Source: a bacterium (lineage in GTDB: Bacteria > Margulisbacteria > Marinamargulisbacteria > JAHFDA01). From it: DNA of 39,164 bases. The position numbers were made by a program, and so were the translations under genes. Where the stretch lies: the NCBI GenBank assembly GCA_023249225.1, contig JAHFDA010000009.1:1-39164 (forward strand), in the 5' to 3' direction. Of the stretch, positions 1 through 39,164 are shown in pieces (within the stretch, counting starts at the first letter, position 1; the number at the start of each line of letters is the position of its first letter). The notes under the pieces were generated by a model. The model had not been told where the DNA came from. It did not search any database and worked only from the letters and a program-made list of their open reading frames with translations.

Positions 1-1229
1 TTGTTCACGCCATGTTCCAGCACTCCCATAACGGGCGCGCTCATGGCTTTTGCAAGAGGCAGCAGACCCCGGTGGGCCATCAGGGTGGCGTTGGAAATCA
101 TTTCGAGCAGATGGGTTTTACCACCGCCATTGGCGCCCGAAAGACAAATGTTGTGACGCTCCGGTGAAAAACAGATCGAGTTTGGCACCACTTCGCGATC
201 AGCGAGATGCCATTGGTAGTGTTCGTCTTTTTCCGGCGCGACCACCAAGGCCAGGTTTCGGCCGTTTTCGATACGCAATTCCGATACTTCCGGGCCGATG
301 ACAGGGGTGCAGTAAGGAACTTTCATCTTGTCGTAAAAGCGTGCCCAGGTAAGCAGATACTCAAAATCGCGCAAGGCGCTGCGAAAAGCGCGCACGGCCG
401 CCGGATCAGCTCCGGTAACTTTTTCTTTAAATTGCGAAAGTAAATCATTCTCTTCCCGATACCCGTTACGGAGTCCACGAGAACCCACGCCGTAGGACTG
501 TCTTGCCATCATTTCTCCGGGACCCCAAGACCCAGAATCATGAAATTTTTCCTTGTGGCCACGGCCACGGCCAGCGAAAGCCTGCAAAGCAGCATGGGAC
601 GGGCTGCCCTCAAAGCGGGCAAGTTTTTCAAGCACGGCGCGTGTATAGGGTTCGTCTGCGCCTTCTTTTAACAAGGTCTGGCGCACCAGATCCAAAACTG
701 CTGGAATGTTTGCCAAGTCGTAGTACACATGTCCGGTGTAGCCATACGTGCCAAAGTCGCTGCAGTCGATGTTATAAAAGACCCAGTCAAAAAATAGTTG
801 GGAACCTTTGACACGCCCGTTGTTGGGGGCATAGGCGCCAACAAAAGCTCCGGCCTTGTTCAAAAAGCTGTCCGCCAGAATATTTGCAGACGGCATGACG
901 GCCAAAAGCAGATTGCGAAAGCTGTGGGCTTGTTCTATCGGCAACGCTTCGAGGTAACGTTCCAAAAAATCACTGGCAAAACTGCCGCTGTCTTCGGATC
1001 GGATGGTTACTGCCAGATCACTTAAAAAATACAATGCGCCGGGCGGAAGACTTTCGTATTTATCCTTGTCGCCGCGCGGGGTGTAGGTGGTCCAGTATTG
1101 TTCGCTGCGGTAATTGCTTCTTAAGGGGTAGGCCAGACGCAGGGCCGCTGCCAGAGTGGGCGTGATCCCTAAACGAGGGCTGGCAAGGTCGGCGATAACC
1201 GGACTGGGAGAATCCAGGGAAACACGCAT
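1..1229 (-). CDS. MutS-like ATPase, 3' end outside window
   Basis: I translated this frame by hand: it is open from an ATG at 1229 to the window edge, giving 409 codons without a stop. An in-frame TAG sits two codons before the ATG, so this is the first possible start. Near residues 363-372 is a P-loop, SGANGGGKTHLLEM, followed by ISNATLMAHRGLLPLAKAM. This matches the layout of MutS domain V (GPNMGGKST, then a helix and a 'G.fVPA' turn). The upstream 360 residues would be the core/lever-like region and were not recognised. MutS-family ATPases bind DNA and use ATP for mismatch or structure recognition, but many MutS-like paralogues have other roles. The Walker A differs from the classical one (ANGGGKT rather than PNMGGKS), which argues for a divergent MutS-like protein. 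It begins 30 bp after the OmpA-like gene on the same strand, so co-transcription is likely. Walker B and the C-terminus are not in the window. Confidence 0.72.
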   Translation of the reverse strand, partial: MRVSLDSPSPVIADLASPRLGITPTLAAALRLAYPLRSNYRSEQYWTTYTPRGDKDKYESLPPGALYFLSDLAVTIRSEDSGSFASDFLERYLEALPIEQAHSFRNLLLAVMPSANILADSFLNKAGAFVGAYAPNNGRVKGSQLFFDWVFYNIDCSDFGTYGYTGHVYYDLANIPAVLDLVRQTLLKEGADEPYTRAVLEKLARFEGSPSHAALQAFAGRGRGHKEKFHDSGSWGPGEMMARQSYGVGSRGLRNGYREENDLLSQFKEKVTGADPAAVRAFRSALRDFEYLLTWARFYDKMKVPYCTPVIGPEVSELRIENGRNLALVVAPEKDEHYQWHLADREVVPNSICFSPERHNICLSGANGGGKTHLLEMISNATLMAHRGLLPLAKAMSAPVMGVLEHGVN

Positions 1230-1259
1230 GATCTATATCGGCGAATACGCCGGAAAATT

Positions 1260-2690
1260 TCAGCGGTTTTCGTACAAAGAATTATGGTGCAGGGTAATTT
1301 CGACCCGGGTGCTGTCTTTTTTTTCGGGGGTATCCATCAGTTCAAAAATACGAATGCGCTCAGGGATCAAGCCGTTTTCGATGAACCATTTACGGATGGC
1401 GTGCACACGCCGTTTGGTGAGTTCGCGTTCGGCAGCGCTGGCTTCGCGCCAAATATGACCCTTGATATCCATATCAATAAAAGGTTTGGCCTTGGAAAGG
1501 GTCATGGCTGCGCGACAAATTTCACGATCTTGCCAATAAAGCTTTACCGATCCGGCACGAAAAGGCATCATGCCAAGCGAATAACCTTCCTCATAAAACT
1601 CAAGGATCTGCAACGGTGCCGGCACGCGGTCTGGGCATCCGTCTTCGTCTTCGTAACCATTAAAGGTTTCTGCATCGTCGGGGCAGTCATCATTTACGTC
1701 TAAGATACGGTCTTGGTCGTTATCAATTTCGGGACAGCCGTCATTATCTTCAAAATTATCAAAATCTTCGGGTTGTTGGGGGCATTTGTCGAGATCGTCA
1801 TTTACATGGTCGTTATCATCATCGGGTTCTGGGCAGCCATCGCTGTCCTGAAATCCATCCATGTCTTCGGGAATGTTGGGGCATTTATCCACGGTATCCA
1901 GAAAACCGTCTTTATCATTATCGGCTTCGGGGCAGCCGTCACCGTCTTCGAACTTGTCAAAGTCTTCGGCGTCTTTGGGACATTTATCGTTGATGTCGTA
2001 GACGCCATCGTTGTCGTTATCGGGTTCGGGGCAACCATCGCTATCCTGGAAACCGTCAAAATCTTCGGGATGAAACTTGCAGGCATCTTTAACATCGGGG
2101 ATGCCGTCATTGTCGGAATCTCTAAAACGTGATTCCTCGAGCACCATCAAAAACCCAGCAGCCAGCTTTAAATTAAAAACGCCTCCGTCTGAAAAAATGG
2201 CGTCCCGGGCTTCGGCAAAAAAACCACTTTTGTTGTCTTCCAAGTAATATTTGGCACCCACGCCGCCTTCGATTAGTGCCCCGGTGCTGTTGCGCCCAGC
2301 GGGTGCCGGGGAGGCAAAATAAAGCCCTAAATTTAATCCGGCATAGGGGTAAAACGGGCCAAAGGGCATGTCGTTGAGTTGATATTGACCACCGACAAAC
2401 ATGGCCGATGTTAATGAGGTGGGTAAGCCGCTACTTTGTCCCGAGGTAAAGACATTGTCAAAGCGCACATTGGCGGCCAATGATTCGGTCAGGTAATAGG
2501 TGCCTTGACCACCTACAACCATGCCACCGGCATAATCTGTTCCATTGAGATAGATGCCTGTGAAGGGGCTCATCTCCCAGTTTCCGACGCGTTCGAGATC
2601 ATAGGCTTCTTCACCCCATTCGCGGGCAAAGCCCTGGCTCGCCAAGCTTAAGCAGACAGCCAGCGTCACATATAGACGCAGTGATTTCAT
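1260..2690 (-). CDS. OmpA-like outer-membrane protein with TSP3 repeats
   Basis: A 476-aa protein with an N-terminal signal peptide (a hydrophobic stretch ending near AREW). A beta-barrel-like region runs over about residues 25-185 (alternating aromatic/glycine strands). About five thrombospondin type 3 repeats follow (residues ~190-355; motifs such as DNDNDGVYD and EDGDGCPE), which bind calcium in known relatives. The last ~120 residues have the outline of an OmpA C-terminal peptidoglycan-binding domain: FRAGSVKLY, then IDMDIKGHIW, then RRVHAIRKWF, then RVEITL. The classical GHTD aspartate is missing (GHIW here), while the arginine of the LSxxRA helix seems kept, so cell-wall binding may be weakened. 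It would anchor or bridge outer membrane and cell wall. The MutS-like gene follows 30 bp downstream. The start at 2690 is supported by the signal peptide. Confidence 0.85.
   Translation of the reverse strand: MKSLRLYVTLAVCLSLASQGFAREWGEEAYDLERVGNWEMSPFTGIYLNGTDYAGGMVVGGQGTYYLTESLAANVRFDNVFTSGQSSGLPTSLTSAMFVGGQYQLNDMPFGPFYPYAGLNLGLYFASPAPAGRNSTGALIEGGVGAKYYLEDNKSGFFAEARDAIFSDGGVFNLKLAAGFLMVLEESRFRDSDNDGIPDVKDACKFHPEDFDGFQDSDGCPEPDNDNDGVYDINDKCPKDAEDFDKFEDGDGCPEADNDKDGFLDTVDKCPNIPEDMDGFQDSDGCPEPDDDNDHVNDDLDKCPQQPEDFDNFEDNDGCPEIDNDQDRILDVNDDCPDDAETFNGYEDEDGCPDRVPAPLQILEFYEEGYSLGMMPFRAGSVKLYWQDREICRAAMTLSKAKPFIDMDIKGHIWREASAAERELTKRRVHAIRKWFIENGLIPERIRIFELMDTPEKKDSTRVEITLHHNSLYENR
1622..2120 (-). 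repeat. TSP3-type calcium-binding repeat block in coding sequence
   Basis: Five degenerate units of roughly 34-36 codons, each with an acidic DxDxDG loop and a DGCPE turn, lie in tandem within the OmpA-like gene. On the opposite strand the same DNA reads as Val/Ile-rich open frames, which are an artefact of GAT/GAC-rich codons. Confidence 0.85.
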
Positions 2691-2953
2691 CGTTTAGCGA
2701 AAATGCCCCCCCTTAGAGGAGTTTAAACATAAGCCCGCACACTGCATAACATGGAACATCAGAATATATAGATGTTCACTCAACAAGCCTCTGTCTGCCT
2801 GAACGCCCCCAGATACCACACGGGACCCCATGGTGGGGACTCCGTGGTTGTATAAATGAAGCGAAACAAAGCGAAAAAGATTGAAATTTTTCTGGTGCTT
2901 TGACGATAGCTTTTCGAATAATTCGTGTATTCAGTCCAAGAACGAGGTAAACC
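2691..2953. other. Divergent intergenic region
   Basis: This 263-bp gap separates two divergent genes and must hold both promoters. On the minus side an AT-rich TATATATT stretch (about 2763-2771) could serve as a -10 region for the OmpA-like gene. On the plus side the TTGACGATA...ATAAT motif at 2900-2922 precedes the next gene. A minus-strand open frame crossing this gap (2776-3093) has no support. Confidence 0.4.
2900..2927 (+). promoter_or_regulatory. TTGACGATA...ATAATTCGTG motif, copy 1
   Basis: TTGACGATA at 2900-2908 and ATAATTCGTG at 2918-2927 precede the ATG at 2954. The same two blocks, with different spacing, recur before the genes at 8124, 9283 and 14521. The spacing is too short for an ordinary -35/-10 pair. 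CGATA could be read as part of a sigma-28-type -10 (GCCGATAA), but no clear matching -35 was found. Confidence 0.4.
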
Positions 2954-3694
2954 ATGACATTTTTATACAAGTCCTCCGCCGTAAATGAAGCGGTCGTGTC
3001 TATTCCCGAACTGCGTGCCCAATTAAAATCCCATATTGGCCCCGACCTGGCCGATGCCATATTGAGCGACGCCGGGGTGGCTTTTCTGGCCAATTATCTT
3101 GCGGATGCCACGCCCGAGAGCCTTAAAGGAATTGCCCAACACCCCGCCCTCAAACGGCTTTCGGCCTGGTTTCCAAACGGTGAGCAAGCTGCCCGAACGA
3201 TGGATGAATATGCCCTTCAGTTGTTGTATTTTTTCTCTGTCCACGGCACAGATACAGTTGCTTTTGAAAGCTCTGAAGCTGTTTACTTGTTGGAAGCGTT
3301 CATTGGAGTGGCCTTCAATTTTGATCCTGCGGCGTTGCGGAAGTCATATCAAACCGCTATGACCACCCAGCCGCCGGATTATACAAAGCTTACTATGAAT
3401 GTGTCCCTTGAATTTAGTACAAGGATGGATGACCTCGCGCGGCGGATCGCAGCCATGGCGAGGATGAGTGAGGCGCAAGTATTGCAAGAGCAAATTAACA
3501 GTGTTCGCCAGGAATACTTAGACAAATTCAAAGGTGATGATGCCCTTGCTCAGGCGATTTCACGCGTAGAAGCCCGTGTGGCGCCATACGTAAGCTATGG
3601 TTTCAAGATTGAAATCGCCGATATGGTTGAAGATCTTGGTGGAAACGATTTTAAATTACACATTTTTCTGCAACCGAAATTGCTGTTTGCTTGA
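2954..3694 (+). CDS. Hypothetical protein, mainly alpha-helical
   Basis: I do not recognise this 246-aa family. The ATG is preceded by a GAGG Shine-Dalgarno sequence at 2944-2947, which supports the start. There is no signal peptide or membrane segment. The first ~160 residues appear helical and amphipathic. Around residues 165-205 is a likely coiled-coil segment (RRIAAMARMSEAQVLQEQ onward), and the last ~40 residues look like beta strands (YVSYGFKIEIADMVEDLGG, then LHIFLQPKLLF). It stands first in the plus-strand cluster running to 11070. It shares its upstream motif with the peptidase-like and deaminase-like genes of that cluster, so it may act with them, but nothing in the protein shows a function. 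Confidence 0.75.
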   Translation: MTFLYKSSAVNEAVVSIPELRAQLKSHIGPDLADAILSDAGVAFLANYLADATPESLKGIAQHPALKRLSAWFPNGEQAARTMDEYALQLLYFFSVHGTDTVAFESSEAVYLLEAFIGVAFNFDPAALRKSYQTAMTTQPPDYTKLTMNVSLEFSTRMDDLARRIAAMARMSEAQVLQEQINSVRQEYLDKFKGDDALAQAISRVEARVAPYVSYGFKIEIADMVEDLGGNDFKLHIFLQPKLLFA

Positions 3695-3779
3695 TGGGTT
3701 ATATAAATTTAGTCAATAGATATTATATGATCATTTTAAAAACGATTCTCACATTTTGAATAACTAAATAAGCCTCTGC

Positions 3780-4667
3780 ATGGTCTGGCGACCCTACGCG
3801 ATGGATAGATACATGTTGCTCAAGCAAGTCGCCACAACGCCGGAATCCGAGCAAGAAGAACACAAACTTACGCCCCGCGAAGTTCTTGACCGGATCGTAT
3901 TCTGGATGTTCATTGCCCCTTTCGGCGTCATACTGGTCACCACATCGATCTATAACGAATGGCTGTACCGCAAATGGCATCCCTGCGAAAACACCAGCGA
4001 TCCTTATGGTTGCGAACAGGCCAAGGCCCAGCGCGAAATGGAACAGTACCGCGATGAACTATACGCTCTGGCTGCCGCAGATCCAAAACTTCGGGAGTAC
4101 CTGCCCGATTGCATTCCCAACGTGGTCGATATTCGTGACGATTTGCGGGATGTTTGCGACCCGTCGCTCAACGTATATACCCGCGTTATCGCTTTTACGG
4201 AATTCGACGGTTCGGGCATCGGGCCCTGCACCCAGAACTGGACTGAAATTCAGTGGATGACGGACAGCGCTGTGCGCGTAAAAGTCGACACCCTCCATGA
4301 GTTGATTCACGTTTGGTTTGACGAAAGCGGCAAAGATGCTGCGCCCTGCGACTCCAATGCCTGCGATGAATTCATTACCTACGCACGCCTTTACGATGCC
4401 CTGCTGACATCGGTGGCCTATCAGGAATGGCTTGCTGATCCCTACCAGTCCGTACAGCAAATGGAAACCGTGAAAACCCAGTACTCTCTGGAAGCCTATG
4501 TCACCCAGATTGACTTTGAAAAACGTTCGGAACTTGGTGTTTATCTGGATCCCATCATCACCAGCCCCGACGTCGACGTTTTGGTGCAGGGCATTCTGGC
4601 CGACGATTCAATTCCGTACCTGATATACAAGAAAGACGACGGCAGCACAGACACGGGTGCGCCTTAA
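3780..4667 (+). CDS. Membrane-anchored protein with HELIH metallopeptidase-like motif
   Basis: A 295-aa protein with one transmembrane helix at about residues 37-57 (FWMFIAPFGVILVTTSIY), giving a short cytoplasmic N-terminus and a Cys-rich outer domain. Near residue 172 is HELIHVWF, an HExxH zinc-binding motif. A DEF about 22 residues later could supply the third ligand (E), as in gluzincin-type peptidases. Several cysteines around it (CENTSDPYGCEQ, CDSNAC) suggest disulfides outside the cytoplasm. The family was not recognised. The ATG at 3780 has no clear Shine-Dalgarno, and ATGs at 3801 and 3813 are alternatives that keep the helix. The ATP-grasp gene starts 20 bp downstream, so the two are probably one transcript. 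Confidence 0.7.
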   Translation: MVWRPYAMDRYMLLKQVATTPESEQEEHKLTPREVLDRIVFWMFIAPFGVILVTTSIYNEWLYRKWHPCENTSDPYGCEQAKAQREMEQYRDELYALAAADPKLREYLPDCIPNVVDIRDDLRDVCDPSLNVYTRVIAFTEFDGSGIGPCTQNWTEIQWMTDSAVRVKVDTLHELIHVWFDESGKDAAPCDSNACDEFITYARLYDALLTSVAYQEWLADPYQSVQQMETVKTQYSLEAYVTQIDFEKRSELGVYLDPIITSPDVDVLVQGILADDSIPYLIYKKDDGSTDTGAP

Positions 4668-4687
4668 ATGAGCACGCGAGACATATA

Positions 4688-7600
4688 ATGAATCAGGACT
4701 TTTTCGGCGCTCCCCAGGTGTTCTTAAAAACCCTTGCCCAGCGCCTCGAAACCATTGCCAGCCTAGTGCCGGAAATCATGTTCCGGGCCGCAGATGCGGA
4801 TGCAACGCAAACATTTCGTTCTCTGGTGGATACTCTGAACGCGCAGTTTTTAACGTTGCGTGAACTATGCAACATTATTCCGCCGAAGCAATTCCGCCTG
4901 GTGGGCCTGACCGCCACGCTGAACCTTTACAAGGAATACGCCGCCGCCACGCCAGAGGGAGCCTTGCCCGATTTGCTGCGTTTTTACAACGAGTTCAGCC
5001 GTCTGATATGGCCCTATGTGGAGCATTTTGGACACGATCGCGACCTGGCGTTATTCCACGGCCATTTGCAAAACGTGCTGGCGCTGGGGTATTGGAACTT
5101 GTTTCTGGAATCTTTGGGAACTGCGGAGTTGGCCGTGCCTTGGACCTCGCCGGGCGGCAGCCGTCCGGTTTCCACCAAATTCATCGACCCCACCCGCGCC
5201 CAAACTGCGCCGCTCTTGATTGCGCGCCTGCATTGGCTGATGGATCATGGATTTTTTGATGCCAGGGAATTTGAAAGGCAATTGCAAAAGTTGCGCGGCG
5301 TAGAGACAGGTTTAAAACCTGTCTCTGGTTCCGATACAACGGTGGAAGACTCTGATTCCGAAATCAAGATCGAGGACGAGACCGGGAACAGGGCGATCGG
5401 GGTTGGTCAACGGATCAAAGAACGCATCTACGCCCGCATGGCGCGGGAGTACCATGAAAATATCGCGCCACGTTTGGCGGAAGTTTCGAAACATGCGGGC
5501 ATCGCCGCCGAGTCGGACATGGGCCTTTTGATGTTCAAGCTGCTGCTCGAACGTTTCGGGTATCCCACCTTCAGCGAAAATTGTCCGCAAGGTTTCGAAG
5601 ACGGAATGAAGGGAAAAGTGGCAGTGCATTTTCGCCACGCCAACGAGGACGACCTTGCCGAAGTGGAAGCCCTGCATGAACTGGGCGGCGCGCCGCTGAT
5701 GACGCTCAAAGGCAAGTGGTATCAGGATCGCTACAAAGATGGTCGCAAACGTGCATGGGTCGAGCAGGCCATGGTGCGCGGGCCGGAGCATTATCACCAG
5801 GTCAAGTTTAGTCAGCCCGTGCCGGTGGACTACGGCTTCGATTATTACTCCGATGTTCCCGGCCCGACCTCCGGCTGGCACCAGCGCCTCACGGTGGGCA
5901 AGGATCTGGGCCACCGCATATTGATGCATGCGGGCGTGGGCGTGCCCAAGGCGGTGTGGGTATGCTCCCCGGATCCCCAGCACCTCGACCATTTTCAAAA
6001 AACTTTGCGCACGCGCTACCCGCTGTCCGAAATCATTTGCGCAGCAGAGCATGACCATCTTGATCTCCTTGTTCTGGAACTCTGGAGCATGGGTTTTGGA
6101 CGGGTGGCGGTCAAGTCTGACGACAGCGACAACGGCACGGGTGTCATGATCGGCGACCTCAATGATCCAGCCTTTGTGGAGCGCATGAAAAACTTTGTGT
6201 CGATTTTGCTTGCCAGCGGTCAAAGCCTCTTGGTGCAGGAGCGCATCGAACCGCCGTACATTGTGATTGGCGGCGTGGAACACGACTGGAACCTGCGCGT
6301 GTTCATCACCCGCGATGATGATGATCAAACCATCGTGGCTGGCATTTCCGTGCGACATTCGCCCAAGGGCGGGCCGGTCAACCTGTCACTCACCGCCAAA
6401 ACCTTGACGCTCGAAGAAGTCCAAACATTGCTGGGTTTGAGTGCCGCCGAAAAAGCCCAAATGTGCGCGACGATTCAAAACACGGCGATTAAGCAGTACC
6501 ACGCGGTGCAAGCGGCCATCGAAGGCTTGGTGCCGGCCGGGACGGCGGGAGTGCTCGACTGGAACGGGATCGACGTTATTCTGCGGCGGGAACAAGATTT
6601 GTTCGTCCCTTACATCATCGAAATCAACGGCTGTAATTCCGGCGCCATGTGGAACAGCGGAAATCGCGTGGGCGACATGGCGCACGTGACGCGCCCCTAC
6701 GCGCGCCTCATGCTGCGGCGCGGACAGGCGTATCGCGCGAAAGATGGAAACGAAGCCGAACATTGGAAGGCCTGGGTTCCGGCGGACACGGCGCGGTATT
6801 ACGAACGTCTGCTGGCCCAGTATCCCGACGATGCGCGGCTTTTGGAATACGCCTACCAGTTTTACTCGCAGGGCGATTTGGACGACCTCGATCGGGGCGA
6901 GGTGATCCTCCGGAACTTGTGCGTCATGGAGCCCTTCAACCCGCAATATTGGAACGACCTGGGCGCGGTTCTGTATTACCAAAAAAAGTCCGACGCCGTT
7001 GGTGCCTATCTTACAGCGCTGGCCATTGTTCCCGGCGAGGCCGAAGTCACCGTCAACCTGGCCCTGGCGTATATCGATGAGGAAAAGTGGGATGAGATTG
7101 AAAAACTTTTGGCGCCCATTGTGCCGAATTCGGAATTCTATGTCAAAGCCACCCTTGCGCGGGTGCGGGCCTTTGCCTTGCAGCATAAGCATGCCCTGCA
7201 GCGGCAAGTGATCGAAGATGCATTAATTCACCATCCCGACCACCCCGAACTGCTGGGCGCCATGATCTATGTCCACATGCATCAGAAAAATTATACTGAC
7301 GCTGGCATCAACGCAGTCAGACTTCAAATTTATCAGCCCAAGCTGGTTGCGCCGCGTTTGCATCAGCTATTTTTGCGCCACCTAAAGGATGACGAGGCGG
7401 TGGCGGGCGCGTCCGGCTGGAATCTTGCGCTGGGCATTGGTGAAACGCTTGAAATGCGAAACAGCAAGCGCATGGCGCTGCGCTATTATCATGCCGGCGA
7501 TTTTGAACATGCCGCCACCCTCTATCGGCTTATGTTGTCATGGAAGCCCCTGGACACGGACTGCTGGAATAATCTGGCGGTGGCGTACATGGAGCAAAAC

Positions 7601-8035
7601 AAGCCGGATGAGGCTGCCGCCGCGCTGACCGAGGCGCTTGAAAAACTGCCCCATGAGCCCCTGTTGCATCGGCAGCGGGCGGCGGTGTATGCCAAGCAAA
7701 ACGATTTTGAGTCGGCAATCCTATGTTACGAACGGGTGGTCGAACTTGAACCCGACAACCTGCAACCCTACTTGCAGGCTGCTCAAATACGGTTCAAGCA
7801 GGGTCGCCCGGACGACGTACTGCAGTGGCTGGATCGCATGATTGCACACAGGCCGGACGATGTCGCTGTGGTCATGTCGGCCCTGCTTTTTATTTGGGAT
7901 CAGCGCATGCTGGAGGCCTTGCCGACTATGGTGGAACGGGTTCTGGCATTGCCGCTCGACCCGGAACAACGTGCGGCGCTGGAAGGGATTTTTACCGAAC
8001 TGGGCCCCCTCATGAAAATGACTAAAACCTTATAA
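4688..8035 (+). CDS. ATP-grasp domain protein with C-terminal TPR array
   Basis: An 1115-aa three-part protein. Residues ~1-230 are helical and unrecognised. Residues ~380-660 carry the marks of an ATP-grasp fold: VAVKSDDSDNGTG (lysine and Gly-rich loop, ~473-485), VQERI (~515), NLRVFIT (~535) and the metal-binding end EINGCNSG (~644-651). From about residue 695 to 1100 there are repeated helix pairs with TPR spacing (for example YWNDLGAVLYYQKK, CWNNLAVAYMEQNKPDEAAA, AILCYERVVELEPDN). ATP-grasp enzymes join a carboxylate to an amine or thiol through an acyl phosphate. Here the substrate is unknown, and the TPRs suggest a protein or peptide partner. A charged linker at ~205-235 contains a perfect DNA palindrome (5302-5326). 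It follows the HExxH membrane protein by 20 bp. Confidence 0.8.
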   Translation: MNQDFFGAPQVFLKTLAQRLETIASLVPEIMFRAADADATQTFRSLVDTLNAQFLTLRELCNIIPPKQFRLVGLTATLNLYKEYAAATPEGALPDLLRFYNEFSRLIWPYVEHFGHDRDLALFHGHLQNVLALGYWNLFLESLGTAELAVPWTSPGGSRPVSTKFIDPTRAQTAPLLIARLHWLMDHGFFDAREFERQLQKLRGVETGLKPVSGSDTTVEDSDSEIKIEDETGNRAIGVGQRIKERIYARMAREYHENIAPRLAEVSKHAGIAAESDMGLLMFKLLLERFGYPTFSENCPQGFEDGMKGKVAVHFRHANEDDLAEVEALHELGGAPLMTLKGKWYQDRYKDGRKRAWVEQAMVRGPEHYHQVKFSQPVPVDYGFDYYSDVPGPTSGWHQRLTVGKDLGHRILMHAGVGVPKAVWVCSPDPQHLDHFQKTLRTRYPLSEIICAAEHDHLDLLVLELWSMGFGRVAVKSDDSDNGTGVMIGDLNDPAFVERMKNFVSILLASGQSLLVQERIEPPYIVIGGVEHDWNLRVFITRDDDDQTIVAGISVRHSPKGGPVNLSLTAKTLTLEEVQTLLGLSAAEKAQMCATIQNTAIKQYHAVQAAIEGLVPAGTAGVLDWNGIDVILRREQDLFVPYIIEINGCNSGAMWNSGNRVGDMAHVTRPYARLMLRRGQAYRAKDGNEAEHWKAWVPADTARYYERLLAQYPDDARLLEYAYQFYSQGDLDDLDRGEVILRNLCVMEPFNPQYWNDLGAVLYYQKKSDAVGAYLTALAIVPGEAEVTVNLALAYIDEEKWDEIEKLLAPIVPNSEFYVKATLARVRAFALQHKHALQRQVIEDALIHHPDHPELLGAMIYVHMHQKNYTDAGINAVRLQIYQPKLVAPRLHQLFLRHLKDDEAVAGASGWNLALGIGETLEMRNSKRMALRYYHAGDFEHAATLYRLMLSWKPLDTDCWNNLAVAYMEQNKPDEAAAALTEALEKLPHEPLLHRQRAAVYAKQNDFESAILCYERVVELEPDNLQPYLQAAQIRFKQGRPDDVLQWLDRMIAHRPDDVAVVMSALLFIWDQRMLEALPTMVERVLALPLDPEQRAALEGIFTELGPLMKMTKTL
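5302..5326. repeat. 25-bp perfect palindrome inserted in frame
   Basis: The 12-bp arms AGAGACAGGTTT (5302-5313) and AAACCTGTCTCT (5315-5326) flank a single A. It lies in the coding sequence, contributes roughly VETGLKPVSG, and sits in a charged linker between two domains. The pattern suits a dispersed palindromic element that tolerates in-frame insertion. Confidence 0.8.
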
Positions 8036-8057
8036 AACCCGGCAGATTTTATAGGTT
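8026..8057 (+). terminator. Imperfect hairpin at the end of the ATP-grasp gene
   Basis: Eleven base pairs with one bulged T form between 8026-8037 and 8047-8057, around a 9-nt loop. The stem overlaps the TAA stop at 8033-8035. It is AT-rich and has no T-run after it, so it could slow or protect RNA ends rather than act as a strong terminator. Confidence 0.3.
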
Positions 8058-8095
8058 GTCCTTAGGTTACAGAGTGGGTGGTTTTTAGGCGAGTT

Positions 8096-8113
8096 TTGAA
8101 CGATAAATAATAA
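8096..8113 (+). promoter_or_regulatory. TTGAACGATA-ATAATAA motif, copy 2
   Basis: TTGAACGATAAATAATAAC at 8096-8114 lies ten bases before the ATG at 8124. It matches the blocks seen before 2954 and 9283 apart from one extra A after TTGA. Confidence 0.4.
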
Positions 8114-8123
8114 CAACATCCTC

Positions 8124-9194
8124 ATGGTCATTGGATTATTTCTTTTACCGACTCAATGTGCAGGTCCTCAAGTTGCCAGGCGTGAAGCGCCACTGCAAGG
8201 GTATACGTCTCAATTTTCAAAATTTTATATGCAATTCTCTACAAACATACCGGTGGATCAGCAGTCTGTTTTGCTTGAGCAATTTATGGGCAGCGTTAGT
8301 CAATTTTTTGAACTCTTGGCCGAGGGCAGTTCACAAAGTATGCAGTGGCCAGCGCAGTTGGAATACCATCCAGCCACCTTGGGCCTGCTTAAAGCCCTGG
8401 GCTTGCTTGACAGGCATCCTGGGGCCCGTGGAGCGGTTCTGGCGCTACTTGATCGTATACATGACCACTATCTAGAGCGCGGCACAAATCTCCGTTTCTA
8501 CGCCGTGGCCGACCAAGCCATTGCAGCACTTAATCCCACAAGGTTGTCAGCGGAGCAGGCTGCGGTTGTGGCTGCAAACCGGGCTTATGCGATGGAACTC
8601 TTTCAGGGTGTGTCCTACAACCATGGCGGCATTGCTCCGAATGGAACTTTGACGCGCGAGGCACGGGCCATCGGCCATCAGGGCGGCATCAACTGCATAC
8701 ACTACTGCAATATTTTTATTAATTTGAGTATGGGCATTCCAGACCATGAATATGTGCTTGGCAGCGATGGTACGCCCAATGGTACCGGTGTTGCGACCAC
8801 TTTAAATCTTATGCCGGTATATCAAAAAGCGGGAATGCGGGCCGAGCGGGTTTTAGACGATGTCAGCATCGATCCCAGCGTCACGCCGCGGCTTGTGCGT
8901 TTGCTGGCACAATACGGCGAAGAATTTCATGTGCAGTTATATGTCGAACCCGGGCATGAGGGACCCATACACAGTTTTATGATCTATCACAAAGAGGGGG
9001 ATTATTTTGTGACCGATGCCTTTCCGGGCCAACCGGTTTTGGTGGATATGCCTCTGGCAAGTTACTTAAGTAAATTTGATGGCCGATACATGACCCTGTG
9101 CCTGTCGGATGTGCCGAATCCGCAACCCCTGTCCCAAAGCAAGTCGGCAGGTTTTTTACACAACCTTGAAACCAGTGTGAGTCAGATGAAGTAA
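8124..9194 (+). CDS. Possible Cys-His-Asp peptidase-like protein
   Basis: A 356-aa protein of no family I can name. The first ~150 residues are helical. The second half has GGINCIHYCNIFINL near residue 188 and later GPIHSFMIYHKEGDYFVTDAF (split around residues 280-300). A cysteine at the start of a helix, a histidine at the start of a strand and an Asp after it is the order seen in papain-like and NlpC/P60 hydrolases. This is only a pattern match. The N-terminus MVIGLFLLPTQC is weakly hydrophobic and could be a short export signal, or the real start may be the ATG at 8229; neither has a Shine-Dalgarno. The gene follows the ATP-grasp gene by 88 bp on the same strand. Confidence 0.6.
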   Translation: MVIGLFLLPTQCAGPQVARREAPLQGYTSQFSKFYMQFSTNIPVDQQSVLLEQFMGSVSQFFELLAEGSSQSMQWPAQLEYHPATLGLLKALGLLDRHPGARGAVLALLDRIHDHYLERGTNLRFYAVADQAIAALNPTRLSAEQAAVVAANRAYAMELFQGVSYNHGGIAPNGTLTREARAIGHQGGINCIHYCNIFINLSMGIPDHEYVLGSDGTPNGTGVATTLNLMPVYQKAGMRAERVLDDVSIDPSVTPRLVRLLAQYGEEFHVQLYVEPGHEGPIHSFMIYHKEGDYFVTDAFPGQPVLVDMPLASYLSKFDGRYMTLCLSDVPNPQPLSQSKSAGFLHNLETSVSQMK

Positions 9195-9265
9195 ACGGGG
9201 TTTAACCCCTGAACCACAACTCCGATAAATTTCTATAGATATTTTCAGGAATTATTTTAGGGCTC

Positions 9266-9285
9266 TTGACGATACATAATACGTG
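9266..9285 (+). promoter_or_regulatory. TTGACGATAC-ATAATACGTG motif, copy 3
   Basis: TTGACGATA at 9266-9274 and ATAATACGTG at 9276-9285 run directly into the GTG start at 9283. If ATAAT works as a -10, the mRNA would begin at or within the first codons, meaning a leaderless message or a start further downstream. Confidence 0.4.
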
Positions 9286-11070
9286 TTTAGTGCCCATACA
9301 GTTTCAGTGCCACTGCTTTCTTCGGTAAACCTTTGTGACCGCCTGCCAGCGCTTACTGAAGGCACAAAGCGTCTTTTTACCGACACTCTGATACTGGCGG
9401 CGGCCGAGACGCTGGGAGCCTCTCTGTATCACATGTTGGATGTGGGCGAATCCAGGTTGGCAGCCTTGCTACCCCTCACAGAGGGGGAGCAGCGCGTCTT
9501 GCACGCCGAGACGCTTGAATACTTACGCGCTTGCCGTCGACTGATTGAAGCGTACGAAAACTATCAGATTGATATGGACGTGTTACTGGCAAGTTCTTTT
9601 GCAAAACTGCTGGGACATTTTTTAATTGAATTGAAAGTGCCCTTCTTTGACCGGCACACCCATCTGACCGGGGCCCTGCCGGCAGAATGGATGTTTGCGG
9701 AATTATCCAAATTTCTAGATGACTCATCGCAGCATGCCATCCTTAACGAAAAGACGCGGCATATTTTGGGTTGCGATTTTGAAGCGATCACAAGTGCGGC
9801 ACAGCTAAGTGTCCTGCTCGAGTCTAAGGCTGCAGAAAACTTTGATGGATATCTGGCGTCATTGGCTTTTGGCAAGTTGCTGCTTACCAGCTATGAGGCG
9901 CATCGGTCTGCGGCCTACCACATGGCCAAGAACATGTTCGAAAACCATGGCGTGCATTGGCTAGAGCTCAAATTTACGCTGGATCGCTCGGGCGGCGATT
10001 CCCCTGCAGAACAGTTTCCGGGTCTTGAGCAGCTTACGGATGAACAGGTGCTTACCGGTCTTTATGACGGTTTTATGCAGTACAAAAAAGAACACCCGGC
10101 TTTTCGGTTTTTTCTTTCGCCGGGTTTTCGCAAGGAAAAAAATAATTATAACCGCAGCTTTGGCAGCAAGCAGGCCGATCTGATCGATCAGGCCCGGCGT
10201 ATTGTCGCGATCAAACGCAGCAGTGATCCACGCCTGGCAGAAGTCGGACGCAAACTGGTGAGTGTCGATACCTTTGGTAATGAAGCTGGTTTTTGGTCAA
10301 AAGCTGACTTTGAGCTTTTTCTGCCGGCCATTCGCATGCTGCAGCGGGCGGGCATCCAGCTGCGTTCACACCACGGCGAGGTTTTTAACCACCTCGAGCA
10401 GGGTATTGATGCCGTGCGGCATGCGTTTGAAATCTGGCGGGTGGTGCAAGTGGAACACGGTCTGGCGCTGGGCATCGATCCCGAAGACTATCTGTCGCAT
10501 ATTAAAAAGAAAATGCTGACGGTAAACATGACCGGGATGGTTCCGGTTTTGACCGAAAGCGATAAAGCTGAAATCATCCGGGCTGGTTTTTCGAGCCGCG
10601 CAGATCGCGAGCGCCTACGGCGCTTGATAGCCAAAGTAACGTCCGCTAAGCTGCTCACGCGGCAGGACATTGATTTTATCGACCAGCGCTTTCAGGAACG
10701 GGTGGGACGCCTGAAAGAAATTCAGTTGGAACTTTTGTCGGCCTTGCGAGACAAGCACGTGGGCGTGGTGATTTTGCCCACCAGCAACATGACCCTGCTG
10801 GGGCGGCTTGACCGCTTGCGTAACCATCCGTTTCTTTATCTGGATCGCAAGGGGATGCGCCTTGGTTTGGGTACCGACAACATTACGGTGTTGGGCACCA
10901 GTTTTCCGGAGGAGCTGGCCAAGCTGCTTTTGGCGCGTCCAAAAGATTATAAGCTCGACAATGCGTTGGCCATGGCCATGGCCACCGATGAACCGGCGCG
11001 TAAAAGTATGGTTTGGTCACATATCAACGGGGCAGCAGAGGAAGTACGGATAAGAAATTCAGGTTTGTAA
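9283..11070 (+). CDS. Adenosine-deaminase-like metal-dependent hydrolase, enlarged
   Basis: A 595-aa protein with the ordered motifs of the adenosine/AMP deaminase family: DRHTHLTGAL near residue 124 (two zinc histidines), LRSHHGE near 362 (zinc His and catalytic Glu of HAGE), VEHGLAL near 393 (the GHG histidine), ILPTSN near 494 and LGTDNITVLGTSFPEE near 529 (zinc Asp). These enzymes hydrolyse adenosine or related 6-aminopurines. It is much longer than the ~340-aa bacterial enzymes, with an extra N-terminal ~115 residues and inserts in the barrel. The second Asp of the usual TDDP motif is Asn here. The substrate may therefore differ. It starts with GTG at 9283 without a Shine-Dalgarno, 88 bp after the peptidase-like gene. 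Confidence 0.78.
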   Translation: MFSAHTVSVPLLSSVNLCDRLPALTEGTKRLFTDTLILAAAETLGASLYHMLDVGESRLAALLPLTEGEQRVLHAETLEYLRACRRLIEAYENYQIDMDVLLASSFAKLLGHFLIELKVPFFDRHTHLTGALPAEWMFAELSKFLDDSSQHAILNEKTRHILGCDFEAITSAAQLSVLLESKAAENFDGYLASLAFGKLLLTSYEAHRSAAYHMAKNMFENHGVHWLELKFTLDRSGGDSPAEQFPGLEQLTDEQVLTGLYDGFMQYKKEHPAFRFFLSPGFRKEKNNYNRSFGSKQADLIDQARRIVAIKRSSDPRLAEVGRKLVSVDTFGNEAGFWSKADFELFLPAIRMLQRAGIQLRSHHGEVFNHLEQGIDAVRHAFEIWRVVQVEHGLALGIDPEDYLSHIKKKMLTVNMTGMVPVLTESDKAEIIRAGFSSRADRERLRRLIAKVTSAKLLTRQDIDFIDQRFQERVGRLKEIQLELLSALRDKHVGVVILPTSNMTLLGRLDRLRNHPFLYLDRKGMRLGLGTDNITVLGTSFPEELAKLLLARPKDYKLDNALAMAMATDEPARKSMVWSHINGAAEEVRIRNSGL

Positions 11071-11104
11071 TTTGCAGCATCCCAATGTTTGGAACGTTGC
11101 TAAC

Positions 11105-11326
11105 TTATTTTTTTAAATTAGCTAAAACGTAAGCGGCGCCTTTTTTGTCGAGTACGCGCAAAGCGCGGGCCGTGGCAGTGATTTTTACCCAGTGTTTTTT
11201 TTTGGCGTCCCAAATGCGCTTGTTCTGGAGATTCAGGCGGTGGCGGCGCAGAGTCTTAATATTGGAATGGCTGATCTTATGACCGACCACAAAGCGCTTT
11301 CCGGTAATCTGACATATTTTTCCCAT
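11105..11326 (-). CDS. rpmB: 50S ribosomal protein bL28
   Basis: The 73-aa product begins MGKICQITGKRFVVGHKISH and contains KTLRRHRLNLQNKRIW, the standard bL28 pattern. It is a small basic protein of the large ribosomal subunit. A longer frame begins at 11365, but the MGKICQITG start at 11326 fits the family, so I use it. The HIT gene lies 50 bp upstream on the same strand. The usual rpmG partner is not adjacent. Confidence 0.93.
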   Translation of the reverse strand: MGKICQITGKRFVVGHKISHSNIKTLRRHRLNLQNKRIWDAKKKHWVKITATARALRVLDKKGAAYVLANLKK

Positions 11327-11376
11327 AAGCCTGTTTATTCTAATAGGGGTCTTGAAAAAAGGCAATAAAACGTGGT

Positions 11377-11721
11377 TTAACCCAGGGGCCAGCTAAAACT
11401 GCGTCCAGCCAGCACATGCAGATGGATGTGGAATACGGTCTGGCCTGCTTTTTCGCCATTGTTGAATACAAGCCGGTAGTCGTCCATGTTTTGCTGTTGC
11501 ATGAGCGTGCGGGCGGTGCCAATCATATGCCCCAGCAGGGTGATGTCGGCCAGGGATGTGTCGGCGATTTTGGCGATTTTGCGTTTGGGGACGATCAAAA
11601 GGTGGATGGGCGCCTGGGGATTGATGTCTTTGATGGCAATGACCAGATCGTCTTCGTAAAGGATGTCGGCGGGGAGTTCACGGTCGATGATCTTTTGAAA
11701 GATGCTTTTCTCTGCGCTCAT
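11377..11721 (-). CDS. HIT-family nucleotide hydrolase (HinT-like)
   Basis: A 114-aa protein with the histidine triad HIHLHV near the C-terminus and the N-terminal pattern SIFQKIIDRELPADILYEDD typical of HinT/PKCI proteins. These enzymes cleave phosphoramidates such as AMP-lysine or other adenylated amines. The length is normal. It ends 50 bp before rpmB and shares a short divergent promoter region with the FGGY kinase (24 bp between starts), where TATTAT/ATAATATA lies on either strand. Confidence 0.92.
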   Translation of the reverse strand: MSAEKSIFQKIIDRELPADILYEDDLVIAIKDINPQAPIHLLIVPKRKIAKIADTSLADITLLGHMIGTARTLMQQQNMDDYRLVFNNGEKAGQTVFHIHLHVLAGRSFSWPLG

Positions 11722-11745
11722 ACGCTCATCATAATATAAGCACGG

Positions 11746-13107
11746 GTGTATTACATAGGCATCGACGTAGGTTCCAGCCTCATTAAGGGAGTGTTATACG
11801 ATTCAAGGACCAGGGCGCTGGCACACGCTAAGGCAAGCCCGAGCCTTCAGCAACAAGACGGTAAACTCGTTTATGATCCGAAAGCGTTTTGGCAGGTCTT
11901 TGAAAAAGTGCTTATGCCACTGGTACGGTGCAGTGCCTCTGGCAGCCACGTTGCACTTGGCCTGTCGGTACAGCGTAGTTCGCTGATTGTGGTCAGGCGG
12001 CATTCTAAAAAACCACTGACCCCGATTATTTCCTGGCAGGATTTACGCGGGCAGGCACTGATCGACAACAAAAAAAAACACTGGGAGCATATAGAACGGC
12101 TTAGTGGGCTGCGTCCTAACGGGCATTATGGGGCGTCCAAGCTGGAGTGGTTTTTTAGAACCCATAAGCCAGGCGAGTCGGCGAAAAATTCTTTTGCGGA
12201 TTCGGTGTATTGTCTCCCGCTGGGATCGTGGTTAGTCTGGAAACTGGTGGGTGGCACGCCACAGGTAGACCCTACGCTGGCGCAGCGAACGTTGCTGATG
12301 GATCTAGGTACGTTGGCGTGGTCACAGCAGCTTTGCACGCTTTTTGGTGTGCCTTTAAGCAGCCTGCCAAAAATAAAAAATACGATTGACGACTATGGCT
12401 GCTTCAAGTGCCTGGGTCGAACGGTGCAAATTAAAATCTTGGTCGGGGATCAGCAGGCAGCGGCGATAGGTGCCTGGCAGGGGTTCCGGCCAGTCTTAAA
12501 TTCCGCCCTGGTGAGTTTAGGAACAGGGGGTTTTGTGCTGGCACCCTTGGAACCAGGCACTCCCAAAAAGTTTGGAGGCTGCCTTAGCTCGGTTTTGTGC
12601 GGAAACAGGCACCAGACGCATTATGTGGCTGAAGGCACGCTGAATCATGTGGGCACCTTGTTTAAAAGATGGGAGCGCCTTACGGGCTGGGATGTCAAAA
12701 AAATCTTACAGTCCAAAATTTCAACGGCCCATCCGGGCAGTTTTATGCCTGCGGGTTTTTCACTTGGAAGTCCGTTATGGCAAGCCAACCCGGCGGGAGA
12801 ATGGCATATTTCTTCGTATGGGAGAAGTAGCGTATCCAGTACCCGGTATCCGGTACCCATCCGGCTACAAACCATTCAAGCCATGACCACGGCTGTGGTT
12901 GGCTTGATTCAAAAAAACCTACAAGCCATGAAGCGGTATCCCGACGTGTTGCTGTTGTGCGGCGGGTGGAGTCGCTTTCCCATGATTCAGCAGGCCATTG
13001 CCCAAGTGACGGGTTGCCGCGTGAAATTGTCTGCTGAAAAAGATTTGGGTTTGCGGGGGATTTTGTGGTTGCTTACGCAGGGCGAACGCCAGGGGGCAAG
13101 GCACTAA
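11746..13107 (+). CDS. FGGY-family carbohydrate kinase
   Basis: A 453-aa protein starting with GTG. It opens with YYIGIDVGSSLIKGVLYD (phosphate-1 loop of the sugar-kinase/actin fold), then ISWQDLRG, VSLGTGGFVL (phosphate-2 loop, near residue 262) and LLLCGGWSR (adenosine motif, near 405). FGGY kinases phosphorylate sugars or polyols. The N-terminus is closer to xylulokinase than to glycerol kinase, so the substrate is open. The next gene, a glycerophosphodiesterase, starts 2 bp downstream, so glycerol-related metabolism is possible but unproven. A short tandem repeat lies in frame at 12832-12858, where the protein reads SSVSSTRYPVPIR. Confidence 0.85.
   Translation: MYYIGIDVGSSLIKGVLYDSRTRALAHAKASPSLQQQDGKLVYDPKAFWQVFEKVLMPLVRCSASGSHVALGLSVQRSSLIVVRRHSKKPLTPIISWQDLRGQALIDNKKKHWEHIERLSGLRPNGHYGASKLEWFFRTHKPGESAKNSFADSVYCLPLGSWLVWKLVGGTPQVDPTLAQRTLLMDLGTLAWSQQLCTLFGVPLSSLPKIKNTIDDYGCFKCLGRTVQIKILVGDQQAAAIGAWQGFRPVLNSALVSLGTGGFVLAPLEPGTPKKFGGCLSSVLCGNRHQTHYVAEGTLNHVGTLFKRWERLTGWDVKKILQSKISTAHPGSFMPAGFSLGSPLWQANPAGEWHISSYGRSSVSSTRYPVPIRLQTIQAMTTAVVGLIQKNLQAMKRYPDVLLLCGGWSRFPMIQQAIAQVTGCRVKLSAEKDLGLRGILWLLTQGERQGARH
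12832..12858. repeat. Two 13-bp direct repeats in frame in the FGGY gene
   Basis: GTATCCAGTACCC (12832-12844) and GTATCCGGTACCC (12846-12858) differ at one base and are one base apart, with a further ATCCGG after them. They encode SSTRYPVP-like residues at a place where FGGY kinases usually have a family-specific loop, which suggests a small inserted element. Confidence 0.6.
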
Positions 13108-13109
13108 AC

Positions 13110-13811
13110 ATGCAGATGATTGGACATCGTGGGGCGCGGGGATTGGCGCCGGAAAACACCTGGAGCGCCATCATGGAAGCCTTGCGCTGTGGCGTGCGCG
13201 CCATTGAAATTGACGTGCACCTGACACGTGATGGCGAAGCGGTGCTTATCCACGACGAAACCTTGAACCGTACAACGAGCGGTCGCGGTCCGGTGGCTAG
13301 TTTTGGCGTTCAAAAACTGCTGGGCCTGGATGCCGGGCGCTGGTTTTCGAAAGTTTTTGTGGGCGAACGACTGCCGCTGCTGCGCGATGTTTTAACCTAC
13401 CTTCCGCACAGTGTCACCGTGATGATCGAAATTAAACACCAATCGTCGCAGGCACGCAGCAACCGTCTGGCAGAACGGGTGCAGGCCATTGTGACGGAAT
13501 GCCGGGCTGAAGGACGCGCCATTTTGGCCTCATCCAACTATCGCTGCCTCAAACATCTTGGAAAAACGGCTGCGTCAAAATGTTTTATCTATTCGCAACC
13601 CAAGCGCCTGCCTGTGGCCGTAGCGGATAAGTTTCGGGCGATTCAGGGGTTTAGCTGGAACTGTGAATTGTGGGACGCAACGCTGGCAAAGCAGCTTAAA
13701 CGTTTGAAAAAAACCCAGTACGCATGGGTGATCAACAATCCGCAGCAAGGCCGGTTATGGAAACAGCGCGGGATGGCGGGGGTGATTACAGATTATCCAG
13801 ACCGCTTTTAA
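13110..13811 (+). CDS. Glycerophosphodiester phosphodiesterase
   Basis: A 233-aa protein with GDPD motifs in order: IGHRGARGLAPENT at the N-terminus, AIEIDVHLTRDGEAVLIHDE near residue 30-50, MIEIKHQ near 110 and GVITDYPDRF at the end. The TIM-barrel enzyme splits glycerophosphodiesters into glycerol-3-phosphate and an alcohol. An upstream in-frame start at 13065 would overlap the FGGY gene, but ATG 13110 places the HRG motif at the usual position. It is 2 bp after the kinase stop. Its last 4 bp overlap the convergent gene at 13808. No signal peptide, so cytoplasmic. Confidence 0.93.
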   Translation: MQMIGHRGARGLAPENTWSAIMEALRCGVRAIEIDVHLTRDGEAVLIHDETLNRTTSGRGPVASFGVQKLLGLDAGRWFSKVFVGERLPLLRDVLTYLPHSVTVMIEIKHQSSQARSNRLAERVQAIVTECRAEGRAILASSNYRCLKHLGKTAASKCFIYSQPKRLPVAVADKFRAIQGFSWNCELWDATLAKQLKRLKKTQYAWVINNPQQGRLWKQRGMAGVITDYPDRF

Positions 13812-14521
13812 AGCAGTTCCAGACCGGCTCCAGAAAAATAAGCAAAGCGCTGTGAACCATCTTTGGCAAAGCCCACTAAAAAACGCAGCACTTTATCGAA
13901 CACTTTAAAAGACAGCTTGGCGCATTCAATCAGAACGATGTTGTACGAGCGTGGATGTTCATTAAGGTCGTTTGACGGCTGATTCAGCAGTACCATGCGT
14001 GTGCGGTCGGGTGACAGCAAAAAGCAGCAAGCATTGCGCGTATCAGATTGGGCCAGCAGCAGTTCGGCTTTGGCCAGTACCGTGGATGGATGCGTTTTGT
14101 TGTAAAGCAAGCGGAAACCAGTTTCGTAGTTTCGAGCCTTGGTGTTGCCCTGGTCGTTGTAATAGCCCTTCCAATGTTGCAAGTCAAAAGCATGGTGCGT
14201 TAATTTTGCCACCAGCGATACGTCTTCCTCTGCTTGCGCCAGGCAATTGCGGTGTAGATGGCTAAAGAGATCGGGCAGGTTATGAATGTTCTGAAGTTGC
14301 TCGGCTGTTAAGTAATGATCAAGGCCTCCGATTTCGGTAAAACTTCTGATCTTGTGCTGGAACTGTTCGATTTCAGATTGCATCAGGCGCTGATATTTTT
14401 TGGTCACGCGCTGCACTAAAGCGGTTTCTATGTCCAGCGGCTGCACGGTGGATTGAATAACCACATCGGGGTTGACAAGCGTATTTTGCAAGGACTTGGG
14501 TTTGGCGTTGAGTTGCCGCAT
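13808..14521 (-). CDS. Hypothetical protein, 237 aa
   Basis: Family not recognised. The sequence has no signal peptide or membrane helix. The first ~110 residues are helical and rich in Gln/His (HKIRSF, LQNIHNLPDLFSHLHRN). The C-terminal half looks alpha/beta (CCFLLSPDRTRMVLLNQ, YNIVLIECAKLSFKVFDK). It overlaps the end of the convergent GDPD gene by 4 bp. The start ATG at 14521 is preceded by TTGATTCGATA and TAAT, a fourth variant of the motif before 2954, 8124 and 9283, with TAAT only three bases from the ATG. Confidence 0.68.
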   Translation of the reverse strand: MRQLNAKPKSLQNTLVNPDVVIQSTVQPLDIETALVQRVTKKYQRLMQSEIEQFQHKIRSFTEIGGLDHYLTAEQLQNIHNLPDLFSHLHRNCLAQAEEDVSLVAKLTHHAFDLQHWKGYYNDQGNTKARNYETGFRLLYNKTHPSTVLAKAELLLAQSDTRNACCFLLSPDRTRMVLLNQPSNDLNEHPRSYNIVLIECAKLSFKVFDKVLRFLVGFAKDGSQRFAYFSGAGLELL

Positions 14522-14543
14522 AGATTACTTAAATATCGAATCA
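14522..14543 (-). promoter_or_regulatory. TTGATTCGATA...TAAT motif, copy 4
   Basis: Reading the minus strand, TTGATTCGATATTTAAGTAA then T leads to the ATG at 14521. It keeps TTGA, CGATA and TAAT, like the three other copies, but with two bases between TTGA and CGATA. Confidence 0.3.
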
Positions 14544-14588
14544 AATTCTCCGGGGTTTCAGACTCATAGTATCGGTAATTATCGAAAT

Positions 14589-15371
14589 TTAATGTTTTGA
14601 TTTAGCAGGGGTTTTTGGATGGACGTCGACGGAAGGCTTGGGATCTTCTTTGGGAAGTTCCACAAAAGCAGGAATTTCTACCAGTTCCGTCAGTTCGTAA
14701 CGGCCCTTACCTTGCATGGCCTCGTGTTTGACGATGCCAATCTGCTTGTGAAACCAGTAACGGTGGCTGACTTCTTTGGGGGCATCATCGTATTTGGCGT
14801 TATAGACGGTTTCAATAATACTGATCCGAAAGCACCATAAGGGTACAGAACGTATCGTGACAGGTTCCCAATAAAGAGCCTCACCCACGCGTTGGCGGAA
14901 TTCTTCTGACCACTGGTTGTCGTAGCCCAATACGGGCAAGCGCAAGGTATCGTTCCATTTGCTGTTGCCATGCAGGGGCAAAGGAATCAGACGGTAGGGT
15001 TTAAAAGCATTGCCTTTGGGGTCTGGGTAATATTCGGTCCAGCTGGAGGCGTCGATGCGCCGGTATAAGTCTTGCTTTAAGGCCAGGCTGCCATCGGGAT
15101 GAAAGGTTTCGGTCGAAAACACCCACACCGATCCGAGCCCCTGAACATTTTGACTGCTTTGAACATGAATCACGTGAGTAAAACTTTCAATCAGCGGACT
15201 GGTGGTGACCGCATCGGCAATTTGGCTGGGACGCTGGCGTGTAATGTATTTTAAAGTATATTCATTGGGAGTTTTAAATGTTTCAATCACTCCGTTGGCC
15301 CTGGCGCTGTTGACCATGACAATGAAGCCAAGAAAACCAAACAGGACTTTATGAAAATAGCGCATAAACAT
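14589..15371 (-). CDS. Secreted hypothetical protein
   Basis: A 260-aa protein with a signal peptide (about residues 1-25: FLGFIVMVNSARANG, cleavage after ARA). The mature part is strand-rich with many aromatic residues (SSWTEYYPDPKGNAFKPYR, VPLWCFRISIIETVY), resembling LolA- or DUF1329-like beta-barrel half-shell proteins, but no signature is certain. The C-terminus is a Pro/Lys tail (PKPSVDVHPKTPAKSK). It is probably periplasmic or attached to the outer membrane. The start region overlaps a longer reading of the divergent thioredoxin-like gene, and disappears as an overlap if that gene starts at 15402. Confidence 0.7.
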   Translation of the reverse strand: MFMRYFHKVLFGFLGFIVMVNSARANGVIETFKTPNEYTLKYITRQRPSQIADAVTTSPLIESFTHVIHVQSSQNVQGLGSVWVFSTETFHPDGSLALKQDLYRRIDASSWTEYYPDPKGNAFKPYRLIPLPLHGNSKWNDTLRLPVLGYDNQWSEEFRQRVGEALYWEPVTIRSVPLWCFRISIIETVYNAKYDDAPKEVSHRYWFHKQIGIVKHEAMQGKGRYELTELVEIPAFVELPKEDPKPSVDVHPKTPAKSKH

Positions 15372-15401
15372 GCGTTAAGTTTAACAGCATGCAAACAGCG
15401 G

Positions 15402-16526
15402 ATGCCAGCGAAAACCTTTAACAGGTCTACGGTGTTGGCGTTGGGTGTGCTCATGGCCCTGGGACTGATGCGGCCTGCGCTTGCTCAAGATGATTTTGTG
15501 TCGTTGCAATGGCTGGGTTCCTTGATTGGGCAAGCTGCTCCCACACTTGACGAGGATGGGTGGTTGAAAGACTCATTGCCCAGCAAAGATTACTTTGTGC
15601 GCCAGGTCGTCTTATTGGATGTTTTTGATTACACCCACGCCCGCTGGACCTTTACGTTGCCTTACCTTAAAGAATGGCATCGGCGCTACAAGGATGCCGG
15701 GCTGCGCGTGGTGGGGCTGCACATGGCGCAGTACACCGAAAGCGCGGTCACCGAAAATATCAAACAAGGCATTGATGTCCAGCAGCTTTCCTGGCCAGTA
15801 TGGTCTGATCGCCTGGGAAAAATAAAAGCGCAGTGGAATCTCACTCATTTGCCGCGTCAGATTCTGATCGACAATACCGGTCAGGTGGTCTTTGAGCATC
15901 AAGGCGAGGGGGACTATCAGGAAATCGAAGCGCATATCGTCGACGCTCTTGAAAAACTTAATCCGGAGTTTCGCCCAGGCAAGCCTACGCCGTACCTATT
16001 GGAACGCGACCAACCCGGCCAGATTCTGTGGTCAGTGACGCCCGAGTTGTATTTGGGCCATGGGCAGGGACCTTTAGGCAACCTGCGCAGCCTGATCAAG
16101 GATCAAATCAACCGCTGTGAATATAACCCTGTACACGTGAGTCCCGGACATTTTTATTTAAGCGGCCCCTGGCGCAGTGAAACCGAATGCCTGGTATCCG
16201 CTGGCCCGCGTTATTATCCCGAAGATCATCTGCTTTTGGTGTGCCAGGCGGCCGATGTTTATGCCGTCATCAGGTCAAGCGGCAGAGACCCGGTCAAGGT
16301 ATATGTATTCCTGGATGACAAAGCGCTGGAGTCTTCGGCGGCGGGAGAGCAAGTGGAGTTTGATCGCGAACGGCAAAGTTACGTGATGGCCAAACAACTA
16401 CGGCTTGTCCACGTACTTAAAGCCGACCCGCAGTCGGCACACCGGCTTAAGTTTAATCCGGCCGGTACGGGTGCGACTTTTTATGGTTTTTACTTTAGGT
16501 CGCAGCTGCGTTCCGGAAAGGGCTAA
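15402..16526 (+). CDS. DipZ/TlpA-like thioredoxin-fold protein without CxxC
   Basis: The 374-aa product has a signal peptide (LALGVLMALGLMRPALAQDD) when read from ATG 15402; a longer frame from 15351 would bury it. Residues ~45-200 match the thioredoxin part of DipZ-type proteins: LPYLKEWHRRYKDAGLRVVG, LPRQILIDNTGQVVFEHQGE and GDYQEIE. The place of the active-site FWTYSCINC reads VFDYTHARW, so both cysteines are absent. The C-terminal half (TPELYLGHG, then strand-rich) matches the carbohydrate-binding-like domain that follows thioredoxin in DipZ. It is likely a periplasmic protein with no disulfide redox activity. Its 3' end overlaps the convergent gene at 16495. Confidence 0.8.
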   Translation: MPAKTFNRSTVLALGVLMALGLMRPALAQDDFVSLQWLGSLIGQAAPTLDEDGWLKDSLPSKDYFVRQVVLLDVFDYTHARWTFTLPYLKEWHRRYKDAGLRVVGLHMAQYTESAVTENIKQGIDVQQLSWPVWSDRLGKIKAQWNLTHLPRQILIDNTGQVVFEHQGEGDYQEIEAHIVDALEKLNPEFRPGKPTPYLLERDQPGQILWSVTPELYLGHGQGPLGNLRSLIKDQINRCEYNPVHVSPGHFYLSGPWRSETECLVSAGPRYYPEDHLLLVCQAADVYAVIRSSGRDPVKVYVFLDDKALESSAAGEQVEFDRERQSYVMAKQLRLVHVLKADPQSAHRLKFNPAGTGATFYGFYFRSQLRSGKG

Positions 16527-17655
16527 GCAGGCTGGCAAGGTCGCGTATACGGACGCCGTTGATGACCGCATCCGAAATTAAAATCAGGCGGGCGCAGTAA
16601 GAGCGGTAGCGCCAAAAGTCATGTTTTGTTTCGGGATCATTCAGGTGGTAGGGGGTGCTTACCGATGCCAGGGTACGCCGGGTGTGATTGTGTACCAGGC
16701 GTAACCGGAACTGCGGTTGCACATGTGTGGCCGGGCGGAAATCATGGTCTTCGACCAGATCCACATCGTTAAGCCGATCCACAAGTTTTACAAGTTTCAT
16801 GTAGTGTGGCGGGTAGTGTTTGCGTTTATTGCGCGTAAATTGTCCCTTGGCGGTCAAGGCGCGGCGGATTCCCTCCAAGTGATCTCCGTAACGGTCATCG
16901 AGCTGTGCAAAGACGTTTTCTAATTGTGGTTTGGACGCAAAATCACGGCCCAGCGCGATGAGCTGGTTTCGGTCATGATCAAAGCCCCGGAACTTAAGCC
17001 GCAACTGTCCTCCGCGTACATGTAACTGGATGACCGTAGGCTGGCCGGGGCGCGTGTTCTGCAGACTCTGCCAAAAAGCAATTTCGGCAAAGATATAGCC
17101 ACCATGTTTTTTGTTGTAACTTTGAAACACGTTTCGGTCACGCAACCAAAGTTTTAGCAGTTCGATGCCGAGCAAATAATAGACGCTTTCGCGGGCCTTG
17201 CGGGTTCGCGAGCGCGGTGCATAATGCAGGTGTTCGTGTAAAAGGTTTTCAATAAAAGGCAAGGCGCGGTCAAAGCGATAGGCCAGTAAGGCCACTTGGG
17301 CCACCGCTTCCATGACGGTTCCAGCTTCGTGGACACGCAGGTTTTCGACCGGGAAGCCCAGCCGTGTGCCCGCAATCTTAAGCATTTCGTTCGACACGCT
17401 GTGGGTCAGGTGCAGGCCATCGTGGGGCGATGGACGTAGTTGCAAGTAAAGCGCCACAACCCCCAGATAGGCATCGCCGATATAGGCGTATTCATTGGCG
17501 CGGTACGAACGGGGGTCGCCTAACGCCTTGTTAAAGGCTGCCCGTAACGAACCCTGGATTTTTTTATCCGGAAAAAACAGGCGCTGGAAATCCTTAAAAC
17601 TCCGCACCGGTTGGTCAAAACCGGCTCCTGTGGCCACCAGGCGTTGTGTCAACAT
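16495..17655 (-). CDS. RNase III-like fold protein with altered active site
   Basis: A 386-aa protein. Residues 53-140 resemble the RNase III catalytic domain: NEYAYIGDAYLGVVALYLQL (family: NERLEFLGDAVL), then LTHSVSNEMLKIAGTRLGFP (family: LTxLRSxLVSNxxLAxxAxxLGL), then TVMEAVAQVALLAYRFDRAL (family: ADxxEALIGAxYLD). Of the four metal ligands, D61 and E116 are kept. The positions of the other two read A57 and T113, so cleavage activity is doubtful. The rest (residues 150-386) is unrecognised and basic, which fits RNA binding. AAGGAAG precedes the ATG at 17655. It lies just downstream of grxD on the same strand and overlaps the DipZ-like gene tail by 32 bp. Confidence 0.5.
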   Translation of the reverse strand: MLTQRLVATGAGFDQPVRSFKDFQRLFFPDKKIQGSLRAAFNKALGDPRSYRANEYAYIGDAYLGVVALYLQLRPSPHDGLHLTHSVSNEMLKIAGTRLGFPVENLRVHEAGTVMEAVAQVALLAYRFDRALPFIENLLHEHLHYAPRSRTRKARESVYYLLGIELLKLWLRDRNVFQSYNKKHGGYIFAEIAFWQSLQNTRPGQPTVIQLHVRGGQLRLKFRGFDHDRNQLIALGRDFASKPQLENVFAQLDDRYGDHLEGIRRALTAKGQFTRNKRKHYPPHYMKLVKLVDRLNDVDLVEDHDFRPATHVQPQFRLRLVHNHTRRTLASVSTPYHLNDPETKHDFWRYRSYCARLILISDAVINGVRIRDLASLLSPFRNAAAT

Positions 17656-17707
17656 GGAACTTCCTTTAAAAGGAGTATTCCCAGGAAACCGGGTTTTTAT
17701 GCGTTGC

Positions 17708-18025
17708 TTATTTTTTGAGGCCTAGTTTTTGCTGTAATTCGCCGGATTGATACAGGGCAGTCAAAATATCGTTGCCACCAATAAATTCTCCGTTAATGAA
17801 GATCTGCGGAATGGTTGGCCAGCTGGTGAGTTCTTTAATGCCCTGGCGATAACGTTCGTCTGCCAGCACGTCCCGTGAGCCATACTCGACACCCAGTGAT
17901 TTAACAATGTTGATGGTGTTGTATGAAAAGCCACATTGGGGAGAGTCAGGCGTGCCTTTTATGTAGACAAAGACGGGTTTGGATTTGATGTCGTTTTCGA
18001 GGGTTTGTTTGATTTGTGCGTCCAT
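17708..18025 (-). CDS. grxD: Monothiol glutaredoxin (Grx4 type)
   Basis: A 105-aa protein with the CGFS active site in PVFVYIKGTPDSPQCGFS, followed by SWPTIPQIFINGEFIGGNDI, the glutathione-binding pattern of Grx4. These proteins bind and hand on [2Fe-2S] clusters, often in a complex with BolA proteins. A strong AGGAGG lies at 18030-18036 just before the ATG. The BolA gene is directly upstream on the same strand (42 bp), which fits the known Grx4-BolA partnership. The usual MKGTP is IKGTP here, a minor change. Confidence 0.95.
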   Translation of the reverse strand: MDAQIKQTLENDIKSKPVFVYIKGTPDSPQCGFSYNTINIVKSLGVEYGSRDVLADERYRQGIKELTSWPTIPQIFINGEFIGGNDILTALYQSGELQQKLGLKK

Positions 18026-18067
18026 TTTTTTCCTCCTAAGTTTTTATCAAAAGACGACGTAAGGTCT

Positions 18068-18316
18068 TTACAAAGCTTTCCACTGCGCGGGTGTCAGGGT
18101 TTTGAGTGCCAGGGCGTGGATTTGTTCTTTTTTCAGGGCATCTCCCAAAGTGGCATAGACCAGCTGGTGCTGCTTTACAAGCGGCAGGTCGTTAAACTGC
18201 GGCGCAATGATGGTGGCCTCAAAATGATTGTTGTCGCCCACGGTGTCGCGCACGGCCACTTCGGCCCCCGGGAGGCCTTGGCGAATCATGCTGGCAATTT
18301 GTTCGGCGTTAAACAC
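18068..18316 (-). CDS. BolA/IbaG family protein
   Basis: An 82-aa protein of normal length with NHFEATIIAPQFNDLPLVKQHQLVYATLGD, split by the family's conserved His and the helix-turn of BolA/IbaG (only part is quoted: NHFEATIIAPQF and HQLVYATLGD). BolA proteins pair with monothiol glutaredoxins through [2Fe-2S] clusters in iron control or cluster delivery. It is followed by grxD 42 bp downstream and is divergent from the DUF255 gene 61 bp away. Confidence 0.92.
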   Translation of the reverse strand: MFNAEQIASMIRQGLPGAEVAVRDTVGDNNHFEATIIAPQFNDLPLVKQHQLVYATLGDALKKEQIHALALKTLTPAQWKAL

Positions 18317-18377
18317 GGTAAAATCGTCCGTTATATTGGGTTTGACGTCAATACCTGCCTAAGCGTAACCTGCGGGC

Positions 18378-20441
18378 ATGGAAAGTGCTCACACCATTCA
18401 TCGCCGTAACCGCTTGGCAGCCGAGACCAGCCCATATCTGTTGCAACATGCCGAAAATCCGGTGGACTGGTATCCCTGGAGCGAAGAGGCCTTTGAAACG
18501 GCCCGGCGCGAGGACAAGGCCATCTTTCTTTCTATTGGCTATTCCACCTGTCACTGGTGTCATGTGATGGCGCATGAATCTTTTGAAGACCCAGAAGTAG
18601 CAGAGCTGCTTAACCGTTATTTTGTATGTATCAAGGTTGACCGCGAAGAATTGCCGGCGGTAGACGAGGTGTATATGCGTGCTTGCCTGGCGATCAACGG
18701 GCATGGGGGCTGGCCCTTGACCATTTTTATGACCCCGGACAAAGTGCCTTTTTTTGCGGGCACTTATTTTGCCAAGTATTCCAGCCCGCACCGGATTGGG
18801 TTTTTAGATCTGGCCGAGCGCTTGTGGCATTTTTGGTCAAACTCCCGTGCGGATTTACTGGCCGATGCCCAACGTCTGGTTGAACACTTGCAAGATGCGC
18901 AGCAAACCGATACCCGTGGCAGTCTAAGACCCACGATCCTGACCGATGCCTTGGGACAATTTAAGGCGCATTACGACTCACAGCATCCGGGTTTTGGCAG
19001 CGCACCCAAGTTTCCGATGGCGCACAATTTTAGTTTTTTACTACGCCACGCAAAAACCCATCAAGACCCTGCGGCGGCGGCAATGGCACTGGCAAGTTTG
19101 CGGGCCATGCGCCTTGGGGGCATTTACGATCAGGTGGGTTTTGGCATCCATCGTTACAGTACCGATGCCGAGTGGAAGGTACCTCATTTTGAAAAGATGC
19201 TTTATGACCAGGCTTTGGCCGTGCTGGCGTATACCGATGCATACGCTTATTCGCAAGACCCTTTCTACAAACAAGTGGCTGAAGAGATCATCAGCTATGT
19301 GCAGCGCGAACTTGTATCGCCCGAAGGCGTGTTTTATTCTGCCCAGGATGCCGACAGCGAAGGGGTAGAAGGCAAGTATTATGTCTGGACAGAATCAGAG
19401 CTTTCTCAAACCCTCAAAAATCCGGCCCTGCTAAATGCTTTGCAGGTTGAACGTGATGGTAACTTTACCGAAGAAGCCAGCGGGCACAAAACGTATCAAA
19501 ATATTCTTTATCTTGAACGGCCTCTGCCATCAGATCTTGAAAACGACTGGCGGCTGGTGCGTCCGCAATTGCTTAAAATCCGCCAAAAACGCGTGCCGCC
19601 GGGCACGGATACCAAGGCACTCACGGCTTGGAACGCGCTGATGATCTCTGCGTTGTGCCGCGCGGGACAGACTTTTCAAAACCAGGAATACCTTCGATGC
19701 GCTCAAAGTGCCGCAGATTTTCTGTTACAAAATATGTTTACCGAAGAGGGCCGCTTGCTGCGCAGCTTTCATCAGGGAAAATCCCAGCACCTGGCGGTAC
19801 TGGAAGATCATGCTTTTTTAACGGCTGCTTTACTCGATATGTACGAATCCACACTAGAAAGCTGTTATCTTGTCCGCACCTGGGAACTGCACAACGCCAT
19901 GATGGTTTTGTTTTGGGATGCGGAGGCCAAAAATTTTTATAGCTCTGGTGCAGACGCGCCTACCGTTCTCTTGCGCTCTAAAGAATTCAGCGACGGGGCG
20001 CTGCCAGCGGCAAGTTCAGTGGCCTTTACCAACTTGTTGCGCTTGGGGGCCATGACCGGACGCCCTGATCTTAAAGCCACGGCCACAGCACTTATTGAAA
20101 GTTATGCCCAGCAAGTCAACGCCCAACCTTTTGCGTTTGGTCAGTTACTGCAAGGAATCGACATGCTTTTGGGTTCTGGTAAGGAAATGGTGATTGCCGG
20201 GCGGCGGGATGATCTGGCCGTAAAAGAAATGTGCGCTCTGGTGCAAAGCGCCTTTTTGCCCGGAAGAGTACTTCTATTTCATCCGACAGATGAACCCCAG
20301 GACGCAATTTTTAAACTCTGCCCCTGGGTGGCCGATCAAAAACCCTTAAATGGCCAGGTCACAGCCTACGTGTGCCAAGACTCTGTTTGTCAAAAACCCG
20401 TGCATACGCTCCAAGATTTAACGGGCATGATTCATCACTAA
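18378..20441 (+). CDS. Thioredoxin-domain protein of the YyaL/DUF255 (spermatogenesis-associated 20) family
   Basis: A 687-aa protein of full family length. It opens with [21 protein letters not shown], then [16 protein letters not shown] with the CHWC redox motif near residue 60, [14 protein letters not shown] and [14 protein letters not shown]. The rest is an alpha/alpha barrel resembling sugar isomerases/cellulases ([47 protein letters not shown]). The biochemical role of this widespread family is poorly known. The ATG is 61 bp from the divergent bolA start. It ends 6 bp from the convergent gene at 20448. Confidence 0.95.
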
Positions 20442-20447
20442 CCCGGC

Positions 20448-21221
20448 CTAACGCCCCTTACCAAGTGGATCGGGTGGTTGGTGGGGACTGCGTTCCAGGT
20501 AAATGGCAAAATCAAATTTAAAGCGGTCGCCTAAGACAATGCGCGGCTCGCCCGTGTAAAAATCCAGGGCCGGTATGCCCAGACGGTAGTCGACGCCGTA
20601 TTTGCATTGGGCTTCGTCGCGTTCCGAATGGCCTTGACCGCCGAACACCAGATATTTTTCTGTGGGTTTCGAATTTTTTTGAATGATTTGGGTCCAGTGG
20701 GAATCTGAAGATTTCAAACGATTGGGATCGGTGGCCGAAGTCGCATCATCGATACCCACGATGCGTATGCCAGATTCGCGGGCAGCTTTGACAAGCTCCA
20801 TGTATTTTTTATCCATGCCCAGGTCTTTGTGCCAGCCCTGTGTGTATAGGTACTGCTCAAGTTCCGCCACGTTGTCGCCTTTTTCAAAATAACGATCCAA
20901 GAGGGGTTGTGCATCGGCGGCGAACATTTCCATGTACAAGGTGGTCACGCCTTGTTTTTTAAAGTAGTCCATGTTGCCTGACAAATACTCTACTGTGTTG
21001 TAACTGCCGTGCCGGTCTCCAAAAAAGAGGCCGGGATTGACGTTGAGTAGCTGCGCAAACAAGGTTTCGGCGGATACCCTGACCTGGCCCTGATCGCTAC
21101 GGACGGGGGGAATGACTTTAGAACGTGCGGCTGCGGGCACATCGCAAGTTGCGCCAGAACTTTTGGTAGTGCTGGTCGGTAATGGAGCTGGAGGGACAGC
21201 AGGAGGCTGAATTTTTCCCAT
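20448..21221 (-). CDS. ChaN/TIKI-like domain protein
   Basis: A 257-aa protein. After a Pro/Ser-rich N-terminus (to about residue 50), it reads LFFGDRHGSYNTVEYLSG, YFKKQGVTTLYMEMFAAD, GMDKKYMELVKAARESGIRI, VGIDDATS and LVFGGQGHSERDEAQ. These segments, in order, fit the EreA/ChaN/TIKI superfamily, and are closest in my recollection to the domain found in Pasteurella-toxin-like 'membrane-targeted effector' proteins. Residues E/H in GDRHG, YMEMF and GQGH would form the shared metal or catalytic site. Here the domain stands alone without signal peptide or toxin modules. Function is unknown. The start at 21221 lies 51 bp from the previous gene on the same strand. Confidence 0.65.
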   Translation of the reverse strand: MGKIQPPAVPPAPLPTSTTKSSGATCDVPAAARSKVIPPVRSDQGQVRVSAETLFAQLLNVNPGLFFGDRHGSYNTVEYLSGNMDYFKKQGVTTLYMEMFAADAQPLLDRYFEKGDNVAELEQYLYTQGWHKDLGMDKKYMELVKAARESGIRIVGIDDATSATDPNRLKSSDSHWTQIIQKNSKPTEKYLVFGGQGHSERDEAQCKYGVDYRLGIPALDFYTGEPRIVLGDRFKFDFAIYLERSPHQPPDPLGKGR

Positions 21222-21272
21222 AAATGATAGATTCCCAGTTTTAGAGTGCCGAAAACAACATGATTGCGCCGA

Positions 21273-22859
21273 TTATTCTGGCAGGCTTAGCGCGGCAATA
21301 TACGGATCGGGGTAGTCATACATCAGTGCCAAAAGACGTCCGTTGTGCAGCGTCGATGACCTGGAAGTGCTGTAACTTTCGGCAAAGAGCACATTGCTTT
21401 CGGATTCAACCTGAAAGTGATCCGTGGCGGGGTCGTAACTTTGCAGTCGGTACACATAACTGTCAACACCGTCTGAATCTATGACGATATAAAAAAGTTT
21501 TCCGTCGTTTGAGAATGTCATGGTGGAATCAAACAAGCCCATGTAGGAATTTTCTCCCACATGTGTGAAACGTTCTGTTTCGGGGTCGTATTTCATTAAC
21601 GCCGATTCCACCCACACGTACAGGTAGTCGCCCTCGTCGGTGTGAAAGGTGTCGGAGGCGAGATCGAGCAGATCCGTCCATGGTTTTTCAAACAGGTCGC
21701 TGCCATCTATTTTTTCTACCTGCCCCGAGTCGGCATCCAGGCGGATGTGCGAGGTATCCTCGGCCTCGTAGTCTTCGCTGTCGCCATCATCGCTGTCGTA
21801 CGAAATCACCAGATAACGGTCAAACGGAAAGAAATCATAAAGTTCCAGGGCTTTGGGGTAGGCTTGCAGATTGTAACTGTAAAATGAACCGGTTTCGACA
21901 TCCAGGGACAAGGCGGTGTTGCTTTGGTTTGCATCCTGGCACCAAAGGTAGGGATAGGCGAGGCGGCAATATTCGGGCAGCGCCGTGCCATCGGTCTCAA
22001 AGCGGATATTTTCCTGCCAGGTTTGCTGGTCTTCATCGTAGGCGTAGGCGATAAAATCAAAGCCATCAAAGTCCAAAAGCGTTAATTCATTCTGGGGGTT
22101 GGTATACAGGGCGTAGATCTGCATTTGATAGGCATCTGGCAGGGTCAGCGTGGTTTCGAGTTCCATGGACTGATTAAAGTAAGTTTCAAACGCATCGCCG
22201 CCATAGACGCGTGTACGCATAATGTCACTTTTTTCATTGAGCACATCACCCAGATCTGCCTCCAAAAAATCATGCGGAAAAACCCGCTGCATGGCAATTT
22301 CTTCGGCCATATCTTCGCCGCACTGGGCCCCGGCGTAGTCGGTGATAAAGTGCGCCTCGGGGTCGGCCTGGGCGGCGGCGTTTTGGGTTTCACAATCGGT
22401 CCATGAAAGTTCTACAAAATCCGGAAACAGCATGTAATCGTCCATGGTGGGATCTTTGTGGATGTGGTGTCCAAGTTCGTGCCGTAAGGCGTAGTGCAGC
22501 GACCCAGGCCATTGCTGGATCATGGTGTCAATGGTGATGCGTCCAGGCTCGGAATTATAGTTTCCAATTTGTCCGGATTGGGTCTTGGTATCGTAGGTTT
22601 TGTTGTATAAGTTGGTATCGAAAAAAATATCCACCAAACCAAGGGTGAACCCAGGGTTATCGGCTTCGGCCTGGGTTAAAACAGAGCAGGTCATGTCGAT
22701 GATGTTCTGCGGAATTTCGGCGTCATCCACATCGTAAAAGCCGACAGAAGCATATTCGGTTTCGCAATAGGCCTGATACTCATCGGGGTAAAAAATTTCA
22801 TCGTCTTGTGAACAGGCGGTTAAGCCCAGGGGCAGCAGGGCCACAAAAGGAAATCGCAT
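21273..22859 (-). CDS. Lipoprotein with HELGHH metallopeptidase-like motif and propeller-like C-terminus
   Basis: Read from the ATG at 22859 the protein (528 aa) starts MRFPFVALLPLGLTACSQDD, a lipoprotein signal with lipobox LTAC. A longer start at 22907 would spoil it. At about residue 127 is LRHELGHHIHKDP, an HExxH zinc motif, with a possible third ligand at FVELSW. Paired cysteines nearby fit an extracytoplasmic location. From about residue 250 the sequence repeats strand-rich units with acidic loops (LVISYDSDDGDSEDY, YLYVWVESALMKYDPETERF, LFYIVIDSDGVDSYVYRLQS), like a beta-propeller. Family not recognised. It may be a surface metallopeptidase. Another HExxH protein lies at 3780. Confidence 0.72.
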   Translation of the reverse strand: MRFPFVALLPLGLTACSQDDEIFYPDEYQAYCETEYASVGFYDVDDAEIPQNIIDMTCSVLTQAEADNPGFTLGLVDIFFDTNLYNKTYDTKTQSGQIGNYNSEPGRITIDTMIQQWPGSLHYALRHELGHHIHKDPTMDDYMLFPDFVELSWTDCETQNAAAQADPEAHFITDYAGAQCGEDMAEEIAMQRVFPHDFLEADLGDVLNEKSDIMRTRVYGGDAFETYFNQSMELETTLTLPDAYQMQIYALYTNPQNELTLLDFDGFDFIAYAYDEDQQTWQENIRFETDGTALPEYCRLAYPYLWCQDANQSNTALSLDVETGSFYSYNLQAYPKALELYDFFPFDRYLVISYDSDDGDSEDYEAEDTSHIRLDADSGQVEKIDGSDLFEKPWTDLLDLASDTFHTDEGDYLYVWVESALMKYDPETERFTHVGENSYMGLFDSTMTFSNDGKLFYIVIDSDGVDSYVYRLQSYDPATDHFQVESESNVLFAESYSTSRSSTLHNGRLLALMYDYPDPYIAALSLPE

Positions 22860-23035
22860 GGCAATATGGCGGGGGGTCAGGGGAATTTCTGACTGTATGA
22901 GGGTCACACAATCTATCGGTCTAATATTTTCAATATTTCAGGTTATTTCCCCAACACCCTAACGCTGTAGGCATATGGTTATGCGTATCTTGCTATTGCT
23001 GGTGGCGGAAAAAATCGGGTATCGAAATGCAACGG

Positions 23036-23254
23036 CTATGCTTGGCCTGAAATAGTCAGTAGCGCAGACGTTTCATCGCTTGCAAAGCTTTCAATTTCAT
23101 TCGCAATCTGGCGTAAACGCCGGAGGATGTCATCTGTAGTCACATCATTGGCCCTGCCCAATCCTAAATCACGGACATGAACGGAACCCGGAAAAATATC
23201 GGCAAGTGTGGTTGGCAGCCGTGGAGAAAGGTTGGCGTCAAAAAGCAGCTTCAC
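23036..23254 (-). pseudogene. DUF5615 PIN-like toxin with internal deletion
   Basis: Starting at GTG 23254 the product is 72 aa: VKLLFDANLSPRLPTTLADI, FPGSVHVRDLGLG, then RANDVTTDDILRRLRQIANE. The first ~48 residues are typical DUF5615, and the last ~25 fit its C-terminal helix. The roughly 35-40 residues in between, which hold the second acidic motif (KDxDF), are absent while the reading frame continues. The toxin is therefore probably inactive. GTGA overlaps the stop of the DUF433 gene (4 bp), the normal arrangement of this pair. Confidence 0.7.
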
Positions 23255-23490
23255 GAGGAAAGCGATACCAGCCTGCGCTCCCGATCCGCCGCAAACGCCA
23301 GACAAGCGCGAATGTCATCAGACGTTAGATCTGGCAAATCTTTTAATATTTCAACTTCGGTCATGCCTGAAGCCAGGTAATCCAGCACATCATAAACCGT
23401 AATGCGAAGCCCGCGAATACATGGTTTTCCGCCCCGTTTGCCGGGTTCGATGGTGATATGTCTTGTGTAATCCATGCTTTTCACTGACAT
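23251..23490 (-). CDS. DUF433 antitoxin
   Basis: Seventy-nine aa from ATG 23490. It contains HITIEPGKRGGKPCIRGLRI, then TVYDVLDYLASGMTEVEILK, and DLPDLTSDDIRACLAFAADR, the DUF433 signature (a winged-helix-like antitoxin that pairs with DUF5615). A GAGGAGG at 23501-23507 supports the start, and a TATAAT lies between it and the ATG. A longer frame to 23550 has no family support. It overlaps the toxin gene by 4 bp, as in coupled TA operons. With the toxin deleted it is effectively an orphan antitoxin. Confidence 0.88.
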   Translation of the reverse strand: MSVKSMDYTRHITIEPGKRGGKPCIRGLRITVYDVLDYLASGMTEVEILKDLPDLTSDDIRACLAFAADRERRLVSLSS

Positions 23491-23575
23491 TTTATTATAC
23501 CCTCCTCGGAGAACCTTAAAACATGCTATCTGCTGGTGAAGCTCATCCACCTCTTTTTGTTTGGTATCCGCCTTA

Positions 23576-23815
23576 TCACATTTTCTTTTTAACGGTCGCT
23601 AGTGCCACAAATTCATTGCGTTGCAAAACCTTCTTGATTTTGGCAATGTCGTTTTTTCCTAAGAGGAGTTGCTTTTTTTCGAGAAGCTTATGTTTTTCAA
23701 ACCACTCACCAAGGGCTTCGCGGATAATGGCAGAAATGTTGCTACCTTGTAAAAAAGCGGCAACACGAGCGTTGTCATAAGACAGTTGATCAATGGTAAT
23801 GTTAAGCCGTTTCAT
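23576..23815 (-). CDS. Orphan ribbon-helix-helix protein
   Basis: A 79-aa protein starting MKRLNITIDQLSYDNARVAA, then GSNISAIIREALGEWFEKHK. The strand LNITID and the helix pair fit the RHH (CopG/Arc) DNA-binding fold seen in many antitoxins. The C-terminal half is Lys-rich and helical and could bind a partner. No toxin gene is adjacent: the next gene downstream is the DUF433/DUF5615 pair. The 16-bp palindrome at 23842-23857, 27 bp before the start, is a likely self-operator. Confidence 0.75.
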   Translation of the reverse strand: MKRLNITIDQLSYDNARVAAFLQGSNISAIIREALGEWFEKHKLLEKKQLLLGKNDIAKIKKVLQRNEFVALATVKKKM

Positions 23816-23841
23816 TTAAACCGTCTTTCCAGAAAGTGACT

Positions 23842-23857
23842 ATGCGCATATGCGCAT
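23842..23857. promoter_or_regulatory. 16-bp perfect palindrome, candidate RHH operator
   Basis: ATGCGCATATGCGCAT is fully self-complementary and lies 27 bp upstream of the RHH gene start. RHH antitoxins bind short palindromes over their own promoter. Confidence 0.5.
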
Positions 23858-23953
23858 TACTGTATTTTAGATGCTGCAGGCCGTTAAGCAGGTTTAAGCT
23901 GTCGCAGCAGGTGTCTAACTTGCGTATTTGACCATAACTACGGTCGACGATTC

Positions 23954-24208
23954 TTATCGGTAGATATCTCTCCGATGCCCCACGCCATAAACTAAAATCA
24001 GGCCCTTGCCTTCGTCGACATCAAACAAAACCCTATAGTCCCCTACCCGGATTCGATACCCACCGTTGCTTAGTTTCTTAATCTGTTGGACCTTGGGAAA
24101 TTGAGCAAGCTGCTCGATTACTGCGGCAACCTTGCGTTGCATAAATTCAGGCAAGACGCGCATTTGCTTTTCAAAGCGCTTGGGGTGGTCAATAAAGACA
24201 GAAAACAT
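23954..24208 (-). CDS. RelE/ParE-family toxin
   Basis: An 84-aa protein with FIDHPKRFEKQMRVLPEFMQ, then IKKLSNGGYRIRVGDYRVLF and VYGVGHRRDIYR, the compact RelE/ParE fold with the C-terminal HRRDIYR typical of RelE-like mRNA interferases and ParE gyrase poisons. The start ATG overlaps the TAA of the upstream antitoxin (TAATG at 24206-24210), which implies translational coupling. Length is normal and the frame intact. Confidence 0.92.
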   Translation of the reverse strand: MFSVFIDHPKRFEKQMRVLPEFMQRKVAAVIEQLAQFPKVQQIKKLSNGGYRIRVGDYRVLFDVDEGKGLILVYGVGHRRDIYR

Positions 24209-24465
24209 TAGCGCGAGAGGCGCTTTTTAAATTTATCCCAAGCCATTTTGGGGTTCTTAGCCTTGCGTGCCTCATCGATGACTTTAACATCGGCCCGATC
24301 TTCCAATTCTTCAATCAACTCGGTGTATCGCTGAAAATTAAGCAGAACATACTTGGGTTGGTTGTGGTTGAGTAAAAATACGTCCTCACCCGTATCCGCC
24401 GTCTTAAAAACGGAGGTGGCATCTTTGCGAATATCGGTTACCGAAGCAAACTTTTGCAGGGTCAT
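24208..24465 (-). CDS. Phd/YefM-family antitoxin
   Basis: An 85-aa protein: FASVTDIRKDATSVFKTADT at the N-terminus matches the Phd/YefM DNA-binding fold, followed by VFLLNHNQPKYVLLNFQRYT and an acidic/basic tail that would bind the toxin. A strong AAAAAGGAG precedes the ATG. It is the first gene of a two-gene operon with the RelE/ParE toxin, overlapping by one base at TAATG. An imperfect inverted repeat in TTATTAGTTGTACTATTAG just upstream may be the operator. Confidence 0.92.
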   Translation of the reverse strand: MTLQKFASVTDIRKDATSVFKTADTGEDVFLLNHNQPKYVLLNFQRYTELIEELEDRADVKVIDEARKAKNPKMAWDKFKKRLSR

Positions 24466-24568
24466 ATTGATCTCCTTTTTATGGGTCTAATAGTACAACT
24501 AATAAGATGCCATATCCTGGCCAAAAGATCCGTCGAGAACGCTGGCAGTTAAAAGGGCACCGTTGAAT

Positions 24569-24601
24569 TTTTAACCCGCACTATTCATACTTTCTTGTAG
24601 C
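24569..24601. repeat. 33-bp inverted repeat, left copy
   Basis: Matches the reverse complement of 27798-27830 at 31 of 33 positions (mismatches at 24574 and 24592). Core: CCCGCACTATTCATACT. The two copies bracket the XRE genes, the RCC1 lipoprotein, the 70-aa gene and BrnT/BrnA. Confidence 0.85.
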
Positions 24602-24691
24602 CCGCTAAATGCGCGGACTCGATGTACTTTTTTCAAGTTGCCTGCATTTCGGCCCATTCTTTAAGAGGATTCCAGTATTTTTTAGTGCGCA

Positions 24692-24958
24692 TTATTTTTC
24701 CGGATCAATCTGGTTAAAAAAACCTTCAAGCGAAACATCCAGCGCGTGAACCAGGTCAAAAAGGCAGATGGCCGAAGGATTGACGAGTTTTGTTTTGCTA
24801 CCTTCCAGTCGAGAAATATATTTGGATGAAAGCCGCGCCCGGTGAGCCAGCTCTGCCTGGGAAATGCCCTTGGCCAGCCTCATTTGCCGGACTGTTTTTC
24901 GGATTTTTTTGAGAAAAGCGGCCGCTTTTGCTTTTTCAGTGTCTTTTTGTTGGGACAT
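24692..24958 (-). CDS. XRE-family helix-turn-helix regulator
   Basis: An 88-aa protein with VRQMRLAKGISQAELAHRAR, then LSSKYISRLEGSKT, the Cro/CI-type helix-turn-helix, and a C-terminal segment (LFDLVHALDVSLEGFFNQID) usual in these regulators. It is followed by no clear toxin gene. The second XRE gene lies 55 bp upstream on the same strand and is similar in pattern (SxKYIxRLE, LDxSLExF). The two may be a duplicated pair. The gap between them holds a 14-bp palindrome. Confidence 0.88.
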   Translation of the reverse strand: MSQQKDTEKAKAAAFLKKIRKTVRQMRLAKGISQAELAHRARLSSKYISRLEGSKTKLVNPSAICLFDLVHALDVSLEGFFNQIDPEK

Positions 24959-24994
24959 AGGGGAAATGATGGTGTGTGCCCTGAATTCAGAAAA

Positions 24995-25008
24995 CTAACT
25001 TGAGTTAG
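24995..25008. promoter_or_regulatory. 14-bp palindrome between the XRE genes
   Basis: CTAACT and AGTTAG flank TG, 37 bp upstream of the ATG at 24958. The position suits an operator for the downstream XRE gene. Confidence 0.4.
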
Positions 25009-25013
25009 AGTTC

Positions 25014-25289
25014 CTATTCAACCTTCCCCATAAATTGTTCCAAAGACAAGCCCAACGCATAAACAATGTCTGCCAAGATAGAAATGGACGGATTGGCCGG
25101 AGTATCGTTTTTGCCTGTTCTCTTAGGATTTGATTCTAAACGGATAATATATTTGGGATGGACATTGGCCAATTCAGCCAGATTTTCCTGAGTGAGTTTT
25201 TTCTCTTGCCGCAGTTCTCTAATGCTCCTGCCAATACGTGCAACCAGCGGTTTTCTAACTTTGTTTTTTAGGTTTTCTCGCGCCGCCAC
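25014..25289 (-). CDS. XRE-family helix-turn-helix regulator
   Basis: From GTG 25289 the product is 91 aa, with IRELRQEKKLTQENLAELAN, then VHPKYIIRLESNP, an XRE helix-turn-helix, and SISILADIVYALGLSLEQFM at the C-terminus. A TTG at 25316 would add nine residues but lies inside the palindrome at 25314-25335, so I prefer GTG 25289; neither has a good Shine-Dalgarno. A TACAAT -10 candidate at 25332-25337 (minus strand) overlaps that palindrome, so self-repression is plausible. Confidence 0.82.
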   Translation of the reverse strand: MAARENLKNKVRKPLVARIGRSIRELRQEKKLTQENLAELANVHPKYIIRLESNPKRTGKNDTPANPSISILADIVYALGLSLEQFMGKVE

Positions 25290-25313
25290 GCAACATAGCT
25301 TGTGACACCTTAC

Positions 25314-25335
25314 CAATCAGTAACAGTACTGATTG
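25314..25335. promoter_or_regulatory. Palindrome between XRE gene and RCC1 gene, candidate operator
   Basis: Nine-bp perfect arms CAATCAGTA (25314-25322) and TACTGATTG (25327-25335) flank ACAG. The right arm is repeated within a 15-bp direct repeat ACTGATTGTATCTAT at 25328-25342 and 25393-25407. The site lies between a divergent XRE regulator and the lipoprotein gene. Confidence 0.5.
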
Positions 25336-25392
25336 TATCTATTTTTAGAAATTAATAATCGCCAGCCGCAGGATATTATGATGAGAAAAGTA

Positions 25393-25407
25393 ACTGATTG
25401 TATCTAT
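25393..25407 (+). repeat. Second copy of 15-bp direct repeat
   Basis: ACTGATTGTATCTAT here is identical to 25328-25342, 65 bp away. It contains one half-site of the palindrome. Confidence 0.7.
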
Positions 25408-25437
25408 ACAGCCAGCTATTTTAAAAGGTGGTCGACT

Positions 25438-26565
25438 ATGAAACATGTTGCATTGTTGTATCTGGTTATGTTGGCATTCATTGCCGGATGCGGGGCAATA
25501 AATACTAATAGCAGCTCGTCTTCGAGCAGTTCATCTGCCAACCCAATCATTAAAATCGCTGCTGGCATGTACCACAGTGTTGTATTAAAAAACGATGGTA
25601 CTGTTTATACGTTTGGGTATAACAGTAATGGAGAGCTGGGTTACGCTTCAAGCGGCAACTATGTCTCAAGCCCGCAAAAGGTGCCAACCCTAGACAATGT
25701 CAGCAAAATTGTCTGTGGCTATTCGCCAACAGTAGCCTTAAAAAACGATGGCTCTCTTTGGATGTTTGGGAGTAATTCGATCACCACCCCCAGCCAACTT
25801 GCAAACATAAGTAATATAAGCACCATTGATGTTGGTGGGTATGAAATTTATGCGCTGACTAGCGCCGGTATTTTATTTGGACAGGGTGAAAATTTTTATG
25901 GACAATTTGGCAACGGCAGTACCACTTCAGCCAATGCATTAACCCAACTTACAAATTTTTCAGATATAACTGTGGTCAGTGGTGGTCAGTCTTATACACT
26001 TGCCATAAAGTCCAACGGCACCTTATTGGCCTGTGGCGAAAATTCAAGTGGTCAGTTGGGTGATGGAACCACGATAAACAGAACCACCCCCGTAACAATA
26101 ACCGATATCACCGGAAACATTGTTGCTGTTAGCGCAGGATTTAGCCATAGCCTGCTACTTAAGTCAGATGGCACCGTATGGGCTACAGGCTATAACTCTA
26201 GCGGTGCACTCGGTAACGGTACCACCCAGAATCGAACCACTTTTGCGCAAGTCTCGTCGCTCAATAATGTCGTTGCCATCGAATGTGGGACGAGCCATTC
26301 AATCGCATTAAAAAATGATGGCTCGGTCTATGCTTGGGGCGCTAATAATTCCTATGGCACGTTAGGTAATGGAAGTACAGACCACGAGTTATCTCCTGTC
26401 CAAGTTAGCAGTTTATCCAACATTACCGTGATCACAACTTATGGCTACCACAACCTGGCTCTTGATTCTAGCGGTAATTTATTTGCTTGGGGATGGAACG
26501 GCTATGGCCAATTGGGTGACGGAACCCAAACAGACCGAAAGACACCAGTGCAGATTTCATTTTGA
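25438..26565 (+). CDS. RCC1-repeat lipoprotein
   Basis: From ATG 25438 (preceded by AAGGTGG) the 375-aa product starts MKHVALLYLVMLAFIAGCGA, a lipoprotein signal with lipobox IAGC, then a nine-serine linker. The rest is RCC1-type repeats of about 50 residues, each with HSVVLKNDGTVYTFG or HSLLLKSDGTVWATG followed by NSNGELG / NSSGQLGDGT. Roughly seven units would close one seven-bladed propeller. Such bacterial RCC1 lipoproteins are surface proteins of unknown ligand. An ORF start at 25333 would hide the signal peptide. The codons are more AT-rich than in the flanking core genes, and it lies inside the inverted-repeat-bounded island. Confidence 0.9.
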   Translation: MKHVALLYLVMLAFIAGCGAINTNSSSSSSSSSANPIIKIAAGMYHSVVLKNDGTVYTFGYNSNGELGYASSGNYVSSPQKVPTLDNVSKIVCGYSPTVALKNDGSLWMFGSNSITTPSQLANISNISTIDVGGYEIYALTSAGILFGQGENFYGQFGNGSTTSANALTQLTNFSDITVVSGGQSYTLAIKSNGTLLACGENSSGQLGDGTTINRTTPVTITDITGNIVAVSAGFSHSLLLKSDGTVWATGYNSSGALGNGTTQNRTTFAQVSSLNNVVAIECGTSHSIALKNDGSVYAWGANNSYGTLGNGSTDHELSPVQVSSLSNITVITTYGYHNLALDSSGNLFAWGWNGYGQLGDGTQTDRKTPVQISF

Positions 26566-26621
26566 GTTTTTAAAAATACTTGAAAATGAGTTGGGTTTAA
26601 AATCTTTGGAGGTGATTGTCA

Positions 26622-26834
26622 ATGGCAAAACATGAAGTAACGTTTACTGTTCCTGAGCGACCGCTTGGTAAATCGGATATCGAGTTTGAGGTTAAATTCA
26701 ATAGTGGGATTTTGGGGCGTCTGTTCGTATCCAAGGGGCAGGTGAAGTGGCTCCCCAAGAATAAGTCTGCAAAAAAGCGCAAGCTGAACTGGAAGGATTT
26801 TGATCAAATGATGCGTGAACATGGCAAGGAATAG
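26622..26834 (+). CDS. Small conserved-looking protein, 70 aa
   Basis: From ATG 26622, with GGAGGTG placed well upstream. The product is MAKHEVTFTVPERPLGKSDI, then EFEVKFNSGILGRLFVSKGQ, then basic and helical. Short proteins of this pattern (beta-strand start, VPERPLGxxD, a Trp-containing middle) recur as hypothetical proteins in many bacteria and mobile elements, in my recollection. No function is known to me. It lies 56 bp after the RCC1 gene. Confidence 0.75.
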   Translation: MAKHEVTFTVPERPLGKSDIEFEVKFNSGILGRLFVSKGQVKWLPKNKSAKKRKLNWKDFDQMMREHGKE

Positions 26835-26965
26835 GCAGAACTATTTGCGGATGGCTTAAACAGTGTTTCCATAACTACCCAATGTGCAAGGCGGGGCTAT
26901 TCAGCTGGTTGAGAGGGTTTTCAAAAATGCCACGACTACGCGAGGACCCTTTCTTTTCATGAGGG

Positions 26966-26995
26966 TTAGATTATATGGCAAAAAGTATGTATAAT
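26966..26995 (+). promoter_or_regulatory. Promoter of the brnTA operon
   Basis: TATAAT at 26990-26995 with TTAGAT at 26966-26971, 18 bp apart, and the ATG at 27013. The -10 is perfect and the -35 is weak. The leader would be only about 10 nt. Confidence 0.55.
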
Positions 26996-27012
26996 TAGCT
27001 GCGTCGATTACA

Positions 27013-27297
27013 ATGGATCATTACGGTCAGTTTGAGTGGGATTCTGCTAAGCAGAAGCAAAATCTTGCCAAGCATGGAATTGATTTTGAGACAGCGATTG
27101 AAGCATTTAAGGATCCACATAAGATTATCGCTGTCGATGGTTTGCATAGTGTGGATGAGGATCGTTTCTTTTGCATAGGGAAAATCTGGTTGGGGGTTTT
27201 AACGGTGAGATTTGTCTATCGCAGGGGCAAGGTCAGGATTATTGGAGCAGGTGTGTGGCGCAAGGGGAGGAAAATGTATGAAAAAGAAAATAAGTAA
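27013..27297 (+). CDS. brnT: BrnT-family toxin
   Basis: A 94-aa protein with FEWDSAKQKQNLAKHGIDFE at the N-terminus, ETAIEAFKDPH, and GVLTVRFVYRRGKVRIIGAG, the BrnT fold (a RelE-like ribonuclease). The first gene of the pair, it overlaps brnA by 20 bp, the usual toxin-first order of this family. It follows a good -10 (26990-26995). Confidence 0.92.
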   Translation: MDHYGQFEWDSAKQKQNLAKHGIDFETAIEAFKDPHKIIAVDGLHSVDEDRFFCIGKIWLGVLTVRFVYRRGKVRIIGAGVWRKGRKMYEKENK

Positions 27298-27514
27298 ATA
27301 TATTGATGAACCCGTGGGAGCGCTAAAGCGGGTCACGGATTTTTTACCGCCACCCCATAAGTTGTTTCCCGCCGAACAAAAAGTGAAAATCACTTTAACA
27401 TTGGACAAGAAAACGGTTTCTTTTTTTAAAACCTCGGCCCACCAGCTGGGTGCCAAATACCAACGCTTAATGAGAGAGGTGTTAAAAAAGTATTCGCAGC
27501 AGTTTTCTCATTGA
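27278..27514 (+). CDS. brnA: BrnA-family antitoxin
   Basis: From ATG 27278 the product is 78 aa: MKKKISKYIDEPVGALKRVT, then VKITLTLDKKTVSFFKTSAH and KYQRLMREVLKKYSQQ, a BrnA-type ribbon-helix-helix at the C-terminus with an N-terminal toxin-binding arm. A longer frame from 27212 overlaps brnT more and lacks support. GGGGAGG at 27264-27270 is the ribosome site. An intrinsic terminator follows at 27573. Confidence 0.88.
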   Translation: MKKKISKYIDEPVGALKRVTDFLPPPHKLFPAEQKVKITLTLDKKTVSFFKTSAHQLGAKYQRLMREVLKKYSQQFSH

Positions 27515-27556
27515 ACAAAAATGGTAACTATCCAGCTTTGCCACATACCAGGCACA

Positions 27557-27700
27557 GCGGCAGGGGCCGCATGCGCGCTGGACACGTGCGCTTTTTTTCT
27601 AAGCATGCAGGCAGGGCCTGCGTGTTCTGAAGCCTCCAGGCCTTGCCTGGCTTAGAAGTTGAATGCCCTCTGTCCAGCTCCCAGTGGCCCTGCCACTGGG
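27557..27700 (+). repeat. Cluster of GC-rich hairpins with 3-4 nt loops
   Basis: Four hairpins: GCGGC/GCCGC (27557-27570), GCAGGC/GCCTGC (27607-27621), CCAGGC/GCCTGG (27636-27650) and CCCAGTGGC/GCCACTGGG (27680-27700). All are perfect, and the last three have 3-nt loops. Confidence 0.75.
27573..27598 (+). terminator. Intrinsic terminator of brnTA
   Basis: GCGCGC (27573-27578) pairs with GTGCGC (27586-27591), one G-U, with a 7-nt loop, followed directly by seven T (27592-27598). It lies 59 bp after the brnA stop. Confidence 0.65.
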
Positions 27701-27747
27701 ATTACAAACAACGGTAGGGCTGGGGCTAGGGGTTCGGGCAAATAACC

Positions 27748-27830
27748 TAACCCGGATTATTCACGCATATGAAGCGGACACCTACACACGGGAGCCCGCT
27801 ACAAGAGAGTATGAATAGTGCGGGCTAAAA
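27748..27830. repeat. Imperfect palindrome ending in the right inverted repeat
   Basis: CCCGGATTATTCA (27751-27763) and TGAATAGTGCGGG (27812-27824) can pair at 11 of 13 positions. The right part, 27798-27830, is the inverted copy of 24569-24601. The left part resembles that repeat in direct orientation over TAACCCGNNNTATTCA. Confidence 0.75.
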
Positions 27831-27862
27831 GTACCCACACAAATACGCGAAGACCCTTAAAA

Positions 27863-28282
27863 CTAAAACTCTATGGTAACTAATCCCATTTCTTCTGCTG
27901 CCTTGCATTGCTGCACGTCACAACTCAAAAAGAGCACATCCGAAAATTTATGCTGAAAATAAAGTGCTGTTTTTAAATGTACCAGATCGGCTGCTTTGGG
28001 TAAGGATACGACTGGAAATGCAGGATCCATGCTCAATGTCAAATCTAATGGCTGAAAATTGATGTCTTCAATGTCAGATTTCAACTGACCGATTAAGAGC
28101 GCAAATTCGTTGTTACTAATTTGATGATCTCGAGTGAGACGTATAAAACAACGGTAGACCTCTATCACCAATAGGGTGCTCGAAACCAGCAGATGTTTGC
28201 CGATGGCTTTGTTCATCTGCTCCCAACCTTGGCCCCGAGTGACCAGGTTAATATAAGCCGAAGAATCGATATAGATTTTTTT
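27863..28282 (-). CDS. PIN-domain (VapC-like) toxin, start codon unclear
   Basis: The frame reads IYIDSSAYINLVTRGQ, then SSTLLVIEVYRCFIRL, PKAADLVHLKTALYF and VLFLSCDVQQCKAAEEMGL. All four acidic PIN motifs are present, so the nuclease site looks intact. Translating from the first ATG (28216) would lose the first aspartate. The true N-terminus lies upstream, around 28276-28291, but I find no in-frame ATG, GTG or TTG there. The frame runs PILGKKIYID through a run of eight A; ATT at 28291 is the only near-start. Either a rare start is used, or the start was lost. It follows the Phd antitoxin stop directly. Confidence 0.78.
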   Translation of the reverse strand, partial: KKIYIDSSAYINLVTRGQGWEQMNKAIGKHLLVSSTLLVIEVYRCFIRLTRDHQISNNEFALLIGQLKSDIEDINFQPLDLTLSMDPAFPVVSLPKAADLVHLKTALYFQHKFSDVLFLSCDVQQCKAAEEMGLVTIEF

Positions 28283-28284
28283 TC

Positions 28285-28533
28285 CTAAAATCGGTCTTCG
28301 CGCCCTTCGAGTAAGTACCTTAACGCAACATTGTTTTTTAAACTTTTTTTGAGGACGGGCTGTAGCGAATTGGGATGACGTGGTTTTAAGCTGCTGGCCT
28401 GGTTTTCGCTGGCAGGGGCGATAACAATATAGGGCTTATGATATTTGGTGACCCCAATAAGCTCCCCCTGTGCCGCCGCCGCGGTAAGTGCTGCAAAATT
28501 GTCTTTAAGGTATTTTAAGGGAACTTTTTTCAT
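28285..28533 (-). CDS. Phd/YefM-family antitoxin
   Basis: From ATG 28533 the product is 82 aa: KKVPLKYLKDNFAALTAAAA, then QGELIGVTKYHKPYIVIAPA, a Phd-type N-terminal DNA-binding domain with a basic C-terminal arm. A longer frame to 28587 overlaps the batD stop. TATAAT at 28540-28545 ends 7 bp before the ATG, so the mRNA may be leaderless. It pairs with the PIN toxin that follows at once. Confidence 0.85.
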   Translation of the reverse strand: MKKVPLKYLKDNFAALTAAAAQGELIGVTKYHKPYIVIAPASENQASSLKPRHPNSLQPVLKKSLKNNVALRYLLEGREDRF

Positions 28534-28539
28534 TAATAT

Positions 28540-28545
28540 ATTATA
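28540..28545 (-). promoter_or_regulatory. -10 element of the Phd/PIN module
   Basis: Perfect TATAAT on the minus strand within GGGTATAATATATTAATG. The distance to the ATG at 28533 is 6 bp, and no Shine-Dalgarno lies between. The -35 at the expected 17 bp (GTTTAA) is poor. Confidence 0.5.
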
Positions 28546-28583
28546 CCCTAAAAAGGTCTTTTTTAAACCCCGTCTCAAGCAGA

Positions 28584-30287
28584 TCAAACCTGCCGCAGCA
28601 GGCCATGCAGGGTGCCTGTGATGTCTTTCTTAAGTTCATTTGTGATGGCAGGATTTGGAGCAAAACGCAGTTCTTCAAGCTTGCCCAAAATCTCCACGAT
28701 ATTTTGCAGCTGTTCTATTGGAATTCCGGCGGCTTCGCTGCGCAGGGACTCATGGGTGATACCGCGGATGTTGGTGTGGAAGCGGTGTTGTGCGATGGCC
28801 ATCAGGACTTCATAGGCTTCCTTGGCCCACTCGGCTTTGTCTGGCAGGCTGTTCAGCCGGGACAGTTGTTTTTTAATGAGCCGTACCCGGCGGCGGCGGA
28901 ATTTCTGCACGACTTGCAAGACCAGCGTTCCCAAACCCATGACGCCAGCGATCAGCAAAACCAGTTTTCCGTATTTTTTAACAGCCAGGGCTTGTTGGGG
29001 TGGAATATGAATTTGGATACTGTCAGAAGGGGCGCTTACTGTGTTTGAGGCTGTCAGGGTTTGCGAAGCCAGGGAGGTCTGTGCAGGCGGTAGCGTAAGC
29101 GTTAATGCTTGTGACTGGTAACGTTTCTGGGCCGGGTCAAAATAGGTCAGCTGTATTTCGGCGGCTGGCAACGGGCCGGATTTTTCTGGAATCACAAAGT
29201 AGTGAAAGGTTTTGCGGCTGTTAAAACGGTTCGTGGCCAAGGTTTCTTCTGCTTCGGTCTTATCAAGGTAAAATCGCAGCCCCGGGATTTCTGTCATTGA
29301 AAGATTTTGTACCCGATCAAGGGCCCCGGCACCGCTGACCACAAAATCAAGGGGGGCAGGTTCAAAACTCTTAAGCAATTTGGGCAGTGGCTTGGCCAGT
29401 GACAATTTAAAAATTCCCACGGCACCCGAAAAATCTTTGGGACGGGGTTCGGGCAGGGCCCATACTTTAATGGCGACGGGTTTTGAGCGTTGTTCCTTGC
29501 CGCCGCCAAAAGCGGAATCGCGGTACACAAGGGTAACACTGCCGATGGTAAAGTTTCCGGGCTTAAGGGCTGACAAACTGCGCACCAGGGTTTCGGTATA
29601 AAAATGTTTTCCATCGCGGTCGCTTTCACCGTGTTCAAACTGGTTGCTGGCGCCTTGGGCCGCAAAGCCGCTAAAATCTGGCAGCGTGATTTGCGGGTTC
29701 TGGACAAAGCCACGGTCGTAAAGGATACGGACCGTGACAGCAAACTTTTCGCCTTCGTAGACCTGGGTCCGGCCAGGCAGGATCTCCACGCGCAGATCCA
29801 TTTCTGTCGGGGCCTGTCGGCGGAAGGCCTGGTTAAAGAATTGATCTCTAAAGAGGTCAAAGGGATCGGTGATGTTGGGTGGCGGAGGAGCTGTCGTGGT
29901 CTGGGGTTGGGTGTTGGGCGCCGTCACGGTCATCGGAATGGCCTCGGTTTGATACTCGCTGCCCTGGTAGCTAAAACGCAGCGCCGGAATTTGCAGATTG
30001 CCTTGCTTAAGCGCTCTAAGCGTAAATTCAATGGTTTGAGAGCGATTCATACGGCCATTGATGAGTTGGATCTGCGTGCTTTGAGACTGTCCCAGTTTTT
30101 CAAAGTCCGGAAGCTCCGGGATGCCTAAGTTTCCAATGTTGGTATCGCCATTGACCTGCAAGTACAGCGAAAATGTTTCGTTAATCGCCACGCTGTTGCG
30201 GTCGACGCGGGCAGTGATTTGGACGTCGGCAAGGGCGCAGGCTGAAAGTAACAGAAAGATGAGCAGGCTTCTACCAATCTTTTTCAA
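28584..30287 (-). CDS. batD: BatD-like protein
   Basis: A 567-aa protein with a signal peptide (LLIFLLLSACALAD), then repeated Ig-like strands: ARVDRNSVAINETFSLYLQV, LPDFEKLGQSQSTQIQLING, a Pro/Thr-rich linker near residue 140, and VEILPGRTQVYEGEKFAVTV. A membrane helix lies near residue 440 (LVLLIAGVMGLGTLVLQVVQ), followed by a cytoplasmic helical tail. This is the BatD/BAM layout. Bat proteins act with MoxR-type ATPases in envelope stress and oxygen tolerance. The TTG start at 30287 lies 17 bp inside the batB gene, with AAGGAG at 30295-30300, which supports it. A leftmost gene of the Bat operon. Confidence 0.9.
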   Translation of the reverse strand: MKKIGRSLLIFLLLSACALADVQITARVDRNSVAINETFSLYLQVNGDTNIGNLGIPELPDFEKLGQSQSTQIQLINGRMNRSQTIEFTLRALKQGNLQIPALRFSYQGSEYQTEAIPMTVTAPNTQPQTTTAPPPPNITDPFDLFRDQFFNQAFRRQAPTEMDLRVEILPGRTQVYEGEKFAVTVRILYDRGFVQNPQITLPDFSGFAAQGASNQFEHGESDRDGKHFYTETLVRSLSALKPGNFTIGSVTLVYRDSAFGGGKEQRSKPVAIKVWALPEPRPKDFSGAVGIFKLSLAKPLPKLLKSFEPAPLDFVVSGAGALDRVQNLSMTEIPGLRFYLDKTEAEETLATNRFNSRKTFHYFVIPEKSGPLPAAEIQLTYFDPAQKRYQSQALTLTLPPAQTSLASQTLTASNTVSAPSDSIQIHIPPQQALAVKKYGKLVLLIAGVMGLGTLVLQVVQKFRRRRVRLIKKQLSRLNSLPDKAEWAKEAYEVLMAIAQHRFHTNIRGITHESLRSEAAGIPIEQLQNIVEILGKLEELRFAPNPAITNELKKDITGTLHGLLRQV

Positions 30288-31923
30288 CGTGTTTCTCCTT
30301 TTGCTGCTGCCGCATACGCTCTTCTAAATCTTTCTTTTCTTGATCCTTAAAACTGTCCAGGATTGATTTGGCCTGCGATTGCTGTTTGTTTTCTTTATGT
30401 TCCTGGTTTTGTGGTTGTGGTTTTTGTTGTTTCTGTTCAACCATCAAGCGGCGTACCACTTCTAAATTGTGTTTGGTGTCAGGGTCATTGGGTTTAAGCA
30501 GCAGGCTTTGTTCCAAGGCTTTAAGCGCTTCGGGAAATTGTTTTGTGCCTGCCAGGCTGGAACCCAGGTTATAAAAGGCGTCGGAACGGAGCGGGTTTCC
30601 AGGTTCCATGTGTTTCAGGGCCTGCGCAAAGGCGTTGGCAGCGGCACCGTGTTCGTTTGATTTTTCGAGCGCCAGACCCCGGCTTAGATGTGTGGTGGCT
30701 TCGTCTTCGGGCAGGCGTTCGTAATACTTGTAGGCGCGGCGCAAGTTTCCTTTTTCTAAATATTGATTGCCCTTGCGCAGACGCAGGTCGTCGATAGGGC
30801 CGGCGTACACGGTGCCAGCCAAAATTCTGCTGAAGCATAGAGTTAAAACAATCAGCGCAGCCACGGTGTGGGCCTCGACCGCAGCAGATTTTTTTGAGAA
30901 TGCTTCCATGCGCGAAAGATTTTTTTTCCAATCGCGCGGCTGTGAAGCATGCGAAAGACAGGTTTCCAAACTAATCAGTACCAGCGCCAGCAGGGCAAAC
31001 AGGGAATAGCGGTCTATTTTGCTTGCCAGGCGGCGGTTTTGAAAAGTGCCTTTCTTTAGGTTTTCAAGATCTTGCATCACAGCCAAAGCGCTGCCGCCTT
31101 TTTCATTGATCAGGTAAATTTTGTTTTCGGTAGAAAGTGTTTTGAGCGCTTCCAGGTTCATATGGCTGATGACCAGCTTGCCTTGGCGGTCTTTTTTGTA
31201 ACCGGCGGCTTTTCCATCTTGATAGACCGGTATGGGTTGTCCGGCCTCGGTGCCAATGCCCACCGGGTAAACATGAATTTTTTGGTTTTCGGCCCGTTCA
31301 CGCCAGTGGCCCAGACCGCCTTCGTGGTCTTCGCCATCGGTAAAAATAATCAATGCCTTGTCGTAAGCGGTGTTTTTGGAAAACATTTTTTCGGCGCATT
31401 CAAAAGCGGCTGCCAGGCTGGTGCCCGGTAAAGGTTCGCGATGCACTTTGAGCGTATTCATGAACAACTTGATGGCGCTATGATCAGCCGTCAGCGGCAC
31501 CAGTGGCGATGCCGATCCTTCAAAGGTCACAAGGCCGAGGCGGTTAAGCCCAAGTGCATCGATCATGCGGCCCATTTCGAGCACGGTTTTCTCCAGCCGG
31601 TTTGGAATCACATCTTCGGCCAGCATACTGCGCGAAAGATCCACCGCAAAAATGACTTCGAGGCCCCGGCTTTTAAATGATTCTTCCTTAAAACCCCATT
31701 GCGGGCGGGCCAGCACCAAGAGCAGGCACAACATTCCCAGGTAAAATAAGGCGCGTTTGGCACGCAGGCCCCAACTGTTTTCAGAAAGCATGGACTGCAC
31801 CAGATGAAGCTGTCCAAAACGCTCCAAGGGTGCGGCGCGGCGCTGATGAAAGCGACTTTCGAGCCACCACAGCACGAGTGGAATCATCAGCAAGCACAGC
31901 CATAGCGGCTCCGCAAAGCTCAT
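30271..31923 (-). CDS. batB: BatB-BatC fusion: vWA domain plus TPR
   Basis: From ATG 31923 the product is 550 aa. Two membrane helices near the N-terminus flank a loop. A vWA domain with MIDAS VIFAVDLSRSMLAED, then TFEGSASPLVPLT and IFTDGEDHEGG follows (~residues 80-270). A helix near 300 closes the BatB part. Another helix (VAALIVLTLCFSRILAG) and three or so TPRs (KYYERLPEDEAT, AFAQALKHMEPGN, EALKALEQSLLLKPNDPD) and a Gln/Lys-rich tail correspond to BatC. In other bacteria these are often separate genes. The ATGA overlap with batA shows coupling. A 75-bp longer start upstream lies inside batA and is unlikely. Confidence 0.9.
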   Translation of the reverse strand: MSFAEPLWLCLLMIPLVLWWLESRFHQRRAAPLERFGQLHLVQSMLSENSWGLRAKRALFYLGMLCLLLVLARPQWGFKEESFKSRGLEVIFAVDLSRSMLAEDVIPNRLEKTVLEMGRMIDALGLNRLGLVTFEGSASPLVPLTADHSAIKLFMNTLKVHREPLPGTSLAAAFECAEKMFSKNTAYDKALIIFTDGEDHEGGLGHWRERAENQKIHVYPVGIGTEAGQPIPVYQDGKAAGYKKDRQGKLVISHMNLEALKTLSTENKIYLINEKGGSALAVMQDLENLKKGTFQNRRLASKIDRYSLFALLALVLISLETCLSHASQPRDWKKNLSRMEAFSKKSAAVEAHTVAALIVLTLCFSRILAGTVYAGPIDDLRLRKGNQYLEKGNLRRAYKYYERLPEDEATTHLSRGLALEKSNEHGAAANAFAQALKHMEPGNPLRSDAFYNLGSSLAGTKQFPEALKALEQSLLLKPNDPDTKHNLEVVRRLMVEQKQQKPQPQNQEHKENKQQSQAKSILDSFKDQEKKDLEERMRQQQKEKHVEKDW

Positions 31924-32930
31924 GTGGCAAACCTTAGCTTGGTATACGTCAAATAACGGTAAGCCAGCAATAGAACCAGGGCCAACAGGGCCAGCCATTT
32001 AAAGTTTTCGCTGGCTTTTTGTTCTACCAGACTTTGGATCTTAGATTTTTCAAGCGTATCGATATCATCAAATATCTTTTTAAGTTTTTCGGCAGACTGG
32101 GCCCGGAAAAATTTTCCGCCGCTGACGTCGGCCACCATCGCCAGGTCTTCTACATTCAGCTGGGCCAGAAAAGGTTGGCCATCGGGACCGACGGCATAAT
32201 GTTTGCGTCCGTCTTCGCCCATGATCGGAATGGGAGCGCCAGCGTCTGAACCGATGCCAATGGTATAAACTTTAATGCCCAGGTCACGCGCCAGTTCTGA
32301 AGCTTCTTTTGGACCCAGGGCGCCCGCAGTGTTCATACCGTCAGAAACCAAAATCACCACCTGCGATTTGGCATCTGACTCACGCAGACGGTTTAAAGCG
32401 CTCACCAGGGCCATGCCAATGGCCGTGCCGTCGCCAGCTTCTCCCAAGGTCACGCCGCCGACTAAATTAAGCAGCACATCATGGTCAAGCGTCACCGGAC
32501 ACTTGGTAAAACTCTTGTCGCCAAAAACCACCAGGCCAATGCGGTCATTTTCACGCTTGCGGATAAATTGCTGCACAATTTTTTTGGCCGATTCCAAACG
32601 GTTGCCCGCCAAGTCCTCGGCGGCCATGCTGCCCGAGGTATCAAGCGCCACCACAATATCGACGCCATGGGTGATAATTTCTTTTTCTTTCCAGCGGTAT
32701 TGGGGCTGGGCCACCAGTGCCACTAAGAGACCCAGGATCAAGAACTGTAAAAATTGTTTCAGCCCGATCCAAGCCTGCGCGCGACGGATACCCGGAAGTT
32801 CGGTGTGCTCGCCGAGCACGGGAACAGACAGCACGCTGCGGTTTTGCCGCCACTGCGCCAGAGCCCATAAGGGCCAAACCAGCAACAGCAGCCAAAACGC
32901 TTCGGGTCGGCCAAAGTGGTTAATCAACAC
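31920..32930 (-). CDS. batA: BatA, membrane vWA protein
   Basis: A 336-aa protein with two N-terminal membrane helices (FWLLLLVWPLWALAQW; FLQFLILGLLVALVAQ), a vWA domain with IVVALDTSGSMAAEDLAGNR and ILVSDGMNTAGALGP (MIDAS), and a final helix (WLALLALVLLLAYRYL). The layout is that of BatA. The start is GTG 32930 with no clear Shine-Dalgarno. It is 10 bp after the SGNH gene. It overlaps batB by 4 bp (ATGA). BatA and BatB may form a membrane complex. A MoxR gene, usually beside batA, is not in this window. Confidence 0.9.
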   Translation of the reverse strand: MLINHFGRPEAFWLLLLVWPLWALAQWRQNRSVLSVPVLGEHTELPGIRRAQAWIGLKQFLQFLILGLLVALVAQPQYRWKEKEIITHGVDIVVALDTSGSMAAEDLAGNRLESAKKIVQQFIRKRENDRIGLVVFGDKSFTKCPVTLDHDVLLNLVGGVTLGEAGDGTAIGMALVSALNRLRESDAKSQVVILVSDGMNTAGALGPKEASELARDLGIKVYTIGIGSDAGAPIPIMGEDGRKHYAVGPDGQPFLAQLNVEDLAMVADVSGGKFFRAQSAEKLKKIFDDIDTLEKSKIQSLVEQKASENFKWLALLALVLLLAYRYLTYTKLRFAT

Positions 32931-32940
32931 AGCTAAAATA

Positions 32941-34152
32941 TTAATCTAATACGACCACATGTCCATCCATGTGCAGGCGGTACTGTTTCCAATCATTGAT
33001 GGGACGTTTGAAATACTGGGTCTGCACAAACTGGCCAATGATCTGGGCAGCAATCACCAGGCCACTGACCTGAAAGTGACAATCATCCTCAAACAGGTCG
33101 TCGCGATAGTAGGCGCGCTCAAGGTAATTCATATAGGTGACATGCGGATATTTGCTGCAAAGCGCACGCACAAACTTCTCGGTCTGGGGATAATAAAAGT
33201 CTACGGCTTTGTTCCACGATTCATCAAACATGCGGGCACTGTTTAACTGGTATAGGCGTTCCTGGGCTGTCAGCGGACGAAACGAGCGCATATAGCCCAG
33301 GCTGCCTTGAAAGATGTGCAGCACCGGAACATGGCGTTCCTGGGTCATGTGAAAGATGTCTTCAAGTTGCGACCCCATCATTTGAAAAAGCTTTTCACGG
33401 TTTGCATCAGTCAGTGGCAGAGGCTCTAACTGCACAACGGGTTTTTTGGTATCCACATTTTGGTAGTTTTTAACGTAAGCATGCGCCAGCAGTGACAAAG
33501 CCATGGAATGTGCTTTGAGTCGGAACCAAAGCTGTCCAAAGCGGCCACAGTGCTGGTTGGCGCGGCGGACATTGATCAAAACCCTTTCATTGACCAGGTT
33601 GTACGAGTACAGATCGTTCCAGCCAGAATAATTAACGATTAGATCCCAATGGTAGTTACGTAAATTGAAAACCTGTTGGCGCTCATTGGCGGCTAAACCG
33701 GCCCAGATGCCGCCATTGACGACCACAATGTCGAGGTCGGGATTTTGGGTGCGCAGCATAAACTCCATAATGTAAGGCCAGCTGTATAAATGGTGTTCCG
33801 ACCCGGCAGTGGCAGAACCTCCCAGCACCAGAATCCGGTAGTGTTTAGGATTGTCGGGGCGTTTAAACGTAAAGTCGGTATGACCTTTTTTAAATCCAAG
33901 CGGGTGAAAGATCTGGTATTTGTCTTCGCGGTGGTAAAAATAACCGGTTTGTCCGCTAAGCTGCAGGTGCAGAGTCTGATAGGCATCCTTGCTAAAGCCA
34001 GCCCAAATCCAGACACAGGCACGTGCGGCGATTTCCAGGCCGACAAAAAATACCAGCGGCGCCAACAGGGCCACCAGCAGGTTGGTAGACAGAGAGCGAG
34101 GTGGCCGCTTTATATGAACCGTTTGTGGCGGCAAGTTTTTTTTGGGGGGCAC
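32941..34152 (-). CDS. Membrane-anchored SGNH/GDSL hydrolase
   Basis: A 403-aa protein with one N-terminal membrane helix (LLVALLAPLVFFVGLEIAAR). SGNH blocks are visible: ILVLGGSATAGS near residue 108-118 (Ser nucleophile), VVNGGIWAG (block II Gly), NYSGWNDLYSYN (block III Asn) and DDCHFQVSG near residue 365 (Asp and His of block V). These enzymes remove acyl or acetyl groups from sugars, lipids or cell-wall polymers. The start is GTG at 34152. It is 10 bp upstream of batA and 37 bp downstream of the vWA gene, all on one strand, so it may belong to a large Bat-like transcript. Confidence 0.82.
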   Translation of the reverse strand: MPPKKNLPPQTVHIKRPPRSLSTNLLVALLAPLVFFVGLEIAARACVWIWAGFSKDAYQTLHLQLSGQTGYFYHREDKYQIFHPLGFKKGHTDFTFKRPDNPKHYRILVLGGSATAGSEHHLYSWPYIMEFMLRTQNPDLDIVVVNGGIWAGLAANERQQVFNLRNYHWDLIVNYSGWNDLYSYNLVNERVLINVRRANQHCGRFGQLWFRLKAHSMALSLLAHAYVKNYQNVDTKKPVVQLEPLPLTDANREKLFQMMGSQLEDIFHMTQERHVPVLHIFQGSLGYMRSFRPLTAQERLYQLNSARMFDESWNKAVDFYYPQTEKFVRALCSKYPHVTYMNYLERAYYRDDLFEDDCHFQVSGLVIAAQIIGQFVQTQYFKRPINDWKQYRLHMDGHVVVLD

Positions 34153-34189
34153 GACCTGAACCTAATATAGCCCGCTTTGTTTGGGTGTT

Positions 34190-36586
34190 TCAACGGCCGG
34201 TAAGGTAATTGGCCAGCGAGAAAGCACGGCAAAAAGCCAGCAGTTGTTCCCAGTTGATCAGCGGATAATAGTTGTATCCCGCTTGAATAAGCGGTTCCAG
34301 TTCTTTTTTGATGCGCGAATCTTCTGTACCGCCGTAATAATCTCGAATGAGCAAGGAGCCGCCCGCCCCGGCTTGTTGCAGGGCCCAGCGCATGACATCC
34401 TTGCCAGGTTGTTTTGTTTTCCAGTCCCGGTCGCCCACCATGTATACCGCTTCGTTGTCGCTGATAACCGCAATATGGGCCTTGGCCCCCTCGGGCAGAG
34501 CTTGCTGATAAGCATCCACCACGCGCCAGTGCGGAAAAGTCGTGGATGAGGCCACATGCATGGGTTGCACGATGTGTGCCACCACCTCTTCTACCGTGTT
34601 GCAAAACTTATTGGTGGAGATAGAGTGGCCCGGCTGATTGGAGCCATATACCGTCACCCGCACCTTGGCGCCTTGCTGGATGGCGGCCATGGCCAGGACG
34701 ACACCGGCCAGAGCCTGATACGAGAGTTGCTGCATGGCGTTGCCCATGGAGCCCGAAGCATCAACGTAAATGTCGAGCCACATCGGCAAGGGGCTGTTTT
34801 CGGTGCTGGGCTCGGCCCGGGGCACATGTTTGCGCTTTAGAATATTAGCCCCAAAAATGGGTATGCCGCCGTATGCTACCGTGTTGACCCAGTCGATCTC
34901 ATCGACGGGGTGGCCCATTTTCCAACCCGTGACGCCAGCATCCACTTTTCCGGGCACAACGGGTTGTGGCACGCGGGGGATGCGGATTAAATTTAAAAAA
35001 CGCCGCGCCAGATCACGGTAATACATGATGACCAGCGCCAACTCGCTGACCTGGCGTCCGCTGGCCTGCACCATGGCTTTAAACTGGGCCATGTCACGGA
35101 TTGTGTTTTGAAAGTCGCCCGTGATCTTGCGCCGGTCGCCTTCGGTGTCGGTGGGTTCATCGGCAGGGCCGCTTTCAGGAACGTCATATTCCTTGACCTG
35201 GCCGCCTGCTGCTCCGCTATCCGCTTTGCTGACCTGGTTCTGTTCTCCCTCCACGTAGTCATCGTCAAAGGACTCGGCTTCCATTTCGTCGGCGTCTTTG
35301 GTCGAAAGATCATCTCCTGCATCTGAAGTGGCTTGCTCGGCTGCCGCCTGGGTTTCTTCGGCCAGGTCTGATTCTGGCTCACCGTCCTCAAATTCACCTT
35401 GGGCGGCTTTTTGCGAGGCTTTTTCGGCCATTTTTTCGGCTTCAGATTTTTTGCCTTTGTTACCCTTGGTTTTGCCTGCTTTGGATTTTGTATCATCGGT
35501 TTCTGATGTCTGTGCTTCACCGGCATCCCCACTGCCAGCTTCGCCTTCGGCAGCGGCGCCTGCTTGGGCGGTCTTTTTGCTTTTTTCAGTTTTTTGTTTT
35601 TGAGACTGCTGTCGCGCAGACTGGGCGCTATGCTGATCGGGGCTTTTTTCAGAGGCCTCCTGCATGCCCGGCGGATCCAGATAAGGCTGAATCACTTTGG
35701 CAAACTTGCGCATCCCTACCAGCTCTGACACACCCGCCTTGGGCCCTTGATCAAGACCGTAGGTATGAATGATGCCGGCCAGCCTGCGCGCGTCGGTCTC
35801 AATCGATTTTGCTACCGGATCCGTGAGCGTGCCAGGTTTCAGTTCCCACAGAATTTCATAAGCGCGCATATAAAGCTGCCACAATTTGGAATCATGCCTG
35901 GTCTTGCCATGGTTCATGGCCTGATACAACGCCACCATGCGCAGGTCATGCTCTTTTAAAAGGCGTGTGTTGATAATCATGTCTTCGTAAAGGTTGGCGG
36001 CCATGGCGGATTTTTGTGGATCTTCTAAAACTTTGTTGGCAAAACTGTTAATGATGACGGCGCGCTGGCTGTGCTTGGGTGTCCACAAATGATGTCCCAT
36101 CTCATGGGCCATGATTTCCACCAGGTAGGCGTACAGTTGTGGTTTATGCGCGCTTAAAGTGTGGTTGCTGATGTAGGTGTCCTGGCTGGCCATGGAGATG
36201 CCGGCAATTTCGCTTTTTCCAGTGTGCGGGTTTAGCATGCCAACCGCCAAGGCAGCGGCGGGATCCTCGATAATGGTGGGATCATTTAAGGTCATAAAAG
36301 GCGAAACCCGTTTGCGCGCAATCTGCCAGAAATTAAGCCATACCGCGTTGTCGGGCGGAAACTCGCAGAATACCGCGCCGCGCTTGCCGACACTATTTGA
36401 GACTTTAAAATCAAAATGGCAAGACGCCAGTTCTTCCATGACCGTGCGGTAACCGTAATTTTCAATGGCTTCAAGGGCAACTGTAAAACCACCGCTCTGG
36501 GTCATGATGCTCTGCCAGTCCAGGCCTGTGACGGCCCCGCCCGCAGGGCTAGCGGCGGCCAGACGTTTAAGCGCAAGGGCGGGCAT
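34190..36586 (-). CDS. vWA protein with N-terminal metallopeptidase-like domain
   Basis: A 798-aa protein in three parts. Residues ~30-305 contain VEIMAHEMGHHLWTPKHSQR with HExxH at 161-165, as in the metallopeptidase-like domain linked to DUF2201-type vWA proteins. Residues ~305-480 are low complexity and acidic/Ala/Lys-rich (GSGDAGEAQTSETDDT, EQATSDAGDDLSTKDADEME), a flexible linker. The C-terminal part (~residue 600 on) is a vWA domain with WLDIYVDASGSMGNAM (MIDAS), VTVYGSNQ and HIAVISDNEAVYM. No membrane helix or signal. It starts 2 bp after the stop of the beta-propeller gene. This pairing resembles MoxR-vWA-beta-propeller ternary systems, in which MoxR remodels the vWA partner. Confidence 0.8.
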   Translation of the reverse strand: MPALALKRLAAASPAGGAVTGLDWQSIMTQSGGFTVALEAIENYGYRTVMEELASCHFDFKVSNSVGKRGAVFCEFPPDNAVWLNFWQIARKRVSPFMTLNDPTIIEDPAAALAVGMLNPHTGKSEIAGISMASQDTYISNHTLSAHKPQLYAYLVEIMAHEMGHHLWTPKHSQRAVIINSFANKVLEDPQKSAMAANLYEDMIINTRLLKEHDLRMVALYQAMNHGKTRHDSKLWQLYMRAYEILWELKPGTLTDPVAKSIETDARRLAGIIHTYGLDQGPKAGVSELVGMRKFAKVIQPYLDPPGMQEASEKSPDQHSAQSARQQSQKQKTEKSKKTAQAGAAAEGEAGSGDAGEAQTSETDDTKSKAGKTKGNKGKKSEAEKMAEKASQKAAQGEFEDGEPESDLAEETQAAAEQATSDAGDDLSTKDADEMEAESFDDDYVEGEQNQVSKADSGAAGGQVKEYDVPESGPADEPTDTEGDRRKITGDFQNTIRDMAQFKAMVQASGRQVSELALVIMYYRDLARRFLNLIRIPRVPQPVVPGKVDAGVTGWKMGHPVDEIDWVNTVAYGGIPIFGANILKRKHVPRAEPSTENSPLPMWLDIYVDASGSMGNAMQQLSYQALAGVVLAMAAIQQGAKVRVTVYGSNQPGHSISTNKFCNTVEEVVAHIVQPMHVASSTTFPHWRVVDAYQQALPEGAKAHIAVISDNEAVYMVGDRDWKTKQPGKDVMRWALQQAGAGGSLLIRDYYGGTEDSRIKKELEPLIQAGYNYYPLINWEQLLAFCRAFSLANYLTGR

Positions 36587-36588
36587 GG

Positions 36589-39024
36589 CTACTGCGCTGC
36601 CTGAAACTTAATTTCCACCACTTGCCCGTCTTTATCTCTGACCCACAAGCAAGTGGCATGGCTCCACAAAACTTCTGCAATGGACGAAAGCTGCCGCGCA
36701 AGGGGCAGGGTCTGGAGCAGTACACCCGTGTCACGATAAAGCTGCAAGCTGCAGTCAGCCTTATTGCCAAGCAGCACCAGGCCGGCGGGAGCGTCAAAAA
36801 GCTTGAGTTGTTTTAAAGGAGCAGTCTCTGCGGCGTTTTTCAAGTCATAGCTGTGATAAAACTGTCCGCGTTCGCCTAACACATGCACCCGCGCCGGAGC
36901 ATCCAGGACCGCCAGTTTAGCGCCACTTTGAGCGATGTCTTGCGGGGCTTGCAATTGGCCAGAGTCGCTGCCTTGCAAGCCGTACCGAGAAAGCAACTGC
37001 TCTTGAGAATTGACGACCACAATTTCCTTGGTGTCGGCGTCATAAAAAACCGCATTGCCACTGGCAGTCAGGCACAGATGGCAGGCTTGCTGATGGCTGA
37101 CAAACAGGGGGCGCAAGCGACCTTTATCAGTCACGGTCAAAAGACCATCGTGCAATTCAATCCAGGGCGCTTTTTTCAGGGCGCGGGCAGATTCAAACAG
37201 CTCTGTATCAGCCAGCGCAGACACGCTTGCAACGCCGTGCTGGTGCGCCAGCGAGTCTTGAGGCACTCTGTCCGCCAGAGCCGCTCGTAGTGCGGCTATG
37301 ACAGACTCGGAAGCAGAACCAGATTCTAAATGTGCCTCCACCGCAGTCCGCAGTAACTGTTCTTGAGCTGAAAACGATTCGGCTTCTGTCAAAGCCAGGC
37401 GCATAATCTGGCTGTCGGTGCGCGAGGCCACCAGCAAATCTCCGTCCGCAAGATCGCAGAGGCTGTCCACATGGGGCCAAGCGAGGTTTTGCGAGCGGAA
37501 AATTTCATGACCGTCTGTGCCATAGCTTAAAAGCTGCCGCGCTACATTGGCCGCGACCAGATGTCCGAGCGCATCCACATGCAAGGCGGTCAGATGGGTA
37601 TCCACACGAGCCCAGACCTGGGCCGGCGCAGCATGGCCGAGATCTGTGCGGCAGATTGTTTGTTCATCGGGCTCGTAATAATACAAAGCGTCTCCGCCCA
37701 GGCACCATAGTTTAACCTGCGCCGGAATTTGGATTTGTTGTGAGTGTCCGCTGTTGCGATCCAATATAAAAAAAACATTAAGGTTTTCGTCTGCAGCAGC
37801 CGACCGCTGCTCAAGCAGCAATACAGCATGGTCTTTAGACAGGCGGGCCGATTTGAGCTGACCCTCTAACGCATCCCTGCTCTTCCACTGAATCTTGTAG
37901 CGGTCCCTGGGGGCATTGGCCACGCGTGCGCCATGGTTGTCGAGAAACAAAACATCTCCGTCTGCATCCACGGTCCAAACGGCCTGGGACAAATGGTATC
38001 GTTCGCCTACCCGGTAACCGCTGTGAGTTGGCAGGAGCTCGACGATCTGGTCCAGTTTTTCGTCATAGACAAAGAGGCGGTTTTGACGGCATACCATGGC
38101 GCGTACCTGGGTGATATCCACGCGCCCTTCGATCGAAACCGGACCTAAAGGAAAATAACGTCCAGGAATTTTTTGCAGTGCACGGTGACGGTCATTTAAG
38201 TTCAGCGCACTCTTAAGCAGGGCCGCGAACACCACGCTCTCCAAGGGCTTGAGCGCCGCCAGCAAGGCTACGGGCAAGGTTCCGGCAATCTGCCAAAGCC
38301 GCTGGTCGTGACAAAGTCGATATCTTTGCAGCGCTTCCTCTGCCACCCACGTCTGTTCAGACTCCGATAGCTCCAAAAACCCGGGCAATGTAAGCGCGCG
38401 AAGATATTTTAAAACGCTTTTGACATCTACCCGCGTCTTGGCAGATTCCAAGGTAGTGCTGGTCTCGATCAGACCGGTTTCATACAGTGCCAGCTCGGTT
38501 GCCAGGTTAAAGTGCCCGGCCAGGATCATGGCCTTAAAATGGCGCAGGTGGTCTAAAAACTGATGGATCTGAAGATTCTGGGCCAAGCCCTCGCGGTGCA
38601 GGTGCGCACATAACTGGTATAGCTGCGGAAACATGGCTCCCACGGGTGCCTGGTTCAAGTCGCCTAAAAAATCGGGTGCAAAATCTGCAAAAAAATACTC
38701 AAGCCTCAAATCGCGCTCGGCGGAGGCATACGGTTCGTCGAGCCCACCTTTTTCAGCGCGGGCGACAAACTGGCGATTGCGGATGGCTTGGGTGGCAAGC
38801 AACAACAAATTGTGTAGTGCCACATACTCTGTCCGGCTGACCGGCAAACGCCCCAGGGGCACAAACAAGTATTGATCCGCCCAATAAACAAACAATTGTC
38901 TAAAGGCAGTCTTGGGGCCCAGCAAGGCCAGAGCCTGCTGCATGCTTTGTTCAAGGACAGCGCGTGCATCGCCTGGCGCAAGGCGCAAGGCTGCCTGACG
39001 CCAGACAAGGCTATTAACGGCCAT
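36589..39024 (-). CDS. Large beta-propeller-like partner of the vWA protein
   Basis: From ATG 39024 the product is 811 aa. The first ~300 residues are helical (VEEALQRYRL-like segments such as VWRQAALRLAPGDARAVLEQ), and the rest shows repeated blades of 45-55 residues with strand pairs ending in short charged turns: RQNRLFVYDEKLDQIVELLP, AVWTVDADGDVLFLDNHG, LGHLVAANVARQLLSYGTDG and GLVLLGNKADCSLQLYRDTG. This is the plan of an NHL/beta-propeller protein with an N-terminal helical domain. A start at 39096 would extend far into the upstream gene. With ATG 39024 the overlap is 11 bp, typical of coupled genes. I could not assign it to a named bpX family by eye. Confidence 0.72.
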   Translation of the reverse strand: MAVNSLVWRQAALRLAPGDARAVLEQSMQQALALLGPKTAFRQLFVYWADQYLFVPLGRLPVSRTEYVALHNLLLLATQAIRNRQFVARAEKGGLDEPYASAERDLRLEYFFADFAPDFLGDLNQAPVGAMFPQLYQLCAHLHREGLAQNLQIHQFLDHLRHFKAMILAGHFNLATELALYETGLIETSTTLESAKTRVDVKSVLKYLRALTLPGFLELSESEQTWVAEEALQRYRLCHDQRLWQIAGTLPVALLAALKPLESVVFAALLKSALNLNDRHRALQKIPGRYFPLGPVSIEGRVDITQVRAMVCRQNRLFVYDEKLDQIVELLPTHSGYRVGERYHLSQAVWTVDADGDVLFLDNHGARVANAPRDRYKIQWKSRDALEGQLKSARLSKDHAVLLLEQRSAAADENLNVFFILDRNSGHSQQIQIPAQVKLWCLGGDALYYYEPDEQTICRTDLGHAAPAQVWARVDTHLTALHVDALGHLVAANVARQLLSYGTDGHEIFRSQNLAWPHVDSLCDLADGDLLVASRTDSQIMRLALTEAESFSAQEQLLRTAVEAHLESGSASESVIAALRAALADRVPQDSLAHQHGVASVSALADTELFESARALKKAPWIELHDGLLTVTDKGRLRPLFVSHQQACHLCLTASGNAVFYDADTKEIVVVNSQEQLLSRYGLQGSDSGQLQAPQDIAQSGAKLAVLDAPARVHVLGERGQFYHSYDLKNAAETAPLKQLKLFDAPAGLVLLGNKADCSLQLYRDTGVLLQTLPLARQLSSIAEVLWSHATCLWVRDKDGQVVEIKFQAAQ

Positions 39025-39164
39025 CGGGGTTTTGTTGCTTCCAATGGATGTACGAGCGGGTTTTGTTGTGCATGTCCGCAAGTTGCAGGCGCACAAAATA
39101 AATGTAGGGGTTGTGACCGGCTTTTAAATTTTTTTCATTGTTTAACAATTTCCCCAATTCCTTT
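39014..39164 (-). CDS. C-terminal end of an unknown gene, 5' part outside window
   Basis: The last 49 codons are open from the edge to TAA at 39014-39016. The peptide reads KELGKLLNNEKNLKAGHNPY, then IYFVRLQLADMHNKTRSYIH, then WKQQNPDGR. The stop overlaps the ATG of the propeller gene by 11 bp, so the two are in one operon. Too short to identify. In a ternary system of the suggested type it could be the next bpX component or the tail of the ATPase gene. Confidence 0.6.
   Translation of the reverse strand, partial: KELGKLLNNEKNLKAGHNPYIYFVRLQLADMHNKTRSYIHWKQQNPDGR

What the first reader, a model, noticed from the sequence alone, without database searches (positions are those of the whole stretch)
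34190..39164. vWA-peptidase plus beta-propeller pair: part of a MoxR-vWA-propeller type system running off the right edge
Seen: a vWA protein with an HEMGHH motif at residue 161 and a long acidic linker, 2 bp after a large propeller-like protein, which overlaps a third partial gene by 11 bp. Known: MoxR AAA+ ATPases with vWA partners and propeller (bpX) proteins form a class of predicted bacterial conflict or signalling systems. Inferred: this is one of them, and the missing MoxR lies beyond 39164. The tight overlaps and the HExxH part make it the best candidate for a functional multi-gene system here.
Basis: partly seen in the sequence, partly recalled or inferred. Interest (0 to 1): 0.75.

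Follow-up and report, generated by a model that had tools for sequence, protein, structure and literature searches.

The report
AAA+ motor with metallopeptidase-vWA and propeller
Four tightly packed genes encode a predicted ATP-driven ring motor, a partner that joins a predicted zinc-peptidase domain to a vWA docking domain, a propeller-type protein that may pick the target, and an unknown protein; the motor-peptidase core recurs in other bacteria with different recognition parts, one of them hypermutated by a reverse transcriptase.

Summary
In detail: HExxH-vWA protein (34190-36586), 2-bp gap, 811-aa propeller-like protein (36589-39024), 11-bp overlap with a third gene. That gene is a MoxR-like AAA+ ATPase (C53:39175-40671), cut by a 10-N scaffold gap at the window edge; a 264-aa unknown gene overlaps it upstream. 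The predicted AAA+ partner is therefore real. The filing fails: no bpX/bpMoxR match, propeller not fused to the vWA, P-loop not GxxxTAKS. The core is an AAA+ plus zincin-vWA pair, an unprofiled cousin of DUF2201 and like the MoxR/metallopeptidase-vWA pair reported in jumbo phages; the vWA model best matches NorD of NorQ-NorD. The pair recurs in WOR-1/Saganbacteria (AAA+ fused to an FGE/C-type-lectin domain) and in 9-13 Mb genomes I take for Myxococcaceae (AAA+, unrelated middle protein, zincin-vWA). In one Saganbacteria contig the lectin segment just upstream of the peptidase gene is the target of a diversity-generating retroelement. Best reading: an ATP-driven, recognition-gated remodelling protease with constant motor and peptidase-vWA and an exchangeable recognition part. 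Proteolysis, targets and any defence role are inferred.

The parts
34190..36586 (-). Zincin-vWA protein, 798 aa
35681..36358 (-). Zincin-like domain, residues ~77-302
   Evidence: AF2 pLDDT ~75-97; hhalign to a DUF2201_N protein, 70%
36089..36106 (-). HEMGHH, residues 161-166
   Evidence: HExxH conserved in 14 of the other 15 homologues aligned; lost in L071
35105..35680 (-). Disordered, charged linker, residues ~303-494
   Evidence: AF2 pLDDT mostly below 50; composition
34796..34981 (-). Conserved segment before the vWA (W555, D565, G574); candidate for a NorD-like pore finger, by position only
   Evidence: NorD finger lies before its vWA core; low AF2 confidence here
34211..34795 (-). vWA domain with MIDAS DxSxS-T-D, residues ~598-792
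36589..39024 (-). Middle protein, 811 aa: helical N-terminal half, strand-rich C-terminal part
   Evidence: no orthologue in 190 genomes
36829..37140 (-). NHL-propeller-like stretch, residues 629-732
   Evidence: PDB TRIM71 E 6.2e-6
39014..39163 (-). C-terminal end of the AAA+ gene; body at C53:39175-40671 beyond the window, with a 264-aa gene at C53:40661-41455 overlapping it by 11 bp

Best explanation
An ATP-driven, recognition-gated remodelling protease. Shown: a compact four-gene array (264-aa unknown, MoxR-like AAA+, helical/propeller protein, zincin-vWA) joined by two 11-bp overlaps and a 2-bp gap; the AAA+ and zincin-vWA recur together in distant bacteria while the third component differs. 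Inferred: the AAA+ forms a hexamer; the vWA docks on it as NorD does on NorQ; the propeller (here), an FGE/lectin domain fused to the AAA+ (WOR-1/Saganbacteria) or another middle protein (Myxococcaceae-like genomes) selects the target; ATP hydrolysis pulls on vWA and linker, remodels the target and presents it to, or unmasks, the tethered zinc peptidase. Whether the purpose is defence, quality control or maturation is open; the retroelement link in one relative leans towards sensing of variable targets there.
For: Gene packing. AAA+ motifs and AAA_5 match. HExxH with D202/N206 and MIDAS conserved across phyla; L071 lost HExxH, D202 and N206 together. vWA model closest to NorD in NorQ-NorD complexes, a MoxR-vWA machine with a pore-entering finger and a functional linker (PMC13036017). 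AAA+ and zincin-vWA found in the same genomes. Third component varies: FGE fusion, 275-aa protein in the L023-type loci, NHL-like here. DGR with variable repeat in the FGE segment next to the zincin-vWA in L021.
Against: No peptidase activity, zinc or complex is shown. The propeller part rests on one ~100-residue match. The window copy has no DGR gene beside it. In the Myxococcaceae-like family the block is a conserved, mostly single-copy feature of about 48 genomes, which suits a core function at least as well as a conflict system.
Confidence: 0.45

Rival explanations
1. A NorQD/CoxDE-like maturation chaperone: AAA+ and vWA remodel one partner enzyme so that a metal is inserted; the HExxH domain binds or delivers metal without cutting, and the propeller is a scaffold.
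For: Best structural match is NorD; NorD too has an N-terminal domain, a disordered linker and a vWA; four cysteines in the AAA+ lid region of the window and L023-type proteins could hold a metal.
Against: HExxH plus D202 is kept as a catalytic-type set; no client metalloenzyme was identified beside the array; the FGE and propeller variation suggests varied targets.
Confidence: 0.25
2. A divergent member of the MoxR-vWA-beta-propeller (bpX) ternary conflict systems.
For: AAA+, vWA and a propeller-type protein side by side.
Against: No bpX/bpMoxR/VMAP profile hit; no propeller on the vWA protein; P-loop GGPGQGKT; no transmembrane-like segment by hydropathy; definition in PMC7159879.
Confidence: 0.08
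3. An accessory of the Bat (aerotolerance) operon that follows it, working on the BatA/BatB/BatD membrane complex.
For: SGNH-like gene, BatA, BatB-TPR and BatD follow on the same strand with short gaps.
Against: The canonical MoxR (AAA_3) and a DUF58 gene sit ~15-17 kb beyond the window on the same contig. Bat-like genes were not apparent in the ORF lists around L020, L022 or the L023-type pairs (by inspection, not by profile).
Confidence: 0.08

Closest known systems
DUF2201_N/DUF2201 zincin-vWA proteins (PF13203, PF09967) with a neighbouring AAA+
   Same: Zincin then vWA in one protein, aligned HExxH and D..N motif; AAA+ gene beside L082 and apparently L083
   Different: No Pfam hit for the window protein; long charged linker; third component
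MoxR plus metallopeptidase-vWA pair of group 2.2 jumbo phages (PMC7824862)
   Same: Same pair of components and domain order, as published
   Different: No tblastn match of this family in 50,697 phage records; bacterial chromosome; third component. The published proteins themselves were not compared
NorQ-NorD (MoxR AAA+/vWA chaperone)
   Same: vWA fold, MIDAS, N-terminal domain plus disordered linker
   Different: HExxH domain in place of the NorD N-terminal domain; no NOR operon
MoxR-vWA-beta-propeller ternary systems (Kaur et al. 2020, PMC7159879)
   Same: AAA+, vWA and propeller-type parts encoded together
   Different: Propeller in a separate protein, different P-loop, no bpX profile, zincin domain present
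DGR-diversified AAA+/C-type-lectin sensors (PMC10907252)
   Same: Relative L021: DGR, with an FGE-type lectin segment as target beside the pair
   Different: Partner here is a zincin-vWA; no DGR gene beside the window array

Membership tests
Kaur beta-propeller ternary system (bpX) | MoxR-like AAA+ gene next to the vWA gene | tested here: met
   AAA_5 match, MoxR-type motifs
[quoted passage not shown]
   Protein ends with the vWA
Kaur beta-propeller ternary system (bpX) | P-loop GxxxTAKS (often) | tested here: not met
   GGPGQGKT
Kaur beta-propeller ternary system (bpX) | Pfam bpX/bpMoxR profiles | tested here: not met
Kaur beta-propeller ternary system (bpX) | Third component with TM segment, TPR and propeller | tested here: inconclusive
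   NHL-like stretch yes; no TPR profile hit; no TM-like peak
DUF2201 zincin-vWA | Match to PF13203/PF09967 at the Pfam cut-off | tested here: not met
   No hit; own genome has none
DUF2201 zincin-vWA | HExxH then D..N then vWA, in order | tested here: met
   hhalign, both domains
MoxR-vWA chaperone pair (NorQD class) | AAA+ partner gene and MIDAS vWA of NorD-like fold | tested here: met
MoxR-vWA chaperone pair (NorQD class) | vWA finger entering the pore of an AAA+ hexamer | not testable with these tools
   Candidate segment by position only
Zinc metallopeptidase | HExxH plus third ligand, and activity | tested here: inconclusive
   HExxH and D202 conserved; L023 protein near the M48 cut-off; activity not testable
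DGR-diversified conflict system | RT, Avd, TR/VR with adenine-directed changes at the locus | tested here: not met
   Own genome has only an RT fragment on another contig; met in relative L021

The most novel reading that the evidence does not exclude
A modular surveillance protease: a constant AAA+/zincin-vWA engine whose recognition module is exchanged between lineages (NHL propeller here, retroelement-hypermutated lectin in Saganbacteria, other proteins in Myxococcaceae-like genomes) and which cuts its targets in an ATP-gated way.
Probability: 0.3. Interest if true: 0.75.

Novelty: new variant of a known kind. Interest (0 to 1): 0.5.

Why it matters
MoxR-vWA machines are widespread but few clients are known. 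A version with a built-in predicted peptidase and an exchangeable recognition part, in one relative diversified by a retroelement, would join AAA+ remodelling and hypervariable sensing in one testable system; the Myxococcaceae-like copies should offer tractable hosts.

Tried and rejected
bpX filing: fails three tested features. AF2 on the propeller part without an alignment: unusable, so no fold search was made with it. Homology of the propeller protein to the L023-type or G192 middle proteins: none by hhalign or shuffled Smith-Waterman. DGR link for the pairs in G031: its RT lies on another contig and shows no TR/VR match to L020 or L095. PADLOC: nothing meaningful. Promoter and terminator scan: no more sites than in shuffles.

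Full report
Observation. The two genes and both junctions are as described: zincin-vWA 34190-36586 (-), 2-bp gap, 811-aa protein 36589-39024 (-), 11-bp overlap with a third frame. The window stops at 39164 because the contig (C53, 61,360 bp) has a 10-N gap at 39165-39174. Beyond it the third frame is an AAA+ ATPase (C53:39175-40671), overlapped by 11 bp by a 264-aa gene without a convincing family match. The array is therefore 264-aa, AAA+, propeller-type protein, zincin-vWA. The true number of bases in the gap is unknown; both sides read in the frame of one AAA+ gene, as its homologues do.

The AAA+. Pfam AAA_5 scores 28.2 bits (cut-off 22); AAA_3 is below its cut-off and bpMoxR is not listed. 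An alignment with homologues shows Walker A GGPGQGKT, a Walker B WDEVNR, the sensor asparagine and a DR arginine. It matches the AAA+ of L023, in a 9-Mb genome, at 28% over 436 aa, E 1e-52.

The zincin-vWA. Pfam sees almost nothing, but the alignment of 16 proteins keeps HExxH, a downstream D202/N206 pair and a full MIDAS. The L071 paralogue has lost HExxH, D202 and N206 together, which suggests that D202 is a metal ligand (inference). AF2 with the alignment gives a confident helical zincin-like domain, a disordered linker and a vWA. The best PDB matches are vWA domains in NorQ-NorD complexes, where a finger of NorD enters the NorQ pore and the linker is needed for function (PMC13036017). hhalign links the zincin part (70%) and the vWA part (90%) to DUF2201 proteins, two of which also have an AAA+ type gene upstream.

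The middle protein. Residues 629-732 match NHL propellers (TRIM71, E 6.2e-6). The remainder looks like strand-rich blades behind a helical N-terminus, but no orthologue and no usable model supports this.

Relatives. AAA+ and zincin-vWA were found in the same genomes in the two searches of 383 genomes, allowing for pairs cut by contig ends. In WOR-1/Saganbacteria contigs (named; same phylum as the window by the genome search) the AAA+ is fused to an FGE/C-type-lectin domain. About 48 genomes of one family of large GC-rich genomes carry AAA+, a ~275-aa middle protein and zincin-vWA; the middle protein was found in all 30-odd loci examined. G192 has another middle protein after its AAA+, cut by a contig end. 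None of these middle proteins is detectably related to the window's.

Retroelement. Contig L021 carries bAvd and RT genes and a 112-nt template repeat at 1673-1784. One variable repeat (6338-6449) ends the FGE-type gene just upstream of the zincin-vWA. TR-VR mismatches fall on template adenines 18/27 and 19/30 times, and the two VRs differ from each other at 27 sites, 25 of them template adenines (hypergeometric p 2.5e-15). The AAA+ part of that gene lies off the contig, so the AAA+-lectin fusion there is inferred from L022.

Mechanism. The best-supported reading is a MoxR-vWA type remodelling motor with a tethered predicted zinc peptidase and an exchangeable recognition part. The components, their linkage and their conservation are shown; hexamer formation, docking, target choice, proteolysis and biological purpose are inferred. 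The main rival is a NorQD-like metal-insertion chaperone.

Comparison. The published beta-propeller ternary definition fails on three tested features (PMC7159879). The closest published architectures are the jumbo-phage MoxR plus metallopeptidase-vWA pair (PMC7824862) and DUF2201. What appears new is the unprofiled subfamily, the exchangeable third part and the DGR link; I found no paper describing this combination in five literature searches.

Noticed in passing
L021:343-1784 and 6338-6449 (JACRKQ010000001.1): A diversity-generating retroelement (bAvd, RT, TR, two VRs) beside a zincin-vWA gene; the VRs differ almost only at template adenines.
   Followed up: yes
AAA+ lid region: L018 ~11540-11690 (-), L023-type loci: Four conserved cysteines (C-x26-C-x2/3-C-x8-C) in the window AAA+ and all L023-type proteins checked, a similar set in L024, absent in the FGE-fused ones and L094; possible metal site.
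   Followed up: partly
window 28584-34152; C53 ~53.9-56.6 kb: Bat operon looks split: BatA, BatB-TPR and BatD follow the array, while canonical MoxR and DUF58 lie ~21 kb upstream on the same contig and strand.
   Followed up: no
L071:9951-12911 (G295): AAA+ and vWA pair whose vWA protein has lost HExxH and the D/N pair: a degenerate peptidase domain.
   Followed up: partly
G475, G485, G489, G490, G495, G501 (e.g. L074): A second, ~39% identical copy of the zincin-vWA in six of the large genomes; in L074 it has its own AAA+ and a middle protein.
   Followed up: no
L095:5588-8008 (G031): A second AAA+ (806 aa) in G031 with no zincin-vWA found beside it; only a C-terminal vWA fragment at the start of another contig, C69.
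   Followed up: partly
C53 ~41.5-47.4 kb (L018:13520-19358): NadR-like, adenylation/thioester-reductase (NRPS-like) and asparagine-synthase genes upstream of the array.
   Followed up: no
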